This document shows positions 1 through 64,000 of a DNA stretch of 64,000 nucleotides, piece after piece (the stretch's first letter is position 1; each line of letters starts with the position of its first letter). The position numbers were made by a program, and so were the translations under genes. The notes below the pieces were generated by a model. It made no database searches, was not told the origin of the DNA, and saw nothing but the letters and a program-made list of their open reading frames with translations. Source of the stretch: Saccharothrix ecbatanensis (GTDB taxonomy: Bacteria > Actinomycetota > Actinomycetes > Mycobacteriales > Pseudonocardiaceae); NCBI RefSeq assembly GCF_014205015.1, contig NZ_JACHMO010000001.1, positions 4,712,001 through 4,776,000 on the forward strand. Reading direction: 5' to 3'.

Positions 1-4
1 CGGA

Positions 5-313
5 CTAGGAGACGCCCAGGAACCGCAGGCCGGCGGTCGTCGCGGCGGCGAGGACCACCACCACCACGAACGGGGCCTTCCGCCACGCCGCGATCCCACC
101 GACCACCACGCCGATCGGCAGTGCGAGCCCCGCGAAGCCTTGGCCCTTGGTCAGCGTGGACGTTGCGACGAGCGCGAACAGCAGGACCGTCGCAGAGGTG
201 GACATCAGCAGCTTGACCCGGTCCGACAGCTTGAGCCGGTCGCGCAGCAGCGGTCCGGACAGGCGGATCACGTAGGTGCCGGCGGCGAGCACGAGGATGG
301 CGGTCAACGTCAT
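5..313 (-). CDS. azlD: AzlD-family branched-chain amino acid transport subunit
   Basis: Small membrane subunit of the two-part AzlCD exporter for branched-chain amino acids and analogues. The 102-residue product has about four hydrophobic stretches (near residues 3-18, 40-54, 62-75 and 81-100), the usual AzlD size and layout. Its ATG overlaps the TGA of azlC (ATGA), so the two are translationally coupled in one operon. It is complete, ending 5 bp inside the left edge. Family assignment rests on size, hydrophobicity and pairing with AzlC. Confidence 0.88.
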   Translation of the reverse strand: MTLTAILVLAAGTYVIRLSGPLLRDRLKLSDRVKLLMSTSATVLLFALVATSTLTKGQGFAGLALPIGVVVGGIAAWRKAPFVVVVVLAAATTAGLRFLGVS

Positions 314-987
314 GCGGGCACCTTCTGACGTGCGGTGATCAGCAGTCCGACCACCGCGCACAGCACCGGCACGCCCGCGGGCAGGAACGGTGTGGCGGCC
401 AGCGCGACGGCCGCGCCGAGCAGGGCGGCGTTCCTGGTCGCGGCGTCCTTGAGCGCGGGCAGCAGGAGCGCGAAGAGCGCCGCGGGGAACACCGCGTCCA
501 GCCCGAAGGCGTTCGGGTCGCCGATGTTCTGCCCGATGAACGCGCCCGCGACGACCGACACGTTCCAGGCGATGAACAGCGAGATGCCGCACAGCCAGTA
601 GGCGGTCTTGGCCTTGCGCGGGTCGGGTTGGGCCATCGCGAAGGCGGTGGTCTCGTCGATCAGGAGGTGGCTGCCGACGAGCCGTTGGACCAGGCCCTTG
701 CCCAGCACGTCGCCGACGGCCAGGCCGAACGGCAGGTGGCGGACGTTGAGCAGGAGCCCGGCCACGACCGCGGCGGCCGGGCTGCCGCCGGCGGCGACCA
801 CGCCGACCGCCATGAACTGCGCGCCGCCCGCGAAGACGAGGAGCGACATCACCACGGGGAGCCACCACGACATGCCCGCGCTGGTGGAGATCGCGCCGAA
901 GGAAGCGCCGCTGACTGCGGCGCCGGCGGCCACCGCGGAGACGTCACGCAGCAGTCCGGGGTCCAGGGTTCGCCATATCGAACGCAT
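310..987 (-). CDS. azlC: AzlC-family branched-chain amino acid permease
   Basis: Large subunit of the AzlCD exporter (225 residues). Hydrophobic segments include a conserved AzlC-like stretch with FAGGAQF near residues 53-59, followed by the LLNVRHLPFG motif near residues 80-89. AzlC/AzlD pairs export branched-chain amino acids or toxic analogues. It is divergent from the XRE-cupin regulator next to it, which is the likely controller of the operon. The ATG is only 11 bp from the first possible start of that regulator, which argues for a later regulator start. Confidence 0.9.
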   Translation of the reverse strand: MRSIWRTLDPGLLRDVSAVAAGAAVSGASFGAISTSAGMSWWLPVVMSLLVFAGGAQFMAVGVVAAGGSPAAAVVAGLLLNVRHLPFGLAVGDVLGKGLVQRLVGSHLLIDETTAFAMAQPDPRKAKTAYWLCGISLFIAWNVSVVAGAFIGQNIGDPNAFGLDAVFPAALFALLLPALKDAATRNAALLGAAVALAATPFLPAGVPVLCAVVGLLITARQKVPA

Positions 988-1014
988 CGTCTTCTACGAT
1001 GAACAGTGGGGAAG

Positions 1015-1032
1015 CGTTCGTCAAGCCGAACG
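1015..1032. promoter_or_regulatory. Candidate operator between azlC and the XRE-cupin regulator
   Basis: Inverted repeat CGTTCG-N6-CGAACG in the short divergent region, just before the preferred regulator start at 1044. Position and symmetry suit autoregulation plus control of azlCD. The site is inferred from symmetry only. Confidence 0.35.
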
Positions 1033-1043
1033 ATTGGACTGTC

Positions 1044-1601
1044 ATGTCGAACACAGGCGCGCCGCTCCAGGTCATCGCGGCCTCCCTTCGCCGGGAGCGC
1101 GAGCGGGCCGGGCTGTCGTTGAGCGAGTTGGCCAAGCGTGCGGGGATCGCGAAGTCGACGCTGTCCCAGCTCGAGGCGGCGAGCGGCAACCCCAGCGTGG
1201 AGACCCTGTGGGCGCTCGGCGTGGCACTCGGCGTGCCGTTCTCCCGCCTGGTCGACCCACCCGCGGCCCGCGTCCAGGTGATCCGCGCGGGCGAGGGCCC
1301 CGCGATCTACTCGGAACGCGCCAACTACACCGCGACCCTGCTCGCGTCCTGCCCACCCGGCGCCCGCCGCGACATCTACATGCTCCGCCTGGAACCAGGC
1401 GCCGCCCGCGAATCCGAACCGCACATGTCGGGCACGGTGGAACACCTGATCGTCAGCACCGGCCGAATGCTCGCCGGGCCGCGGACGGAACCGATCGAAC
1501 TGGGCCCCGGCGACTACCTCGTCTACCCCGGCGACATCCCGCACACGGCCCAAGCACTCGAACCGGGAACCACCGCCCTGCTGGTCTCGGAGCACGTGTA
1601 G
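1044..1601 (+). CDS. XRE-family regulator with C-terminal cupin domain
   Basis: DNA-binding regulator of the HTH-XRE plus cupin type (185 residues from this start). The N-terminal helix-turn-helix covers about residues 8-62, with the recognition region KSTLSQLE. The C-terminal half is a cupin fold that usually senses a small molecule, ending in GPGDYLVYPGDIPH. It is divergent from azlCD, and regulators of this type commonly control the adjacent transporter. An upstream in-frame ATG at 999 would leave only 11 bp to the azlC start, so ATG 1044 is preferred. Confidence 0.85.
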   Translation: MSNTGAPLQVIAASLRRERERAGLSLSELAKRAGIAKSTLSQLEAASGNPSVETLWALGVALGVPFSRLVDPPAARVQVIRAGEGPAIYSERANYTATLLASCPPGARRDIYMLRLEPGAARESEPHMSGTVEHLIVSTGRMLAGPRTEPIELGPGDYLVYPGDIPHTAQALEPGTTALLVSEHV

Positions 1602-1676
1602 AACGCACGTTCGAGCGATCCAGTCGAGCGAGCAACCGACCGATAGATCTTGCATGCAGACAGCAACCGCACCGCC

Positions 1677-1682
1677 TACAGT
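1677..1682 (+). promoter_or_regulatory. -10 element of a likely leaderless vapB promoter
   Basis: TACAGT fits the actinobacterial -10 pattern TANNNT and lies 7 bases before the ATG at 1690. No Shine-Dalgarno sequence is present. This is the spacing expected when transcription starts on the A of the start codon. Confidence 0.5.
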
Positions 1683-1689
1683 CGAGGAC

Positions 1690-1935
1690 ATGAGCGAGCG
1701 CGACACCAAGCCGGTCCATGTCCGCGACGTGCCCGCCGACGTGGTCGACACCCTCCAGGCACGGGCGAGCGCCGAGGGCATGTCCCTAACGGCCTACCTG
1801 CGCAACATGTTCGTCGAGGTGGCCAGTCGACCGACCATGTCCGAGGTCTACCAGCGAAGCTGGCCGCGCCCGTGGGACGTCGACGGTGAATCGCTCCAGC
1901 GCGCCGTCCGGGAAGCGCGGGCGGACGACGAATGA
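1690..1935 (+). CDS. vapB: VapB/FitA-type antitoxin (ribbon-helix-helix)
   Basis: Antitoxin of a type II toxin-antitoxin pair (81 residues). The N-terminal half resembles a ribbon-helix-helix DNA-binding fold (VHVRDVPADVVDTLQARA, then MSLTAYLRNMF). The C-terminal tail is acidic, suited to wrapping the toxin. The stop overlaps the start of the PIN-domain toxin (ATGA), the normal arrangement. An in-frame ATG at 1654 exists, but the -10-like element directly before 1690 favours the later start. Confidence 0.85.
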   Translation: MSERDTKPVHVRDVPADVVDTLQARASAEGMSLTAYLRNMFVEVASRPTMSEVYQRSWPRPWDVDGESLQRAVREARADDE

Positions 1936-2336
1936 GTTACACCGCCGTGGTGGACAACTCGGCCCTCATCGAGTTCCTGGTCAACCCGAAGCCGAACATC
2001 AAGCTCGCACAACGGATGACGACCGGAACGATCGCCGCCCCGGAACTGATCGACGCGGAGGCGCTCAAGGTCATCCAGGGGCTGAACCGCAGTGGCAAGC
2101 TGACGAACGGACAGGCGACCGCGATCATGCGGAGCATCCAGGACCTACCCATCGTCCGCTTCGCTCACCGGCACCTGCTCGAACGCGCGTGGGCCATCCG
2201 CCACAGCTTGTCCGCGTTCGACTCGCTCTACGTGGCGCTCGCGGAGCAACTCGATGTTCCGCTGCTCACCTGCGACGAGAAGAGCGCCGGCTCCAACAGC
2301 CACGGAGCCCGGTTCGAGGTCTACCCCATCTCCTGA
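1932..2336 (+). CDS. vapC: VapC-type PIN-domain ribonuclease toxin
   Basis: PIN-domain toxin (134 residues), a Mg-dependent RNase neutralised by the preceding antitoxin. Acidic residues expected at the active site are visible: D8 in VVDNSAL, E43, D97 in AFDSLYVAL and D115 near LLTCDEK. Length and spacing match VapC proteins, so the toxin looks intact. It converges on pdxS with a strong hairpin between. Confidence 0.9.
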   Translation: MSYTAVVDNSALIEFLVNPKPNIKLAQRMTTGTIAAPELIDAEALKVIQGLNRSGKLTNGQATAIMRSIQDLPIVRFAHRHLLERAWAIRHSLSAFDSLYVALAEQLDVPLLTCDEKSAGSNSHGARFEVYPIS

Positions 2337-2346
2337 CGAACGACAG

Positions 2347-2373
2347 CGGCCCGCCGGGGTGACCGGCGGGCCG
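2347..2373. terminator. Bidirectional terminator hairpin between vapC and pdxS
   Basis: Perfect 11-bp GC-rich stem (CGGCCCGCCGG / CCGGCGGGCCG) with a 5-base loop, midway between two convergent stop codons. No clear U-tract follows, as is usual in actinomycetes. Confidence 0.75.
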
Positions 2374-2403
2374 TAGTCGTCGCAAAGCGTTACCGCGTCA
2401 GGC

Positions 2404-3318
2404 TTACCAGCCGCGCTCGGCCAGCCGGTGCGGCTCGGGGATCTCCTCCACGTTGATGCCGACCATCGCCTCACCGAGGCCGCGCGACACCTTGGCGATC
2501 ACGTCCGGGTCGTCGTAGAACGTCGTCGCCTTCACGATCGCCTCGGCCCGCTGCGCCGGGTTGCCGGACTTGAAGATGCCCGACCCGACGAACACGCCCT
2601 CCGCACCCAGCTGCATCATCATCGCCGCGTCGGACGGGGTGGCGATGCCGCCGGCGGTGAACAGGACGACCGGCAGCTTGCCGGCCTCCGCCACCTCGCG
2701 GACCAGCTCGTACGGGGCCTGGAGCTCCTTCGCGGCGACGTACAGCTCGTCGGTCGGCAGGTTCTGCAACCGCAGCAGCTCCGCGCGGATCTTGCGCATG
2801 TGCGTGGTGGCGTTGGAGACGTCGCCGGTGCCGGCCTCGCCCTTGGAACGGATCATCGCCGCGCCCTCGGTGATGCGCCGCAGCGCCTCGCCCAGGTTCG
2901 TCGCGCCACACACGAACGGCACGGTGAACTGCCACTTGTCGATGTGGTTGGCGTAGTCCGCCGGGGTCAGCACCTCGGACTCGTCGACGTAGTCCACGCC
3001 GAGCGCCTGGAGCACCTGCGCCTCGACGAAGTGGCCGATCCGCGCCTTGGCCATCACCGGGATGGACACCGCGGCGATGATGCCGTCGATCATGTCCGGG
3101 TCGCTCATCCGGGACACGCCGCCCTGCGCGCGGATGTCGGCGGGTACCCGCTCCAGCGCCATGACCGCCACGGCGCCCGCGTCCTCGGCGATCTTGGCCT
3201 GCTCGGCGTTGACCACGTCCATGATCACACCGCCCTTGAGCATCTCCGCCATGCCCCGCTTGACGCGGGAAGTGCCGGTGACCTGGGTGCCGGTGTCGGG
3301 TGAAGTGGTCACGGCCAA
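2404..3318 (-). CDS. pdxS: Pyridoxal 5'-phosphate synthase lyase subunit PdxS
   Basis: PdxS (304 residues) makes PLP from ribose 5-phosphate, glyceraldehyde 3-phosphate and ammonia supplied by the glutaminase PdxT. Family features are the start of the mature barrel ([16 protein letters not shown]), a lysine in VMAKARIGH, and the phosphate-binding region around [13 protein letters not shown] and GSGIF. Length is normal. No pdxT is adjacent, unlike the common pdxST operon, so the glutaminase must be elsewhere. Confidence 0.97.
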
Positions 3319-3610
3319 CCTTTCTCGAAGTAGAGGACCTGCACCTCCATGTTACGGGCAACGTGGACCGCCCAGGCATGCCAATCACGCCCGTTCTCGG
3401 CAGGCCACTTGCACTCCCTTCGCAGGTAGTGGCCTACGCCACGGATCGGATCGACACCACCACCCCCAGCACGCCGACCCGGTGCCGCAGACCTGGTCGC
3501 ACCCCCCGTCCGCGTTCCTCCTGCCGGGTTGGGTCTGGCCGCTTGGGGTTGTCCCCCGAGCCCCACGGGTGTGAGATCGGACACTAATCACTTGTGGAGG
3601 TGTGGGTCCC

Positions 3611-5671
3611 ATGGGCAGCAAACACTCCGAAAACGGCCACTCGGCAGGCGCGGTCGCTGTGGACGATCCGGCCAAGGTCCGCAACGTCGTGCTGGTCGGC
3701 CCGTCCGGCTCCGGCAAGACGACGCTCGCCGAGGCCCTGCTCGCCGGCACCGGCGTGGTGACGCGAGCCGGATCGGTCACCGAGGGCAACACCGTGTGCG
3801 ACCACGACCCGGCGGCGGTCCGCCAGCAGCGGTCGGTCGGTCTCGCGGTGGCGCCGATCCGGCACGGTGACATCAAGATCAACCTGATCGACACACCCGG
3901 CTACGCGGACTTCGTCGGCGAGTTGCGGGCCGGATTGCGCGCGGCGGACGCGGCGCTGTTCGTGGTCAGCGCGGCGGAGGGCGTGGACGCGGCCACGATC
4001 ACGCTGTGGGAGGAGTGCGCGACGGTCGGCATGCCGCGCGCGGTCGTGGTCGCGCGGACCGACCACCAGCGCGCCGACGTGGCGGCCGAGATCGCGTCCT
4101 GCCAGGCGGCCTTCGGCGCCGGCGTCGTGCCGCTGTACCTCCCCGACGACGATGGCGGCCTGGTCAACCTGCTGATCACCGACGACCCCCGGTACGAGGA
4201 GGAGCGCAACACGCTGATCGAGGGGATCATCGCGGAGAGTGAGGACGAGACCCTGATGGACCGCTACCTCGGTGGCGAGGACATCGACCAGGGGACGCTC
4301 ATCGCGGACCTGGAGACGGCGGTCGCGCGCGGTTCGTTCCACCCGGTGATGCCGGTGTGCGCGCTGACCGGCCTCGGCCTGCCCGAACTGCTCGACGGCA
4401 TGGCCCGCGCGTTCCCCTCTCCCCTGGAACACCCGTTGCCCGAGGTGACCGGCGTGGACGGCATCCCGCAGCCGCGCCTGGAGGCAGACCCGAACGGACC
4501 GCTGGTCGCCGAGGTCGTGCGCACCGCCGTCGACTCGTACGTGGGTCGTGTGTCGCTGGTGCGCGTGTTCTCCGGGACGCTGCGCCCCGAGCGTCCGGTG
4601 CACGTGTCGGGCCACGGCATGGCCGACCGGGGTCACGAGGACCACGACGTGGACGAACGGGTCGCGCACATCTACTCGCCGTTGGGCGCGAACCTGCGCG
4701 AGGTGCCGTACTGCGTGGCGGGCGACCTGTGCGCGTTGACCAAGCTGAGCTCGGCCGAGACCGGTGACACGGTGTCCGCGCCGGAGAAGCCGCTGCTGAT
4801 GGCGCCGTGGGAGATGCCGGAGCCGCTGCTGCCGGTCGCGGTCGTGCCGCGCAGCCGCAGCGACGAGGACAACCTGGCCCGCAACCTCGGAAAGCTGGTG
4901 GCGGGCGATCCGACGTTGCGGCTGGAACGCAACGCCGAGACCCACCAGCTGGTGTTGTGGTGCATGGGTGAGGCGCACGCGGACGTCGTGCTGGCGCGGT
5001 TGCGCGCGGGTGGCGCGGAGGTCGACACGGAGCCGGTGCGGGTGGCGTTGCGCGAGACGTTCGGGAGCCAGGCCAAGGGCCACGGGCGGCACGTGAAGCA
5101 GTCCGGCGGACACGGCCAGTACGCGGTCTGCGACATCATCGTCGACCCCCTGCCGCGCGGGTCCGGCTTCGAGTTCGTGGACAAGATCGTCGGCGGCGCC
5201 ATCCCGAACCAGTTCATCCCGAGTGTGGAGAAGGGTGTGCGGGCGCAGCTCGAACGCGGGCTGCAAGGCGGTCACCCCGTGGTGGACGTCCGGGTGACGC
5301 TGGTCGACGGCAAAGCGCACTCGGTCGACTCCTCGGACGCCGCGTTCCAGACAGCCGGTTCGCTAGCCCTGAAAGACGCCGCCGCGAACGGTGGGACCTC
5401 GCTGCTGGAGCCGGTGGACGAGGTGACCGTGCGACTGCCGGACGACCACCTCGGCACCGTGCTCGGCGACCTGTCCAGCCGGCGGGGTCGGGTGCTCGGC
5501 ACGGAGGCGGAGAGCCCCGGCTACACGGTGATCCGGGCGGAGGTGCCGGAGACGGAACTGCTCCGGTACGCGGTGGAGCTGCGTTCGCTCACGTCGGGCA
5601 CCGGCACGTACACGCGCCGGTTCAGCCGATACGACCCCCTGCCCCACGCGTTGGCGGTCCAGGCGAAGTAG
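3611..5671 (+). CDS. fusA2: EF-G2-like translation factor family GTPase
   Basis: EF-G paralogue of the actinobacterial EF-G2 type (686 residues). The P-loop GPSGSGKT is at about 30-37 and G3 DTPG at 94-97. The guanine-specificity motif NKxD is replaced by ARTD (148-151), so nucleotide handling probably differs from true EF-G. The domain IV/V region includes HGRHVKQSGGHGQYA. Mycobacterial EF-G2 has been reported to bind guanine nucleotides without ribosome-stimulated GTPase activity. A GGAGG at 3596-3600 is 10 bases from ATG 3611, preferred over GTG 3602. Confidence 0.9.
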   Translation: MGSKHSENGHSAGAVAVDDPAKVRNVVLVGPSGSGKTTLAEALLAGTGVVTRAGSVTEGNTVCDHDPAAVRQQRSVGLAVAPIRHGDIKINLIDTPGYADFVGELRAGLRAADAALFVVSAAEGVDAATITLWEECATVGMPRAVVVARTDHQRADVAAEIASCQAAFGAGVVPLYLPDDDGGLVNLLITDDPRYEEERNTLIEGIIAESEDETLMDRYLGGEDIDQGTLIADLETAVARGSFHPVMPVCALTGLGLPELLDGMARAFPSPLEHPLPEVTGVDGIPQPRLEADPNGPLVAEVVRTAVDSYVGRVSLVRVFSGTLRPERPVHVSGHGMADRGHEDHDVDERVAHIYSPLGANLREVPYCVAGDLCALTKLSSAETGDTVSAPEKPLLMAPWEMPEPLLPVAVVPRSRSDEDNLARNLGKLVAGDPTLRLERNAETHQLVLWCMGEAHADVVLARLRAGGAEVDTEPVRVALRETFGSQAKGHGRHVKQSGGHGQYAVCDIIVDPLPRGSGFEFVDKIVGGAIPNQFIPSVEKGVRAQLERGLQGGHPVVDVRVTLVDGKAHSVDSSDAAFQTAGSLALKDAAANGGTSLLEPVDEVTVRLPDDHLGTVLGDLSSRRGRVLGTEAESPGYTVIRAEVPETELLRYAVELRSLTSGTGTYTRRFSRYDPLPHALAVQAK

Positions 5672-5730
5672 GTCCAACGAAGTAGGCCCGGGTGAGGTAG
5701 GCCCAAGTGAAGTAGGCCCGGGTGAGGTAG
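5665..5730. repeat. 15-bp tandem array beginning on the EF-G2 stop codon
   Basis: Units of the form GARGTAGGCCCRRGT follow each other at 5665 (14 bp), 5679, 5694, 5709 and partly 5724. The first unit contains the TAG stop of the EF-G2 gene (5669-5671), so the array looks like tandem duplication of the gene's 3' end. Confidence 0.85.
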
Positions 5731-5764
5731 CGGACACGGGAACGGATCCGGGCCGGCTCCCGCC

Positions 5765-6260
5765 ACCGGCCCGCCACCGGCTCTGCCCTGCCCTGCCCGG
5801 CCCAGCCCTGCCCTGCCCAAACGAGCCCTGCCCGCCCTGCCCGGCCCAACCGGCTCAGCCCGACCAGCCCAGCCCAACCGGCCCAGCCCGACCAGCCCGA
5901 CCAGCCCGACCAACCGGCCCAGCCCAACCGGCCCAGCCCGCCTCGCCCGGCCCAGCCCGGCACGGCCCGGCACAGCCCGGCACGGCACGGCACAGCGGGC
6001 CCGGCGCGGCACGGCACAGCGGGCCCGGCGCGGTCGAGGCGAGCGGCACGACCCGGCACGGCGCGGAGCGGTCCGGCATGGAGCGGTCCGGCATGGAGCG
6101 GCGCGGTCCGGTCTGAAGCGGCCCGGAGCGGCGCGGCCCGGTCCGGCGCGGTCTGGCGAGCCCTACCTGCCAGCCCTACCTGCCCTGCCCGCCTGGCCTT
6201 GCCCGACCGGCTCTGCTCCTGCTTGCCCTGCCCCTGCCTCTGCCTCTGCCTCTGTCTGCC
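5765..6260. repeat. Low-complexity GC-rich repeat island
   Basis: About 500 bp of nested short repeats with no credible gene. Degenerate GCCCNNCC runs include a 9-bp CCCGACCAG triplication near 5887-5915. A 24-bp unit (CACGGCACAGCGGGCCCGGCGCGG) occurs twice near 5989-6033. A 15-bp GGAGCGGTCCGGCAT occurs twice (6065-6094), and a CCTCTG hexamer repeats near 6235-6254. Long open frames here are low-complexity artefacts. Confidence 0.85.
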
Positions 6261-6388
6261 CGATCTGACCCAGCTCGACCTGTTGCGCCCGGCCTGTTCT
6301 GCCAGTTGAGCCGGGCTGCCCTGCCCGGGCGCCCAGTCGGTCGGCTCTGACCAGCCGTCAGAGCTGGGTCGGCTCGAGCTGGATGTCC

Positions 6389-6456
6389 GCTGGAGCTGGG
6401 TTCGCTAGAGCTGGGTTCGCTAGAGCTGGGTTCGCTAGAGCTGGGTTCGCTAGAGC
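6389..6456. repeat. 15-bp tandem array derived from the SnoaL-like gene end
   Basis: Four 15-bp units (GCTAGAGCTGGGTTC, the first with one change) at 6389, 6404, 6419 and 6434, plus a partial unit at 6449. The same sequence, GCTAGAGCTGGGT, occurs at 6490-6502 across the TAG stop codon (6491-6493, reverse strand) of the SnoaL-like gene. The array therefore appears seeded by that 3' end. Confidence 0.85.
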
Positions 6457-6490
6457 GGAATGTGCGCGTCGGTCGAGGTGGGTGGGTGCG

Positions 6491-6877
6491 CTAGAGCTGG
6501 GTGCGCAATGTGTCGAGGTCGCCCAATACCCACGCGTCGGTCAGTTGGCCGTCTGACGCGGTGAAGAATGCTGCGCCGGTGTAGTTGATTGCACGGCCGT
6601 TGCCCTGCACGCCCAGCAGTACGCCGTGGTGGTGGCCGGTGTAGAGCAGCCGGGCGGCGGCGGTTGGGGGCTCTACTACCAGGGTCACTATTTCGTTGTG
6701 GAAGTCCGGCACGGCGGCTCGCACCTTGTCGCGGTACGTCCGCCAGCCGTCGCGACCGCGGACCGTTGTGCCGAGTGAGCCCCGGAACGTGAAGTCCGGG
6801 GCCAACAGCTCGTCCACCGCCGAGTCGTCCCAGCGGTTCCACGCGTCGGCGTAGAACCGCTCGACCAAGTCCCTCAT
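6491..6877 (-). CDS. SnoaL/NTF2-like small protein
   Basis: A 128-residue alpha+beta-barrel protein of the SnoaL/NTF2-like class. The N-terminus (VERFYADAWNRWD), the central FTFRGSLG and the C-terminal FFTASDGQLTDAWVLGDLD fit ester cyclase or isomerase-like members, but substrate cannot be told. It lies downstream of mmsA on the same strand with a short repeat between, so it may be read through from that operon. Its stop codon is copied in the array on its downstream side. Confidence 0.75.
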   Translation of the reverse strand: MRDLVERFYADAWNRWDDSAVDELLAPDFTFRGSLGTTVRGRDGWRTYRDKVRAAVPDFHNEIVTLVVEPPTAAARLLYTGHHHGVLLGVQGNGRAINYTGAAFFTASDGQLTDAWVLGDLDTLRTQL

Positions 6878-6878
6878 G

Positions 6879-6913
6879 TCATGCGTTTCCGGTGACTCAT
6901 GCGTTCCGGTTGC
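6879..6913. repeat. 17-18 bp duplication at the mmsA stop codon
   Basis: TCATGCGTTTCCGGTGAC (6879-6896) is followed by TCATGCGTTCCGGTTGC (6897-6913). The next unit begins with the TCA that is the mmsA stop codon on the reverse strand (6914-6916). It is a small member of the stop-codon-anchored repeat class of this window. Confidence 0.6.
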
Positions 6914-8428
6914 TCACGTGTTCTGCGGGAAGCCTAGGTTGACCCCGCCGTGGGACGGGTCTAGCCAACGGCTGGTGACTACCTTCGTTCGGGTGAAGAA
7001 GTGCACACCCTCGGTGCCATACGCGTGGGAATCCCCGAACAACGAGTCCTTCCACCCACCGAACGAGTAGTAAGCCACCGGCACCGGGATGGGCACGTTC
7101 ACGCCCACCATGCCGACCTCCACCTCGTTCTGGAACCGCCGCGCCGCACCACCATCGTTGGTGAAGATCGCGGTGCCGTTGCCGTACTGGTTGGCGTTGA
7201 CCACGTCCAGCGCGTCGTCGTACGTCGCCACCCGCAGCACCGACAGCACCGGGCCGAAGATCTCGTCGCGGTAGATCGACATGTCCGCGCCGACGTGGTC
7301 GAACAGGGTTGGGCCTAGCCAGAAACCCTCGAGGTTGCCGTCTATTGTATGCGATCGACCGTCTACGATCAGGGAGGCGCCTTCGGATTGTCCATTGTCT
7401 ACATAAGACAGGACACGATCGCGGTGGGCGCCGGTGACCAGGGGTCCCATTTCGCAGCCAGGGCGGCGGCCGTCGCCTACGTGCAGCTTTTGTATGCGGT
7501 CTACGATCTTCGAGACCAGCTCGTCGCCTACCGGGTCCACGGCGACCACGACCGAGATGGCCATGCACCGCTCCCCCGCCGAACCGAACCCGGCCGACAC
7601 CGCCGCGTCCGCCGCCAGGTCCAGGTCCGCGTCAGGCAGCACCACCATGTGGTTCTTCGCGCCGCCCAACGCCTGCACGCGCTTGCCGTGCCGAGTACCG
7701 GTCTCGTAGACGTACCGCGCGATGGGCGTGGACCCGACGAACGACACCGCCTTCACGTCGGGGTGCTCCAGAATCCGGTCCACCGCCACCTTGTCCCCGT
7801 GCACCACGTTCAGCACACCGTCCGGCAACCCCGCCTCCGCGAAAAGCTCCGCGATGAAGTTCGCCGCCGACGGATCCTTCTCCGACGGCTTCAACACCAC
7901 CGCGTTGCCACACGCGATCGCATTCGGCACGAACCACAACGGCACCATCGCCGGGAAGTTGAACGGCGAGATCACCCCGACCACACCCAGCGGCTGCAGC
8001 ATCGAGTACACGTCAACCCGCGTGGACGCATTCTCGCTGAACCCGCCCTTCAGCAAATGCGGGATGCCACACGCGAACTCCACGGCCTCCAGCGCGCGCT
8101 GCACCTCCCCCGCCGCATCGGACAGCACCTTGCCGTGCTCAGCCGTGACGATCGCGGTCAGCTCACCCTTCCGGGCGTTCAGCAGCTCCCGGAACGCGAA
8201 CATCACGGTGGACCGCTGCGCCAGCGAAGCGTTGCGCCACGACGTGAAAGCCGCACGCGCACCCGCCACCGCTTCATCCACAGTGGACACATCAGCGAAG
8301 TCGACCCGCGACGCCACCTGCCCCGTCGCCGGGTCGTAAACGTCACCGGAGCGCGCGCTGTCGCCGTTCCACGGCTTACCGCCGATCCAGTGCGTGATCC
8401 TGCCGGGTGCATTCCGCCCACTGCTCAC
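6914..8428 (-). CDS. mmsA: Methylmalonate/malonate-semialdehyde dehydrogenase (CoA-acylating)
   Basis: CoA-acylating aldehyde dehydrogenase (504 residues) converting malonate semialdehyde to acetyl-CoA or methylmalonate semialdehyde to propionyl-CoA, with NAD. MmsA hallmarks are PFNFPA with N157, GGAKNH instead of the ELGGK of ordinary aldehyde dehydrogenases, and nucleophile C288 in AGERCMA. It overlaps the aminotransferase by 4 bp. With dihydropyrimidinase and beta-ureidopropionase nearby, the likely role is the last step of uracil/thymine breakdown after beta-alanine transamination. Confidence 0.95.
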   Translation of the reverse strand: MSSGRNAPGRITHWIGGKPWNGDSARSGDVYDPATGQVASRVDFADVSTVDEAVAGARAAFTSWRNASLAQRSTVMFAFRELLNARKGELTAIVTAEHGKVLSDAAGEVQRALEAVEFACGIPHLLKGGFSENASTRVDVYSMLQPLGVVGVISPFNFPAMVPLWFVPNAIACGNAVVLKPSEKDPSAANFIAELFAEAGLPDGVLNVVHGDKVAVDRILEHPDVKAVSFVGSTPIARYVYETGTRHGKRVQALGGAKNHMVVLPDADLDLAADAAVSAGFGSAGERCMAISVVVAVDPVGDELVSKIVDRIQKLHVGDGRRPGCEMGPLVTGAHRDRVLSYVDNGQSEGASLIVDGRSHTIDGNLEGFWLGPTLFDHVGADMSIYRDEIFGPVLSVLRVATYDDALDVVNANQYGNGTAIFTNDGGAARRFQNEVEVGMVGVNVPIPVPVAYYSFGGWKDSLFGDSHAYGTEGVHFFTRTKVVTSRWLDPSHGGVNLGFPQNT

Positions 8429-9699
8429 AGCACGTCCTCCAAGATCCCCAACGCCTCTTCGACCTCGTCCTCGGTCACCGTCATCGGCGGCGCGAGCCGG
8501 ATCACGTTCCCGTAGAGCCCACCCTTGCCGACCAGCAGCCCACGTTCCCGCGCACCCTCCAGCACCGCCACCGCCTTCGCCGGATCCGGCGCCCCGTCGG
8601 CGCCGACCAGCTCGACGCCCACCATCAGCCCCTTGCCCCGCACGTCACCCACCACCGGCCGATCCGCCGCGATGGACCGCAGCCCACCGATCAACCGGTC
8701 GCCGAGCTTGGCCGCGTTGGCCTGGAGGTCGTGGTCGAGCAGGTAGTTCAACGTCGCCAGCGCACCCGTCGTGGAGATCGGGTTCCCACCGAACGTGGAC
8801 AGCGAGTGGGCCGTGAGGCAGTCCATCAGGTCACCGCGCGCGACCACGCCGCCGATCGCCAGCCCGTTGCCCAGCCCTTTGGCGAACGTCATCGCGTCCG
8901 GCGTCACGCCGTGCGCGTCAATGCCCCAGAAGTGCTCCCCGGTACGTCCCCAACCGGTCTGCACCTCGTCGGAGACGAACAAGATCCCGTACTCGTCCAG
9001 CACTTCCTTGAACGCCGCGAACAACCCGTCCGGCGGCGACGAGAACCCGCCGACGCCCTGGATCGGCTCGGCGATCATGCACGCCACGTCACCGGCGGTC
9101 GTGGTCTCGATCACCTCGCGCAGGTCCGCCACGCACGCCTTGACGTAGTCGGCGTCCGACAGGTCCTTGAACGGGCTGCGGAACCGGTAGCCGCCGTGCA
9201 CCCAGCTGACCTTCACCGGGCTGAGCGAGGACGCCGACCAGCCCCGGTTGCCGGTGATCGCGACGGTGGCGAACGCGCGGCCGTGGTAGGAGTTGCGCAG
9301 CGCGAGGACCTGGTCGCTGCGGCGGAACTGGGTGGCCAGCATGAGCGCCGTCTCGTTGGCCTCGGTGCCGGAGTTGGTGAAGAACACCTTGGCGTCCGGG
9401 ATGCCGGACAGCTCGGCGATCTTCTCGGCCAGCTCGACCTGCGACCTGATCAGGTAGAGCGTGGAGCTGTGCAGCACGCCGGTGTCGAGCTGGGACCGGA
9501 TCGCGTCGGAGATCTCGGCGACGTCGTAGCCGACCGCGTTGGTCAGGATGCCGGCGAAGAAGTCCAGGTAGGTGCGGCCTTCACGGTCCGTGACCCGGCG
9601 TCCGCTCGCGCTCGCCAGCTCGATCGGCCGGTCGTAGTAGAGGGCCATCCAGTCGGGCATCACGGCGCGGTGCCGGGCCAGCAACTCCTCGTGTCCCAT
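8425..9699 (-). CDS. Class III aminotransferase (beta-alanine / omega-amino acid)
   Basis: PLP enzyme of the class III (GABA/AGXT2) fold, 424 residues. Visible features are TNSGTEANE for the cofactor phosphate region (109-116), D244 in FVSDEVQTGWGRTG and the Schiff-base lysine K274 in FAKGLGNG. Translational coupling to mmsA suggests it transaminates beta-alanine (or 3-aminoisobutyrate) to the semialdehyde MmsA uses. The ATG at 9699 follows GGAGG by 7 bases; longer upstream starts would overlap the divergent pucR. Confidence 0.9.
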   Translation of the reverse strand: MGHEELLARHRAVMPDWMALYYDRPIELASASGRRVTDREGRTYLDFFAGILTNAVGYDVAEISDAIRSQLDTGVLHSSTLYLIRSQVELAEKIAELSGIPDAKVFFTNSGTEANETALMLATQFRRSDQVLALRNSYHGRAFATVAITGNRGWSASSLSPVKVSWVHGGYRFRSPFKDLSDADYVKACVADLREVIETTTAGDVACMIAEPIQGVGGFSSPPDGLFAAFKEVLDEYGILFVSDEVQTGWGRTGEHFWGIDAHGVTPDAMTFAKGLGNGLAIGGVVARGDLMDCLTAHSLSTFGGNPISTTGALATLNYLLDHDLQANAAKLGDRLIGGLRSIAADRPVVGDVRGKGLMVGVELVGADGAPDPAKAVAVLEGARERGLLVGKGGLYGNVIRLAPPMTVTEDEVEEALGILEDVL

Positions 9700-9794
9700 C
9701 GCGTCCTCCGGTGGTAGGTCCGTGACCCAGAAGTCTGGTCGGCCCGGGTGACGCCCGCCATGGACAACCTGTACCGCTTTCCCGCGATCGGCAT

Positions 9795-9800
9795 TACGTT
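9795..9800 (+). promoter_or_regulatory. -10 element of a likely leaderless pucR-type promoter
   Basis: TACGTT lies 6 bases before ATG 9807 and no ribosome binding site is visible. This matches a TANNNT -10 positioned for transcription from the start codon. Confidence 0.45.
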
Positions 9801-9806
9801 GTGTCC

Positions 9807-11453
9807 ATGTACCCCACGGTCGCCGAAGCGCTCGCACTGCCCGTGGTCCGGCGCGGGAAGCCCACCGTGGTCGCGGGCGCGGCCGGAATGGGGAAGCGGG
9901 TGCGTTGGGTGCACGTCGCCGAGGTCGCCGACATCGCCCACCTGCTGCGCGGCGGCGAGCTGGTGCTGACCACCGGGATCGCGCTGCCCGGGGACCCCGA
10001 GGGGCTGCGGAAGTACGTCTCGGACCTGGCGTCGGTGGGCGCGTCCGGGCTGGTGGTGGAGCTGGTGCGGCGGTGGAGCGACGAGGTGCCGGGCGCGCTG
10101 GTGGCCGCCGCCGAGCAGCACGAGCTGCCGCTGGTCACGTTGGCCGAGGAGACCCGGTTCGTGTCGGTGACCGAGGCGGTGGTGTCGCTGATCGTGGACG
10201 CGCAGCTGGCCGAGCTGCGAGCGGCCGAGCAGGTGCACGAGACGTTCACCGCGTTGACCGTGGCCGGGGCCGAGCCCGCCGAGGTGCTGCGCGAGGTGGC
10301 GCGGACGGCGGGGCTGCCGGTCGTGCTGGAGACGTTGGGGCACGAGGTGCTGGCGTACGACGCGGCCGGTCAGGACCCGACCGCGCTGCTGGCCGACTGG
10401 GGCCAGCGGTCCCGGGCGGTGGCCGTGTCGGAGCGGACGGCGTACCACGACGAGGCCGGGTGGCTGGTGACGGTGGTCGGCGCGCGGGGCGCGGACTGGG
10501 GGCGGTTGGTGGTGCTCAGCCCGGACGCGCCGCCGCACCGGCACGTCGTGGTCGCGGAACGCGCGGCGTCCGCGCTGGCCGTGCACCGGCTGGTGGCGCG
10601 GGACCGGGAGTCGTTGGAGCGGCAGACCCACCGGACGCTGCTCACCCAGTTGCTCGGTCAGCCGCCGCACGACCTGCCGACGCGGGCGGCTGCGCTCGGC
10701 GTGCCGCTGGAACGGCGGCAGCTCGTCGGGGTGGCCATCCGGCCCGGCACGGCCACCGCGCCCGCGCAGGCGTTGGCCTCGCAGGAGGTGTTGCGCGACC
10801 TCGCCGAGGCGACGGCGTTGGCGGCCCGGCGGGTGACGGTGCCCGCGCTCGTCGGCGTCGTGGACGACACGAGCGTGCGGGCCTTGCTGTCGCTGCCGAC
10901 GCAGGCCGGGTTGGACGGTGTGCTGCGGCGGCTGGCGCGGGAGGTGCAGCGGAGGGCGGCGGAGACGCCGCACGCGCTGCCCGTGGTGATGGCCGTCGGG
11001 ACGACCGTGACCGCGCTGCCGGACGTGCGGCGGTCGTTGGCCGAGGCGGCGCACGTGGCGGGCGCGGCCCTGCGGTCACCGGGAACGCGGCTGTACCACC
11101 GGCTGGACGACGTGCGGCTGCGCGGGCTGCTGCACCTGCTGCGCGAGGACGAGCGGGTGTTGGCGTTCGCGGACCGCGAGCTGGGGACGTTGCTGTCGCG
11201 GGACAGCGCGCAGGGCACCCGGCTGGTGGAGCTGTTGCGGTGCTTCTGCGAGCACGGCGGCAACAAATCCGCCGCCGCAGCCGCCGCGCACCTCTCGCGG
11301 ACCGCCTACTACCAGCAGTTGAGCCGAATCGAGCAGGTGCTCGGGGTGTCCTTGGAGGACCCGGAGTCGGTGCTCTCGCTGTACGTGGCGTTGCTGGTGC
11401 AGGAAATGGGCGAGCGGGACCCTCAACTGCCCCGCCCGCCCACGTCGTCCTAG
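9807..11453 (+). CDS. PucR-family transcriptional regulator
   Basis: A 548-residue regulator with an N-terminal PucR (purine catabolism regulator-like) domain over about residues 5-125, a central GGDEF-like/sensory region, and a C-terminal PucR helix-turn-helix (ELLRCFCEHGGNKSAAAAAAHLSRTA region, near 470-500). PucR-type proteins sense nitrogen-source metabolites and activate catabolic genes. It diverges from the aminotransferase-mmsA operon and is the prime candidate to control pyrimidine catabolism. GTG 9801 is an alternative start. Confidence 0.88.
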   Translation: MYPTVAEALALPVVRRGKPTVVAGAAGMGKRVRWVHVAEVADIAHLLRGGELVLTTGIALPGDPEGLRKYVSDLASVGASGLVVELVRRWSDEVPGALVAAAEQHELPLVTLAEETRFVSVTEAVVSLIVDAQLAELRAAEQVHETFTALTVAGAEPAEVLREVARTAGLPVVLETLGHEVLAYDAAGQDPTALLADWGQRSRAVAVSERTAYHDEAGWLVTVVGARGADWGRLVVLSPDAPPHRHVVVAERAASALAVHRLVARDRESLERQTHRTLLTQLLGQPPHDLPTRAAALGVPLERRQLVGVAIRPGTATAPAQALASQEVLRDLAEATALAARRVTVPALVGVVDDTSVRALLSLPTQAGLDGVLRRLAREVQRRAAETPHALPVVMAVGTTVTALPDVRRSLAEAAHVAGAALRSPGTRLYHRLDDVRLRGLLHLLREDERVLAFADRELGTLLSRDSAQGTRLVELLRCFCEHGGNKSAAAAAAHLSRTAYYQQLSRIEQVLGVSLEDPESVLSLYVALLVQEMGERDPQLPRPPTSS

Positions 11454-11458
11454 GCGAT

Positions 11459-11926
11459 CTAGCCGACCACCGGCACGCGCACCGGCAGCTTCTCCAGCTC
11501 CGGCCTGAGGTCCGGCAGCTCCTGAGCCGAGACGGGCGGCGGCAACTGCGGAACGACCGGGGCCGCCGGCAGGGAACGGCCCTGCCCCGTGAGCGCGTCG
11601 CCCACCACCGGCAGGCCCAGCTGCGACAGACCCGCCTGCGGCACACCCGGCACGGCCGGGACGTTGGGCGCGGGGGCGGCCTTCGGCACGTTGATCCCCT
11701 GCGAGCCGTTGACCACCGGCGGCGGCAGCTTCACGGCCTTGCCGCTGAGCAGGTCGGTGGCGGGCTTGGTGACCACGCCGCCGACCTTGGGCGCATGGCC
11801 GATCGTGCTGTCCAGGGAGTCGGTGGGGGCCTCGGCGGCGGACGCGGCGGACGCGAGCAGCGGAGAGGCGCCGACGGCGAGCAGGGCAGCGGCACGCAGA
11901 AGGCGGCGCGTGCGGATTCCGGACAC
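11459..11926 (-). CDS. Small secreted proline/valine-rich protein
   Basis: A 155-residue product with a clear signal peptide (RTRRLLRAAALLAVGASPLL, cleavage probably after SAASA near residue 31). The mature chain is rich in Pro, Val, Leu and Gly with no recognised domain. GTG 11926 is preferred because AGGAA precedes it by a few bases and the signal peptide begins there; a longer frame upstream overlaps the protease gene. It converges on pucR with 5 bp between stops. Function unknown. Confidence 0.7.
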   Translation of the reverse strand: MSGIRTRRLLRAAALLAVGASPLLASAASAAEAPTDSLDSTIGHAPKVGGVVTKPATDLLSGKAVKLPPPVVNGSQGINVPKAAPAPNVPAVPGVPQAGLSQLGLPVVGDALTGQGRSLPAAPVVPQLPPPVSAQELPDLRPELEKLPVRVPVVG

Positions 11927-12041
11927 GGTTTTCCTAACCTGGTTGGGGACCTGCAAGTGACCCCTATGGCATCGACCGTTTCCGCGTTCTTCCGTAGCCG
12001 CTCGATCAGGTGATCTATCCGGGCACGGTCCGTGAAGACCG

Positions 12042-12080
12042 CGCGGGCCCGTGTCGTGGGAGACGCGACACGGACCCGCG
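12042..12080 (-). terminator. Terminator downstream of the secreted protease
   Basis: A 15-bp stem with one mismatch (CGCGGGCCCGTGTCG / CGACACGGACCCGCG) and a 9-base loop, 20 bp past the protease stop codon at 12100. Confidence 0.65.
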
Positions 12081-12099
12081 ACGGTTCTTCCCCCTGTGG

Positions 12100-13527
12100 C
12101 TAGGGGTTCGTGACCCCGAGCGTGTAGCCGCCGGACCCGCTGTACGCGTGCACCCGGTAGCGGTAGTAGCCGGCGGTGCCGTTGTAGGTCACCGTTTCGT
12201 CGGCGGCCGGGCTGTCGCCCTTCGCCACGACGGCCCACGAGCTGCCGTTCCACTTCTGGAGGTACAGGTCGAAGTCCGCGCCGCTCGGACCGACCAGGCA
12301 GCCGACGTGCGCGCCGGACACCGTGGACTGGTAGTAGCTGTTGTTCGGCTGGTACGCCTGCCCGCCCGCGGCAAGGGAGCCGTTGTAGGTGGTCTCCGAG
12401 CTCTGGCAGCCGGTCGGCGGGTTCGGGTCGCCGCCGCCGGTGACCAGGGTCAGGCCGTAGGTCTGGAGGATCTCGTTGACCGGCTGGAAGTAGGTGGTGC
12501 CGCCGGTGCGGCAGTTGCCGGAGCCGCCGGACGTCACGCCCTGCGCCTGCGTGCCCGCGAGCAGGGAGCCGCCCGAGTCGCCGGGCTCGGCGCACACCGT
12601 GGTCTGGATCAGGCCGGACACCGTGCCCTGCGGGTACGTCACCGACGAGTTGCGCGCCTGGATCGTGCCGCAGTGCCAGCCGGTGGTGGAGCCGGAGCGG
12701 CACACGGTCGAGCCGACCGGCGCGTCCTGCGAGCCCGTGACCGACACCGTGCCGCCGGAGTAGTTGTTGACCAGCCCGCGCGGGGTGTTGCCCGCCGCGA
12801 CCTGGACCCACGCGTAGTCGTTGCCGGGGAAGCTGGACCCGCGGAACGTGCCGCTCGGGTTGGACGTCGACGCGCCGGTCGAGCCGCAGTGCCCGGCGGT
12901 GACGAAGCCGCCGTTGACGGAGAAGCCGACGGAGCAACGGGTGCCGCTGCCGATGTTGTAGGCGTTGCCGCCGATGACGTCGATCAGCGGGCGTGGTTCC
13001 TCGGTGGTGACGTAGTAGCGGACGGCGGAGGCCGGGACGCCGGCGGACGCGACGAACTGCCGTGCGGCGGCGACCTTGCCGGGCTGGGACTTCACGACCA
13101 CGGTGTTGGTGGGCAGGTCGACGTACCAGCCGGGGACGGAACGCGGTGACTTGGCGACGTTCGCGTCCAACGCGGACTTCAGTGCGTCCAGGTCGCTTTC
13201 GCTGCGCTGCACCAGCTTCGTGCGCACGCTCGCGTCCACTTCGGACGGTTGGGTGATGCCGACGGTGAGGGTGCCGGAGGAGTCGATCCACGCGCCGCCG
13301 AACCGGGCGTCCAGCCGCTTGCGCAGGGTTCGCGCGGTGTCGGCGGAGCGCTCGTCGGCGGCGAGGCGGGCACGCGCCTGGTCAGCGTCCCATCCCAGGT
13401 CGCGTTGGATCGTGGACAGGATCTCGGCGTGCTGGTCGGCGGGCGCGGCCTGGGCGGCGGTGGGCGGCAGGGTGCCGGCCGCGACCAGCGCCGCGACGAG
13501 CGCGAGCGGTCTGAAGAGTGCTGACAT
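12100..13527 (-). CDS. Secreted streptogrisin/alpha-lytic-type serine protease (S1)
   Basis: Extracellular chymotrypsin-fold protease made as a pre-pro-protein (475 residues). Signal peptide about 1-27, alpha-lytic-type foldase prodomain about 28-180, mature domain from about LIDVIGG. The triad is H213 (TAGHC), D237 (GNDYAW) and S318 (GDSGGS). Paired cysteines and a hydrophilic C-terminal domain after residue 365, resembling secreted-protease pre-peptidase C-terminal or binding modules, follow. It is unrelated to the flanking catabolic genes and probably scavenges protein outside the cell. Confidence 0.93.
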   Translation of the reverse strand: MSALFRPLALVAALVAAGTLPPTAAQAAPADQHAEILSTIQRDLGWDADQARARLAADERSADTARTLRKRLDARFGGAWIDSSGTLTVGITQPSEVDASVRTKLVQRSESDLDALKSALDANVAKSPRSVPGWYVDLPTNTVVVKSQPGKVAAARQFVASAGVPASAVRYYVTTEEPRPLIDVIGGNAYNIGSGTRCSVGFSVNGGFVTAGHCGSTGASTSNPSGTFRGSSFPGNDYAWVQVAAGNTPRGLVNNYSGGTVSVTGSQDAPVGSTVCRSGSTTGWHCGTIQARNSSVTYPQGTVSGLIQTTVCAEPGDSGGSLLAGTQAQGVTSGGSGNCRTGGTTYFQPVNEILQTYGLTLVTGGGDPNPPTGCQSSETTYNGSLAAGGQAYQPNNSYYQSTVSGAHVGCLVGPSGADFDLYLQKWNGSSWAVVAKGDSPAADETVTYNGTAGYYRYRVHAYSGSGGYTLGVTNP

Positions 13528-13669
13528 GGGGAGTTCTCCTCGAAGGGAGTGCAGGGATTCCCCGTGAAACCTAGGTCCGCCGGCCCGGCCGCGGTAATAC
13601 CGGTTGGGTCATAAGACGGGGTGATGGCCAGGCCGGAAAAGCGCTGGCGCCCGTTGTCACACTGGGATC

Positions 13670-14020
13670 ATGGGAGCGCTGGATGCCATGGCGGCAAGGG
13701 TCGCCGGAGGTGCGACGGTGCGGTTCCGGCCGACGGGGTCCTCCATGGTGCCGCTGGTGCGCAGTCGTGACCTGGTCGTGGTCGCACCGGTCGACCCGGC
13801 GAAGCTGGAAGTCGGCGACATCGTGCTGGTCCGCGTCTCGGGCACGACCTACCTGCACCTGGTCACCGCGTTGCAGGGCGACCGCGTGCAGATCGGCAAC
13901 AACCGCGGCCGGGTCAACGGCTGGACCGGTCGGCAGCGCGTGTTCGGGCTGTGCGTCGAGGTCGAGGGTGTGCGGCGGCCGAACACCGAGGGCAAGGTGC
14001 GCGGTCAGACCAGCGCTTGA
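13670..14020 (+). CDS. S24/S26-type signal-peptidase-like protein
   Basis: A 116-residue protein with the S24/S26 catalytic serine motif (PTGSSMVPLV, serine near residue 25) and the beta-rich region EVGDIVLVRV and TYLHLVTALQGDRVQIGNNRG. No membrane anchor or LexA-type DNA-binding domain is present, so it is a minimal cytosolic form. Substrate is unknown; self-processing or a non-proteolytic role is possible. Its 3' end overlaps the convergent LysR gene by 16 bp. Confidence 0.75.
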   Translation: MGALDAMAARVAGGATVRFRPTGSSMVPLVRSRDLVVVAPVDPAKLEVGDIVLVRVSGTTYLHLVTALQGDRVQIGNNRGRVNGWTGRQRVFGLCVEVEGVRRPNTEGKVRGQTSA

Positions 14021-14979
14021 TGCGGGACCGCGCCGTACTCCGGGTGCCCCGGCAGCCAGGCCGCGTAGCGCGGGTTGCGTTCGGCCGTTTCACGGTAGGC
14101 CTCGGCGGCGTACCGGAGCACCTGCGGGCCGACGGCGGCGGCTGGGCCTTCCGGGTTCCAGCCGATCAGGTGCCGCCACCGCAGCGGCGGGCCGGCTAGT
14201 GGCATCGCCACGAGGCCCGGGGTGCGGCGGAACGTCGGCTGGCACAACGCCACCGCGTCACCGGACGAGGCGAGCTCGATGCAGCTGTTGGTGTCGACCT
14301 CGTACATCGTGCGCGGGGTGAAGCCGGCGCGGCTGCACGCGGCCACGAAGCAGTCGCCGAAGCACCCGTCACCCGGTGTGACGGCCCACTGCATGTCCTT
14401 CAACGCCCCCAGCTCGACCTCGTCCAGCAGGGTGAACGGGTGGTCCTCGGGGATCAGCACGAACACCGGGTCGACCGCGATCACGCTCCACGTCAGCCCG
14501 TGCTCGGACGGCGGCGGCGCGTCCCCGCACACGCCCACCAGCACGTAGTCGAGCCGGCCCGCGGCGACCATGGCGGCCAGCTCGACACCGGACCACGACA
14601 CCTGCGTCGAGACGTGCGAGCCGGGGTGCGCCTCGGTCAGGCGGTGCACCAGCCCGCCGAGCATCGGCCCGTTCACCGCGCCGACCCGGTACCGGTCGCC
14701 GGGCACGTCGTCGTCCACCAGGCGCAGCGCGTCCTCCTCCAGGCGGGAGAACGCGGGCAGCAGGACGCGGGCGCGTTCCAGCACCAGCTCGCCCAGCGCG
14801 GTCGGCCGGGCGCCCTTGTGGTCCCGGTCGAACAGCTTGCCGCCGAGCATGGCCTCGATCCGGTGCAGCTGGGCCGTCAGGGCGGGTTGCGCCAGGCCGA
14901 GCAGTCCGGACGCCTTCGACAGGCTGCCCGAGTCCGCGATCGCGCAGACGACCCGCAGGTGCCGCAGTTCGAGCTTCAT
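14005..14979 (-). CDS. LysR-family regulator of the pyrimidine/hydantoin operon
   Basis: LysR-type regulator (324 residues): N-terminal winged helix (MKLELRHLRVVCAIADSGSL, then AQPALTAQLHRIEAMLG) and a periplasmic-binding-like effector domain. It is divergent from the NCS1 permease operon, the standard LysR arrangement. ATG 14979 begins the canonical LysR N-terminus; the open frame extends 22 codons further upstream without family similarity. A palindrome in the intergenic region is a plausible binding site. Confidence 0.88.
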   Translation of the reverse strand: MKLELRHLRVVCAIADSGSLSKASGLLGLAQPALTAQLHRIEAMLGGKLFDRDHKGARPTALGELVLERARVLLPAFSRLEEDALRLVDDDVPGDRYRVGAVNGPMLGGLVHRLTEAHPGSHVSTQVSWSGVELAAMVAAGRLDYVLVGVCGDAPPPSEHGLTWSVIAVDPVFVLIPEDHPFTLLDEVELGALKDMQWAVTPGDGCFGDCFVAACSRAGFTPRTMYEVDTNSCIELASSGDAVALCQPTFRRTPGLVAMPLAGPPLRWRHLIGWNPEGPAAAVGPQVLRYAAEAYRETAERNPRYAAWLPGHPEYGAVPHQALV

Positions 14980-15090
14980 CCGAAGGACGGTAGGCCACCG
15001 GTGAACGGCCAGTCGAGAGCCGACCGGATGCCCCGTGGAACGCACCGGACCAGCGGCTGGAGTGGCAATGGACAGAGTGTGCCCTGATCA

Positions 15091-15113
15091 TGGCAAGCGT
15101 GGACACTTTGCCA
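15091..15113. promoter_or_regulatory. Candidate LysR operator
   Basis: TGGCAA-N11-TTGCCA, a perfect dyad of the T-N11-A class favoured by LysR regulators, lies between the divergent LysR gene and the permease. An extra half site TGGCAA is at 15063-15068. Confidence 0.55.
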
Positions 15114-15212
15114 CTGCCGACGCACGCGGGCCGACCGGAGGATGCCGGGATGGAAATCGCGGCGAAGCGCCCGCGCGAAGGGTGTTTCACGAGCGTAACA
15201 GGGAAGTGACCG

Positions 15213-16712
15213 ATGGCCCTTGACTCCGCAACGCAGGTCACAGCCGACCCCGACGGCCGCGTCGAACTCCGCGATCATTCGGCGATCGCGGACAGCCCCC
15301 ACTACAACCCGGAACTCGCGCCGGTTCCGCTGGAGCGTCGCACCTGGACCACTTACAACTTCTTCGCGCTGTGGGTCGGGATGGCCACGAACATCCCCAG
15401 CTACCTGCTCGCCGCCGGGCTCGTCGCGATCGGGATGAACTGGTTGCAGGCGTTCCTGACGATCACCCTGGGCAACATCATCGTGCTGGGGCCGATGCTG
15501 CTCAACAGCCACGCCGGCACGAAGTACGGCATCCCGTTCCCGGTGTTCGCCCGCGCGTTCTACGGCGTGCGCGGTGCGAACCTGGCCGCGTTGCTGCGGG
15601 CGTTCGTGGCGTGCGGCTGGTTCGGCATCCAGACGTGGGTCGGCGGCCAGGCCATCCACGGCATCGTCGGCAAGCTGGCCGGCACGGGGTGGAGCGGGGC
15701 GCCGGTCGTCGCGGGCCAGCCGTGGACGCTGTGGTTCAGCTTCTTCGCGTTCTGGCTGCTCCAGATGGCGATCATCTGGCGCGGCATGGACGCGGTGCGG
15801 GTGCTGGAGAACTGGGCCGCGCCGCTGGTGGCGCTGGGCCTGATGGCGTTGACCGGGTGGGTGCTGATCAAGGCGGGCGGTCTCGGCCCGATCCTGGCGG
15901 AGCCGTCGAAGCTGGGCTGGGGCCTGGACTTCTGGAAGGTGTTCGTGCCGTCGTTGATGGGCATGATCGCGTTCTGGGCCACGCTGTCGCTCAACATGCC
16001 GGACTTCACCCGGTTCGGCGGCAGCCAGCGCAAGCAGGTGCTCGGCCAGGTGCTGGGCCTGCCGACCACGATGTCGTTCATCGCGCTGCTGTCGGTGGTC
16101 ACGACGTCCGGCACGGTCGTGCTGTACGGGGAGGCGATCTGGGACCCGGTCGCGCTGACCGCGAAGTTCGAGAGCCCGGTCGCGGTGGTCATCGGGCTGG
16201 TGATGGTCATCCTGGCGACGATCTCCACCAACCTCGCGGCGAACGTGGTGAGCCCGTCGTACGACTTCTCCAACGCCCTGCCGAAGCTGATCAGCTTCCG
16301 GGTCGGCGGGCTGATCACCGGCGTGATCGGCATCGTGATCATGCCGTGGCGGCTGATCACCGACCCGAACATCTACATCTTCGCGTGGCTCGGCTTCTAC
16401 GGCGGTCTGCTGGCGGCCGTCGCGGGCGTCCTGGTCGGCGGGTACTGGGTGCACGCGCGCACCAAGCTGGACCTGCCCGAGCTGTACGTGGCCGGCGGGC
16501 GCTACTGGTTCAAGGCCGGCTGGAACTGGCGCGCGGTCGTGGCCACGCTGGTGGGCTCGGTGCTCGCCGTGGGCGGCGCGTACAACGGGCCGTTCCCGGC
16601 GGACGGCCTGATCCCGTTCCTCAAACCGCTCTACGACTACAACTGGGTCGTCGGCCTGGTCGGCGGCATGCTCGTCTACCTGGCTCTGACGCCACGGAGG
16701 GAGAACGCGTGA
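15213..16712 (+). CDS. NCS1-family nucleobase/hydantoin/allantoin permease
   Basis: Integral membrane symporter of the NCS1 family (499 residues) with about twelve hydrophobic segments. The N-terminal NLxPVPxERRTW-type signature (here LAPVPLERRTWTTYNFFALW) and WVGMATNIPSYLLA are typical. It probably imports uracil, thymine, dihydropyrimidines or hydantoins. The stop overlaps the GTG of beta-ureidopropionase, coupling uptake to the first catabolic enzymes. Confidence 0.93.
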   Translation: MALDSATQVTADPDGRVELRDHSAIADSPHYNPELAPVPLERRTWTTYNFFALWVGMATNIPSYLLAAGLVAIGMNWLQAFLTITLGNIIVLGPMLLNSHAGTKYGIPFPVFARAFYGVRGANLAALLRAFVACGWFGIQTWVGGQAIHGIVGKLAGTGWSGAPVVAGQPWTLWFSFFAFWLLQMAIIWRGMDAVRVLENWAAPLVALGLMALTGWVLIKAGGLGPILAEPSKLGWGLDFWKVFVPSLMGMIAFWATLSLNMPDFTRFGGSQRKQVLGQVLGLPTTMSFIALLSVVTTSGTVVLYGEAIWDPVALTAKFESPVAVVIGLVMVILATISTNLAANVVSPSYDFSNALPKLISFRVGGLITGVIGIVIMPWRLITDPNIYIFAWLGFYGGLLAAVAGVLVGGYWVHARTKLDLPELYVAGGRYWFKAGWNWRAVVATLVGSVLAVGGAYNGPFPADGLIPFLKPLYDYNWVVGLVGGMLVYLALTPRRENA

Positions 16713-17551
16713 GCAAGATCATCCGCGCAGGTCTCGTGCAGCAGAAGTGGACCGGCGACAAGGAGTCGATGATCGCCAACGCGGTCGAGGCGGTCCGCAC
16801 CGCCGCGTCGCAGGGCGCGCAGGTCGTGTGCCTCCAGGAGTTGTTCTACGGGCCGTACTTCTGCCAGGTGCAGGACGCGGACTACTACTCCTACACCGAG
16901 GGCATCCCCGACGGCCCGACCACCGACCTGATGTGCGAACTGGCCGAGCAGCACGGCGTGGTGCTCGTGGTGCCGATGTACGAGGAGGAGCAGCCGGGGA
17001 TCTACTACAACACGGCCGCGGTGATCGACGCCGACGGCACGTACCTCGGCAAGCACCGCAAGAACCACATCCCGCAGGTCAAGGGGTTCTGGGAGAAGTT
17101 CTACTTCAAGCCGGGCAACCTCGGCTACCCGGTGTTCGACACCGCCGTGGGCAAGGTGGGCGTGTACATCTGCTACGAGCGGCACTTCCCGGAGGGCTGG
17201 CGGGCGCTCGGGCTGAACGGCGCGCAGATCGTGTTCAACCCGTCCGCGACCAGCCGGGGCCTGTCCGAGTACCTCTGGCGGCTGGAGCAGCCGGCGGCGG
17301 CCGTGGCGAACGAGTACTACGTGGGCACGATCAACCGCGTCGGTGTGGAACCGTTGGGTGAGAACGACTTCTACGGCCAGTCCTACTTCGCCGACCCGCG
17401 CGGTCAGCTGGTGGGCGAGGCGGCCTCCGACACGGAGGAGGAGATCGTGGTCCGGGACCTGGACATGGACCTGCTGGCCGAGGTCCGGAACCTGTGGGCG
17501 TTCTACCGCGACCGCCGTCCCGACACGTACGAGGGGTTGGTGCAGCCGTGA
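16709..17551 (+). CDS. Beta-ureidopropionase / N-carbamoyl amino acid hydrolase
   Basis: Nitrilase-superfamily amidohydrolase (280 residues) with the Glu-Lys-Cys triad visible: E44 in LQELFYG, K118 in HRKNHIP and C155 in YICYERHFPEGW. It releases CO2 and ammonia from N-carbamoyl-beta-alanine to give beta-alanine. It overlaps both neighbours (GTGA), between permease and dihydropyrimidinase, which fits step three of reductive pyrimidine degradation. N-carbamoylputrescine hydrolase is a close relative but less consistent with context. Confidence 0.9.
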   Translation: MSKIIRAGLVQQKWTGDKESMIANAVEAVRTAASQGAQVVCLQELFYGPYFCQVQDADYYSYTEGIPDGPTTDLMCELAEQHGVVLVVPMYEEEQPGIYYNTAAVIDADGTYLGKHRKNHIPQVKGFWEKFYFKPGNLGYPVFDTAVGKVGVYICYERHFPEGWRALGLNGAQIVFNPSATSRGLSEYLWRLEQPAAAVANEYYVGTINRVGVEPLGENDFYGQSYFADPRGQLVGEAASDTEEEIVVRDLDMDLLAEVRNLWAFYRDRRPDTYEGLVQP

Positions 17552-18933
17552 GCATCCTGATCAAGGGCGGCACGGTCGTGAACGCGACCGGCGCCGTGGC
17601 CGCCGACGTGCTGGTGGACGGCGAGAAGATCGTCGCGCTGCTGGCGCCCGGTTTCCCGCTGCAAGCCGACGAGACGATCGACGCCACCGGCAAGTACGTG
17701 ATCCCCGGCGGCATCGACGGGCACACCCACATGGAGATGCCGTTCGGCGGCACGTTCTCCGCGGACAGCTTCGAGACCGGCACGATCGCGGCGGCGTGGG
17801 GCGGCACGACCACGATCATCGACTTCGCCGTGCAGGTGAAGGGCACGTCCTTGCTGTCCACGTTGGACAAGTGGCACGGCAAGGCGGACGGCAACTGCGC
17901 GATCGACTACGGGTTCCACATGATCGTCTCCGACGTGAACGACACGTCGTTGAAGGAGATGGAGTCCTGCGTCGACGCGGGCGTGAACACGTTCAAGATG
18001 TTCATGGCCTACCCCGGGGTCTTCTACGCCACGGACGGCGAGATCCTGCGCGCGATGCAGAAGGCCCGGGAGACCGGCTCCACGATCATGATGCACGCGG
18101 AGAACGGCATCGCGATCGACCAACTGGTGGCGCAGGCGTTGGCCCAGGGCCGCACCGATCCGGTCGAGCACGGTCTGACCAGGCCCGCCGAGCTGGAGGG
18201 CGAGGCCACGTCCCGCGCCATCACGCTGGCCAAGGTGACCGGGTCGCCGCTGTACATCGTGCACCTGTCCGCCGCGCAGGCGTTGGACGCGGTGACGAAG
18301 GCGCGCGACACCGGGCAGAACGTGTTCGCCGAGACGTGCCCGCAGTACCTGTACCTGTCGCTGGAGGACCTGGCGAAGCCGGACTTCGAGGGCTCGAAGT
18401 ACGTCGCCTCTCCCCCGCTGCGACCCAAGGAGCACCAGACCGAGCTGTGGCGCGGCCTGCGCACCAACGACCTGTCGGTGGTGTCGACCGACCACTGCCC
18501 GTTCTGCTTCAAGGACCAGAAGGAGCTGGGGCGCGGGGACTTCTCCAAGATCCCCAACGGGATGCCGGGCGTGGAGCACCGGATCGACCTGCTGCACCAG
18601 GGCGTGGTGAAGGGCGAGATCAGCCTGGAGCGGTGGGTGGAGATCTGCTCCACCACGCCCGCGCGGATGTTCGGCCTGCACCCGCGCAAGGGTGTCGTCA
18701 CGCCCGGCGCGGACGCGGACATCGTGGTGTACGACCCGTCGGCGACGCAGGTCATCTCGGCGGCCACGCACCACATGAACGTGGACTACTCGGCGTACGA
18801 GGGCATGGAGATCACCGGCAAGGTCGACACGGTGCTCTCGCGTGGCCGGGTGGTCGTGGACGCCGGCGGTTTCCACGGTGCGCCTGGGCACGGGAAGTTC
18901 CTGTCCCGCGAGCTGAACCAGTACCTGGTGTAG
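17548..18933 (+). CDS. Dihydropyrimidinase / D-hydantoinase
   Basis: Cyclic amidohydrolase (461 residues) opening dihydrouracil or hydantoins to the N-carbamoyl acid. The binuclear metal site is visible: H59 and H61 in DGHTHME, carboxylated K150 in TFKMFMAYPG, H183, H239 and D315 in STDHCPF. Length is typical. It is translationally coupled to beta-ureidopropionase and supplies its substrate. Confidence 0.95.
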   Translation: MSILIKGGTVVNATGAVAADVLVDGEKIVALLAPGFPLQADETIDATGKYVIPGGIDGHTHMEMPFGGTFSADSFETGTIAAAWGGTTTIIDFAVQVKGTSLLSTLDKWHGKADGNCAIDYGFHMIVSDVNDTSLKEMESCVDAGVNTFKMFMAYPGVFYATDGEILRAMQKARETGSTIMMHAENGIAIDQLVAQALAQGRTDPVEHGLTRPAELEGEATSRAITLAKVTGSPLYIVHLSAAQALDAVTKARDTGQNVFAETCPQYLYLSLEDLAKPDFEGSKYVASPPLRPKEHQTELWRGLRTNDLSVVSTDHCPFCFKDQKELGRGDFSKIPNGMPGVEHRIDLLHQGVVKGEISLERWVEICSTTPARMFGLHPRKGVVTPGADADIVVYDPSATQVISAATHHMNVDYSAYEGMEITGKVDTVLSRGRVVVDAGGFHGAPGHGKFLSRELNQYLV

Positions 18934-18942
18934 GAGGCGCAA

Positions 18943-19935
18943 GTGGACTTCGGTGTGGTGCTCCAGACGGATCCGCCCGCGCGGGACGTCGTGGCCGCGA
19001 TGAAAGCCGCGGAGGACAACGGTTTCCGGTACGGCTGGACGTTCGACTCGGTGGTGCTGTGGCAGGAGCCGTTCGTCATCTACTCGCAGGTGCTGGCCGC
19101 CACCAGTGAGCTGGTGGTCGGCCCGATGGTGACCAACCCGAGCACGCGGGACTGGTCGGTGACGGCGTCGCTGTTCGCGACGTTGAACGACATGTTCGGC
19201 AACCGCACGGTGTGCGGGATCGGGCGTGGCGACTCGGCGCGGCGGGTGATCGGGCAGAAGCCCGCGTCGCTGGCGACCTTGAGCCAGGCCATGACGGTGA
19301 TCAAGGAGTTGGCGGAGGGTCGGGAGGTCGAGCACCACGGCACGCCGGTGCGCATCCCCTGGGTGCGTGACGGCAAGCTGGAGATGTGGATGGCCGCGTA
19401 CGGGCCCAAGGCGTTGCAGCTGGTCGGCGAGCAGGCGGACGGGTTCATCCTGCAAACCGCCGATCCGGACATCGCGAGGTGGACGATCGGGTCGGTGCGC
19501 GAGGCGGCGGTGGCCGCGGGACGTGACCCGGCGGCGATCACGATGTGCGTCGCCGCGCCCGCGTACGTGGGCACGGACCTGCCGCACCAGCGCGACCAGC
19601 TGCGCTGGTTCGGCGGGATGGTCGGCAACCACGTGGCCGACCTGGTCGCGCGGTACGGCGACTCGGGCGTGGTGCCGGCGGCGTTGACGGAGTACATCAA
19701 GGGCCGCGAGGGCTACGACTACGCCCACCACGGCAAGGCGGGCAACCGGTCGACGGACTTCGTGCCGGACGCCATCGTGGACCGGTTCTGCCTGCTCGGC
19801 CCGGCGTCCGCGCACGTGGACCGGTTGCAGGAGCTGCGGGACCTCGGCGTGGACCAGTTCGCGCTGTACCTGATGCACGACGACAAGGACAAGACCCTCG
19901 CGTCCTACGGCAACGAGGTGATCAGCCGGGTGTGA
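18943..19935 (+). CDS. LLM-class F420/flavin-dependent oxidoreductase
   Basis: Luciferase-like TIM-barrel oxidoreductase (330 residues) related to F420-dependent enzymes such as methylenetetrahydromethanopterin reductase. Family features include the N-terminal strand DFGVVLQTDPPA, VVGPMVTNPSTRDWSVTA, GIGRGDSARR and MWMAAYGPKALQLVGE. An AGGAGG just before GTG 18943 and the 9-bp gap make it the last gene of the pyrimidine operon. Its reaction is unknown. It could act on dihydropyrimidines, replacing a PydA/DPYD-type dehydrogenase not seen here. Confidence 0.85.
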   Translation: MDFGVVLQTDPPARDVVAAMKAAEDNGFRYGWTFDSVVLWQEPFVIYSQVLAATSELVVGPMVTNPSTRDWSVTASLFATLNDMFGNRTVCGIGRGDSARRVIGQKPASLATLSQAMTVIKELAEGREVEHHGTPVRIPWVRDGKLEMWMAAYGPKALQLVGEQADGFILQTADPDIARWTIGSVREAAVAAGRDPAAITMCVAAPAYVGTDLPHQRDQLRWFGGMVGNHVADLVARYGDSGVVPAALTEYIKGREGYDYAHHGKAGNRSTDFVPDAIVDRFCLLGPASAHVDRLQELRDLGVDQFALYLMHDDKDKTLASYGNEVISRV

Positions 19936-19972
19936 CCGGCCCTGGCCGCCATCGTCGCCGATCACGTGGTCG

Positions 19973-19997
19973 GGTCGGACCCTTCAGCGGTCCGGCC
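19973..19997 (+). terminator. Candidate terminator of the pyrimidine operon
   Basis: Stem GGTCGGACC / GGTCCGGCC (9 bp, one mismatch) with a 7-base loop, 38 bp after the oxidoreductase stop codon. Confidence 0.45.
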
Positions 19998-20107
19998 CGG
20001 ACCGGGTCGTCACCGGGTGCTCGGGCTCGGGCGATTTGCCTTGATCCGGGGGTGGTGTGCTGGGATGGTGCGCATTTCGTTGAAGATCCACAAGGGGGAG
20101 TTCGACC

Positions 20108-20545
20108 ATGCGCGCAGTGTTGAACGTCGCTGTCCTCGGACTGGTGGCCGGGCTGTTGGCCGGCTGCGGCGGTGACGGGCAGAACGCGACCGGGACGTCG
20201 GCCACGACCACGACCGCTTCGGCGACGCAGGAGCCGACGAAGAAGTCGACCGAGAAGGCGGAGGCCAAGGGCCTGGCCGGGACGTGGAAGCCGATCAACG
20301 AGAGCCCGATCGGCACGCTCACGATCACCGGCACCACCGCGGAGACGACCGGTCAGCTCGCCTGCCCCGGCGCCATCACCGGCGCCGACTCGACCGAGCC
20401 GGTCCTCACCCTCGACTGCACCACCCCGAACGACGACCGCAAGCGCGGGACCTTGGAGCTCAAGCCGGACGGCTCGGCGCTCGTCATCACCTGGGACGGG
20501 CCCTCCTGGGGCGGTGCGATCGACAGCCTGAAGCGAGCGGACTGA
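20108..20545 (+). CDS. Small secreted lipoprotein
   Basis: A 145-residue lipoprotein: signal peptide and lipobox LLAGC with the lipidated cysteine near residue 20, then a Thr/Lys-rich linker (about 28-54) and a compact beta-rich domain starting at LAGTWKPI. The domain has a lipocalin-like GTW start but no firm family. GGGGGAG lies 10 bases before the ATG. Likely anchored on the outer face of the membrane; function unknown. Confidence 0.78.
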   Translation: MRAVLNVAVLGLVAGLLAGCGGDGQNATGTSATTTTASATQEPTKKSTEKAEAKGLAGTWKPINESPIGTLTITGTTAETTGQLACPGAITGADSTEPVLTLDCTTPNDDRKRGTLELKPDGSALVITWDGPSWGGAIDSLKRAD

Positions 20546-20609
20546 CCTCACCGGAGCGGTTCCCGGCCGGCCGCCCGCCGCGCTCGCGCGAATTGTCGGA
20601 CCCCGTTGC

Positions 20610-20615
20610 TAGCGT
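20610..20615 (+). promoter_or_regulatory. -10 element of a likely leaderless promoter
   Basis: TAGCGT is 7 bases before ATG 20623 and no Shine-Dalgarno is visible, as at vapB and pucR. Confidence 0.4.
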
Positions 20616-20622
20616 CGCCCGC

Positions 20623-21162
20623 ATGATTCTTCCGACCGCTGCCGAAGAGGCCCGTTTCTGGGCGCTGCTGGAGAACGCGTGGGCCGGGCTCGGCCCCGAG
20701 CCGAACGGGGTGCGCCGCGCCTTGGCCGGGCGCGACGTGTCCGCGGACGCCTTCGAGGAGGCCACCGAGCTCGAAGAGCACCTCGACCGGGTGCTGGCGA
20801 CGTTGGCCGATGAGTGCGCAGGGCTGTCCGCCGAGGAGTTGATCGCGCTGGACCGGGTGGTCGAGCGCAAGCTGCACGAGATCGACCGGGCCGACGTGCA
20901 CGAGGTCACCGAGGGCTCGGACGACGGTTTCCTGTACGCGCGGGGTTTCATCGTCGCCATGGGGCGGGAGTTCTACGAGGCCGTTTCGCGTGATCCGCGG
21001 GTGGCCATCGGTGACGCCGAGGGCGAGGCCATGTGCTACTTCTTCGCGCGGGTGCACGCGGACCGGTTCGGGGATTACCCGGAGACGGGGTCGGGGATCT
21101 CCCGGGAATCGGGCACGAACCGGGGCGGGTGGGCGGATCTGGAGGTACGGTCGAAGGCGTGA
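20623..21162 (+). CDS. DUF4240-like protein
   Basis: A 179-residue acidic helical protein resembling DUF4240: an N-terminal FWALLENAW segment, a stretch of Glu-rich helices, and a C-terminal GREFYEAVSRDP region followed by FARVHADRFGDYPE. No catalytic motif is evident. The stop overlaps the start of the PH-domain gene (GTGA), so the two are coupled. Function unknown. Confidence 0.7.
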   Translation: MILPTAAEEARFWALLENAWAGLGPEPNGVRRALAGRDVSADAFEEATELEEHLDRVLATLADECAGLSAEELIALDRVVERKLHEIDRADVHEVTEGSDDGFLYARGFIVAMGREFYEAVSRDPRVAIGDAEGEAMCYFFARVHADRFGDYPETGSGISRESGTNRGGWADLEVRSKA

Positions 21163-21533
21163 TCGACTTCGAGAAGCAGTCCGTCTTCAAGCTCGCGCCG
21201 TGCCGTCCCGAGGACATCGCGTCGCAGGTGTCGCCGATCCTGATCCAGGGCGAGCACATCGTGTCGAGCTTCAAGACGGTCCGGGACTTCGTGGTGTTCA
21301 CCAACAAGCGGGTGATCGCGGTGAACGTCCAGGGCATGACCGGCCGCAAGAAGGACTTCACGTCGCTGCCGTACAGCCGGGTGCAGGCGTTCTCCATCGA
21401 GACGGCGGGAACGTTCGACATGGACGCCGAGCTGGACCTGTGGTTCAGCGGCCTGGGTCAGGTGCGGCTGGAGTTCAAGGGCCACGCCGACGTGCGGCTG
21501 CTGGGGCAGATGATCGCGACGTTCATCCTGTAG
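21159..21533 (+). CDS. Bacterial PH-domain (bPH) protein
   Basis: A 124-residue single-domain protein of the bacterial pleckstrin-homology family. The sequence from IDFEKQSVFKL through VVFTNKRVIAVNVQG, KKDFTSLPYSRVQAF and ELDLWFSG closely follows the family pattern. These domains form oligomeric rings and are linked to envelope stress or membrane-associated systems. GTG 21159 overlaps the upstream stop, with GGAGGT at 21141. The 3' end overlaps the convergent SPFH gene by 11 bp. Confidence 0.88.
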   Translation: MIDFEKQSVFKLAPCRPEDIASQVSPILIQGEHIVSSFKTVRDFVVFTNKRVIAVNVQGMTGRKKDFTSLPYSRVQAFSIETAGTFDMDAELDLWFSGLGQVRLEFKGHADVRLLGQMIATFIL

Positions 21534-23112
21534 CCGCCGGCGGGGTCAGTTGCTCGGCGGAGCCGTTGTCACCGCTGGTGAGTTCCGACGGCTCGGGTTC
21601 CGTCCGTGCCGCCGCGACGTTTCTGATCATGGACATGATGTCCCGCGTCTGCGCCATCGGCATGGCCTGGAGCAAGGCCTGCATGACGTTGCCATCCGAA
21701 CCGCCGATGTACTGCGGGACGTTGACCTTCACCCACTGAGTGAGGACGCGCTCCACCGCCACGTGCTCGGGACCGAGCAGCTCGACGAGCATCTTCAGCT
21801 CGACGAAATCCAGCCTGCGACGTTCTTCTTCCACCTTGACCTGCTGCAACGCGGTGTCGTTGAGGACCGCCTCGCTGTCCTTGCGCGCCCGCAGCTCGGC
21901 CAGCCTCGCCTCTTCGAGCTTGACGCTCTCCTGCTGCACGGCGATCTGCCGCCGCATGTCGTTGATCTCCTGCTCGTCGCACTCGAAGTTCTCCAACGTC
22001 GTGGTGATGGCCTCGACGCCCGTGCGGGTCAGGGCCTGGCGCACCTCGCCGGCGAGCTCGTTGCACACCTCGTTGTACCGGGTGATGAACTCCTGGATCC
22101 GGTAGCGGGAGGAGATCCGGCGGAAGTAGGCGTCCACGGTGGCCGCCAGTTCCTTCTTCACGAACTCCTGCACGGAGCTGCGCCCACCCGCCTCGCCCTG
22201 CCCACCGAGGCCGAAGTTGCGCACGATGCCGGGCGCCGCCGTCGCCGGGATACGCACGGTCTGCTTCATGTCCAGCCGGACGGTGTACCCCTGCACGTCC
22301 AGGACGACCTGGCCCAGGGAGATGTCCAGGTTGCTGGTGGTCTTCTTGTCCTTGGTCCACTCCAGGATCAGGACCCGCGTCGGCACTTCCACCACGTGCG
22401 CGAACCACGGGTTGAGCGCGTAGCGACCGCCCTCGTCCAGCGTCTCCCGCTGGACGCCGCGCCATCCTTCGCCGGCGAGGAACACCCACGGCAGTTGGAA
22501 ACTGTGATGGCCCTCGACCGGTGGGCCGACGTCGACCAGGTTCGGCTTGGCCCCGAAGTGGGTGACCACCACCCCGGTCTCGCCGATCTCGATCTCGACC
22601 TCGGCGAGGGCCTGGGCCGTCAGACCCTCGTGCGCCATCGCCTCCGGCGTGTCCACCGTGATCACCTTGAACAGCACCGGGTTGACGTCGTAGAACCCAC
22701 TGGTCAACACCTCCAGCTGGCGGCCCTGCTGACCGCCGTCGCGCAGGAAGCGTTCGCCGTTCTGGAAGTGGTCGCACTCGACATACCGGGCGATCGGGCT
22801 GTCCGCCGGACGTACGTTTCCCGCCTTGGCCACGACGACGCCGATCGTCCCGCTCGGCACGTACGTCTGCGCGACGAGTTCCACCCGGTACAGCAACGGG
22901 ACCAGCCACGTGCGTGTGTTCCCGTGCAGCAGCCGCGCCTGGGGACCGGCCGCGGCGCAGAAGCTCACCCGCGGGTCGTCCTCCGGGCGCCGCGGCCGGG
23001 TGTTGAACACCTTGGTCACCACGCCGACCTGACCGGCGGGCACGGTCCGCACCCCGGCGACGCCGAACCAGCCGCCGGCGGCGACCACCACGATCAGGAT
23101 GACGAATTCCAT
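21523..23112 (-). CDS. SPFH/band-7 domain membrane protein
   Basis: Flotillin/stomatin-type protein (529 residues): one N-terminal membrane helix (2-19), an SPFH domain in two parts (about 20-330), a long Glu/Arg-rich helical region (about 360-430, INDMRRQIAVQQESVKLEEARLAELRARKD) likely to form a coiled coil, and an acidic tail. SPFH proteins organise membrane microdomains. Its start is 1 bp from the stop of the cyclase-fold gene, so the two form an operon. Confidence 0.88.
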   Translation of the reverse strand: MEFVILIVVVAAGGWFGVAGVRTVPAGQVGVVTKVFNTRPRRPEDDPRVSFCAAAGPQARLLHGNTRTWLVPLLYRVELVAQTYVPSGTIGVVVAKAGNVRPADSPIARYVECDHFQNGERFLRDGGQQGRQLEVLTSGFYDVNPVLFKVITVDTPEAMAHEGLTAQALAEVEIEIGETGVVVTHFGAKPNLVDVGPPVEGHHSFQLPWVFLAGEGWRGVQRETLDEGGRYALNPWFAHVVEVPTRVLILEWTKDKKTTSNLDISLGQVVLDVQGYTVRLDMKQTVRIPATAAPGIVRNFGLGGQGEAGGRSSVQEFVKKELAATVDAYFRRISSRYRIQEFITRYNEVCNELAGEVRQALTRTGVEAITTTLENFECDEQEINDMRRQIAVQQESVKLEEARLAELRARKDSEAVLNDTALQQVKVEEERRRLDFVELKMLVELLGPEHVAVERVLTQWVKVNVPQYIGGSDGNVMQALLQAMPMAQTRDIMSMIRNVAAARTEPEPSELTSGDNGSAEQLTPPAATG

Positions 23113-23113
23113 T

Positions 23114-24382
23114 TCACCGCTCCCACTGCTGCAGCCGGACGTGCACGGCCATGACCGTCGGCGACCACTCGTCGTGCCAGCTCGGATAATTTTCCCGCTC
23201 GGGATTGCGCAAGGTCGGGTAGAACGAAGCGTCCGCGCTCGCCCTCCTGACGAATTCCCGGTACAGCGGAATCGTCTCGGTTTTCTCGGCGCGCCACCCC
23301 AGTGCGACCGACAGTTCCCGGAACTCGCGCGGCCCGGTCAGCGTCAACCCGCGGACACGGGCGCGCTGGGCACGGAACCCCCACGCGCCGCCGGAGAACT
23401 CCGACCACGCCAGGTCCAGTTCGGTCAGCAGCGCGTCGGCCAACAGCGGCCCGTCCGATTCGCGCAGCCACCCCTTGCCGTCGCGTCCCACCGCCACGAG
23501 CAGCGTCCGCGTGGTCAGGACGTCCGCGAGGTCGACCTCACCCCGCGCGAGCGCTTCCCGCACTTCACGCATCGCTTGGCGCACCCCGGGACCGAGGTCG
23601 ACCGGTGTCGGCTCGACCGGCTCGACCACCTCCACCGCACCGGCCGCCGACTCCTTGCCGAACGTCAAGCGCTGCGGGCGGGGCTTGGGTGGTCGCCGTT
23701 CGGTGCGCAGCGCGGGCATCACGAAGGGGAAGCCGGGCAGGGGCGACCACGCCGCACTCAGGTCCTGGGGCCGCCCGTCCGGCCGCTCGGCCCGCGGTGC
23801 GGGCGACTCACCGGGCACGAACAGGTAGGCCGTCTCGTGGAACTCCTTGGCCGGCAGGTCCACCCGCACTTGCCGGAACTGCCGTGGTCGCAGCCCGCCG
23901 AGTTCGGGGAGCACGGCCTTGCGGTAGAGGGAGTCCGAGATGATCTGTGCGAGGTTGGCCTCCGGGGCCGCTGCCAGCGCGTCCCGGACCGGCTCGGAGT
24001 CGAGCAGGCGCTGGAGCACGGTCAGGGCCGGCCCGGCGTAGCCGAGCGGACCGGGTCGGGTCACCACGTCGATGTGCATCGCCACCCGCAGCCGGATGCG
24101 CGCCCCCGGGTCGTGGTCGTCGTTGTGGTCGGTGAGCCTGATGTCGAGTTCGGTGATGAACCGCCGCACCACCGCCAGGAGGTCCACGTCGGCGGGCAGC
24201 ACTGCGACCTCGCCGTCCCCTCCAGGGTGCCGCGTCCACAGCTCGCGGCTGAGCCCCGCACTCCACGCGGCCTCGTCGAGCATCCGGTCGAGTCCGGTCT
24301 GGAGCACGACCTGCCGGCGGGCCACCCTGGAGGAGAAGCTCTGGATGTCGACGCCGACGACGAATCGCTCAACAAGTGACAC
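23114..24382 (-). CDS. Class III nucleotidyl cyclase-fold protein with unknown C-terminal domain
   Basis: A 422-residue protein whose first 150 residues follow the class III cyclase homology pattern. Metal-type aspartates are at D12 (VGVDIQSFS) and D56 (GGDGEVAVLP). They are followed by RLRVAMHIDVV and GYAGPALTVLQRLLD, matching the RxGIHxG and GxAVNxAARL blocks, although the usual Asn of the last block is not conserved. Residues 190-422 match nothing I recognise. GTG 24382 has GGGAGG 5 bases upstream. Catalysis is uncertain; it may be a sensor or effector module. Confidence 0.7.
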   Translation of the reverse strand: MSLVERFVVGVDIQSFSSRVARRQVVLQTGLDRMLDEAAWSAGLSRELWTRHPGGDGEVAVLPADVDLLAVVRRFITELDIRLTDHNDDHDPGARIRLRVAMHIDVVTRPGPLGYAGPALTVLQRLLDSEPVRDALAAAPEANLAQIISDSLYRKAVLPELGGLRPRQFRQVRVDLPAKEFHETAYLFVPGESPAPRAERPDGRPQDLSAAWSPLPGFPFVMPALRTERRPPKPRPQRLTFGKESAAGAVEVVEPVEPTPVDLGPGVRQAMREVREALARGEVDLADVLTTRTLLVAVGRDGKGWLRESDGPLLADALLTELDLAWSEFSGGAWGFRAQRARVRGLTLTGPREFRELSVALGWRAEKTETIPLYREFVRRASADASFYPTLRNPERENYPSWHDEWSPTVMAVHVRLQQWER

Positions 24383-24753
24383 GCGGCCTCCCGATGGCGA
24401 GAACAAATTCCGCTGATCGAGCCGGACCGACTCGTCCCCGTAGTAGCGGTATTCCCCACCCAGCGTGCCACACACAATAGTCGGATCCGCAGGTAAGAAT
24501 CCGCAGAAGTGCGGTCGACCCGGTATTCAGGGCAATACGGGCGCACTCGACCTGCGCGTAGCAATCGGATCATCCGCAGAATTGCGGGCACCAATATCCA
24601 TCACGCGTCAATGACATGCATCCGGCCGGGCGCTCCAGCGGAGGGCGAAATACCTGCTCGCGCTCGCCGTCCTGGTCGTCGGCACGATCGTGTTCACCGT
24701 GCGGACCGCCCAAGCCCGAGCCCGAGCCGGCAAGACCCGCCAGACCGGCGGAG
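24383..24753. other. Intergenic region upstream of the cyclase-fold gene
   Basis: Gene-free stretch of 371 bp, AT-richer between about 24460 and 24620 than its surroundings, so it probably holds the promoter of the cyclase-fold/SPFH operon. A short plus-strand hydrophobic frame near 24627-24740 lacks a start codon. No confident regulatory motif seen. Confidence 0.4.
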
Positions 24754-25731
24754 TCACCGCACCGAACGCGTCGTGCCGTCCCATTCGGACAATGCGCCGG
24801 GCAGCACTTCGGCCAGCTGCACCGGGTACACGGTCTCGTCGGTCGACGCCAGCTCCTCCGCCGACCACCACCGGTGCCGGCGGATGGTCTGCCGCTCGAT
24901 GTCGTCGAACCGCGAGGTGTCCACGTCGACCCCGGTCACCCGCGCGGCGAAGAACCACTCGGCCGCCGCGTAGCTCAGGCCGTCGAACGCGAACACCGCG
25001 TGCCGCTTCCACAGCGGACCGACCAGGTCCTCCCGGGCCAGCCGCACGCCGGTCTCCTCGAACAGCTCCCGCACCGCCGCCGTCCGGATGTCCTCCCCCG
25101 GCTCCACCCCGCCGCCGACGGTGAACCAGAACAGCTCGTCCGGCCGGGTCGGGTCGAAGCCCTCGAACATCAGCACCCGGTCCTCGGCGTCCAGCAGCAC
25201 GACCCGCGCCGACACGCGTCGCGTCAACGGGGACGCCTCGGAATCCACCCCGGGCTCGGCGATCTCGAAGTACGACGGCGTGGGCGCGGTGCCCGCGAGC
25301 CGCAGCCACCGCACGGACCTCCGTCGCCTCAACGACAACGTGTCCCGCACCGCGTCGTTGTGCACCCGCCGGGCCAGCACCACCCGCTGCTCGGCGTCCG
25401 ACAACTCGGCCGCCAGCTCGGGTTTGAGCACCGAACGGTCCAGCCCTTCCAGCAACGCAGACAGCCGGTTCTCCGCCGCCTCGCGATCGGCCCGCGGCGA
25501 CCGTTCCGCCCGGTCCGCCGCCGCGCGCAGGTCCGGTTTGCCGCACACCGCCGCCACCGCCCGCGTCACCACCGCACGCCGCGCCAGGGCCGCGTCCAGA
25601 GCCGCCCAGGCCGCGTCCGTGCGCACGTGCAGCCGGTCCAGCCGGTTCGCCGTGCCGAGCGTCCACGGGCCGATCAGCACCGCCAACCCCAACAGCACCA
25701 GGAACGTCATCGCGACGCCGGAACTGGTCAC
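24754..25731 (-). CDS. Membrane-anchored Nudix hydrolase of the PIM operon
   Basis: A 325-residue protein with an N-terminal membrane helix (8-21) followed by a LemA-like helical segment (about 25-135) and a C-terminal Nudix domain. The Nudix box GGGVEPGEDIRTAAVRELFEETG is at 206-228 with REx2EE intact. It corresponds in position to the conserved Nudix gene after pimA in mycobacteria. Substrate unknown. Its GTG overlaps the pimA stop. Confidence 0.88.
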   Translation of the reverse strand: MTSSGVAMTFLVLLGLAVLIGPWTLGTANRLDRLHVRTDAAWAALDAALARRAVVTRAVAAVCGKPDLRAAADRAERSPRADREAAENRLSALLEGLDRSVLKPELAAELSDAEQRVVLARRVHNDAVRDTLSLRRRRSVRWLRLAGTAPTPSYFEIAEPGVDSEASPLTRRVSARVVLLDAEDRVLMFEGFDPTRPDELFWFTVGGGVEPGEDIRTAAVRELFEETGVRLAREDLVGPLWKRHAVFAFDGLSYAAAEWFFAARVTGVDVDTSRFDDIERQTIRRHRWWSAEELASTDETVYPVQLAEVLPGALSEWDGTTRSVR

Positions 25732-26849
25732 GCCTCGGCCACCCGTCGCGGATCGGCGGCCATGGCGCTCTCGTAGACCCGCACCACCTGCGCCGCCACC
25801 ACCGACCAGTCGAACATCATCACCCGCTGCCGCGCCGCGGCCACGTAGTCCGCCCGCCGCACCGGATCGGCCAGCAGCTCCCGCAACGCCGCCGCCAACG
25901 CGTCCGGGTCGCCGACCGGGGTCAGCACACCGGCCTTGCCGTCGTCCAGCACCCGCCGGAACGCGTCCAGGTCGCTCGACAGCACCACCGCGCCCGCGGA
26001 CATCGCCTCGGTCAGGATGATCCCGAAGCTCTCGCCACCGGTGTTGGGCGCGCAGTAGACGTCCACGCTGCGCAGAGCGCGCGCTTTCGTCTCGTCGTCC
26101 ACCATGCCGAGGAACACCATCCGCGACGCCAGCTCCGGCCCCGCCTGCTTGCGCAGCTCGTCTTCGTCACCACGTCCGACGATCAGCAGTCGCACGTCCG
26201 GCTCGTCCAGCGCGCGGAACGCGTCGAGCAGCACCGGCATGCCCTTGCGCGGCTCGGTGAACCGGCCGACGAAACCGACCGTGCCGCCGGGACGCGGGTA
26301 GCCGTCCAACGGCTTCGCGTCGGCGAAGAACCCGACGTCCACGCCGTTCGGGATCTCCACGGCGTCACCGCCGAGGTGTTCCACCTGCACCCGCCGCGCC
26401 AGCGCCGACACCGCGATCCGGGCGGTGATCTTCTCCAGGAACGGCTGGAGCACCGCCTGGAACGCGGACAGCATCTTCGAGCGCGGCGTGGACGTGTGGA
26501 AGGTGGCCACGATCGGCCCGTCCGCGACCATCAGCGCCAGCATCGACAACGACGGCGCGGTGGGCTCGTGCAGGTGCAGCACGTCGAAATCGTGCTCGGC
26601 GATCCACCGCCGGACCCGGGTGAACGACACCGGCCCGAACGACAGCCGCGCCACCGACCCGTTGTACGGGATGCCGACCGAGCGGCCGGCGGACGTGACG
26701 AACTCCGGCACCGGCGTGTCGTCGTCCGCGGGCGCCAGCACCTCGACCTCGTGCCCGAGACCGCGCAGCGCGCGCGCCAGGTCGAGCACGTGGGCCTGCA
26801 CGCCTCCGGGCACCTCGAAGGAGTACGGGCAGACGATGCCGACCTTCAC
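25728..26849 (-). CDS. pimA: Phosphatidyl-myo-inositol mannosyltransferase PimA
   Basis: GT4-family enzyme (373 residues) transferring the first mannose from GDP-mannose to phosphatidylinositol on the inner membrane face. Key sites are the N-terminal VCPYSFEVPGGVQ, HLHEPTAPSLS with the conserved His-Glu, FVGRFTEPRKG, and the acidic donor-binding region GGESFGIILTEAM. Four-bp overlaps link it to the acyltransferase upstream and the Nudix gene downstream. GTG 26849 is the family-consistent start. Confidence 0.95.
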   Translation of the reverse strand: MKVGIVCPYSFEVPGGVQAHVLDLARALRGLGHEVEVLAPADDDTPVPEFVTSAGRSVGIPYNGSVARLSFGPVSFTRVRRWIAEHDFDVLHLHEPTAPSLSMLALMVADGPIVATFHTSTPRSKMLSAFQAVLQPFLEKITARIAVSALARRVQVEHLGGDAVEIPNGVDVGFFADAKPLDGYPRPGGTVGFVGRFTEPRKGMPVLLDAFRALDEPDVRLLIVGRGDEDELRKQAGPELASRMVFLGMVDDETKARALRSVDVYCAPNTGGESFGIILTEAMSAGAVVLSSDLDAFRRVLDDGKAGVLTPVGDPDALAAALRELLADPVRRADYVAAARQRVMMFDWSVVAAQVVRVYESAMAADPRRVAEA

Positions 26850-27793
26850 GCCGTTTCCCCCCGGCGGGCCAGCACCCGGCGCAGCGCCTTCTGCCTGCTC
26901 TCCGGCAGGTCGGCCAGCCACAGCTGCTGCATCATGTGCCAGTCGGTGGGGTGCGCGGCGATGTCGGCCGCGAACACGTCCGCCAGCTGCTGGGTCGCGG
27001 CCGGCACGCCCGCCGTCCCCTGGACCCTGATCGGCGGGTGCAGCCGGATGACCCAGCCGTCCTCGGTGAACCACAGGCCCGCCGGGATCAGCGCCGCGCC
27101 GGTCGTCGCGGCCAGGTGCGCGGGACCGGCCGGCATCAGCGTGCGCTCGCCGAAGAACGTCACCGGCACACCGCCCGCGGTGAGGTCGCGGTCGGCCAGC
27201 AGGCAGACGACCTTGTTGGCGCGCAGGCGTTCGGTGAGCACGATCGCCGGGTTGCGGTCGCCCCCGGTCAGCGGGACCACCTCGAAGCCCAGGCTTTCCC
27301 GGAACGCGATGAACCGGCGGTACAGCGATTCGGGCTTGAGCCGTTCGGCGACGGTGGTGAACGTGCCGCAGTGGCCGACCAGCCAGACGCCCGCCATGTC
27401 CCAGTTGCCGCAGTGCGGCAGGGCGATCACCGCGCCCCGGCCCTCGGCCAGCGCCGCGTCCAGGTTCTCCACGCCGGTCATCGTCCGGTCGCACTCGGCG
27501 TAGGCAGCCTTGAGGTCCAGCGACGGCAGCCGGAACGCCTCGCGCCAGTACCGCGCGTACGAGCGCAGCGCCAGGCGGACCAGCTCGTCCAGCTCGGCCT
27601 CGCCGGCCTGCGGCACCACCCGGCGCAGGTTCGCCCGCAGCTGCCGGACGCCGTCGCCGCCACGTCTCGCGGCCCGGTCGGCGACGAGGTCGAACAGCGG
27701 GCGGGCCCAGCTCTCCGGCAGCAGCCGCACCAGGCGCCACCCGGCCGCGTAGCCGAGGTCGGCCAAGCCGCCCTTGATGTCACGGGCTTTCAC
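26846..27793 (-). CDS. patA: PIM acyltransferase (PatA-like)
   Basis: Lysophospholipid/lipid A-type acyltransferase (315 residues) that acylates the mannose of PIM1/PIM2. The catalytic HxxxxD is visible as HCGNWD near residues 126-131, and conserved RFIAFRESLGFEVVPL, LLADRDL and FFG follow. It lies between pgsA and pimA with overlapping stops and starts, the same order as the mycobacterial PIM operon. Confidence 0.92.
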   Translation of the reverse strand: MKARDIKGGLADLGYAAGWRLVRLLPESWARPLFDLVADRAARRGGDGVRQLRANLRRVVPQAGEAELDELVRLALRSYARYWREAFRLPSLDLKAAYAECDRTMTGVENLDAALAEGRGAVIALPHCGNWDMAGVWLVGHCGTFTTVAERLKPESLYRRFIAFRESLGFEVVPLTGGDRNPAIVLTERLRANKVVCLLADRDLTAGGVPVTFFGERTLMPAGPAHLAATTGAALIPAGLWFTEDGWVIRLHPPIRVQGTAGVPAATQQLADVFAADIAAHPTDWHMMQQLWLADLPESRQKALRRVLARRGETA

Positions 27794-28398
27794 GTCCCGA
27801 GCTCCTTCGCGGCGCGGCTCACGGCCAGGATGCGCTGCACCACGGTGATCGTGACCAGCGCCGCCAGCAGGTACAGCGCCACGGGCAGGACGTAGGGCAC
27901 GCCGAGCCCGTGCAGGCCGATGCCGACCAGCGCGATGATGAACCGTTCGGCGCGTTCGGCGATCCCGCCGTCGGCGGACAGCCCGGACGCCTCGGCGCGC
28001 GCCTTGACGTACGAGGTGACCTGGGCGCCCACCAGTGACACGAGGGTCGCCGCCGCCAGGCCCTGCTCGCCCTCGCCGAACGCCCACCAGGCGATGGCGG
28101 CGAACAGCGCGCCGTCCGCGATCCGGTCGCAGCTCGCGTCCAGCACGGCGCCGAACCTCGTGCCGCCGCCCTGGGCACGGGCCATCGCGCCGTCGATCAG
28201 GTCCAGCAGCACGAAAACCGTGACCAGCACGGTGCCGACGAACAGCTCGCCGCGCGGGATGAACCACAGCGACGTGGCGACGGAGCCGACGGTGCCGAGC
28301 ACCGTGACGGAGTTCGGGGTGAGGCCGCGCCGCAGCAGCCACGCCCCGATCGGATCGGTGACGCGGGAGACGGACGCGCGGGCGAAGATGTTCAGCAT
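27790..28398 (-). CDS. pgsA: CDP-alcohol phosphatidyltransferase, phosphatidylinositol(phosphate) synthase
   Basis: Membrane enzyme (202 residues) making phosphatidylinositol phosphate from CDP-diacylglycerol and inositol phosphate. The CDP-alcohol motif D-x2-D-G-x2-A-R-x8-G-x3-D-x3-D is visible as DLIDGAMAR then TRFGAVLDASCDR, with several flanking membrane helices. First gene of the PIM operon. ATG 28398 aligns best with homologues; GTG 28413 would add five residues. Confidence 0.93.
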   Translation of the reverse strand: MLNIFARASVSRVTDPIGAWLLRRGLTPNSVTVLGTVGSVATSLWFIPRGELFVGTVLVTVFVLLDLIDGAMARAQGGGTRFGAVLDASCDRIADGALFAAIAWWAFGEGEQGLAAATLVSLVGAQVTSYVKARAEASGLSADGGIAERAERFIIALVGIGLHGLGVPYVLPVALYLLAALVTITVVQRILAVSRAAKELGT

Positions 28399-28458
28399 GG
28401 GGTGGCGAGGCACCTACCGACGGGGACGAAGTGGTCCCCGGCAGCCTAACCGCCCAGC

Positions 28459-29298
28459 TCAGCCGAGCTTGCGGTGGTCCCTGGAGATCTGCGCGAGCAG
28501 GTCGTCCAGCGCGTCGCCGCGCACCGCCAGCCGTTCGAGCCTGCCGAACAGAGCCAGGTACTCGCGCACGTCGTGCGGGTCGGTGATGGTCGCGTTGCCG
28601 GTCAGCACGCTCAGCGTCACCACCCGTTCGTCGTACACCTGGAACCCGTGCAGCGCCACCAGGTTGGCGTCCACCGTCCACGGCACCACGCCGAGCTGCA
28701 CATTGGGTCTTCGGCTGGTGTCGAGCAGGTGGTCGATCTGCTCGCACATCAGGTCGGCCGAGCCCATCCGCCAGCGCAAGGCGCTCTCCGCGAGCAGGAA
28801 GACGAAGCGCTTTCCCGGATCGTCCATCCGGGCCCTGCGGGTGCGCAGGGTGGCTATCGCGGTGTCCTGCTCGTGCGAGGGCGTGGCGTTGAGCACGACC
28901 CTGAGGTAGTTCTCGCTCTGCAACAGCGCGGGCACACCCGCGTTCTGGAAGAAGCGGCTGGTGGTGGCGCGGGCCTCGATACGTGCCACGGTCTGCTGGT
29001 GCCGGTGTGCCCCGCGGTGCAGCACCACTCGGCGGGTCTCCGCCTCGGCGTGCAGCTGGCGGGCCAACTCGACCAGCTCGACCCTGGTCTCCCTGGTCGC
29101 GGACAACTCCGCCACCAGGCGCTCCACGTCGGTCACGGACGGGAGGAGCATGCCGTTCTCGATCTTCGACAGCTTGGACTGGCTCATCCCGGTAGCGCGC
29201 GCCGTGGCCGTCCCGGTCATCTTGGCCTCGGTGCGCAGCCTTCGTAACTCGCGCGAGAGCCGTTCTCGGGCCAGCCGCGAACGCTCAGGTGCGGTCAT
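28459..29298 (-). CDS. XRE regulator with DUF5753 (Scr1-type) domain, apparently orphan
   Basis: A 279-residue regulator: N-terminal XRE helix-turn-helix (MSQSKLSKIENGMLLPS near residues 38-54) and a C-terminal DUF5753 domain (NAGVPALLQSENYLRVVL, then EQIDHLLDTSRRPNVQLGVVP). These usually sit beside a small DUF397 partner, which is absent on both sides here. It separates pgsA from the sigma/adenylation operon and may mark the cassette boundary. ATG 29298 is preferred over 29322. Confidence 0.85.
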   Translation of the reverse strand: MTAPERSRLARERLSRELRRLRTEAKMTGTATARATGMSQSKLSKIENGMLLPSVTDVERLVAELSATRETRVELVELARQLHAEAETRRVVLHRGAHRHQQTVARIEARATTSRFFQNAGVPALLQSENYLRVVLNATPSHEQDTAIATLRTRRARMDDPGKRFVFLLAESALRWRMGSADLMCEQIDHLLDTSRRPNVQLGVVPWTVDANLVALHGFQVYDERVVTLSVLTGNATITDPHDVREYLALFGRLERLAVRGDALDDLLAQISRDHRKLG

Positions 29299-29494
29299 GC
29301 AACGCACCGTATCGACGCTCACCCCTCTTGACGATCGGCCAGGAAGGTGTCTAAACGTCGGATCATGGTCGCGCTGTGGTGATCTCGACCACGATCAGAC
29401 GGCGTTCGTGGACGCGCACGCGGGCCGCGCTGGTTCGTTCGCCGCAGGTCCGGGCCCTGCGGGTCGACCGCGAAAGGGTTGATCCGGACGATGT

Positions 29495-30253
29495 TCAGAA
29501 CCCGACGCTCAGGATCACCAGGTCGTCCGGCAGCAACCTGATCTCCACACCGGTGATGTCGGACCGTTGCAGCTCGGTCGTCGCGATGGGCCGGGTGGTG
29601 GAACCGGGCCCCGCGGTCCAGGTCGCCACGCGCACCGACGTGCCACCCGACACCAGCACGTGCAGGGCGTAGGCGAAGACGGGCGGCCGCGGGCCGTCCG
29701 ACGGCACGCGGTAGGAGCACAGCACCTCGATCCGGGTGCCCCACGGCTCGTCCAGCAGCTGGACGCTGGCCGTGACGGGGCTGGGCAGGGTCTGGCTCAT
29801 GATCACGTCCGGCGCGGTCGGGCTCGTCGTCACCGCCGTCGGGCTCGTCGTCACGTCCCGCACGGACGACGGCGACGGGTCCGGGTCCGCCGAGGTGTGG
29901 CGGCCGGCCGGACCCAGCGTCATCGCGCCCGCCGCCCCCAACAACGCCGCACCGACCAGCGCGGCGGCCAGCCACACCCTGGACCGCCTCCGCCTGACCC
30001 GCTCGACCACCGCCAGCCCGGCCAGCAGGTCCGGGGGCGGCTCCTCCGCCGCCGCGGGCCCCAGCAGGTCGAGCGCCCGGTCACGGGGCACGGCGGAGAG
30101 GATGCCGGGGACGCCCGCGAAGGAGGCCACGTCACCCGAGCACTCCTGGCACCCGGGCACGTGTCCCTCGAACTCCCGGCGCTCACCGGGAGACAGCGCA
30201 CCCATGACGTACGCGGCACCCCAGTCCCGGTACGGATCGACTGGCGAGCTCAC
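29495..30253 (-). CDS. Zinc-binding anti-sigma factor
   Basis: Membrane anti-sigma factor (252 residues). The N-terminal cytoplasmic ZAS motif is HVPGCQEC (HxxxCxxC) near residues 31-38. A single membrane helix lies at about 95-115, followed by a Thr/Ser/Pro-rich linker and an outer domain of about 100 residues that could sense an envelope signal. GTG 30253 overlaps the sigma factor stop, the usual sigma/anti-sigma coupling. Confidence 0.88.
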   Translation of the reverse strand: MSSPVDPYRDWGAAYVMGALSPGERREFEGHVPGCQECSGDVASFAGVPGILSAVPRDRALDLLGPAAAEEPPPDLLAGLAVVERVRRRRSRVWLAAALVGAALLGAAGAMTLGPAGRHTSADPDPSPSSVRDVTTSPTAVTTSPTAPDVIMSQTLPSPVTASVQLLDEPWGTRIEVLCSYRVPSDGPRPPVFAYALHVLVSGGTSVRVATWTAGPGSTTRPIATTELQRSDITGVEIRLLPDDLVILSVGF

Positions 30254-30759
30254 CGTCCGGTGACCCCCTTCTCCTCCAGTGCCAGCCGCAGCGCCCGCAG
30301 ACCGTAGTGCAGGCGGGATTTCACGGTTCCCTCCGGCAGGTCCAGTGCGGCGGCCAGCTCCGCGACGGACTGCCCCATGTAGTACGAACGTACGATCACC
30401 GTGCGGTGCTCCGGCGTCAACTGGGTGAGCACGTCGGCCACCAGCCACGCGTCGAGGGCCAACTCGCTCGGGTCGGACCAGGCCCGTTCCGGCAGCCGCT
30501 CCGACCCGATCTCCCAGCGTGCGCGAGCACTGCGGCGTTCGTCGATCACCACGTTGCGTGCGACGGTGTAGAGCCACGCGCGGGCGCCCGTCACACCCTG
30601 TTCTAGCACTTTCGGATTGCGCCACGCGCGCAGCAGGGTTTCCTGCACCACGTCGCGGGACAGCTCGTCGTCCCCCGTCAGCCGACGCACGTACCGCCAC
30701 AGCGCAGGAGCGTGCTCGTCGTGGAGAGCACGCAGCAATGTCGTGTGACTGTCCTTGAT
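30250..30759 (-). CDS. ECF-family RNA polymerase sigma factor
   Basis: ECF sigma factor with region 2 (LWRYVRRLTGDDELSRDVVQ and ARAWLYTVARNVVIDERR) and region 4 (LTPEHRTVIVRSYY, then SVAELAAALDLPEGTVKSRL). It is kept inactive by the coupled zinc anti-sigma factor. The first standard in-frame start is TTG 30738 without a good ribosome site. An ATC codon at 30759 has GAGGAGG at ideal distance (30766-30772) and gives a more complete N-terminus, so I list that position as likely but unusual. Confidence 0.82.
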   Translation of the reverse strand: MKDSHTTLLRALHDEHAPALWRYVRRLTGDDELSRDVVQETLLRAWRNPKVLEQGVTGARAWLYTVARNVVIDERRSARARWEIGSERLPERAWSDPSELALDAWLVADVLTQLTPEHRTVIVRSYYMGQSVAELAAALDLPEGTVKSRLHYGLRALRLALEEKGVTGR

Positions 30760-30774
30760 GGCGCACCTCCTCGG

Positions 30775-31617
30775 CTAGTCGTGGAACAGCGGTTCCCTGG
30801 TGGCGCCGGAGAGGGTCCTGCTGGGGAACGCGGGCGCGCGCTTGGCGAGGAAGGCCCCGGTCCCCTCGCGCATGTCGTCGGCGGTGAACGCCTCGCGGAA
30901 GGCGTCCAGTTCGACGGCCAGCCCGGCCTCGACGGTCCGGCCGCCGGCGCCGTTGACCGCGGCCTTGGCCAGCGACACCGCCGTCGCCGAGTTGCCCGCG
31001 ATCCGGCCGAGCACCTCGCGTGCGGCGGTCAGCATCTCATCGCGCCCGTCGAACACCGCGTTGACCAGTCCCAGCCGCTGGGCCTCCAGCGCGTCGACGT
31101 GCCTGCCGGTGTAGATCAGCTCGCGGGCGACGGCCGGTCCGACCAGGCGTTGGAGCCGGACGCACCCACCGAACCCCGGGACGAGGCCGAGCAGGACCTC
31201 CGGCTGGCCGAACACCGAACGGCGGGTGGCGTAGGCGAAGTCGCACGCCAGCACCATTTCGCAGCCGCCACCGAGCGCGTAGCCGTCCACGCACGCGACG
31301 ACCGGGCACGGAACTTCCTCCAGCAGCAGGGTGACCCGCTGCCCGAGGCGCCCGAACCGCTCGCCTTCGGCCGGTGTCATCGCGGCCATCTCCCGGATGT
31401 CGGCGCCGGCGATGAAAGCGGGACCGGGCGCGCCGGTCAGCATGATGCCGGCCGGTGCGCGGCCACCGGGGCGTGCGCCGCCGACGAGCACACCGGACAG
31501 GAAGTGGTCGAGTTCGGCGAGGACCCGGACGGACAGCGCGTTGCGCGCCGACGGCCGGGACACGGTGACCGTCGTGATGCCGGCCTCTTCTTCGACGAGC
31601 AAGGTCGAGTAGTCCAC
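30775..31617 (-). CDS. Enoyl-CoA hydratase/isomerase family protein
   Basis: Crotonase-fold protein (280 residues). Oxyanion-hole segments are FIAGADIREMA near 68-78 and YALGGGCEMVLACD near 113-126, the latter with the acidic position of hydratases. The C-terminus is complete. It is 10 bp after the membrane flavoprotein gene and 15 bp before the sigma factor, so it appears to be part of the same operon. Whether the substrate is a CoA thioester or an adenylated/aminoacyl product is unknown. Confidence 0.88.
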   Translation of the reverse strand: MDYSTLLVEEEAGITTVTVSRPSARNALSVRVLAELDHFLSGVLVGGARPGGRAPAGIMLTGAPGPAFIAGADIREMAAMTPAEGERFGRLGQRVTLLLEEVPCPVVACVDGYALGGGCEMVLACDFAYATRRSVFGQPEVLLGLVPGFGGCVRLQRLVGPAVARELIYTGRHVDALEAQRLGLVNAVFDGRDEMLTAAREVLGRIAGNSATAVSLAKAAVNGAGGRTVEAGLAVELDAFREAFTADDMREGTGAFLAKRAPAFPSRTLSGATREPLFHD

Positions 31618-31627
31618 GGAAGGCTCC

Positions 31628-32857
31628 TCACGAGTCCCAGATGGCGCCGAACGCGGGCACTCCCCGCGCCTCCAACTCCTCCACGACGTGCCACGTCGTC
31701 TTCTTGTTCGAGATGCAGATCACCGCTTCCGCGTCGAACTCCCGGCAGGCGCGCAGCGCCAGTTCGACCAAGTCGGGCTTGCCCTGCCCGACCGTGTCCC
31801 AGACCAGCGCATCCGGTTGCACGGCTTCGATCTCGTCCACGAGCTCGTCGCCGTAGGTGGCGCGTGGCGTGCGGGTGGACCACACCAGGCGCGACGGCGT
31901 CTCCTGCGACAGCAGGTGCGGCAGGCACGGCCCGATACCGCTGCCGGTGGCCACCCACACGACCCGGGTGAAGAGCTTGTCGATGTTGCCCACGCCCGCG
32001 GTGGGGACGCCCTTGACCCACAGGTGCGTAGGCATGTCGTCGATCAGCCTGCCGGTCCAGTCGCCCGCCCGGGAGATGGTCAGCCGGAACCCGGCGCGGC
32101 CCGGCGCAGGCACGTTGGCGAACGAGTGCCACTCCAGCAGCGGGTGGCGGCTCACCGCCGTGGAGGAACCCGCGAACGGCGTGACGCCGTAGTCGAACGA
32201 CACCAGGGCGACGTGCTTGGACGGTCGGACGATCCGCACCGGCACCCGGCGCAGCCGCGTCCACGGCAGGACGACGCTCGCCACCACCAGCAGGAGCAGC
32301 CAGAACTGGAGGGAGCCGACGAACCCGGGTTGGCGGGAGGAGTGGACGGCGAACAGCGCGAGCACGGTCCAGCCGGCGAACCGGTGCACTCGCTCGAACA
32401 CGTCGTGCCGCCGTGCCCGCAAGGTCGGCAGGGCGAACACGACCATCGCGACGAGCAGCCCGAGGATCGTCCACGTGAGCGGGTCGGCCAGGGCCCAGGC
32501 CAGCACGGCGAACCACGTGGTGGCGCAGAGTGCGGCACCGACGTGCAGGCCGCCGAAGTGGTAGACCTTGCCCAGCGTCCAGCGGACCCGCAGCGGCCAG
32601 GTCGTCGGCGCGCTGGTCGCGACCCGGAACAGCAGGTTGATCACGTGCTGCTGGCGGATCAGGACGGCGAGGGCGACGTTCGCCACGACCGCGTCTGAGA
32701 GCGCTCCCACCGACTCGATGCCGAACGCCGCGACGGCGTTGATCACGACCACCAGGGCGACGAGTCGGTTGTGGTGGGTGAACGGGCGGCGTCGGAGCGC
32801 GAGTGCGAGTCTGGTCTTGAGATGGGTGGACGGCTGGTCGGTGCGCGTGGTGCTCAT
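31628..32857 (-). CDS. Integral membrane flavoprotein reductase (TmpA-like)
   Basis: A 409-residue protein with about six membrane helices in residues 32-200 carrying several histidines (H29, H71, H100, H105, H158, H172) that could hold heme. A soluble ferredoxin-reductase-like part follows, with a flavin region near HPLLEWHSFANV (238-249) and an NAD(P) glycine motif WVATGSGIGPCLPHLL (301-316). The layout recalls ferric/NADPH-oxidase-like reductases and fungal TmpA, whose relative TmpB joins it to an adenylation domain. It overlaps the adenylation gene by 4 bp. Confidence 0.72.
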   Translation of the reverse strand: MSTTRTDQPSTHLKTRLALALRRRPFTHHNRLVALVVVINAVAAFGIESVGALSDAVVANVALAVLIRQQHVINLLFRVATSAPTTWPLRVRWTLGKVYHFGGLHVGAALCATTWFAVLAWALADPLTWTILGLLVAMVVFALPTLRARRHDVFERVHRFAGWTVLALFAVHSSRQPGFVGSLQFWLLLLVVASVVLPWTRLRRVPVRIVRPSKHVALVSFDYGVTPFAGSSTAVSRHPLLEWHSFANVPAPGRAGFRLTISRAGDWTGRLIDDMPTHLWVKGVPTAGVGNIDKLFTRVVWVATGSGIGPCLPHLLSQETPSRLVWSTRTPRATYGDELVDEIEAVQPDALVWDTVGQGKPDLVELALRACREFDAEAVICISNKKTTWHVVEELEARGVPAFGAIWDS

Positions 32858-34359
32858 GCGACCGGCACCAGCGAGGCCAGCGCGGCACGGTCCACTTTGC
32901 CCCGTTCGGTCACCGGCAGGTCGTCCACCGCGAGAACCCGTGACGGCACGCAGTAGTACGGCAAGCGGCGGGCGACGGCGTCCTTGGCGTCGCAAGGCGA
33001 GACGGTGGCGGGACTGACGAAACCGACGAGTTCGCCGTCGTGCAGAACGGCCGTGGCGCGGACACAGCCCGGGGCCGTCTCCAGGGCCGACGTGATGCCG
33101 TCCAGCTCGACCCGGAAGCCGCGGACCTTGACCTGGTCGTCCGTGCGGCCGTGGTGCTCCAGCTCGCCGTCGGGTGTCCAGCGGCCCAGGTCGCGGGTGC
33201 GGAACATCAGGTGGTCGCCGCCGCGGAACGGGTCGGGGCGGTACCGCTGGGCGGTCAGCACGTCGTTGCCCAGGTAGCCCGCCGTGACGCAGGCGCCGCC
33301 CGCCCACATCTCGCCGACCTCGCCGATCCGGCACGGCCGCAGGTTCTCGTCGAGCACGTAGACCGACGTGTTGGGCACCGGCCGGCCGATGGTCAGCCCA
33401 CCCGCGGCCGAGTCGTAGCGCTGCACCGTGTTGACGATGGCGACTTCCGTGGGGCCGCAGGCGTTGTGGAACGCGGCGCGGGCGGACCAGGCGTCGGCCA
33501 GCGGTTGGGGGCAGCGTTCCCCGGCGACCGCGACCACGCGCACGTCCGGACAGCCATCGGGGTCCACTGTGGACAGAACGCTGGGAGTGGCGATGAGGAC
33601 GGTGGCGGTTTCCGCCGTCCGTGCCGGGTCTTGACCGCGGATGACGCAGGTCGCGCCGTGGGTCAGCGCGCCGAAGACCTCCCACACCGCCATGTCGAAC
33701 GCGATGTTGAGCAGTTGCGCGACCCGGTCGCCCGGTCGGATGCCCAGCGAGCCCGGTTCGGTGAGCAGGACGTTGCACAGGTTCCCGTGGGTCACCAGGA
33801 CGCCGTTGGGGACGCCGGTCGTGCCGGAGGTGAAGATGACGACGGCGGTCTCGCCGTTGGCCGCCGGGCGGGGTGCGGGCGCTTCGCGGTCCGGGAGGGT
33901 GTCGAGCACCAGGACCGTGGCCGCGGTGACGGCGGACGAGTGTTCCTTCGTGGTGATCACGACGTCGATGTCCGCGGTGCGCATGACGTGGTCGAGGTGG
34001 TGCCGCGGCGTGATCCGCACGTCCTGCGGCACGTAGGCGGCGCCGGCCTTCAGCACCGCCAGCATGCCCACGACCATCGGGATCGAGCGGGTCAGGAACA
34101 ACCCGACGTGATCACCGGGGCGCACGCCCGCGTCGACGAGGGCGGCCGCGACGACGTTCGCGCGGTGGTCGAGTTCGCCGTAGGTGACGCAGTTGCCCTC
34201 GTGCTCGACCGCCCGCGCGCCCGGCGACCGTGCCGCGTGGACTTCGAACGCGTGGTGGATCCGCTGGAACGGCGGTGTGACGCTCGGTCCGTGGCCGAAC
34301 CGCCGGAACAGCGGACGATCATCCGGGGGCAGGCCTGATAAGGGGTTGGGCTCGGTCAT
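32854..34359 (-). CDS. Stand-alone NRPS-type amino acid adenylation protein
   Basis: AMP-forming adenylation enzyme (501 residues). Core motifs: A3 FTSGTTGVPNGV (176-187, the usual PKG lysine replaced by Asn), A4 AFDMAVWE with D222 where NRPS domains bind the alpha-amino group, A5 NACGPTE (299-305), RTRDLGRW, GRTDDQVKVRGFRVEL and the catalytic lysine in ERGKVDR. It looks active on an alpha-amino acid. There is no carrier domain, so the acyl-adenylate must be handed to another acceptor. First gene of the putative operon. Confidence 0.88.
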   Translation of the reverse strand: MTEPNPLSGLPPDDRPLFRRFGHGPSVTPPFQRIHHAFEVHAARSPGARAVEHEGNCVTYGELDHRANVVAAALVDAGVRPGDHVGLFLTRSIPMVVGMLAVLKAGAAYVPQDVRITPRHHLDHVMRTADIDVVITTKEHSSAVTAATVLVLDTLPDREAPAPRPAANGETAVVIFTSGTTGVPNGVLVTHGNLCNVLLTEPGSLGIRPGDRVAQLLNIAFDMAVWEVFGALTHGATCVIRGQDPARTAETATVLIATPSVLSTVDPDGCPDVRVVAVAGERCPQPLADAWSARAAFHNACGPTEVAIVNTVQRYDSAAGGLTIGRPVPNTSVYVLDENLRPCRIGEVGEMWAGGACVTAGYLGNDVLTAQRYRPDPFRGGDHLMFRTRDLGRWTPDGELEHHGRTDDQVKVRGFRVELDGITSALETAPGCVRATAVLHDGELVGFVSPATVSPCDAKDAVARRLPYYCVPSRVLAVDDLPVTERGKVDRAALASLVPVA

Positions 34360-34500
34360 GGCCGTCACAGGTCTTGCACCTCTCGTCCAGCCGGACACGG
34401 TCACCCGGTCTGAACGAGACAGCCCCATCAGCCGTTCAAGCTGCGCCCAAAAATGTTTGAAATTTCTCCAAGTTTTCCGACGAGCGCCCGGACCTCGGTG

Positions 34501-34611
34501 TCGAACACACCGGCCCGGCGCATCGAACACCGAGGACCGGCGTATCGAGCACTCAGGACATTCGAGTCGAACGCTCCGGATGCGACAGTCGAACGGACCG
34601 CTCGCGGCTCA
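34501..34611. repeat. 22-bp tandem array ending on the alpha/beta hydrolase stop codon
   Basis: Five consecutive units beginning TCGARC start at 34501, 34523, 34545, 34567 and 34589, exactly 22 bp apart. The last unit ends with TCA at 34609-34611, the hydrolase stop codon on the reverse strand. Units have diverged but the period is exact. The array fills much of the space between the hydrolase and the adenylation gene. Confidence 0.82.
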
Positions 34612-35511
34612 CGGTGTCGGGACGGGCGGGTGGACGCGGTCCAGGAAGTCCCGCACCAGGGCGACGACCTCGTCGAGGTTGGTCTCCAACGCCCAATGCC
34701 CGCCGTCGAGGAGGTGCACCTCGGCGTCCGGAAGGTCGCGGAGGTAGGCCCGTGCGGCGCCCGCCGGCATGTAGCCGTCGTGCGGACCCCACACGATCAG
34801 CGTCGGCGGTCGGTGCTCACGCAGGTAGGCCTGCTGGCGGTCGAACCAGTCGAGGGTGCTGCCCTGGTCGGCGAGCAGGTGGACCAGGTTCCGCCGCCGC
34901 TCCGGGGTGCCGAGCTGCGACCAGGACAACGTCCACAGGTCGGGGCAGACCCGGTCGACCAGCCGTTCGGGTACCTCGCCGACGAACTCGTCGCGGAAGC
35001 CCTCCGCGCTGACCGCGGCGTCGATCTTGGCCCGGCCCTCGGCGGTCGGGTTGGCCCAGTACTCCTTGAGCGGCCGGTACTTCGGGCCGTGCTGGTCTTC
35101 GTAGATGTCGCCGTTCTGGATGATGAGCGCGACGACCCGCCCGGGTGCGTGCATGGCGAGCCGGAGCCCGAACTGCGAGCCGTAGTCGTGCAGGTAGATG
35201 GCGTACCGGGTCAGGTCGGCCGCGGCGGTGAACCGCTGCAAGAACTCGGCGTACGCGTCGAACGTGTAGGCGAAGCGGGTCCGGTCCGGCGTGCCGCTGT
35301 ACCCGAAGCCGGGGTAGTCGGGCGCGATCAGGCGCCACCGGTCGCCGAGCGCGGCCATGAGGTTGCGGTACTGGAACGACGAGCAGGGGTAGCCGTGCGG
35401 CAACAGCACCACCGGGGCGTCCGGCGGCCCGGCCTCGCGGTAGAAGATGTCGGTTCCGTCGACCGTCATCATCCTGTGGGCCACCGGGGCGGGGATGTTC
35501 GACGACGTCAT
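34609..35511 (-). CDS. Alpha/beta hydrolase, epoxide hydrolase/dehalogenase-like
   Basis: Alpha/beta-hydrolase-fold enzyme (300 residues). The nucleophile elbow reads HDYGSQFG, placing an Asp where epoxide hydrolases and haloalkane dehalogenases have theirs. LLPHGYPCSSFQYR is the oxyanion region and GGHWALE carries the catalytic His. The substrate is unknown. It is upstream of, and separated by a repeat-filled gap from, the adenylation operon. Confidence 0.85.
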   Translation of the reverse strand: MTSSNIPAPVAHRMMTVDGTDIFYREAGPPDAPVVLLPHGYPCSSFQYRNLMAALGDRWRLIAPDYPGFGYSGTPDRTRFAYTFDAYAEFLQRFTAAADLTRYAIYLHDYGSQFGLRLAMHAPGRVVALIIQNGDIYEDQHGPKYRPLKEYWANPTAEGRAKIDAAVSAEGFRDEFVGEVPERLVDRVCPDLWTLSWSQLGTPERRRNLVHLLADQGSTLDWFDRQQAYLREHRPPTLIVWGPHDGYMPAGAARAYLRDLPDAEVHLLDGGHWALETNLDEVVALVRDFLDRVHPPVPTP

Positions 35512-35556
35512 ACCTGCCCGGTTACACGCGGAGGTTCGAAGTAAACGTCCGCGTGG

Positions 35557-36102
35557 TCAGTGGGCCGCCCACGCGTCCGAGAGCAGTCGGCGGGTGTCGC
35601 CGAGCAGCTGCGGCAGGACCTTGGTGTGGCCGATCACGGGCATGAAGTTCGCGTCGCCGCCCCAGCGCGGGACGACGTGCTGGTGCAGGTGGGCGGCGAT
35701 ACCGGCGCCGGCCACGACGCCCTGGTTCATGCCGATGTTGAACCCGTGCGGGCTCGCCACGGCACGGATCACGCGCATCGCCGTCTGCGTGAACGCGGCG
35801 AACTCGGCCGTCTCGGCGGGCGTCAGGTCCGTGTAGTCCGGCACGTGCCGGTACGGCAGCACCATCAGGTGACCCGGGTTGTACGGGTACAGGTTGAGCA
35901 CCGCGAACACCAGCTCGCCGCGCGCCAGGATCAGCCCTTCGGCGTCGTCCAGCCCGATCACCCGGCAGAACGGGCACCCCTCCGGCTCGTCGCCGACCGC
36001 CTTGCCCTCGCCGCGCACGTACGAGAGGCGGTGCGGGGTCCACAGCCGCTGCAACGCGTCGTGGACCCCGACCCCGTCCTGCTCCTCGTACTGGTCCGTC
36101 AC
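35557..36102 (-). CDS. HIT-domain nucleotide phosphorylase/hydrolase
   Basis: Histidine-triad protein (181 residues) with HLHQHVVP (HxHxHxx) near residues 136-143 and an N-terminal zinc-type CPFC. The orthologue next to thrS in mycobacteria acts as a diadenosine tetraphosphate phosphorylase, which suits a neighbour that makes Ap4A as a by-product. GTG 36102 overlaps the thrS stop. In mycobacteria pgsA follows directly; here a cassette of about 7 kb intervenes. Confidence 0.92.
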
Positions 36103-38147
36103 TGGACGAGTTCCGCCGTCGGCGAGGAGTTCTCCCGCCGTGCCACCCAGTCCACGACCGTCTCGACGGCCCGCTCCACCGGCACGCCGTTGATCTGCGT
36201 GCCGTCGCGGAACCGGAACGACACCGCGCCCTGCTCCACGTCCTTGCCGCCGGCCAGCAGCATGAACGGCACCTTCTGCGTGGTGTGGTTGCGGATCTTC
36301 TTCTGCATCCGGTCGTCGGACGCGTCCACCTCGACCCGGATGCCCTTCGCCTTGAGCTGCTTCGCCACCGCCAGCAGGTGGTCCACGTGCTCGTCCGCGA
36401 TCGGGATGCCGACCACCTGGACGGGCGCCAGCCACGCCGGAAAAGCGCCCGCGTAGTGCTCGGTCAGCACGCCGAAGAACCGCTCGATCGAGCCGAACAA
36501 CGCCCGGTGGATCATGACCGGGCGCTGGCGGGCGCCATCCGAGCCGGTGTACTCCAGCTCGAACCGCTCGGGCAGCGTGAAGTCGAGCTGGATGGTCGAC
36601 ATCTGCCAGGTGCGGCCCAGCGCGTCCTTCGCCTGCACGGAGATCTTCGGCCCGTAGAACGCCGCGCCGCCCGGGTCCGGCACCAGTTCGAGGCCGGAGT
36701 CCTCGGCCGCCTCGCGCAGGGCCTCGGTCGCCTTCTCCCACACCTCGTCGGAGCCGACGTACTTCTCGTCGTTGCGGGTGGACAGCTCCAGGTAGAAGTC
36801 GTCCAGGCCGTAGTCGCGCAGCAGCCCGAGGACGAAGGACAGCAGCGACTTCAGCTCGTCCTGGACCTGGTCGGGCGTGCAGAAGATGTGCGCGTCGTCC
36901 TGCGTCATGCCGCGCACGCGGGTCAGGCCGTGGATCACGCCGGACTTCTCGTACCGGTAGACCGAGCCGAACTCGAACATCCGCAGCGGCAGCTCGCGGT
37001 ACGACCGCCCGCGCGACTTGAAGATCAGGTCGTGGAACGGGCAGTTCATCGGCTTCAGGTAGTAGTCCTGGCCGGGCTTGCGCAGCTTGCCGTCGTCGTC
37101 GTACTCGGCGTCGAGGTGCATCGCCGGGTACATGCCGTCCTTGTACCAGTCGAGGTGGCCGGACGTCTCGAACAGGTTGCCCTTGGTGATGTGCGGCGAG
37201 TAGACGAACTCGTAGTCCTCCTCGGCGTGCCGGGCGCGCGAGTAGTCCTCCATCGCCTTGCGGATGATGCCGCCCTTGGGGTGGAACACCGCCAGGCCGG
37301 AGCCGATCTCGTCCGGGAAGCTGAACAGGTCCAGCTCGACGCCGAGCTTGCGGTGGTCGCGGCGCTCGGCCTCGGCCAGCAGCTCCAGGTGCTTGTCCAG
37401 CGCCTCCTGCGACTCCCACGCGGTGCCGTAGATGCGCTGCAACTGCGGGTTCTTCTCGTTGCCGCGCCAGTACGCGGCGGCGACGCGGGTCAGCTTGAAC
37501 GCCGGGATGTGCTTGGTCGTCGGCACGTGCGGGCCGCGGCACAGGTCGCCCCAGACGCGGTCGCCGGAACGCGGGTCGAGGTTGTCGTAGATCGTCAGCT
37601 CGCCGCCGCCGACCTCCATCACCTCGGCGGTGTCGACGTCGCTTTTGATGTCCACCAGTTCGAGCTTGAACGGCTCGGCCGCCAGCTCGGACTTCGCGGC
37701 GTCGACCGACTCGACCACCCGGCGGTTGAACCGCTGCGCGCCCTTGATGATCGACTTCATGCGCTTCTCCAGCGCCTGGAGGTCTTCGGGCGTGAACGGC
37801 TTGTCGACCTTGAAGTCGTAGTAGAAGCCGTCCTTGACCGGCGGGCCGATGCCCAGCTTCGCGTCGGGGAACTGCTGCTGCACGGCCTGCGCCAGCACGT
37901 GCGCGGTGGAGTGCCGGATGACGCTGCGGCCGTCGGCGGTGTCGGCGGCGACCGCTTCCACCTCGACGTCGACCTGCGGCGTCCACGAGAGGTCGCGGAG
38001 GTGGCCCTCGGGGTCGCGCACGACCACGACGGCGTCCGGGCCCTTGCCCGGCAGCCCCGCTTCACGCACCGCCGTCCCCGCGGTAGTCCCCGCCGGCACC
38101 ACCACGCGCGGTGGGGTTGGAGCGGCTGCGGGGCGCGGCTGGGACAC
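36099..38147 (-). CDS. thrS: Threonyl-tRNA synthetase
   Basis: Class II aminoacyl-tRNA synthetase (682 residues) charging tRNA-Thr. Domain order: TGS (about 14-56), the editing domain with HSTAH at 79-83, the class II catalytic core ([18 protein letters not shown] as motif 2), and the C-terminal anticodon-binding domain with [12 protein letters not shown]. Full length, no T-box seen upstream. Co-transcribed with HIT. Confidence 0.98.
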
Positions 38148-38271
38148 GGTGACTCCTCGATGTGGGTGCTCGGGCTTTGCCGGAGATGTTATCGGTGCTC
38201 ACCGACTGGTTTTCCGGCGCACCGGATGGACCGCCGCAGTGCGCCGCCGGATCACCCGCTCGGGGTGCCCG

Positions 38272-39051
38272 TCAGCCGCGGATCAGGGCCGGCAACGCGT
38301 CCGTCGAGGTCACCGCACGTCCGGTGGTGCGCTGGTAGCGGCGAACGAGGTCGCGGTGGCGGGAGGGGAGGGCGAGGCGGCGTTCGGCGGTGAGGAGCGG
38401 GTTGCGGCGTGGTGGCGGGAAGGTCGCGGCCAGGTCGGCGAGGAGGGCGTCGCGGTCGACGTTCGCGGTCTTGAGGACCCAGGCGACGCCGGGGTCGAGC
38501 GCGATGAGGGCGAGGGCCAGGTGTTCGGGGCGGTGCTCACGTTCACGGCGGGCCAGTGCGAGGCGCAGGGCTGCCTCGTAGGCCGCTTGGGCGTCCAGGC
38601 CGAGTGGTGGGGTGAGGCGGGCGCAGTGCCGGCGGGCTTTGGCCGCGCCGAGTGGGAGTAGGGGTTCGCGGCCGGCGGGGTGGTCCAGGGTGGCGGTGGC
38701 GGGGCCGAGGAGGCGGTCGAGGTCGACGCCCAGTGGTGCCAGCACGGCCCGATCCGCCGCGCCGCCTGCGCCTAGCGGGGCGGCTAGGTGGGCGGCGTTC
38801 AGGATCGCGGACGTGGTGGCGCCGTGGCGGTGCAGGACGTCGCTGAGCATGTCGCCGCGTGTGCCACCGAGTGTGTCGCCGCGTGTCGGGCCTGTTGGGG
38901 CTGGTGGGACGTCGCTGATTGCGGAGGTGGTGACGTCCGCAGCGGCGGCGAGTAGGTGTTCGCTGCCGGTTCGCGGGTGTCCTCGGTCAAGGGCTAGCCG
39001 GAGTGCGCGGGCGATGGTGCGTTTCAGGTCGGGGTGGTCACCTCTGAACAC
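38272..39051 (-). CDS. Clp N-terminal-domain protein without ATPase
   Basis: A 259-residue protein with Clp-N (ClpC/ClpB repeat-like) segments at both ends: DHPDLKRTIARALRLALDRGHPRTGSEHLLAA at the start and AALRLALARREREHRPEHLALALI near 160-185. It has no AAA ATPase. Such proteins occur in actinomycetes next to a small HTH partner and may act as adaptors. The upstream HTH gene is 5 bp away, so they form an operon. Confidence 0.82.
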   Translation of the reverse strand: MFRGDHPDLKRTIARALRLALDRGHPRTGSEHLLAAAADVTTSAISDVPPAPTGPTRGDTLGGTRGDMLSDVLHRHGATTSAILNAAHLAAPLGAGGAADRAVLAPLGVDLDRLLGPATATLDHPAGREPLLPLGAAKARRHCARLTPPLGLDAQAAYEAALRLALARREREHRPEHLALALIALDPGVAWVLKTANVDRDALLADLAATFPPPRRNPLLTAERRLALPSRHRDLVRRYQRTTGRAVTSTDALPALIRG

Positions 39052-39056
39052 GTGGG

Positions 39057-39269
39057 TCAGTCCTCTCGGCCGTACTTGCGGTGGACGGTCTGCTTGGTGA
39101 CGCCCAGGCGGGTCGCGATGTCGCGCCACGACCAGCCGGCCCGGCGTGCGGCGGCGACGTGCTCTGCTTCAAGTTGCTCCACCAGGCGACGCAGGCGGGC
39201 CACGGCGCGCAGGCCGGCGTCCGGGTCCGCACCGTGCGCGGCCTGGTCGAGATCGGCGATCGTCGACAT
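39057..39269 (-). CDS. Small helix-turn-helix protein
   Basis: A 70-residue protein: an N-terminal helical part and a C-terminal helix-turn-helix WSWRDIATRLGVTKQTVHRKYG. It precedes the Clp-N gene and is the likely DNA-binding component of the pair. Two palindromes immediately upstream of its ATG are candidate operators for autoregulation. Confidence 0.82.
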   Translation of the reverse strand: MSTIADLDQAAHGADPDAGLRAVARLRRLVEQLEAEHVAAARRAGWSWRDIATRLGVTKQTVHRKYGRED

Positions 39270-39272
39270 GTC

Positions 39273-39316
39273 GTCAACATATGCTGACGCTCGCCCGACC
39301 GTCAACACATGCTGAC
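39273..39316. promoter_or_regulatory. Tandem palindromic operators upstream of the HTH/Clp-N pair
   Basis: GTCAACATATGCTGAC (39273-39288) and GTCAACACATGCTGAC (39301-39316) are near-identical 16-bp imperfect palindromes, 28 bp from start to start, on the promoter side of the HTH start codon. Their symmetry and near identity suggest binding of a dimeric regulator, most simply the HTH protein itself. Confidence 0.6.
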
Positions 39317-39434
39317 GACAGGCGTTCACAGCTGACGTACAGCCGACGATCAGGATCCGCTCAGGTCGACCGCGCATCATGGCGTCAACCAGGACGATCA
39401 TGTTCATCAGCACGGGAGAGCAGGAGTTCCGCCG

Positions 39435-40034
39435 ATGCCAGACCCGCAGCAACCGTCCCAGCAGCCACCGGAAGGATCGGCCGAGCCGGCCGCGAGCGCC
39501 ACCACCCCGGCCACCGACCCGGCCACCATCCCGGCTGCCGCCCCCGCGCAGCCCGCGGCCGGCGGCGCAGGTGAACCGGCCGCCGCAGCCCAACCAACCG
39601 CAACCCAGCCAGCCGCAGCCCAGCCAACCGCGGCTCAACCAGCCGCCGCGGAGCCGGTCGCGGAAGCCCTTGGTGAACCGGCCGCCGCAGGTCAACCGGC
39701 ACCGGGCGTGCCGCACCCCGCGTACAGCCGGCCAGCTCCGGGCAAGGGCGCGGTCGTCGGCCGGGTCGTCAAGCACCGGGCCACCCAACTGGTCGCCGTC
39801 GGACTGCTCGGGCTCGTCCTCGGCGGCGGGATCGTGGCGCTGGCCGACCGTGACGACCACCCCCGGTACGGCGTCGGGTTCGACCGGTCCGGTCATCCCG
39901 ATCACCCCCGGTTCGAGGAGCGCATTCCCGAACGCAGGTCAGAGCGTGGACCGGAGCGCGGCTCGGAACGCGGGGCCGAGCGGTTTCCGGAGCGGTTTCC
40001 GGAGCGGTTTCCGGAGCGCGATTTCGAGCGCTGA
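39435..40034 (+). CDS. Ala/Pro-rich single-pass membrane protein with charged repeat tail
   Basis: A 199-residue protein: a low-complexity Pro/Ala/Gln N-terminal region (about 1-105), one membrane helix (about 116-136, QLVAVGLLGLVLGGGIVAL), and a C-terminal tail of Arg/Glu-rich repeats ending in a tripled RFPE. The repeat is also exact in DNA (12-bp GAGCGGTTTCCG units just before the stop). AGGAG precedes the ATG. No family recognised; the tail may bind nucleic acid or the envelope. Confidence 0.65.
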   Translation: MPDPQQPSQQPPEGSAEPAASATTPATDPATIPAAAPAQPAAGGAGEPAAAAQPTATQPAAAQPTAAQPAAAEPVAEALGEPAAAGQPAPGVPHPAYSRPAPGKGAVVGRVVKHRATQLVAVGLLGLVLGGGIVALADRDDHPRYGVGFDRSGHPDHPRFEERIPERRSERGPERGSERGAERFPERFPERFPERDFER

Positions 40035-40040
40035 GCCCAG

Positions 40041-40171
40041 GACCGGGTGACCTCGGGGTTGGTGATCTCAGGGCCGCGCGATCGGCAGGGCCGCGCGATA
40101 ATCAAGGCCGGGTGATCGTCAGGCCGCGCAATCGTCAGGACCGCGCGATCGTCAGGACAGGGTGATCGTCA
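40041..40171. repeat. 17-bp tandem array ending on the GntR gene stop codon
   Basis: Eight units of 15-17 bp (consensus GGNCNGSGYGATCGTCA) start at 40041, 40056, 40071, 40088, 40105, 40122, 40138 and 40155. The last ends in TCA at 40169-40171, the stop codon of the GntR gene on the reverse strand. The array occupies the whole space between two convergent genes. Confidence 0.88.
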
Positions 40172-40867
40172 GGACAGGAAGCCGCGCAGCAGCAGGGCCG
40201 TGCCGTCCAGGTGCTCGGCCATCGCCCGCCGCGCGGCCTCCGGCTCACCCGCCACGATGCCCGCCACGATCACCTCGTGCTGCTCGTTCGAGTGCGCCAG
40301 GTTGGGCGCCAACAGCGGGATGCGGTCGAGCAGTGCGTTGACCCTGGTCCGGGCGTCGGCGACGGCCGCCGTGAGCGACGCCGACCCGGTCGCCTCGGCG
40401 ATCGCCAGGTGCAGCCGCGAGTCCTTGCGCCGGTACTCCTCCAACGTCGCGTCCCGGCACTCGGTCAACCGCGCCACCAGGTTGCGCCGGTCGGACGGCC
40501 CCAGCGCGCGCGCCGCCGCGCACTCCGCCGCCCCGGTCTCCACCGCCGCGCGCAACGTCAACGCGTCCGCCAGCTCCTCCGGGTCCACCCGCCGGTCCGG
40601 CGCGGGCACCGGGACCGGCGACTTCACGAACGTCCCGCCGTACCGACCACGCCGCGACTCGACGTACCCGGCGTCCTGCAACGACCTGATCGCCTCGCGC
40701 AACGTCACCCGGCTGACCCCCAACCGGGTGGCCAGCTCACGTTCCGCGGGCAGCCGCTCCCCCGGCCCCACCACCCCGAGCCGGATCGCCTGCATGAGCC
40801 GTTCCACGGTCTCCTCGAACGCGTTGCCCGCCCGCACCGGGCGGAACAACGCGTCCTGCACGGGCAT
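40169..40867 (-). CDS. GntR/FadR-family regulator of the amine cluster
   Basis: FadR-subfamily GntR regulator (232 residues): winged helix with RLPAERELATRLGVSRVTLREAIRSL near 38-63 and an FCD-type helical effector domain with conserved histidines (SRLHLAI and SNEQHEVIVAGI). ATG 40867 overlaps the SDR stop (TGATG), so it is co-transcribed with the enzymes it probably regulates. Confidence 0.9.
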   Translation of the reverse strand: MPVQDALFRPVRAGNAFEETVERLMQAIRLGVVGPGERLPAERELATRLGVSRVTLREAIRSLQDAGYVESRRGRYGGTFVKSPVPVPAPDRRVDPEELADALTLRAAVETGAAECAAARALGPSDRRNLVARLTECRDATLEEYRRKDSRLHLAIAEATGSASLTAAVADARTRVNALLDRIPLLAPNLAHSNEQHEVIVAGIVAGEPEAARRAMAEHLDGTALLLRGFLS

Positions 40868-41646
40868 CACAGCGGTGTCACGTAGGCACCGGCGATCCCG
40901 CCGTCCACCAGGAAGTTGGAGGCGGTCATGAACGACGAGTCGTCACTGGCCAGGAACGCCACCGCCGCCGCGATCTCCTCCGGCTCGGCGAACCGCCCCA
41001 ACGGCACGTGCACCAACCGCCGCGCGGCCCGCTCCGGGTCCTTCGCGAAAAGCTCCCGCAGCAACGGCGTGTTCACCGGCCCGGGCGACAAGGCGTTGAC
41101 CCGCACCCCCTGCCGCGCGAACTGCACGCCCAGCTCCCGGCTCATCGCCAGCACCCCGCCTTTGGATGCTGTATACGATATTTGGGATGTAGCCGCGCCC
41201 ATCGTCGCCACGAACGACGCCGTGTTGATCACCGAGCCGCGCCCGCGCTCCAGCATGTGCGGGATTGCATACTTGCAGCACAAATACACTGACGTCAGGT
41301 TGACCTTCTGCACCCGTTCCCACGCCTCGATGCCCGTGGTCAGGATCGAATCGTCGTCCGGCGGGGAAATCCCGGCGTTATTGAATGCAATATCCAGTGA
41401 ACCGTATGTGTCTACAGTAGTCCGGTACAGCGCCGAGACCTGCTCCTCGTCGGTCACGTCGACCTGGACGAACAGCCCGCCCACCTCGTCCGACGCCGCC
41501 TTGCCCGACTCCGCGTCGACATCGGCGACGACGACCCGCGCGCCCTCCGACGCCAGCCGCCGCACCGACGCCAGCCCGATGCCGCTGCCACCGCCGGTCA
41601 CCACGGCCACCCGGCCCTCAAGTCGCTGAACCACGTTCTCTCCCAT
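40867..41646 (-). CDS. SDR-family alcohol dehydrogenase/reductase
   Basis: Classical short-chain dehydrogenase (259 residues). NAD(P) motif TGGGSGIG near 18-25, NNAG near 90-93, and the active-site YTASKGG tyrosine and lysine are present. Asp after the second strand (VVADVD) favours NAD. In this cluster it may oxidise the hydroxyl of a gamma-glutamylated amino alcohol to the aldehyde. The ATG at 41646 is preferred; an upstream in-frame start falls inside tandem repeats. Confidence 0.88.
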   Translation of the reverse strand: MGENVVQRLEGRVAVVTGGGSGIGLASVRRLASEGARVVVADVDAESGKAASDEVGGLFVQVDVTDEEQVSALYRTTVDTYGSLDIAFNNAGISPPDDDSILTTGIEAWERVQKVNLTSVYLCCKYAIPHMLERGRGSVINTASFVATMGAATSQISYTASKGGVLAMSRELGVQFARQGVRVNALSPGPVNTPLLRELFAKDPERAARRLVHVPLGRFAEPEEIAAAVAFLASDDSSFMTASNFLVDGGIAGAYVTPL

Positions 41647-41659
41647 CAGTGTCGGTAGA

Positions 41660-41717
41660 GCCCAACGAGCATCAGTGATGCCCAACCAGCGTCAGTGAGC
41701 CCAACCAGCGTCAGTGA
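41660..41717. repeat. 19-20 bp tandem array across the aldehyde dehydrogenase stop
   Basis: Three units (GCCCAACGAGCATCAGTGAT, then GCCCAACCAGCGTCAGTGA twice) start at 41660, 41680 and 41699. The TCA inside the last unit (41711-41713) is the stop codon of the aldehyde dehydrogenase gene on the reverse strand. The array fills the gap to the SDR gene. Confidence 0.85.
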
Positions 41718-43069
41718 GCGATGAAGACGTTCTTGGTCTCGGTGAACGAGTCGAGCGCGTCCGGCCCCAACTCGCGCCCCAACCCGGACTGCTTGAACCC
41801 GCCGAACGGCGTCCAGTACCGCACCGAGGAGTGCGAGTTCACCGACAGGTTCCCGGCCTCGACCGCACGCGACACCCGCAACGCCCGCCCGACGTCCCGC
41901 GTCCAGATCGACCCGGACAACCCGTAGGAGCTGTCGTTGGCCAACCGCACCGCGTCCTCCTCGTCGCTGAACGGCAGCACGGCCACCACCGGCCCGAAGA
42001 TCTCCTCGACCGCCGCCCGGTCACCACGCCCGACCGGAGCCAGAACCGTTGGCGGGAACCAGAAACCCGCACCAGAAGGAGCCGAACCTCGGAACGCCAC
42101 CGGCGCGTCGGAAGGCACGTAGGACGCGACCTTCTCCCGGTGCGCGGCCGAGATCAGCGGCCCCATCTCGGTCGCCTCGTCCCCCGGCGCACCGACCACG
42201 ACACCCTTGACGGCAGGCTCCAGCAACTCCATGAACCGGTCGTAGACCGACGCCTCGACCAGGATCCGGGACCGAGCGCAGCAGTCCTGCCCGGCGTTGT
42301 CGAACACCCCGTACGGCGCCGTCGCGGCGGCACGCTCCAGGTCCGCGTCGGCGAACACGATGTTGGCCGACTTGCCGCCCAGCTCCAGCGTCACCCGCTT
42401 CACCTGGTCCGCGCACCCGGCCATGATCTGCTTGCCGACCCGCGTCGACCCGGTGAACACGACCTTGCGCACGTCCGGGTGCGTGACGAACCGCTGCCCC
42501 ACCACCGTTCCCGCCCCCGGCAGCACCTGGAACACGTCCGGCGGGATCCCCGCCTCCAGAGCCAAGGACGCCAACTTCAAGGCGGTCAACGGCGTCAGCT
42601 CGGCGGGCTTCAGCACCACCGTGTTCCCCGCCGCCAACGCGGGCGCGAGACCCCACGCGGCGATCGGCATCGGGAAGTTCCACGGCACGATCACGCCGAC
42701 CACGCCCACCGGCTCGTGGAACGTCACGTTCAGCCCGCCCGGCACCGGGATCTGCTTGCCGAACAACCGTTCCGGCGCGGCCGAGTAGTAGTGCAGGACG
42801 TCCCGGACGTTCCCCGCCTCCCACCGCGCGTTGCCGATGGTGTGCCCGGAGTTCAGCACCTCCAGCGCCGCCAAGTCCTCCAGCGCGCCGTCGACCGCCT
42901 CCGCGAACCGCCGCAGCAACCGGGCACGGTCCCCCGGCGCGACCGAACGCCACGCGGGCAACGCCGCCGACGCACGGGCGATCGCCGCGTCGGTCTCCTC
43001 CAGGGAGGTCAGCGGCACCGACCGGACCACCTCCTCGGTGGCCGGGTTGATCACGTCGAACGTCGTCAC
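41711..43069 (-). CDS. Aldehyde dehydrogenase (PuuC-like)
   Basis: NAD-dependent aldehyde dehydrogenase (452 residues). The Rossmann/catalytic residues PWNFPM (Asn), LELGGKSAN (Glu) and the nucleophile cysteine in NAGQDCCAR are intact, as is EEIFGPVV. The start overlaps the stop of the amidotransferase. It probably oxidises a gamma-glutamyl-amino aldehyde to the acid, as PuuC does in the Puu pathway. Confidence 0.92.
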   Translation of the reverse strand: MTTFDVINPATEEVVRSVPLTSLEETDAAIARASAALPAWRSVAPGDRARLLRRFAEAVDGALEDLAALEVLNSGHTIGNARWEAGNVRDVLHYYSAAPERLFGKQIPVPGGLNVTFHEPVGVVGVIVPWNFPMPIAAWGLAPALAAGNTVVLKPAELTPLTALKLASLALEAGIPPDVFQVLPGAGTVVGQRFVTHPDVRKVVFTGSTRVGKQIMAGCADQVKRVTLELGGKSANIVFADADLERAAATAPYGVFDNAGQDCCARSRILVEASVYDRFMELLEPAVKGVVVGAPGDEATEMGPLISAAHREKVASYVPSDAPVAFRGSAPSGAGFWFPPTVLAPVGRGDRAAVEEIFGPVVAVLPFSDEEDAVRLANDSSYGLSGSIWTRDVGRALRVSRAVEAGNLSVNSHSSVRYWTPFGGFKQSGLGRELGPDALDSFTETKNVFIAH

Positions 43070-43845
43070 TTCACTCCCCTGTCCAAAGTGGCCCTGCCCG
43101 AAGCAGCGCCGACCAGCGCGGCGAACAAGCGGTCGTCCTCGGTGTCGGCCTCCGGGTGCGACTGCACGCCGAGCACGAACCGCGCACCCGGCAGCTCCAC
43201 CGCCTCCACCGTCCCGTCCGGCGCGCCCGCGACCACCCGCAGACCGTCACCGACGATGTCCAACGCCTGGTGGTGGTGGCAGTGCACGGTGGTGGCCAGA
43301 CCGACGACCTCCGCCAGCCGCGAACCGGGCGCCACCGCGATGCCGGTGTGCTCGAACACCGCCGGCGCCGGGTTGTGGCCCTCCACGTGCTGGACGAGCG
43401 TGCCGCCCAACGCCACGTTGAGCACCTGCATCCCCCGGCACACCGCGAGCAGCGGCAGGTCCAGCTTCAACGCCGCACGGGCCAGCCCCAGCTCTGCCGC
43501 GTCCCGCTCCGGTCGCGCCGGACCGGTGCGCGGGTCGCGTGGCCGCCCGTACAGCGCCGGGTCCACGTCCGCGCCGCCCGCCAGCACCAGGCCGTCCAGG
43601 AACGCGATGGCGTCCGCGTCCCACTCGCCGACCGGCGGCAGCAGCACGGGGTTGCCGCCCGCGCGCACGACCGAGTCGAGGTAGTCCCGGTGCAGCACCG
43701 CCGCCTCCACGTCCCACACGCCGAACCGTGCGCGTTCCAGGTACGTGCTGACGCCGATCAACGGCCTGCCACCCCGACCGCCAGAGCCGCCAGACCCGAC
43801 AGAGACGACAGGGCCGCCAGAGCCGCTAGAGCCGTTCGAAACCAC
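43066..43845 (-). CDS. Gamma-glutamyl amide hydrolase (class I amidotransferase, PuuD-like)
   Basis: Class I glutamine-amidotransferase-like hydrolase (259 residues) with nucleophile Cys in AVCRGMQVLN, the His-Glu pair in VQSHPEAD, and GGADVDPALYG, as in PuuD. It frees the acid product and glutamate from a gamma-glutamyl conjugate. The first 25 residues are a Gly/Ser repeat encoded by a 9-bp DNA repeat, and the fold begins at RPLIGVSTY, so the true start may be later than GTG 43845. Confidence 0.88.
   Translation of the reverse strand: MVSNGSSGSGGPVVSVGSGGSGGRGGRPLIGVSTYLERARFGVWDVEAAVLHRDYLDSVVRAGGNPVLLPPVGEWDADAIAFLDGLVLAGGADVDPALYGRPRDPRTGPARPERDAAELGLARAALKLDLPLLAVCRGMQVLNVALGGTLVQHVEGHNPAPAVFEHTGIAVAPGSRLAEVVGLATTVHCHHHQALDIVGDGLRVVAGAPDGTVEAVELPGARFVLGVQSHPEADTEDDRLFAALVGAASGRATLDRGVK
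43778..43831. repeat. 9-bp tandem array covering the ligase stop and amidotransferase start
   Basis: Six 9-bp units (CCGCCAGAG and variants) in perfect register. The last, CCGCTAGAG, contains the stop codon of the glutamine-synthetase-like gene (CTA at 43826-43828, reverse strand). On the reverse strand the array encodes the Gly/Ser-rich N-terminus of the amidotransferase. Confidence 0.85.
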
Positions 43846-45166
43846 GGATGCGCTCCCAATCCGTCACCGACGAGTCGAACGCGGCCAGCTCCACCCGGGC
43901 CGCGTTGAGGTAGTGGTCGACCACGTCCTGCCCGAACGACTCCCGCGCCAGCTCGCTCTTCGCCAGCAACGACGCGGCGTCACGCAGGGTGGCGGGCACG
44001 GTGGGCTTGTCGGAGCCGTAGGCGTTGCCGATGAACTCGTCCTCCAGCGGCAGCTCGTTGTCCACGCCGTGCAGACCGGCCGCGATCAGCGCGGCGACGG
44101 CCAGGTACGGGTTCACGTCACCGCCCGGCACCCGGTTCTCGAACCGCAGCGACTGCCCGTGCCCGACCACGCGCAGCGCGCACGTCCGGTTGTCCTTGCC
44201 CCACGCCACCGCCGTCGGCGCGAAGCTGCCCGGCACGAACCGCTTGTAGGAGTTGATGTTCGGGGCCAGGAAGTACGTCAGCTCGCGCAGCGCGGCCAAC
44301 TGGCCGGCGAGGAAGTGCTCCATCAGCTTCGACATGCCGCGACCCTCGGCGAACACCGGCTCGCCGTCGTCCGAACGCAGGCTGAGGTGGATGTGGCACG
44401 AGCTGCCCTCGCGCTCGTTGTACTTCGCCATGAACGTCAGCGACTTGCCCTGCTGCGCCGCGATCTCCTTGGCGCCGGTCTTGTAGATGCTGTGGTTGTC
44501 GCACGTCGCCAGCGCCTCGGTGTAGCGGAACGCGATCTCGTGCTGGCCCGGGTTGCACTCGCCCTTGGCCGACTCGACCACCATGCCCGCGCCCGCCATG
44601 TTGTTGCGGATGGCGCGCAGCAGCGGCTCGATGCGCGCGGTGCCCAGCAGCGAGTAGTCCACGTTGTACTGATTAGCCGGGGTGAGGCCCCGGTAACCGC
44701 GATCCCAGGCGTCCTCGAACGTGTTGTCGAAGACGATGAACTCCAGCTCCGTGCCCACGAACGCGCGCAGCCCGCGTTCGGCGAGCCGGTCGAGCTGGCG
44801 CTTGAGGATCTGGCGCGGTGAGGCGACCACCGGCCCGCCGTCCTCCCAGACCAGGTCGCACATGACCAGCGCGGTGCCCTCGTGCCACGGCACGCGGCGC
44901 AGGGTGGAGAGGTCGGGGCGCATCACGAAGTCGCCGTAACCGCTGTCCCACGACGACATGGCGTAACCGCCGACCGTGTTCATCTCGACGTCCACGGCCA
45001 GCAGGTAGTTGCAGCCCTCGGCGGAGTGCGGCAGGACGACGTCCACGAAGTACCGCGCGGCGCAGCGCTTGCCCTGGAGGCGGCCCTGCATGTCGACGAC
45101 GGCGACCAGCACCGTGTCGACCTCCCCGGCGTCCACGAGCACGCGCAACTCCTCCACGGCGAGCAT
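43826..45166 (-). CDS. Glutamine-synthetase-like gamma-glutamyl-amine ligase (GlnA4/PuuA-like)
   Basis: A 446-residue GS-fold ligase. The ATP/metal motifs are GTELEFIVFD, ESAKGECNPGQHEI, KYNEREGSSCHIHLSL and NINSYKRFVPGSFAPTA. True GlnA would show other signatures (an adenylylation loop), and the gene sits with an amidotransferase, aldehyde dehydrogenase and amine permease, so it more likely glutamylates an amine. In Streptomyces, GlnA3 acts on polyamines and GlnA4 on ethanolamine; the ethanolamine-type permease next door favours GlnA4-like. ATG 45166 has GGAGG 8 bases upstream. Confidence 0.88.
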   Translation of the reverse strand: MLAVEELRVLVDAGEVDTVLVAVVDMQGRLQGKRCAARYFVDVVLPHSAEGCNYLLAVDVEMNTVGGYAMSSWDSGYGDFVMRPDLSTLRRVPWHEGTALVMCDLVWEDGGPVVASPRQILKRQLDRLAERGLRAFVGTELEFIVFDNTFEDAWDRGYRGLTPANQYNVDYSLLGTARIEPLLRAIRNNMAGAGMVVESAKGECNPGQHEIAFRYTEALATCDNHSIYKTGAKEIAAQQGKSLTFMAKYNEREGSSCHIHLSLRSDDGEPVFAEGRGMSKLMEHFLAGQLAALRELTYFLAPNINSYKRFVPGSFAPTAVAWGKDNRTCALRVVGHGQSLRFENRVPGGDVNPYLAVAALIAAGLHGVDNELPLEDEFIGNAYGSDKPTVPATLRDAASLLAKSELARESFGQDVVDHYLNAARVELAAFDSSVTDWERIRGFERL

Positions 45167-45293
45167 CCGCAGTACCTCCAAAGGTATGTCAGCGAGCCAT
45201 TGGACGGCTCATCTTGACACCATCAGGTGGTCCGCGCCACCCTCCAACCACCCTCCAAAGGAGCGCGACTGACCCATTAGGGAGCGAGCGCAG

Positions 45294-46712
45294 ATGGCCA
45301 AGCACGTCGAGTACGAGAAGGTGGGCAGCGATTACCTGGAGCACCGGCAGCTGAAGCGGGGCGCCGCGGGCTGGGTGCTGTTGGCTGGACTGGGTGTCTC
45401 CTACGTCATCTCCGGCGACTTCGCCGGGTGGAACTTCGGCATCGCGCAGGGCGGTTGGGGCGGGCTTCTCGTCGCGACGATCCTGATGGGCGCGATGTAC
45501 ACGTGCATGGTGTTCGGCCTGGCCGAACTGGCCGCCGCGCTGCCGGTCGCGGGCGGCGGTTACGGCTTCGCGCGACGTGCGCTCGGGCCGTTGGGCGGGT
45601 TCGCCACCGGTATCGCGATCCTCATCGAGTACGCCATGGCGCCGGCGGCCATCGCGGTGTTCATCGGCGGGTACGTGGAGACGCTGGGGCTGTTCGGGCT
45701 GACCAACTCGTGGCCGGTGTACCTGGTGTGCTTCCTGATCTTCGTCGGGGTGCACCTGTACGGCGTGGGCGAGGCGTTGCGGCTGATGTTCGTGATCACC
45801 GGTGTCGCGGTGGTGGCGCTGGCCGTGTTCGTGATCGGCATGATCCCGAAGTTCGACTCGGCGAAGCTGTTCGACCTGGCCGAGGGCGGCGGTTTCCTGC
45901 CGTTCGGGGTGACGGGCGCGCTGGGCGCGTTGGTGTTCGGCATCTGGTTCTTCCTCGGTGTCGAGGGCGTGCCGTTGGCGGCGGAGGAGGCGCGCGACCC
46001 GAAGCGCGACATGCCGCGCGGCATCATCGCCGCGATGCTGGTCCTGCTGGTGTTCGCGGGCACGATCCTGGTGTTCGCGCCTGGCGGTGCCGGGTCGGAG
46101 GTGTTGAAGGGGTCGGACAACCCGCTGCCGGCGGCGGTGCGCGCGGCGTACGGCGGGGACAACCTGCTCGCGCAGGTGGTGAACTACGTCGGCCTGGCCG
46201 GGTTGGTGGCCAGCTTCTTCTCGCTGATCTACGCCTACTCGCGGCAGTTGTTCGCGTTGTCGCGCGCCGGTTACCTGCCGCGGTGGCTGTCGCGCACCGG
46301 GAAGCGCAAGACGCCGTACCTGGCGCTGGTCGTGCCGGGTGCGATCGGGTTCGTGCTGGCAGCGGTGACGCGGGACGGCGCGTTGCTGATCAACATCGCG
46401 GTGTTCGGCGCGGCGCTGTCGTACGTGCTCATGATGGTGTCGCACATCGTGCTGCGCGTGCGCGAGCCCGGGTTGGAGCGGCCGTACCGGACGCCGGGCG
46501 GCATCGCCACGACCGGTGTGGCGCTGGTGCTCGCCGTGGCGGCGGTGGTGGCGACGTTCTTCGTGGACGAACTGGCGGCCGGCATCACGGCGGGCATCGT
46601 CGTGGTGGCGTTGGCCTACTTCTGGTTCTACAGCCGCCACCACCTGGTGGCCTCGGCGCCCGAGGAGGAGTTCGCCGCGATCGCGCAGGCGGAGGAGGAG
46701 CTGAAGGACTGA
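45294..46712 (+). CDS. APC-superfamily ethanolamine-type permease
   Basis: Twelve-helix amino acid/polyamine/organocation permease (472 residues). The N-terminal signature LEHRQLKRGAAGWVLLAGLG with VSYVISGDFAGWNFG, and PVAGGGYGFARRALGPLGGF, match ethanolamine permeases more than amino acid carriers. It is divergent from the gamma-glutamyl ligase cluster and likely brings in its substrate. The C-terminal tail is acidic and cytoplasmic. Confidence 0.9.
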   Translation: MAKHVEYEKVGSDYLEHRQLKRGAAGWVLLAGLGVSYVISGDFAGWNFGIAQGGWGGLLVATILMGAMYTCMVFGLAELAAALPVAGGGYGFARRALGPLGGFATGIAILIEYAMAPAAIAVFIGGYVETLGLFGLTNSWPVYLVCFLIFVGVHLYGVGEALRLMFVITGVAVVALAVFVIGMIPKFDSAKLFDLAEGGGFLPFGVTGALGALVFGIWFFLGVEGVPLAAEEARDPKRDMPRGIIAAMLVLLVFAGTILVFAPGGAGSEVLKGSDNPLPAAVRAAYGGDNLLAQVVNYVGLAGLVASFFSLIYAYSRQLFALSRAGYLPRWLSRTGKRKTPYLALVVPGAIGFVLAAVTRDGALLINIAVFGAALSYVLMMVSHIVLRVREPGLERPYRTPGGIATTGVALVLAVAAVVATFFVDELAAGITAGIVVVALAYFWFYSRHHLVASAPEEEFAAIAQAEEELKD

Positions 46713-46822
46713 CCGGCGTGGAGCCGGGTGGCGCGCGGCCACCCGGTTCCACCGATCGTGGAACGCAAGTCCTCCCGGAAGTGGGCACCCCTGGACGGGG
46801 CACCGACGAACAGGAGGCAACC

Positions 46823-47293
46823 ATGACACCCAGGATGATCACGGCCGGAGCGGCCGTCGCGGCACTGCTCGTCACGACCGCCCCGGTCACCACGGCCACC
46901 GCCGCCCCCATCTACGAGCAGCAGGTCTTCGCGCTGACGAACACCGAGCGGACGGCGGCCGGGTGCCCGGCGCTGGCGTCGAGCGCGCAACTGGACGCGG
47001 CGGCGCGCAGGCACACCGTCGAGATGGCGCGGACCGGCAACTTCAGCCATACCGGCGTGGACGGCAGCACGCCCGCGCAGCGCGTCACCGACGCCGGCTA
47101 CCGGTACCGGATCGTCGCGGAGAACATCGCGGCCGGCCAGACGTCGGCGGAAGAGGTCGTCCGGGCGTGGATGAACAGCGCGAGCCACCGGGCGAACATC
47201 GTGAACTGCGAGTTGCGCGACCTCGGCGTCGGCTACGCCGTGGACAGGAACAACAAGCCTTACTGGACCCAGGACTTCGGCGCCCCGGGGTGA
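46823..47293 (+). CDS. Secreted CAP-domain (SCP-like) protein
   Basis: Extracellular CAP/PR-1 fold protein (156 residues): signal peptide (MITAGAAVAALLVTTAPVTTATA), then LTNTERTAAGCPAL, the cavity histidine in GNFSHTGVDGSTPAQRV, and AWMNSASHRANIVN with the second His. AGGAGG lies 5 bases before the ATG. CAP proteins are secreted in many actinomycetes, with mostly unknown activity. Confidence 0.88.
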   Translation: MTPRMITAGAAVAALLVTTAPVTTATAAPIYEQQVFALTNTERTAAGCPALASSAQLDAAARRHTVEMARTGNFSHTGVDGSTPAQRVTDAGYRYRIVAENIAAGQTSAEEVVRAWMNSASHRANIVNCELRDLGVGYAVDRNNKPYWTQDFGAPG

Positions 47294-47388
47294 CCGTCCC
47301 CGTCACGGGGGTGACCGTCCCGAAGGGAATCGCACCGGCGGGAGGCCGGGCACGTGCTGCCGGCAGTGCTCCCTGGCAGGATCAGGGC

Positions 47389-48252
47389 GTGAGTGACATT
47401 CAACGTGTTGGAGTGGTGGGCTCGGGCCTGATGGGCTCCGGCATCGCCGAGGTCTGCGCGCGCGCGGGGCTCGACGTGCTGGTGGCCGAGGTCAACCCGG
47501 ACGCCACCGAAGCCGCGCGAGGGCGGATCGCCTCTTCGCTAGGCAAGGGCGTGCGCAGCGGCAAGCTGTCCGCCGAGGACCGGGACGCCGCACTGGAGCG
47601 CCTCCGGTTCACCACAGACCTCGCCGACTTCGCCGACCGTAACCTGGTCGTGGAAGCCGTCGCGGAAATCGAGCACGTCAAGACCGAGGTGTTCACGACG
47701 CTGGACAAGGTCGTCGCGGACCGGAACGCGATCTTCGCGTCCAACACCTCCTCGATCCCGATCATGAAGCTGGGCATGGCCACCAGCCGGCCCGAGCAGG
47801 TCATCGGAGTGCACTTCTTCAACCCGGTGCCGGTGTTGAAGCTGGTGGAGCTGGTGCCGTCGCTGCTGACCGGCGACCAGACCAAGGCCAGGGCCGAGTC
47901 CTTCGTGACCGGTGTCCTGCACAAGGAGGTCATCCGCTCGCAGGACCGGGCCGGGTTCGTGGTCAACGCCCTGCTGATCCCGTACCTGCTGTCCGCGATC
48001 CGGATGCTGGAGTCCGGGTTCGCCAGCGCCGAGGACATCGACACCGGCATGGTGCTGGGCTGCGCGCACCCGATGGGGCCGCTGCGCCTGGCCGACCTGA
48101 TCGGCCTGGACACCACCAAGGCGATCGCCGAGTCGATGTACGAGGAGTTCAAGGAGCCGCTGTACTCCCCGCCGCCGCTGCTGCTGCGCATGGTGGACGC
48201 GGGGCTGCTGGGCAAGAAGAGCGGGCGCGGGTTCTACGACTACGCGTCCTGA
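47389..48252 (+). CDS. 3-hydroxybutyryl/3-hydroxyacyl-CoA dehydrogenase
   Basis: NAD-dependent 3-hydroxyacyl-CoA dehydrogenase (287 residues). N-terminal Rossmann VGVVGSGLMGSGIAEV, the catalytic His-Glu system around GVHFFNPVPVLKLVELV, and the C-terminal helical domain with DRAGFVVNALLIPYLLSAIRMLE are all present. It reversibly oxidises 3-hydroxybutyryl-CoA. It stands alone with its own terminator. Confidence 0.93.
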   Translation: MSDIQRVGVVGSGLMGSGIAEVCARAGLDVLVAEVNPDATEAARGRIASSLGKGVRSGKLSAEDRDAALERLRFTTDLADFADRNLVVEAVAEIEHVKTEVFTTLDKVVADRNAIFASNTSSIPIMKLGMATSRPEQVIGVHFFNPVPVLKLVELVPSLLTGDQTKARAESFVTGVLHKEVIRSQDRAGFVVNALLIPYLLSAIRMLESGFASAEDIDTGMVLGCAHPMGPLRLADLIGLDTTKAIAESMYEEFKEPLYSPPPLLLRMVDAGLLGKKSGRGFYDYAS

Positions 48253-48674
48253 CCACTCGCCCGCGGGCCGTCGACCACAGTGGTCGGCGGCCCGTTCGCA
48301 TGTCCGGGCAATACCACACGACGCGTGCGGCAGTCACGCCGACAAGATGTCGAACAATTAACAGCAGCATCTTGAATGGCGGGACAAAACATTAGCCGCG
48401 AAACGTTCGACCGTACCTCACGGGGGCACCGGCACAAAATGCCACGATGCGTCATCGAAGATCGTCCGGACATTAGTGCGAAAGACTGACGGACGCCTAG
48501 TCAATAGGCCATTCGGCGTAGTCTTGATTACGGGCGTCCAGCGTAAGGCAACTGATCGACAGAACCCGTGGGCTGCCTTTAGAGTGCCATACGTCACGCT
48601 ACGGCCGACCGGTGGACAAGATTGCTTCGCCTAGCGTAACTTTTCGACTCGCCCCCCACGAGGAGAACCCCGCC
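48253..48674. other. Intergenic region upstream of the prenyltransferase
   Basis: Gene-free stretch of 422 bp. A terminator follows the dehydrogenase. From about 48300 to 48660 the sequence is visibly AT-richer than the flanks, consistent with the promoter of the prenyltransferase-tryptophanase pair. No confident operator seen. Confidence 0.45.
48264..48294 (+). terminator. Terminator of the 3-hydroxyacyl-CoA dehydrogenase gene
   Basis: Stem CGGGCCGTCGACCA / TGGTCGGCGGCCCG (14 bp, one mismatch) with a 3-base loop, 12 bp past the stop codon. Confidence 0.7.
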
Positions 48675-49769
48675 TTGGACCCTCAAGAAGTCTCCATACG
48701 CGATTTCACGGGCCGACAGCTGAGTGCACTTCTGCATTCCGCGGGCATCACGGACAATACCCTTGAATCCGTCGGACTGCTCGCGGACGCACTCGGCCCG
48801 GGTGGCCTGCGCCCGGTTTCCACCAGCCCTGCCTGGCCCTCCGGCGTCGCCGACGACCACACCCCGGTCGAGTTCTCGACGGCGTTCGCGGCGGACGAGT
48901 CCCCGGTCGTCCGCATGATCGTGGAACCCACCGCGAGCAGGCCTTCCCGCACCGCGAACATGGCGGCGGCGCTCGCCTCGCTCGACCGGATCAAGCGGCG
49001 CGGCAACCTGGACACCAGCCGTTTCGACGCCGTTCGGAGCCTGTTCCTGCCGGACGATCCCGGAACGGATTTCACGTTCTGGTATTCACTCGTGTTCCGC
49101 GCCGACGCCGAACCCACGGTGAAGGTCTATTTGAACCCGGACGTGCGCGGCGAGGCTGCCGCCGAAGGGCTCGTGCGCGAGGCGTTGGCCCGGACCGGTT
49201 TCGCCACCGGTTTCCGGACCATGCGGGACAGCGCGATGACCCGGCCAGGGCTTGACAGGTATTCCTTCTTCGCACTCGACCTGGTCGAACAACGGCAGGC
49301 GCGGGTGAAGGTGTACATCTCCCACCACGCCGCGGAAGTAACCGACGTCACTCGTGCGGCTAAGGCGGCGCGCGGGGTGGACGTGGCCAGGGTACCGGAC
49401 TTCTGCCTGCTCACGGGAGGCAGCACCGGAACGTTCGACAAGCGCCCGCTCATTTCCAGCTACACGTTCCTGGACGGCGACGCCGACGCGCCGAGCGGCT
49501 ATTCGCTGTACGTGCCGATCAGGGACTACGTGACCGACGACGAGGAGGCCCGGCGACGGGTGCTCGCGGTGATGGCCAAGTACGACCTCGATCCCACCCG
49601 GTTCGACAACGCGCTGCGCACCGTCGCACGCCGGCCGTTGGACGAGGGCGTCGGCCTGATCGCCCACGTGTCGCTGCGCATGGGCAGGCCGCGCCCCGGA
49701 GTCACCGTCTACCTCTCGTCCGAGGCCTACGACGTGGCGACGCCGCGTTCGATCAGCCTGGCTGTCTAG
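48675..49769 (+). CDS. DMATS-type indole/tryptophan prenyltransferase
   Basis: Aromatic prenyltransferase of the bacterial DMATS/indole family (364 residues), related to IptA and CymD types. The repeated beta-strand pattern of the PT barrel shows as EPTASRPS, TVKVYLNPD, RYSFFALDLVE, RVKVYISHH and SYTFLDGD/GYSLYVPIRDY. It should attach a dimethylallyl group to tryptophan or indole without Mg dependence. TTG 48675 has AGGAG 9 bases upstream; the in-frame GTG at 48612 does not. The stop lies in the left arm of the palindrome that follows. Confidence 0.85.
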   Translation: MDPQEVSIRDFTGRQLSALLHSAGITDNTLESVGLLADALGPGGLRPVSTSPAWPSGVADDHTPVEFSTAFAADESPVVRMIVEPTASRPSRTANMAAALASLDRIKRRGNLDTSRFDAVRSLFLPDDPGTDFTFWYSLVFRADAEPTVKVYLNPDVRGEAAAEGLVREALARTGFATGFRTMRDSAMTRPGLDRYSFFALDLVEQRQARVKVYISHHAAEVTDVTRAAKAARGVDVARVPDFCLLTGGSTGTFDKRPLISSYTFLDGDADAPSGYSLYVPIRDYVTDDEEARRRVLAVMAKYDLDPTRFDNALRTVARRPLDEGVGLIAHVSLRMGRPRPGVTVYLSSEAYDVATPRSISLAV

Positions 49770-49936
49770 GCGGTGTTTCGAAAGCCCGTGTTCGCGATAG
49801 CCGCGCCGGATGCGGCCCCTGGCGGCACGGGCCGAGGGCTCCGATACAACACCGGTATCGGAGCCCTCGTCCCGCACCGCCAGGAACCACCCCGATCACG
49901 ACTCTCATCGAACGAGACTTCCGAAACACCGCCTAG
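49766..49936. mobile_element. MITE-like 171-bp palindromic element
   Basis: Terminal inverted repeats CTAGGCGGTGTTTCG / CGAAACACCGCCTAG are perfect over 15 bp and bounded by CTAG, a common IS5-group target duplication. Inner arms are also symmetric: CCTGGCGG (49818) with CCGCCAGG (49877), and GAGGGCTCCGATAC (49834) with GTATCGGAGCCCTC (49855). The element ends inside the prenyltransferase stop and the tryptophanase ribosome site. It encodes nothing. A very large hairpin of another origin is the alternative. Confidence 0.6.
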
Positions 49937-49944
49937 GAGTCACC

Positions 49945-51312
49945 ATGCCGATCATGGAGCCGTACCGCATCAAGGTCGTGGAGCCCATCCCGATCACCAC
50001 ACGCGCGCACCGCGAGCGCGCGCTGGCCGCCGCCGGGTACAACCCGTTCAACCTCGCCGCCACCGACGTGACGATCGACCTGCTCAGCGACTCGGGCACC
50101 GGCGCCCTGTCCGCCGAGCAGCAGGCGGCGGGCATGCGGGGTGACGAGACCTACGCGGGTGCGCGCTCCTACCACCGGTTCCACGACGTGGTGTCGGAAC
50201 TGACCGGGTACCCGTACGCGTTCCCCGTCCACCAGGGACGCGCGGCCGAGCGGATCCTGTTCACCGCGCTGATCAAGCCCGGTCAGATCAGCGTCAGCAA
50301 CACCCACTTCGACACCACCCGTGCGAACGTCGAGATCGTCGGCGGCGAGGCGGTCGACCTGCCGTGCCGGGCCGCCGACGACCTCGACAGCGACGCGCCG
50401 TTCAAGGGCGACATCGACCTGGAGGCGTTGGAGGCGGTCCTGTCCAGCCGGCGGGACGTCGCCGTCGTGCTGATCACGATCACCAACAACGGTTTCGGCG
50501 GGCAGCCGGTGTCGATGGGCAACATCAAGGCCGCGGGTGAGATCGCCCGCCGCCACGGTGTGCCGTTCTTCCTCGACGCGGCCCGCTTCGCGGAGAACGC
50601 GTGGCTGGTCACGCAGCGGGAGCCGGGCTACGAGAACCACACGCCGCGGCAGGTCGCGGAGGAGGCGTTCCGGCTGTCCGACGGGTGCGTGGCGAGCCTG
50701 AAGAAGGACGCCATCGTCCACATCGGAGGGTTGCTCGGGCTTCGTGACCCGGAGCTGGCGGCCAAGTGCGAGTCGCTGCTGATCGCGACCGAGGGCTTCC
50801 GCACGTACGGCGGTCTGTCCGGCCGCGACCTGGAGATGCTGGCGCAGGGGCTGCGGGAGGTGACCGACCCGGAGTACCTGCGGGCTCGGGCCGACGCGAC
50901 CTCGTACGTGGCTTCGCTCGCGGCGGCGGCGGGCGTCGACAGCGTGCGGCCGACCGGGGTGCACGCGGTGTACCTCAACGCCGGACGCCTGCTGACGCAC
51001 CTGCCGCCGAGCCAGTTCCCGGGGTTCGCCCTGGCCAGCGAGCTGTACCTGGCGGGCGGCATCCGGTGCGCCGAGCTGGGTTCGCTGTACCTCGGCGAAC
51101 TGGACGACGTGGGTGAACTGCTGAAGCCCGCGCCGTACGAACTGGTCCGCCTCGCCATCCCGCGGCGGGTCTACACGCAGAGCCACCTGGAGTACGTCGG
51201 CGAGACGTTGGCGGAGATCGCGAAGGAGCCCGAGCGGGTGCCGGGATACCGGTTGACGCACGCGCCGAAGCTGTTGCGGCACTTCAACTGCAAGCTCGCG
51301 CCGGTGGTGTAG
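49945..51312 (+). CDS. tnaA: Tryptophanase / beta-eliminating lyase
   Basis: PLP beta-eliminating lyase (455 residues) of the tryptophanase/tyrosine phenol-lyase family. Features: DLLSDSGTGALS, GDETYAGARSY, PVHQGRAAE, TNNGFGGQPVSM, FFLDAARFAENAW, the PLP lysine region SLKKDAIVHIGG, and EGFRTYGGLSGRDLE. It would release indole from tryptophan. AGGAG ends 5 bases before the ATG and is supplied by the right end of the palindromic element. Pairing with a prenyltransferase suggests prenyl-indole biosynthesis. Confidence 0.9.
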   Translation: MPIMEPYRIKVVEPIPITTRAHRERALAAAGYNPFNLAATDVTIDLLSDSGTGALSAEQQAAGMRGDETYAGARSYHRFHDVVSELTGYPYAFPVHQGRAAERILFTALIKPGQISVSNTHFDTTRANVEIVGGEAVDLPCRAADDLDSDAPFKGDIDLEALEAVLSSRRDVAVVLITITNNGFGGQPVSMGNIKAAGEIARRHGVPFFLDAARFAENAWLVTQREPGYENHTPRQVAEEAFRLSDGCVASLKKDAIVHIGGLLGLRDPELAAKCESLLIATEGFRTYGGLSGRDLEMLAQGLREVTDPEYLRARADATSYVASLAAAAGVDSVRPTGVHAVYLNAGRLLTHLPPSQFPGFALASELYLAGGIRCAELGSLYLGELDDVGELLKPAPYELVRLAIPRRVYTQSHLEYVGETLAEIAKEPERVPGYRLTHAPKLLRHFNCKLAPVV

Positions 51313-51521
51313 TCCGACGGTCGGCTCGTGGTTCTTCTCGGGACCACGAGCCGCTGGCGAGGTGCGCCTCACGATCTTCGCGGAGCTGCGTGCCATGCCG
51401 GGCGAGTGGGGTTTCACGAAGCGCCGCAGTACCGACGCCGCAGCCATACCCCCACCGCGGGCTATCCACAGGCACCGCGCACAGTGCCCGAATTGTCGGC
51501 CCCAGCCGGCAGAATCAAGAC

Positions 51522-51545
51522 AGGGGTCCCCTGCGGGGGACCCCT
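51522..51545 (+). terminator. Strong hairpin downstream of tryptophanase
   Basis: Perfect 10-bp stem AGGGGTCCCC / GGGGACCCCT with a 4-base loop. It is about 210 bp past the tnaA stop and just before the 44-bp repeat array, so it may serve as terminator in either direction. Confidence 0.6.
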
Positions 51546-51547
51546 GC

Positions 51548-51768
51548 GAAGCAAGACCGCGCCAGGCCGTGGCCGGCGCGGCAGCCACGCGAAGCGATGA
51601 CCGCGCCCAAGCGCGTACCAGGGCGGCAACCGCGCGAAGCGGTGACCATGCTCAAGCCGCGACCCGGCGACAGCCACGCGAAACGGCGACCATGCTCAAG
51701 CCGCGACCCGGCGACAGCCACTCGAAGCGGCGACTGCGCCCAAGCCCTGGCCAGAGCGGGGAACCGCG
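51548..51768. repeat. 44-bp tandem array downstream of the conservon GTPase
   Basis: Five units of 43-45 bp starting GAARCR are at 51548, 51591, 51636, 51680 and 51724; the third and fourth are nearly identical. The array ends at the hairpin next to the GTPase stop codon and runs downstream of that gene. No credible gene lies in it. Confidence 0.85.
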
Positions 51769-51781
51769 TGGGGCGGTTCCC
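51759..51781 (-). terminator. Hairpin at the conservon GTPase stop codon
   Basis: Perfect 9-bp stem GGGAACCGC / GCGGTTCCC with a 5-base loop, reaching the stop codon itself (51781). Parts of the stem recur in the adjacent repeat units. Confidence 0.55.
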
Positions 51782-52374
51782 TAGGCCATCGCGTCGAGCC
51801 GGTCCATGGTGTGCTGGATCAGGCTCACCAGCACCGTCTTCGCCGACTCACGATCCCGCGCGTCGCACAGCACCAGCGGGATCCCGGCGTCGACGTCGAG
51901 AGCCCGCCGCACCTCCTCCGCCTCGTACGCGTGCCCGCCCTCGAAGCAGTTCACCGCGATGATGAACGGGATGCCGCGCCGCTCGAAGAAGTCGATCGAC
52001 GGGAAGCTGCTGTCCAACCTCCGGGTGTCGACCAGGATCACCGCGCCGATCGCGCCGTACGCCAGCTCGTCCCACATGAACCAGAAGCGGTTCTGGCCGG
52101 GGGTGCCGAACAGGTACAGCACCACTTCCGGGTTGATGGTGATCCGGCCGAAGTCCAGGGCCACCGTGGTGGTCTCCTTGGCCTCCAGGCCGACCACGTC
52201 GTCGACCCCGACACCGGCCTCGGTGAGCAGCTCCTCGGTGTGCAGCGGCGGTATCTCGCTGACGGAGTTGACCATCGTCGTCTTCCCGGTGCCGAAACCA
52301 CCGGCGATGACGATCTTCACTGGGGTGGGGACCAGCAGTTCCCCACCCGGCCGCTCAGATTCCACGGACACCAT
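51781..52374 (-). CDS. cvnD: Conservon small GTPase (CvnD-like)
   Basis: Ras-like GTPase (197 residues) of the conservon/MglA-related ATP/GTP-binding family. P-loop GGFGTGKTT (24-32), G3 FGTPGQNR (89-96); the G4 NKxD is NCFE (142-145), so base specificity is non-canonical, as in this family generally. It should cycle on the membrane under the kinase CvnA and roadblock CvnB. The start overlaps the DUF742 gene end. Last gene of the operon. Confidence 0.9.
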   Translation of the reverse strand: MVSVESERPGGELLVPTPVKIVIAGGFGTGKTTMVNSVSEIPPLHTEELLTEAGVGVDDVVGLEAKETTTVALDFGRITINPEVVLYLFGTPGQNRFWFMWDELAYGAIGAVILVDTRRLDSSFPSIDFFERRGIPFIIAVNCFEGGHAYEAEEVRRALDVDAGIPLVLCDARDRESAKTVLVSLIQHTMDRLDAMA

Positions 52375-52723
52375 CCAGCACCGCCTGCAGCAAGTTCCGG
52401 TCCGGCACCTGCGGGACTCGGGAAGGGTCTCTGATCACCACGTCACCGCGTTGGATGAGGTCGCTCAACAACACCTTGACGACCACCAGCGGCACGTCGA
52501 GGTACGCGGCGACCTCGGCCACCGACAACGGCCGCCGGCACAGCTCCATGATCTCCATGTGCTCGACCGCCAGCGCGTCCGGGTCCGACGGCGACGGCAT
52601 CGCGCGCACCTGCGTCACCAGGTGCAGCTCCGGCCGCAGCGGGCGCGTGCGGCCGCGCACCATCGCGTACGGGCGGACCAGCGGGCCCGCGGCCTCGTCG
52701 TACCACCAGTCCTTGCCGGCCAT
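52355..52723 (-). CDS. cvnC: DUF742 protein (CvnC-like)
   Basis: A 122-residue conservon component: DUF742 with a winged-helix-like C-terminus (RPLSVAEVAAYLDVPLVVVKVLLSDLIQRGDV). Its precise role in conservons is unknown; it may couple the GTPase to output. ATG overlaps the roadblock gene stop. Confidence 0.9.
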   Translation of the reverse strand: MAGKDWWYDEAAGPLVRPYAMVRGRTRPLRPELHLVTQVRAMPSPSDPDALAVEHMEIMELCRRPLSVAEVAAYLDVPLVVVKVLLSDLIQRGDVVIRDPSRVPQVPDRNLLQAVLDGVRGI

Positions 52724-53160
52724 CAGGACGACCTTCGGGCGGCGGGCAGGCTCGCGGCGGCAGTGCCGCGCGGCGCCGAGGACAGGTAGGTGCCGACGCG
52801 CTTGACGAGCATGTTCATCTCGTAGGCGATCATGCCCATGTCGGAGTCCTCTTCGCCGAGGACCGCCAGGCACGCGCCGTGCCCGGCCGCGGTGACGAAG
52901 AGGTAGGCGTGCTCCATCTCGACGATGGTCTGCCGCACCGCGCCGCCCCCGAAGTGCCGCCCCGTGCCGCGGGCGAGGCTCTGGAACGCCGACGCCATCG
53001 CGGACAGGTGGTCCGAGTCGTCCTTGGACAGCCCCGGCGAGCGGCCCAGCAGCAGACCGTCCGCCGAGAGCACCACCGCGTGCCGAGCTCCGACCACCCG
53101 GGAGACCAAGTCCTCCAACAACCAGTTCAGTTCGTTGTGCTGGCTGGTCATGTCGTTCAT
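52723..53160 (-). CDS. cvnB: Roadblock/LC7-domain protein (CvnB-like)
   Basis: Roadblock/LC7 protein (145 residues): LNWLLEDLVSRVVGARHAVVLSADGLLLG and the tail LVKRVGTYLSS. In conservons it is the presumed GTPase-activating partner of CvnD. It follows the sensor kinase gene by about 45 bp and overlaps the DUF742 gene. Confidence 0.9.
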   Translation of the reverse strand: MNDMTSQHNELNWLLEDLVSRVVGARHAVVLSADGLLLGRSPGLSKDDSDHLSAMASAFQSLARGTGRHFGGGAVRQTIVEMEHAYLFVTAAGHGACLAVLGEEDSDMGMIAYEMNMLVKRVGTYLSSAPRGTAAASLPAARRSS

Positions 53161-53204
53161 CGGGTTGCCTTTCCGGTTTCCAGTCGTCCGGCCACTGCTG
53201 CTGG

Positions 53205-55622
53205 TCAGGGTTCGAGGTCGTCGGGTGTCCGACGGGCGTCGCGTGTGCCCCGTTGGAACGCCGACAGGCCCTTGCGGACCTTGTCGGCGGACTGCTCCGG
53301 GTCGACCTCGACGAGCGGTTCGGGCGAAGGGTGGAAATCGTTGCGCACCAACTGCGGCGCCAGGTTCTGCTGCCTGCGCCGCCTGGGCAGTTCGGGTCGG
53401 TCGGCACTGCCGTTGGTCGACTCCGAATCCGCCGCGGGCCACTCGGACGTGGCCCGCTTCCGCTGCGGCAGTTCCAACTCGCCGCTGCGCTGCGACAGGT
53501 CCAGCCCGCCGCTCAGTCGTTCGACCTCTGGAAGGGGATCCTCGGTGACCGCGGCCTCGGCCTGGGCCCAGAACCCTTCCAAGTCTCGGGAACTGTCGGG
53601 AAACCTGGCGTCTCGCACTGAGTCGTCGCCCTGCTCGGGGATGTCGTGGAAACTGCGGCGCGGCAGCTGCCGGGTCTCGGCCGCCTCGGTCGCCGTGGTG
53701 GGGCCCGCGACGATCGCGGACGGGATGAGCACCAGCGCCAACGTGCCGCCGTAGGGCGACTCGCGCAGTTCGACGTGGATGCTGCGGCGTGCGGCCAGCC
53801 GGGCCACCACGAACAGGCCGAGCCGGGACTCGCCGCGCAGGCGCATCGCGTCGAACTCCGGCGGGTCGGCCAGCATCGCGTTGTGCTGCTCGCGGTCCTC
53901 CGGGTTGATGCCGAGACCGTGGTCCTCGATCTCCACCACGATGCCCTGCGGCACTTCGCTGGCGTGCACCTGCACCTGGGAACGCGGTGAGGAGAACGCG
54001 GTGGCGTTGTCCACCAGCTCGGCGATCAGGTGGATGGTGTCGGCCACGGCCGCGCCCACCAGCGCGGTGTCCGGCACCGGGTTCACCTTGACCCGGACGT
54101 ACTGCTCGGTCTCCGCGACGCCGGCGCGCAGCACGTCCAGCAGTCGCACCGGCTTGCGCCACTGCCTGCCCGGCTGCTCACCGGCGAGGATGATCAGGTT
54201 CTCCGCGTTGCGGCGGGCGCGGGTGGCGAGGTGGTCGAGCTGGAACAGCGCGTCGAGCTGCTCGGGGTTCTCCTCCTCCCGCTCCAGCTTGTCCAGGATC
54301 TTCAGCTGGCGGTGCACCAGGCCCTGGTTGCGGTGCGCGATGTCGAGGAAGACCCGGTTCACGCCTTCACGGGCCTGGCTCTCCTTCACGGCCGCCGCGA
54401 CGGCGGTGTACTGGGCGGCGTTGAACGCGTCGGCCACCTGGCCGATCTCGTCGCTGCCGTAGTCCAGCGGCGGCACCTCGACCTCGACGTCCACGTGCTT
54501 GCCCTCGCGGAGCCGTTCGACGATGTCGGGCAGGCGTTCGTGGGCCAGTTGCAGCGAGTCCTTCTTCAACGCCGTGAGGCGCGTGATCAGGGCGCGGTTG
54601 ACCAGGCGGTTCGACGTGCGGATCGCGATCATGATGCCGATGATCACGGCGAGCAGCGCGACCAGGCTGCCGATCAGCACGGTGCGGAACTTGCTCTCAC
54701 CGCGGTCCATGGTGAGGTTCACGGCGCTGGCGGCCTGCTCGTTGACCAGCGCGGTCAGCTCGGCCGAGATCGGGCCGCTGATGCTCTGCCAGTCCTGGAG
54801 CGACCCGGCGGTCGACGGCTTCTGGCCGTTCCCGATCAGCTTGCCCTCGAACTCGATCAGCCGCTTCCAGTCGTCGCCCTCGATCATGAACTGGTAGTGC
54901 TGGCGCACTTCCGGCTGGGCGTAGGGGGCGATCGACTCGTACGAGGAGTGGTAGGCGCCGACGAGGCTGGCGAACTCGATGTGCTCCTCGGGCGAGAACT
55001 GGCCCGCCGCGAGCGCGCCCGAGGCGAGCGAGGTGGCGCGGGACATCCAGTCGGCGGCCTTGAAGTACTCGGTGGCGGTGATCGCGCCCTTCAAGGACTC
55101 GTGGTCGGGCACCACCCGGGCCTGCACGCTGAACAGCGCGTGCCCGGCCTCCAGGAGGTTGTTGTAGTACGTGTAGATCTCGGTCTTCGAGGCGCGTCTC
55201 GCTTCGAGGGCGGCGCGGCGCTGCGGCAGCTGGTCCAGCAGCACGGTGAGCGCGTCGATCCGTTCGACGATCTCCTGCGGCGCCTGGGTTGCCAGCTCGT
55301 CGAACGCCGTGCGCATCTCGGTCACCGCGCGGTCGGTCTCGCCCTGCTGGACTTCGAGGTCGCTGGTGCCGCGGTCGGGCTGGCTCAGCGCCGTCATGCT
55401 CAGCTCGCGTTCCTTCTGGAGCGCGGCGAACGTCTCGACGGCCGGGATCGAGGCGTCCTTGACACCGGAGGCGACGGCGCGCAGGTAGAAGCCGTCGAAC
55501 ACGGTGTAGGAGGAGAACAGCGCCCACATGATGAGCAAGACGATGCTGGGGACGACGACGACACCGGTAAGTCGTGAACGGATCGTCTTGTAGTTCGTCT
55601 CCGTGGTGCTCTTCTGCTTCAC
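53205..55622 (-). CDS. cvnA: Conservon sensor histidine kinase (CvnA-like)
   Basis: Membrane sensor kinase (805 residues): helix 1 about 19-38, an extracytoplasmic nitrate/nitrite-sensor-like helical domain (about 45-310), helix 2 about 315-335, HAMP, a kinase dimer helix (IAHRNQGLVHRQLKILDKLE), and HATPase with ELVDNATAFSSP and EIEDHGLGINPED. A disordered Pro/Arg-rich tail follows. No paired response regulator is present; conservon kinases are thought to signal to the GTPase module. GTG start. Confidence 0.9.
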   Translation of the reverse strand: MKQKSTTETNYKTIRSRLTGVVVVPSIVLLIMWALFSSYTVFDGFYLRAVASGVKDASIPAVETFAALQKERELSMTALSQPDRGTSDLEVQQGETDRAVTEMRTAFDELATQAPQEIVERIDALTVLLDQLPQRRAALEARRASKTEIYTYYNNLLEAGHALFSVQARVVPDHESLKGAITATEYFKAADWMSRATSLASGALAAGQFSPEEHIEFASLVGAYHSSYESIAPYAQPEVRQHYQFMIEGDDWKRLIEFEGKLIGNGQKPSTAGSLQDWQSISGPISAELTALVNEQAASAVNLTMDRGESKFRTVLIGSLVALLAVIIGIMIAIRTSNRLVNRALITRLTALKKDSLQLAHERLPDIVERLREGKHVDVEVEVPPLDYGSDEIGQVADAFNAAQYTAVAAAVKESQAREGVNRVFLDIAHRNQGLVHRQLKILDKLEREEENPEQLDALFQLDHLATRARRNAENLIILAGEQPGRQWRKPVRLLDVLRAGVAETEQYVRVKVNPVPDTALVGAAVADTIHLIAELVDNATAFSSPRSQVQVHASEVPQGIVVEIEDHGLGINPEDREQHNAMLADPPEFDAMRLRGESRLGLFVVARLAARRSIHVELRESPYGGTLALVLIPSAIVAGPTTATEAAETRQLPRRSFHDIPEQGDDSVRDARFPDSSRDLEGFWAQAEAAVTEDPLPEVERLSGGLDLSQRSGELELPQRKRATSEWPAADSESTNGSADRPELPRRRRQQNLAPQLVRNDFHPSPEPLVEVDPEQSADKVRKGLSAFQRGTRDARRTPDDLEP

Positions 55623-55795
55623 AGCGCTCCGCAGCCTCGTCCGTTGGCAGGTCAGGCGTAGCTCTTATGCCACTGCCTCTTCTTCACCCGATCGGCGACG
55701 GAACGGTAACACTCTGAAGATCATCATTACGAAGAGACAGCGATCACTTGCGCGACGCGACGGTCAGGCTACCCAGTCGAGTGACGCCGCGAACA

Positions 55796-55829
55796 GGGGG
55801 CCGATGTGAACTTCTCGACATCGACCCCC
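55796..55829 (-). terminator. Terminator of the secreted beta-propeller gene
   Basis: Stem GGGGGCCGATGT / ACATCGACCCCC (12 bp, one mismatch), 10-base loop, 7 bp past the stop codon at 55837. Confidence 0.6.
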
Positions 55830-55836
55830 TGGACTT

Positions 55837-56772
55837 TCAGATCCTGGGAACGGAAACCGCGTTGTAGTTCGTCGTCGGCGTCGGCGGCGTGGTGAAACGG
55901 GCGTTCGGCAGGTACAGCCGGTGACCGAAGGACGCGACCGTCGTCGGCACGTCGAACCGCGCGTCAGTGATCTTGGTCACGAGCTTTCCGGTGGTCCCGT
56001 CCAGCGCCAACGTGAACACCGCGACCGTGTTGAGCCGGTTCTGCACCACGTAAAGGGTCTTGCCCTCCACCAAGAGCCCGTCACCGTTGGTGAGCACCTC
56101 GCCTTGAAGGTCGACGAGAGTCGTGCGCCCCGATTCCTTGTCCACCCGATGCAGTTGCCCGGTGTTGCTCTGGACGATCAGCAGCGCTTGGCGGTCGGGG
56201 GTCTCCGCGATGCCGTTGGCGTTGTTGACGCCGGGAGTGAGGACGAAGTCGCCGGTCAGCGGAATGGCGGTGTGGGAGTCGGGCAGCGAGCCGTGCCGGC
56301 CGAACGCGACCCGGTACAGCACCGCCTTGCGCGAGTCGGTGAAGTAGGCGGCGTCACGGGTGATCGTGACATCGTTGACGAAAGTGTTCGTGTCGTTAAC
56401 GAATTTGTAGGACTTGAGGACCTCTCCGGTCCGCGCGTCGACAACCCGCCCGTCACCACCGGCGCCGCCGGACACGAACAGCCTCTGCCGCCGGTCGACC
56501 TTCAACCCGACCGAAGCCGTCCCCGGCCCCTGGCTGAACACCTCGCCGCGGCCGGTGCGCAGGTCGACCCGGAACAGGTCGCCGTCGGCGCGCGAGCCGA
56601 AGTAGGCGGTAGGGGCGGAGCCGATCGCGATGCCCTCCGGCAGGAACCCGTCGGGCAACGGGAACTCCGTCGGGAAGGGCTGGTGTGCTTGCTCTGCGGT
56701 GGCGGGCGCGGCGGTGATGAGGGAGGCGACCCCCAGCACCACGGCTGCCAGCGCACCGAGTGTCCGAGACAT
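55837..56772 (-). CDS. Secreted SMP-30/gluconolactonase-like beta-propeller
   Basis: A 311-residue exported protein: signal peptide (ALAAVVLGVASLITAAPATA), then a six-bladed propeller-like chain typical of the SMP-30/NHL group (FLPEGIAIGS, FRVDLRTGRGEVF, NDVTITRDAAYFTDS, NANGIAETPD). No catalytic ligands can be assigned with certainty. AAGGAG is 6 bases before ATG 56772. Automatic annotations of this family are often misleading, so function is left open. Confidence 0.82.
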   Translation of the reverse strand: MSRTLGALAAVVLGVASLITAAPATAEQAHQPFPTEFPLPDGFLPEGIAIGSAPTAYFGSRADGDLFRVDLRTGRGEVFSQGPGTASVGLKVDRRQRLFVSGGAGGDGRVVDARTGEVLKSYKFVNDTNTFVNDVTITRDAAYFTDSRKAVLYRVAFGRHGSLPDSHTAIPLTGDFVLTPGVNNANGIAETPDRQALLIVQSNTGQLHRVDKESGRTTLVDLQGEVLTNGDGLLVEGKTLYVVQNRLNTVAVFTLALDGTTGKLVTKITDARFDVPTTVASFGHRLYLPNARFTTPPTPTTNYNAVSVPRI

Positions 56773-56925
56773 GACCACTCCTTCTTCGCTTGTGAGGCGA
56801 TCCGGAGTCTTTCGCAGCTCGCGTGGCGGGGAGTAGGAACTGCGAGCCTCTACAGCAAACCGACAGGGTCGGCCGGAGGTCGGGGCCGGCCCGGTGCACG
56901 CGACCGGACCCGACCTCCGCGTGCA

Positions 56926-57051
56926 TCAGGCGGGCTGGACCACCTGGGCGTCGTTCGCCTCGTTGATCGACCAGTAGTCGGTCCCGACGGGGACGGCGAG
57001 GACACCCAGTAGAGCGAACGTGGTGCCGATGCGCTTGAAGCGAGCGGTCAA
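56926..57051 (-). CDS. Possible small exported peptide gene
   Basis: A 41-residue product from TTG 57051 with AGGAAG close upstream: a basic N-terminus (RFKR), a hydrophobic core (TFALLGVLAVPVG) and a polar tail (SINEANDAQVVQPA). It could be an exported signalling or stress peptide. It follows the beta-propeller gene upstream on the same strand but with a 153-bp gap. Short length makes the call tentative. Confidence 0.4.
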   Translation of the reverse strand: MTARFKRIGTTFALLGVLAVPVGTDYWSINEANDAQVVQPA

Positions 57052-57462
57052 GGGTCTTCCTGTTCTACGCGTGCCGGTGGGAGGGGACCTCCGGCCCCGA
57101 CTTCGGAGCCCTCTTGATCTTGTCAGAGCGTCCGGGAGCCCCGGCATTCGGGGCAGCGATGCAGGTAGGGCCGAACGGGCGTATACCGTCAACGAACCCT
57201 CACGATCGCGCGATGCCCGCCCCAGTGGGTCAGCGCCAGTGAGCAGGATCGGAGCACGGCGACCCGCGATTCCACCCGATCAACGCAAGGCTGGTCCGTT
57301 CGGATGATCACTTGCTGTGATCGTACCAGTGGCCACTACTACTTTCGCGCCGTCGCCACTGTCACCCGAGCCGGGATCATCGGCCTACCCAGGCGATAGG
57401 CCCCGCAAAATGCGGTGACCCCCACCTGTACGTGCCGGGGTCGCCAACCGCCGACCCTCCGC
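57052..57462. other. Intergenic region between small peptide gene and AfsR-type regulator
   Basis: Gene-free stretch of 411 bp. It contains a dyad at 57306-57322 and a TTGACG hexamer on the reverse strand near 57186-57191 that could be a -35 for the peptide gene. No RNA gene recognised. Confidence 0.4.
57306..57322. promoter_or_regulatory. Palindromic candidate operator
   Basis: GATCAC-TTGCT-GTGATC, a perfect 6+6 dyad with a 5-base centre, in the 411-bp region past the regulator's stop and 255 bp upstream of the small peptide gene. It resembles sites of CRP/FNR- or GntR-type dimers. Confidence 0.35.
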
Positions 57463-60400
57463 TCAGGGGTGCAGGGTGTCGCTTCCGGTGCCGGAGCGCT
57501 GGTCCGGCCACTGCTGATCCGGCCGCTGCTGATCCGACCACTGTGGATCGCGGGCGGTGGGCACGGTGCGGTCGCCGGTGAACGGGTCGAGCTTGGCGGC
57601 CACCTCGGCGGCACGGGGGTCACCGGCCTCGGTGAAGATCCCCCACGCCTGCTCCCAGCCCTCTTGCGCCGCGGCGTACGCCTTCGCCTTCCACCTCAGT
57701 TCACCGAGCAGCAGAAGCACCTCGGCCTTGTGCCTGGAGTTGCCCACCCGGTCGAACAACTCGACGGCGCGGCGGGCCCAATTGGTCGCTCCGGCCAGGT
57801 CGCCGCGATTCAACCGGATCACGGCCAACACCTCGTACGAACGGGCGGCGACCGCCAGATCCCTGGTCCGCGCGGTCAGCTGGATCGACTGCGTCACGTA
57901 GTCCTCCGCCGAGCCCAGCTCGCCCCGCATCCTGTGCAGCTCGGCCAGCTCGTTGTAGGTGTCGGCGAGGCCGGAGTGGTTCTGGAGCTCGCCGCGCAGC
58001 CGAAGGGCGTCGTAGAAGAACGTGGACGCGTCGACGCGGTTGTTCTGGGACATCGCCAACACGCCCAACCGGTGCCGAGTGCCGGCCTCGAGTTCGCCCT
58101 CGCCGATCTCTCGGGCGATGCGCAAGGCTTCCTGGTACCGGCCTACACCGACTTCCTTCAGTCCTTCGGCGATGTCGACCCGCGCCAAGTTGTGCAGTGC
58201 CGTCGCGATGCCGCGTTCACTGCCCATTTTCCGGGCCATCAGCTCCACGAGGTGGAAGTGCTTGCGGGCTTCGAAGAACGCCTCCTGCTGGAAGCAGAGC
58301 AACCCGAGGTCGTTCAAAGCGGCGGCCTCGGCATCCGCGCTGCACTCCAGCTGGGCCGAACCGACCACGAGGGTAAGCACCGAGCGGGCTTCCTCGTAGT
58401 AACCACACCTCCGGAACATGTCGCTGCTCGCGTGGGCGATCTTGGATACGCGAGAGTGCATGCCCTGGCGTGCGGCCAAATCGATGACGGCGCACAAGTT
58501 CGCACGCTCGGCGATGAACCAGTCCTGCGCCGCACGATCGTGGGCGAAGTCGAGCGGCAGGACGTCCGCCACCGGCTCCCCCACCGGCACACCGTCCCGG
58601 AACGGGAACGCCACCGAGTCCGCCGCTTTCGCGGTGTGCAGGAAGAAGTCGACGAGCCGCAGTTCGGCGAGGTCGCGTTCCGCCTCGGGTTCGTCCGCCC
58701 GCGCGCACTCCTCGGCGTAGTCGCGGAGCAGGTCGTGGAACCGGTAGCGGCGCAGCGAGCCCGGCTGTTCGAGCAGGTGCGCCGACGCCAGCAGTTCCAG
58801 GCAGTCCAGCGCGGCCGACCTGGTCGAGCCGAGGATCGCGGTCGCCGCGTCGACGCTGAAGTCCGGCCCGGGGTGCAGGCCGAGCAACCGGAACGCCCGG
58901 CGGTCCTGCTCGCCCAACGCGCGATAGGACCAGGAGAACACCGTCTTGAGGCTGATGTCCCCGGTGTCGCCGTGGTTGCCGAGGTCCAGCAGTCGGCGTT
59001 CGTGGCGCAGTTGGGCGACGAACTCGGCGAGTTCCGCGCCGGGGCTCGCCGCGATCCGGTGGGCCACGATCCCGATCGCCAACGGCAGTCCTCCGCACAG
59101 CGCGACCAGGTCCGCCACGGCGTGCCGGTCCCGCACGGCGCGGTCGCCGATGCGCGCTTCGAGCATCCGCGACGACTCGGCCGCGGGCATCGGCGCCACC
59201 GGGAACGCGCGCGGACCGAGGCCCGGCAACCGGTTGCGGCTCGTGACGAGCACGGTGCAGTCCCGCAGCAACGCGAGCAGCGGCGTCACTTGGGGCAGAC
59301 CGCGGACGTTGTCCAGCACGATCAGCACTTGGCGGTCCTGCAACGTGGACTCCAGCCGCCGCGCCCGCCGGTCCGCGGTGCCGAGGTGGTCGACGTCGAC
59401 CCGGAGCGCTTCGAGGAAGCGGTCGACCACGACGCCGGCGTCCAGCGCCTTGTCCTCCGAGAACCCCTTCAGGTCGCAGTGCAGCACGCCGTCCGGGAAC
59501 AGGTCCGCCACCCGGTGCGCCCAGTGCAGCGCGAGCGCGGTCTTCCCGACACCGGCGGCGCCGTCGAGCATGACCACCCCGGGCCGTGGCGCGTTCTTCG
59601 CGCAGCCGGTCGCGGCGTCGATCTTGGCCAACAACGCGTCCCGACCCACGAAATCCTCTGCGCCCTGCGGCAGTCGCCTTGGCGTGCTTCCCCGTCGGCC
59701 CGGCGCCGGCGATTCCACACGTGCGGGCTCGGTCAGGCCCTGGTAGAACTCCTTGAGAGTCGCCGCCGCGGCGTCCTCGAAATCGTCCTGGAGCCGCCGG
59801 CGCATGGTGTAGTAGTACGCGTCCGCCTCGGAGCGCAGGCGCAGGCCGCGCATCGCCTCCAGCCTGCACATCACCAGCGGCAGGTACGTCGAGTCGGCGG
59901 CGGGCAGTCCGTCGATGTGCGCGAGCGTGCCGCGGAAGTCGTTGTCCTCCAACATGCTCCTGCACAAAGTGCCCTGGAGGGGCAGCCACAGGTTCTCGCG
60001 GGCCTGGCGACGCCACGACCGCGCGGGTTCGCCGGGCAGGTCGGCGAGGGGGACGCCGTCGGCCCAGTGCTCCACCGCCTCGCGGATGATCCGCACCGCC
60101 GCGCCCGGTTCCCGGATACCGCGCGCCCGGTCGAGCAGTCGGGCGGATATGAAGTAGTCGATGCTCGTCGGGAGCGCTTTCAAGCGGTACGCGCCTTTTC
60201 GCGCCTCTAATTCCACGCCGACGTTCATCGCGGTCAAAGCCCGCTTGATCCGACCGGCGTAGTTGTAGAACGTCTGCGCAAGATTTCGGGGCAGCGGGTC
60301 GTCTTCGTCCCACATCCAGGCGACCAGTTCGGAGATCGTGAACCAGCTCCCCGGACGGGTCAGCAGCACACCAAGCATCCCCCGCGGCTTCGGCGGGGCC

Positions 60401-60468
60401 CAGCTCTCGTGCAGCCGGGAGCCGATACGCAGCCTCGTTTGACCCAAGATCGAAAATAAGCAGGTCAC
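57463..60468 (-). CDS. AfsR/SARP-type regulator with NB-ARC and TPR domains
   Basis: Large STAND regulator (1001 residues). N-terminal winged-helix (about 1-95), bacterial transcriptional activation domain (BTAD, about 105-250), NB-ARC NTPase with Walker A GAAGVGKTAL near 307-316 and Walker B VLIVLDNV, then TPR repeats (about 600-960). The C-terminus ends in a WPDQQ-type five-residue repeat encoded by a 15-bp DNA repeat (57500-57550). Such proteins switch on secondary metabolism. GTG 60468 begins the family-consistent N-terminus. Confidence 0.9.
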   Translation of the reverse strand: MTCLFSILGQTRLRIGSRLHESWAPPKPRGMLGVLLTRPGSWFTISELVAWMWDEDDPLPRNLAQTFYNYAGRIKRALTAMNVGVELEARKGAYRLKALPTSIDYFISARLLDRARGIREPGAAVRIIREAVEHWADGVPLADLPGEPARSWRRQARENLWLPLQGTLCRSMLEDNDFRGTLAHIDGLPAADSTYLPLVMCRLEAMRGLRLRSEADAYYYTMRRRLQDDFEDAAAATLKEFYQGLTEPARVESPAPGRRGSTPRRLPQGAEDFVGRDALLAKIDAATGCAKNAPRPGVVMLDGAAGVGKTALALHWAHRVADLFPDGVLHCDLKGFSEDKALDAGVVVDRFLEALRVDVDHLGTADRRARRLESTLQDRQVLIVLDNVRGLPQVTPLLALLRDCTVLVTSRNRLPGLGPRAFPVAPMPAAESSRMLEARIGDRAVRDRHAVADLVALCGGLPLAIGIVAHRIAASPGAELAEFVAQLRHERRLLDLGNHGDTGDISLKTVFSWSYRALGEQDRRAFRLLGLHPGPDFSVDAATAILGSTRSAALDCLELLASAHLLEQPGSLRRYRFHDLLRDYAEECARADEPEAERDLAELRLVDFFLHTAKAADSVAFPFRDGVPVGEPVADVLPLDFAHDRAAQDWFIAERANLCAVIDLAARQGMHSRVSKIAHASSDMFRRCGYYEEARSVLTLVVGSAQLECSADAEAAALNDLGLLCFQQEAFFEARKHFHLVELMARKMGSERGIATALHNLARVDIAEGLKEVGVGRYQEALRIAREIGEGELEAGTRHRLGVLAMSQNNRVDASTFFYDALRLRGELQNHSGLADTYNELAELHRMRGELGSAEDYVTQSIQLTARTRDLAVAARSYEVLAVIRLNRGDLAGATNWARRAVELFDRVGNSRHKAEVLLLLGELRWKAKAYAAAQEGWEQAWGIFTEAGDPRAAEVAAKLDPFTGDRTVPTARDPQWSDQQRPDQQWPDQRSGTGSDTLHP

Positions 60469-60556
60469 AGCGCCACCCCTCGCTGACGTCCAGTCGGAGT
60501 GTGACGGAGAAAGCGACTGACAGGCAATTACCGTTGCGTAATCGCGATTAGCGTTC

Positions 60557-60573
60557 TGACAGATCCATGACAG
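60557..60573. promoter_or_regulatory. 11-bp-spaced direct repeat, candidate SARP site
   Basis: TGACAG-ATCCA-TGACAG: two identical hexamers 11 bp apart, the spacing SARP-type activators recognise, in the divergent region between the AfsR-type gene and the GT-B-like gene. A third TGACAG is at 60518, and a dyad ATTAC-N6-GTAAT at 60527-60542. Function inferred from spacing. Confidence 0.45.
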
Positions 60574-60732
60574 CCCCGTGGTGGAACAGGCCGCAACTTT
60601 GCGGAACAGCACGTGCAGCACTGCTCCGGACAGCCCGTAGAGGGTTTGGAAAGACCTGCGTGCAGCAGATCGACAGGTGCGCACCGGATTCTCGGGACGA
60701 CGAGATCGACCTGATGAATGGGGGTGTGCCAC

Positions 60733-61881
60733 ATGATCGGAGATCATTGGACGAACGGGCCCGTCGGGCTCGGCGCGGCGGGCCGGGTGACGCGGGCGGG
60801 GTGCAAGTCCGTGCTCGTGGTCGTGCCGCACGTGGTCGCGGGGACGCGGTTGGCGGACCTGCTGCCGTTGCTGGAAGCGGACCACCGCGTGCAGGTGCTG
60901 TTCACCATCGAGGGGTCGGTGCACGGCACGGAGGAGTTCACCCGCCGGCTCGGCGGGCACGTCCTGCCGTGGGACCAGGCGATCCGGCAGCGGTTCGACC
61001 TGGTGCTCGCGGCGAGTTTCCGCGGGCTCGACCGGCTGCACGGGCCGGCGCTCGTGCTGCCGCACGGGGTCGGGGCGCTGAAATCCCGACTGCGGCCACG
61101 AGCCTCGAACGCGCTGCCGGCGCACGGCCTCAGCCGGGAGCAGTTGGTGCGCGACGGGCGGGTGGTCGCCGCGGCGTTAGCGCTGTCGCACCAAGACGAA
61201 CTGGACGCGTTGCGCGCGTCGTGCCCGGAGGCCGAACCGGCCGCGGTGGTGGCCGGTGACATCTGCCTCGACCGGATGGTCGCCGGCCTGCCGTACCGGG
61301 AGCACTACCGGCGGGCGCTGGGGATCACGCACGATCAACGGCTGGTGGTGGTCAGCTCGACGTGGACGCCGCACTCGGCGTTCGGTGCGCACATCGGGCT
61401 GTACCGCACGCTGCTCGACGCCGGTCACCCGGTGGCGGCGGTCCTGCACCCGAACATCTGGAGCGTGCACGGCGCCAGGCAGGTGCTCGCCTGGCTGCCG
61501 GACGGGCTGCTGGTGATCCCGCCGGAGGAGGGGTGGCGGGCCGCCTTGATCGCGGCGGACGTGGTCATAGGCGACCACGGCTCGTGCACGCAGTACGCGG
61601 CGGCGATCGGCAGGCCGGTCCTGCTGACCCCGCTCGCGGAAGGTCTGCTGCGCGAAGGAAGCCCTGCCGACGTGCTCTACCGACGTGTGCCCGTGGTCGA
61701 CCCCGGCCGCCCGGTGCTCGACGACGCCGTCGTCGTGCCGGGGATGGCCGAGGTGATCAGCTCGTGCCCCGGCGACGCAGGCGTCGTCCTGCGCCGCACG
61801 ATGTACCGCCTCATGAACCTGTCCGAGCCCGCGCGTGCGGTGCCCGTGTCGCCGGTGGAGGTGCCCCGTGTGGTGGGGTGA
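60733..61881 (+). CDS. GT-B-fold-like protein of unknown function
   Basis: A 382-residue protein with two Rossmann-like halves. The first half contains VLVVVPHVVAGTRLADLLPLL and DLVLAASFRGLDRLHGP; the second RLVVVSSTWTPHSAF, VAAVLHPNIWSVHG and VVIGDHGSCTQYAAAIGRPVLL. The last resembles donor-binding regions of CDP-glycerol glycerophosphotransferase or other GT-B enzymes. It is divergent from one AfsR-type gene and convergent with another, and may be their target. ATG 60718 is an alternative start. Confidence 0.65.
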   Translation: MIGDHWTNGPVGLGAAGRVTRAGCKSVLVVVPHVVAGTRLADLLPLLEADHRVQVLFTIEGSVHGTEEFTRRLGGHVLPWDQAIRQRFDLVLAASFRGLDRLHGPALVLPHGVGALKSRLRPRASNALPAHGLSREQLVRDGRVVAAALALSHQDELDALRASCPEAEPAAVVAGDICLDRMVAGLPYREHYRRALGITHDQRLVVVSSTWTPHSAFGAHIGLYRTLLDAGHPVAAVLHPNIWSVHGARQVLAWLPDGLLVIPPEEGWRAALIAADVVIGDHGSCTQYAAAIGRPVLLTPLAEGLLREGSPADVLYRRVPVVDPGRPVLDDAVVVPGMAEVISSCPGDAGVVLRRTMYRLMNLSEPARAVPVSPVEVPRVVG

Positions 61882-62056
61882 CTGGCAGACGGAGGCGCCG
61901 GGCGTGTGGCGGGTGGTGGGCGGTCCGTGGGACGGATTCGTGGTGGCGGACGGCGAAGTCGCCACACGGCGCTGGGTGGCGGTCGCCGATGTGGTGGTCT
62001 ACTCGGCCAAGCGGGACCGGACGCGGTCCGGCACCGGCTCGCCGGCACTGGTGTAG
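61868..62056 (+). CDS. Possible small hypothetical protein
   Basis: A 62-residue frame starting with GTG inside the last codons of the GT-B-like gene. It is rich in Trp and Gly (WWGDWQ, VWRVVGGPWDGFVV), a non-random composition. It overlaps the GT-B gene by 14 bp and the convergent regulator by 58 bp, which weakens the case. Confidence 0.35.
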   Translation: MWWGDWQTEAPGVWRVVGGPWDGFVVADGEVATRRWVAVADVVVYSAKRDRTRSGTGSPALV

Positions 62057-64000
62057 GTGTCCGCCGCCGCCCTGACGTGGTCCTGCTCCGCCGCCCGTTC
62101 ACCACGACGGGCCGCCACGTCGGCGAGGAGCAGGAGCACGTCGGCGACGTAGCCGGGCGACTTCGTCTCCGCCATCACGGGCAGGGCCTCGCCCAGGAGC
62201 CGGGCCGCCTCGTCCACGCGGTCCAAGGCGAGGGTCGGCACGGCGAGCACGGTGCGGACCCGGGCCAGTTCGAGGACCTGGTTCAGCTCCGCCATGATCG
62301 ACGCGGACGTGGTGAGCTCGGCCACGGCGTCTTCGTGCCGTCCCAGGTCGGTCAGCGCCTCACCGATCCTGCGGTGTGCCAGTGCCTCGCCGCGCCGCCT
62401 GCCCAGCGCCGATTCGATCCCGAGCGCCCGCCGGAAGTACTCCAGCGCGCTCTCGGGATCGCCCTGCTTGCGGGAGATGCGGCCGAGTTGCCGCAACGCG
62501 GTGGCGACCGAAGCCCGGTCGCCTTCGCGTTCGGCCAGTTCCAGCGCCGTCGACACTTCACGGGACGCGTCCTCCTGCCGTCCCGCGTTGAGGTAGCCGA
62601 TGGCGAGCTGCATCCTGAGCCGGGACTGCGCCACGGCGTGGTGGTCGAGTCGCGCGGCCTCCGCTCCGGCTTCGGACACGGCGATCCAGTCGGCGATGTG
62701 GTGCCGGTGCAGGAAGAAGCCGAACATGGCCTCGGCCGTCTGCCAGGTCAGCGCGTGCCAGCCGCGGTCGGCTGCCTCGCGGATCGACTGGACCAGGTTC
62801 GCGCGCTCGGTCTCCAGCCAGTCGAGCGCCGGGGCGGCGTGGTCGAACGCCGCGACCGCCGACGCATAGCGCGGTCCGAGGCGAGGCCGGTCCGGCACCA
62901 CGGCGAGGTCCGCGGTCACCGCCCGGTCCAGGTACCACTCGACCACTCGGCGCACCACGGCCTCGTTCTCCGTCGCCGGGTCGCCTTCGGTCTGCCGGCG
63001 GGCGTGCAGCCGGAGCAGGTCGTGGAAGCGGAACCGTTCGTCGCCCACTTCCGTGAGGAGGTTCTTCTCCACCAGCTGCTCCACCACCGCACGCACCTCT
63101 TCCTCGGGTTCACCGGCTGCCGCGGCCGCGGCTCCCACACCGAACGACACACCCGGATGCAGGCCGCACCTGCGGTAGACCCGGGCGTGGTGCGCCGGAA
63201 GCTCCGAATAGGACAGATCGAACACCGCCTCGACCGAAAGCTCTTCGTCCAGCTTCAACGCCGTCAGACGTCCCGCGCGCAGAGTCCCGACCTCCATCGA
63301 CAGCGAGCGTTTCGGCCTCGTTGACAGACGGGCGCCCACTACCGACAGGGCGATTGGCAGTCCACCGCAGAGCCTCGCCAGTTCGCGCGCCGCGCCGAGT
63401 TCCGACGCGACCCTCTCACCCAGCGCGCGGGTGAGCAGTTCGACGGAGGCGTTCTCGTCGAACGAGCCGACGTCGACGAACCGGGCGCCATCGGCGGCGA
63501 GCCCGCTCAACCGCCACCGGCTGGTGACCACCACGGCACTGCGGGACGACGCCGGTAACAGCGGCCTGACCTGCGCCGCGGACACCGCGCCGTCCAACAG
63601 CAAGGCCACCGCCCGTTCCGCCGTGAGCGTGCGGAACGCGGCCTGTCTTCGGGCCAACCCCAACGGGATGTCGGCGGACGGGACGCCGAGCGCGAGCAGG
63701 AACCACTCCAGCACTTCCGTGGGGGTGACCGGACCGTCCACGCTGTCGATGCCCAGGTCGACGTACAGCTGACCGTCCGGGAACCGGGAGCTGGCCCCGT
63801 GCAGCCACCGCAGCGCCAGCGACGTCTTGCCCACCCCGCCTGCACCGCTCACCACCGCGACGAGCGCCTCGTCGACGTCCAGCCAGTCGTCCAGCTGGGC
63901 CAACTCCCTGCCCCTGCCGGCGAACAGCTTCGGCGCGGGCGGGAGTTGGTGCGGTATCACCGCTTCGACCCGCGGGCCGTGAAAGTGCACCGCCCCGATG
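61999..64000 (-). CDS. NB-ARC/TPR regulator, truncated at the right edge
   Basis: STAND NTPase with a TPR tail (at least 667 residues inside the window). The visible N-terminus HFHGPRVEAVIPHQLPPAPKLFAGR is the linker that normally follows an upstream GAVHFH-type segment, so the gene very likely continues past 64000. Walker A GAGGVGKTSL, Walker B region VALLLDGA, winged-helix arm RFRFHDLLRLHARR, and TPRs (ATALRQLGRISRKQGDPESALEYFRRAL) follow. Related to the AfsR C-terminal architecture; any DNA-binding domain is outside the window. Confidence 0.88.
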   Translation of the reverse strand, partial: IGAVHFHGPRVEAVIPHQLPPAPKLFAGRGRELAQLDDWLDVDEALVAVVSGAGGVGKTSLALRWLHGASSRFPDGQLYVDLGIDSVDGPVTPTEVLEWFLLALGVPSADIPLGLARRQAAFRTLTAERAVALLLDGAVSAAQVRPLLPASSRSAVVVTSRWRLSGLAADGARFVDVGSFDENASVELLTRALGERVASELGAARELARLCGGLPIALSVVGARLSTRPKRSLSMEVGTLRAGRLTALKLDEELSVEAVFDLSYSELPAHHARVYRRCGLHPGVSFGVGAAAAAAGEPEEEVRAVVEQLVEKNLLTEVGDERFRFHDLLRLHARRQTEGDPATENEAVVRRVVEWYLDRAVTADLAVVPDRPRLGPRYASAVAAFDHAAPALDWLETERANLVQSIREAADRGWHALTWQTAEAMFGFFLHRHHIADWIAVSEAGAEAARLDHHAVAQSRLRMQLAIGYLNAGRQEDASREVSTALELAEREGDRASVATALRQLGRISRKQGDPESALEYFRRALGIESALGRRRGEALAHRRIGEALTDLGRHEDAVAELTTSASIMAELNQVLELARVRTVLAVPTLALDRVDEAARLLGEALPVMAETKSPGYVADVLLLLADVAARRGERAAEQDHVRAAADTYTSAGEPVPDRVRSRLAE

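Follow-up and report, generated by a model that had tools for sequence, protein, structure and literature searches.

A probable split bacterial counterpart of fungal TmpB joined to an actinobacterial sigma switch in Saccharothrix ecbatanensis

Does a compact five-gene operon of the soil bacterium Saccharothrix ecbatanensis represent a bacterial counterpart of the fungal TmpB system, and what would its sigma factor contribute to it? The window, i.e., the whole stretch of 64,000 nucleotides that was analysed, carries five genes that are all real and together fill 29495-34359 on the minus strand, as tightly packed (overlaps or gaps of at most 15 bp) as an earlier note on this DNA had claimed. Adn and Red overlap by 4 bp (ATGA), Red and Cro are separated by 10 bp, Cro and Sig by 15 bp given a Sig start at ATC 30759, and Sig and Anti overlap by 4 bp (GTGA). 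For Adn, translation could instead begin at a GTG at 34366-34368.

32854..34359, minus strand: Adn, stand-alone amino-acid adenylation protein, 501 aa (profile matches, pocket code)
31628..32857, minus strand: Red, TmpA-like membrane FAD/NAD(P) reductase with a NOX-like fold, 409 aa
30775..31617, minus strand: Cro, crotonase of clade CroA, 280 aa, with both hydratase glutamates (GGGCE, FGQPE)
30250..30759, minus strand: Sig, SigL-type ECF sigma factor, 169 aa, apparent ATC start codon at 30757-30759
29495..30253, minus strand: Anti, RslA-like zinc anti-sigma factor, 252 aa, one hydrophobic helix
30140..30163, minus strand: zinc motif HX3CX2C of Anti (HVPGCQEC), a motif found in 25/25 anti-sigma proteins read
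30766..30772, minus strand: Shine-Dalgarno-like GAGGAGG, 6 bases 5' of the Sig ATC codon (sequence)
34413..34438, minus strand: putative SigL-type promoter TGAAC-N16-TCGTT upstream of Adn (exact motif match)
29323..35556, no strand: extra segment (the five genes plus an alpha/beta hydrolase), lying between an XRE-type regulator gene and a HIT-family gene
34609-35511: alpha/beta hydrolase gene inside the extra segment

The segment 29323..35556 is extra relative to eight congeners that lack Red. The XRE gene adjoins PgsA in all eight Red-less congeners read, and a HIT match lies 184-310 bp past XRE in four of them; the remaining four have none within about 590 bases, so other content may sit there. 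The absence of this segment from congeners, the promoter and the ATC codon all go beyond the earlier note.

The adenylation protein matches only AMP-binding in Pfam and scores 346 bits against TIGR01733 (cut-off 317), and Pfam and NCBIfam profile scans found no carrier, thiolation or condensation domain in it, in keeping with its earlier description as carrier-less. In seven fungal and bacterial relatives, too, the NRPS-type A domain comes with neither a thiolation nor a condensation domain. With position 278 placed according to the published convention, under which the code comes out as published, Adn has the pocket code DMWIAAAIVK, identical to that of Sare0718 from Salinispora arenicola. 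This exact ten-letter code is found in 14/51 bacterial and 0/14 fungal rows because position 322 varies; the code is largely conserved between kingdoms, and the fungal NPS12 A domains carry nearly the same one. According to the available part of the 2012 report, Sare0718 activated L-alanine in an assay whose substrates were the 20 proteinogenic amino acids only, and its authors cautioned that the in vivo substrate may differ (PMC3360062). The same part of that report places an enoyl-CoA hydratase gene (sare0716) and a hypothetical protein (sare0717) nearby; unlike in the window, the other neighbour of Sare0718 is a 4'-phosphopantetheinyl transferase and no sigma pair is mentioned there (PMC3360062). 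A targeted search named no Salinispora homologue of Adn among its best 120 matches, so Sare0718, likewise a stand-alone A domain, is tied to the cassette by code and gene neighbours only. By this analogy, the substrate of Adn is probably L-alanine; of the amino-acid-derived signal suggested earlier, the amino-acid origin thus gains support as far as the activation step goes, and a signalling role stays hypothetical.

Red is TmpA-like, with six helices and a FAD/NAD(P) domain, and is encoded in the window as a separate gene overlapping Adn. At E 0.001 neither Pfam-A nor NCBIfam yields a match for it; at E 10 its best Pfam match is NAD_binding_1 (E 0.23), and it bears the precomputed label PF26733. 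The structure check that the earlier note had called for placed it nearest to the solved folds of NADPH oxidases: SpNOX and NOX2 have the same overall fold, in which membrane helices are combined with a FAD/NAD(P) domain, at an identity of only 10-15% in the alignments. NADPH oxidases and ferric reductases are marked by two heme-histidine pairs, 13-14 residues apart, in TM3 and TM5. In Red, H100, H105, H151 and H158 are invariant, H172 is a histidine in 28/46, and in the window protein no histidine follows H105 at a distance of 13-14 residues; since H172, the second TM5 histidine, varies and H105 has no TM3 partner, the outer heme of a transmembrane oxidase has probably been lost. Unlike in the NADPH oxidases, the histidine set, judged by its conservation, probably fits a single inner heme only. 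A structure model of the fused protein (pTM 0.55) is not relied on for domain arrangement. Twelve more divergent Red places in the family draw have no Adn of cassette type alongside, and Red-type proteins therefore also work without Adn.

The third gene, Cro, carries GGGCE and FGQPE, which we take to match the catalytic glutamate positions of the syn-hydratases, and these motifs recur (FAQPE once) in 28/28 cassette crotonases read. By its sequence, Cro is thus a crotonase with both glutamates of an enoyl-CoA hydratase, and these canonical residues suggest a CoA ester as its substrate; despite this hint, no separate CoA ligase or carrier is present in the cassette. Cro is missing from its position in two Crossiella and two Kribbella loci, in 5/36 loci of the draw and in L153. 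Four crotonases encoded in Kribbella and Crossiella genomes (L099, L100, L101 and L103) branch as sister to CroB.

To follow the distribution of these genes, two peptide patterns were used to pick the closest 80 loci with a name (best 80 of 203). Adn precedes Red in 79/80 and a crotonase follows in 75/80, across four phyla, and the cassette is present also in Chloroflexota and Bacteroidota; L081, without Adn, begins at a contig start, and L061, without Cro, stops at a contig end. Because gene order is conserved among the loci, chance or generic clustering is ruled out: Adn, Red and Cro are a three-gene cassette. The sigma pair accompanies them in 29/80 loci (best 80 of 203).

No conserved fourth gene emerged when neighbour proteins, 50 from the downstream and 53 from the upstream side, were scanned with Pfam; they were hand-chosen from the 89 downstream and 92 upstream proteins called at 47 loci. 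Among the families listed (best 25 of 36 and best 25 of 70, by member count, without the proteins that bear them), those that recur are, upstream, a molybdopterin oxidoreductase with 11 proteins and, downstream, DUF218 with 11 and CbiX with 10; TetR has three members, and a few further families have two each. Phosphopantetheinyl transferases do not figure among the listed families, though one adjoins Sare0718. In Streptomyces loci, nine of the downstream proteins share 76-93% identity with one another, and in Bacteroidota DUF6733 comes next after the cassette (L078; by homology).

The comparison with fungi bears on both enzymes at once. In the parts available of PMC4804170, PMC2766074 and PMC2823734, TmpB of Aspergillus nidulans, a protein with a part in spore formation, and its kin TmpL and ChNPS12 are described as a carrier-less NRPS-type A domain followed by a six-helix FAD/NAD(P) domain, the order seen in the window. 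Against three single-A-domain basidiomycete proteins, identity is 48-49% for Adn and 43-47% for Red; identities to the TmpB family rest on these basidiomycete sequences, and ascomycete TmpB and TmpL are likened by description. In six Bacteroidota loci Adn and Red form one frame, the architecture of fungal TmpB/TmpL/NPS12, and an enoyl-CoA hydratase gene adjoins Aspergillus tmpB (PMC4804170), which Cro parallels. Unlike TmpB, a single fused polypeptide in fungi, the window has two genes, a sigma/anti-sigma switch and a bacterial cassette with no known developmental role; because Adn and Red are separate genes, we file it as a split counterpart, not as TmpB itself. The earlier proposal of a split bacterial TmpB counterpart is thus upheld by homology over both parts, by the bacterial fused forms and by the crotonase that parallels the gene beside tmpB.

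The prior literature only partly agrees with the earlier statement that no such bacterial system had been described. In 2010 bacterial stand-alone A domains were put in the NPS12 clade (PMC2823734, part available), and the A domain of what looks like such a cassette, Sare0718, was the one assayed in 2012 (PMC3360062); the available parts of these two papers do not describe the membrane reductase as part of a system, and in this respect the statement stands. TmpL orthologues have been stated to occur in filamentous fungi only (PMC2766074, part available). Titles and abstracts of the open-licence literature yielded no bacterial TmpB-type operon, and no biochemistry of Red or Cro from bacterial cassettes was found in the open-licence literature.

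The two remaining genes are, as had been proposed, a sigma/anti-sigma pair: Sig scores 219 bits against the SigL subfamily model NF007227 (cut-off 202) and Anti 24 bits against zf-HC2 (cut-off 22). The best solved relatives are SigL of Mycobacterium tuberculosis (6dv9) for Sig and 3hug chain B, presumably RslA, for Anti, and on these matches the pair is a SigL/RslA-type add-on to the cassette. It differs from SigL-RslA in standing beside a TmpB-type cassette, in its ATC start codon and in an Anti outer part that is not conserved. TGAAC-N16-TCGTT matches the window exactly once, where 0.03 matches would be expected. Across the 79 loci with Adn it lies 5' of that gene in 28/29 sigma-bearing and 0/50 sigma-less loci, a count that repeats one with 27/29 sigma loci plus the window and 18/51 others; the sole sigma locus without it, L033, has only 15 bases of upstream sequence.

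Sig seems to start at ATC, a very rare start codon, going by the DNA alone. This codon is the apparent start in 26/30 cases (29 sigma-bearing loci plus the window; some alignments were extended gap-free to the first codon), and some orthologues have ATG or GTG at the same place. The next canonical in-frame start in the window is a TTG seven codons downstream; in 8/26 ATC cases the same frame also has a canonical start upstream of the ATC, which in L044 is only two codons away. An AUC start codon in a sigma factor was not found in the open-licence literature, and we know of no sigma factor for which translational restraint by such a start has been met before.

In our view, the operon probably combines a bacterial TmpB-type cassette with a sigma switch of actinobacterial kind, working as follows. 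Adn would make L-alanyl-AMP from L-alanine and ATP, the step shown for a protein with the same pocket code. As there is no carrier protein, alanine may pass to Red in its activated form or as a product of that form; Red would shuttle electrons among NAD(P)H, FAD and, probably, a single inner heme, and redox-modify the substrate or a partner at the cytosolic face. Cro could then hydrate an unsaturated acyl intermediate, or add a different nucleophile to it, so that a small metabolite derived from alanine results. Conserved sequence suggests that Sig acts on the TGAAC-N16-TCGTT promoter and so drives its own operon, that Anti may hold Sig through a zinc domain resembling that of redox-sensitive RslA, and that the AUC start would keep Sig scarce relative to Anti and so restrain a self-activating loop. 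The likeness to RslA lies in the HXXXCXXC zinc motif, and release of the sigma factor on oxidation has been shown for RslA only (PMC2877774, part available).

Several other readings were weighed against this one. The operon might serve redox homeostasis or ROS, with Red a NOX-like oxidase or electron valve that Adn regulates or anchors, as suggested for TmpL; the NOX-like fold of Red, the redox phenotypes of tmpL mutants (PMC2766074, part available) and the oxidation response of RslA (PMC2877774, part available) favour it, and yet the probable loss of the outer heme, an Adn pocket code largely conserved across kingdoms and the crotonase that accompanies Adn make it unlikely. We consider it very unlikely that Red is a ferric or ferric-siderophore reductase for which Adn supplies a small alanine-containing chelator: a stand-alone relative of Red, L138, adjoins a chorismate-binding (isochorismate synthase-like) gene and an AMP ligase, and another lies on a Pantoea plasmid with siderophore genes 5-8 kb off, but such relatives have other neighbours too, and no siderophore family has at least two matches among the 50 downstream and 53 upstream neighbours scanned.

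The view of the earlier note, that Anti senses the envelope through its outer domain, gained no support from comparison of 24/27 loci with a detected anti-sigma factor plus the window (the L053 and L041 frames look disturbed near their ends). The roughly 140 residues beyond the helix of Anti are 68-74% identical in 5/6 congeneric loci read, as that view would have it, but match only 25% in the sixth congener and are missing or not alignable in other genera, where the Lentzea proteins (97-111 residues) end at or just past the membrane helix; only the zinc domain is conserved across genera, and we regard an envelope-stress operon as scarcely probable. Most improbable is a Dlt-like alanylation, with an envelope polymer receiving the alanine, possibly D-alanine, that Adn has activated. 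Sare0718 does use alanine (PMC3360062, part available), and several homologues go by the name D-alanine--poly(phosphoribitol) ligase in one source; against this, Adn reaches 162 bits with the DltA equivalog TIGR01734 (cut-off 560), no carrier-protein family has at least two matches among the 50 and 53 neighbours scanned, Red has a NOX fold and the fungal NPS12 A-domain code is nearly the same.

Returning to the TmpB-type cassette with its sigma switch, a broader version of it is more tentative: a three-enzyme pathway from L-alanine may be common to at least four bacterial phyla and fungi, with the actinobacterial sigma factor self-activating, released by redox change and deliberately restrained by its conserved AUC start. 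If this is true, the product of TmpB can be sought in bacteria. In the 2016 TmpB paper the substrate and product of TmpB are given as hypotheses only (PMC4804170), and a bacterial operon that is tractable, shares its parts and comes with L-alanine as predicted substrate and a predicted switch would make that question directly testable. The conserved AUC start in the sigma gene, with ATG and GTG orthologues at the same place, may moreover offer a clean case for initiation-codon control.

The compact five-gene operon described in the earlier note was confirmed, with all of its genes present on the minus strand and a promoter motif preceding them:

29495-34359, minus strand: operon of an adenylation protein (Adn), a TmpA-like membrane flavoprotein reductase (Red), a crotonase (Cro), an ECF sigma factor (Sig) and a zinc-finger anti-sigma factor (Anti)
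29495-30766, minus strand: frame of Anti, open backwards across the entire Sig gene (with the GTG at 30766 as its first codon it would span 423 codons)
34413-34438, minus strand: TGAAC-N16-TCGTT, a SigL-type promoter motif before Adn

Adn and Red overlap by 4 bp, as do Sig and Anti, and the remaining gaps are 10 and 15 bp; with the frame open through Sig, the start of Anti could be set wrongly by automatic gene calling. By its TIGR01733 score of 346 bits (cut-off 317), Adn is an amino-acid adenylation protein; it stands alone, Pfam-A and NCBIfam having revealed no carrier or condensation domain in it. The same databases assigned Cro, Sig and Anti to the families listed, and Red had no match in either at E 0.001.

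The core of the operon is a three-gene cassette of Adn, Red and Cro. Scanning a GTDB species collection with a Red alignment yielded 203 encoding stretches; of the best 80 of these, analysed with organism names, 79 have Adn upstream of Red in the same orientation (the exception starts at a contig end) and 75 have a crotonase on the downstream side, the other five being one contig end, two Crossiella and two Kribbella. These best 80 span Actinomycetota, Chloroflexota, Bacteroidota and Pseudomonadota. Occurrence is patchy in genome draws that each count the centre genome, with Red in 38/249 genomes of the window's family, 4/299 of the Aquimarina family, 2/301 of the phylum of a Chloroflexota carrier and 3/396 of the window's phylum. 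We examined 36 draw loci, comprising the best 30 places of the family draw (window included) and all six of the Aquimarina-family and Chloroflexota-carrier draws, three of the six being genomes already within the 80; Adn adjoins Red on the same strand in all 36 and Cro does so in 31, both locus samples being biased towards close relatives. Each of ten carrier genomes holds one Adn-type match (E 1e-100 or better).

The family draw contained 12 additional, more divergent Red places (32-52% identical), none with an adjacent cassette-type Adn. Red thus has a second group of stand-alone proteins next to the cassette form, much as fungi have TmpA next to TmpB. One more close Red place (L153) has Adn and lacks an adjoining Cro. 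Stand-alone Red genes were seen overlapping a class-V aminotransferase gene (L147, 5445-8248), downstream of an MFS transporter on a Pantoea piersonii plasmid (L105, 8968-10143) with siderophore genes 5-8 kb away, and adjoining an AMP ligase and a chorismate-binding gene of isochorismate synthase type in what looks like a siderophore locus (L138, 6937-11955). On cyanobacterial plasmids of Calothrix and Fischerella (L106, 6475-9078; L107, 7845-10560), a distant Red-like gene (27-29% identity) precedes a second gene of about 415 codons, which in Calothrix encodes an HlyD-type membrane fusion protein.

The comparison with the fungal fusion protein TmpB, proposed in the earlier note, proved stronger than its author knew: Adn and Red of the cassette are its bacterial counterpart, split over two genes. 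In Aspergillus an enoyl-CoA hydratase gene has been described beside tmpB (PMC4804170). Among the best 80 of 203 loci, six, all in Bacteroidota, encode both as a single open frame of about 1000 residues. A search with one fused protein returned fungal "nonribosomal peptide synthetase 12" among the best 120 matches at 43-50% identity, some near full length and others covering about half in the best local alignment. Three fungal proteins with a single A domain (P0218, P0220, P0225) are 48-49% identical to the window's Adn and 43-47% to its Red. In five others, named for Hypsizygus, Lyophyllum, Tricholoma, Sphagnurus and Asterophora (P0150, P0153, P0184, P0194, P0214), two Adn-type A domains precede the reductase domain, one A domain being partial in some and the reductase domain partial in P0214; identities are mostly 44-47% to Adn and 40-43% to Red, with only a short reductase match in one. 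In a Red tree whose bootstrap is not fully settled and whose root is arbitrary, 13 fungal rows and one further row form one supported group. The TmpL study gives orthologues in filamentous fungi only (PMC2766074), and a 2010 phylogeny assigns stand-alone A domains from the bacteria Hahella and Salinispora to the ChNPS12 clade (PMC2823734).

The ten pocket residues of the window's Adn, DMWIAAAIVK, are the published code of the L-alanine-activating Salinispora arenicola Sare0718, whose gene has sare0716 (enoyl-CoA hydratase) and sare0717 (hypothetical protein) on one side and sare0719 (phosphopantetheinyl transferase) on the other (PMC3360062); sare0716-0718 is thus a putative copy of the cassette. 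With position 322 set aside, the nine others agree in 54 of 65 rows from bacteria and fungi, and of the other 11, ten differ by I/V or M/L exchanges and one also has I in place of A. Position 322 varies among A, S, C and G, which is why all ten letters recur in 14 of 51 bacterial rows and in none of the 14 fungal ones. Given the largely shared nine positions, the fungal enzymes may share the bacterial substrate, with reservation for position 322.

In the window, an XRE-type regulator is separated from a HIT-family gene by an extra segment made up of the five genes and an alpha/beta hydrolase. Among eight congeners without detected Red, compared at these flanks, the regulator adjoins PgsA in all eight and a HIT match lies 184-310 bp past it in four, being absent from about 590 bases beyond it in the other four; either insertion in the window genome or loss in the congeners would produce this arrangement. 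Elsewhere, scans of neighbouring proteins suggest that in several Streptomyces loci (e.g. L079, L084, L090) the cassette is flanked by a molybdopterin oxidoreductase gene on one side and a DUF218-type gene on the other, as though these loci shared one chromosomal site, flanking genes being assigned to single loci by size, strand and protein comparison. In Bacteroidota, a DUF6733-type gene follows the crotonase in L078 (Pfam match) and in L047, L064, L086 and L087 (homology). The 12.4-Mb genome of L022, labelled Rhodococcus rhodnii, may be misnamed, its cassette proteins grouping with Kibdelosporangium/Solihabitans or Kribbella; a second SigL/RslA-like pair lies immediately upstream of that cassette.

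The sigma switch was detected in a subset of the best 80 of 203 loci (Sig in 29, Anti in 27). Sig is SigL-like, and the best match of Anti is 3hug chain B, which is RslA. The promoter motif precedes Adn in 28 of the 29 sigma-bearing loci, the 29th having 15 bases of upstream sequence. Since it was first noticed in these same loci, the 50 loci without sigma and 200 shuffles serve as controls, and none carries it. Six copies in the 9.69-Mb genome, against one of the reversed control, make a narrow regulon likely.

Sig starts were compared in 30 genes (29 loci and the window). The expected start codon is ATC in 24, with ATC one codon later in two more, ATG in two and GTG in two; in the window, GAGGAGG lies 6 bases upstream of the ATC. 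For 18 of the 26 ATC genes, a stop closes the frame 4-6 codons upstream without an intervening ATG, GTG or TTG, and the next such codon past the ATC is at +23 or later in nine and at +7 or +8 in nine. The remaining eight have a frame open further upstream with a canonical start, which precedes the ATC by two codons in L044 and lies at a distance of at least 12 in the other seven. Among the 30 best SigL-type genes from 120 genomes of the family, ATG or GTG occupies the aligned codon or the preceding one in all 22 without Red in the flank examined, whereas the eight with Red have ATC in five (one offset by one codon; window included) and GTG in three. Judged by these alignments, the putative ATC start is typical of cassette-borne sigma genes. 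Because AUC initiation is inefficient and checked by IF3, such a start would keep Sig below the level of Anti.

The suggestion that the operon senses the envelope was not supported, as conservation of the outer part of Anti is limited to congeners (five of six), and Lentzea lacks this part. The HX3CX2C motif is kept in all 25 anti-sigma proteins read, and RslA is reported to lose affinity for its sigma factor upon oxidation (PMC2877774); by analogy, a cytosolic redox signal would be a better guess for the input than the envelope.
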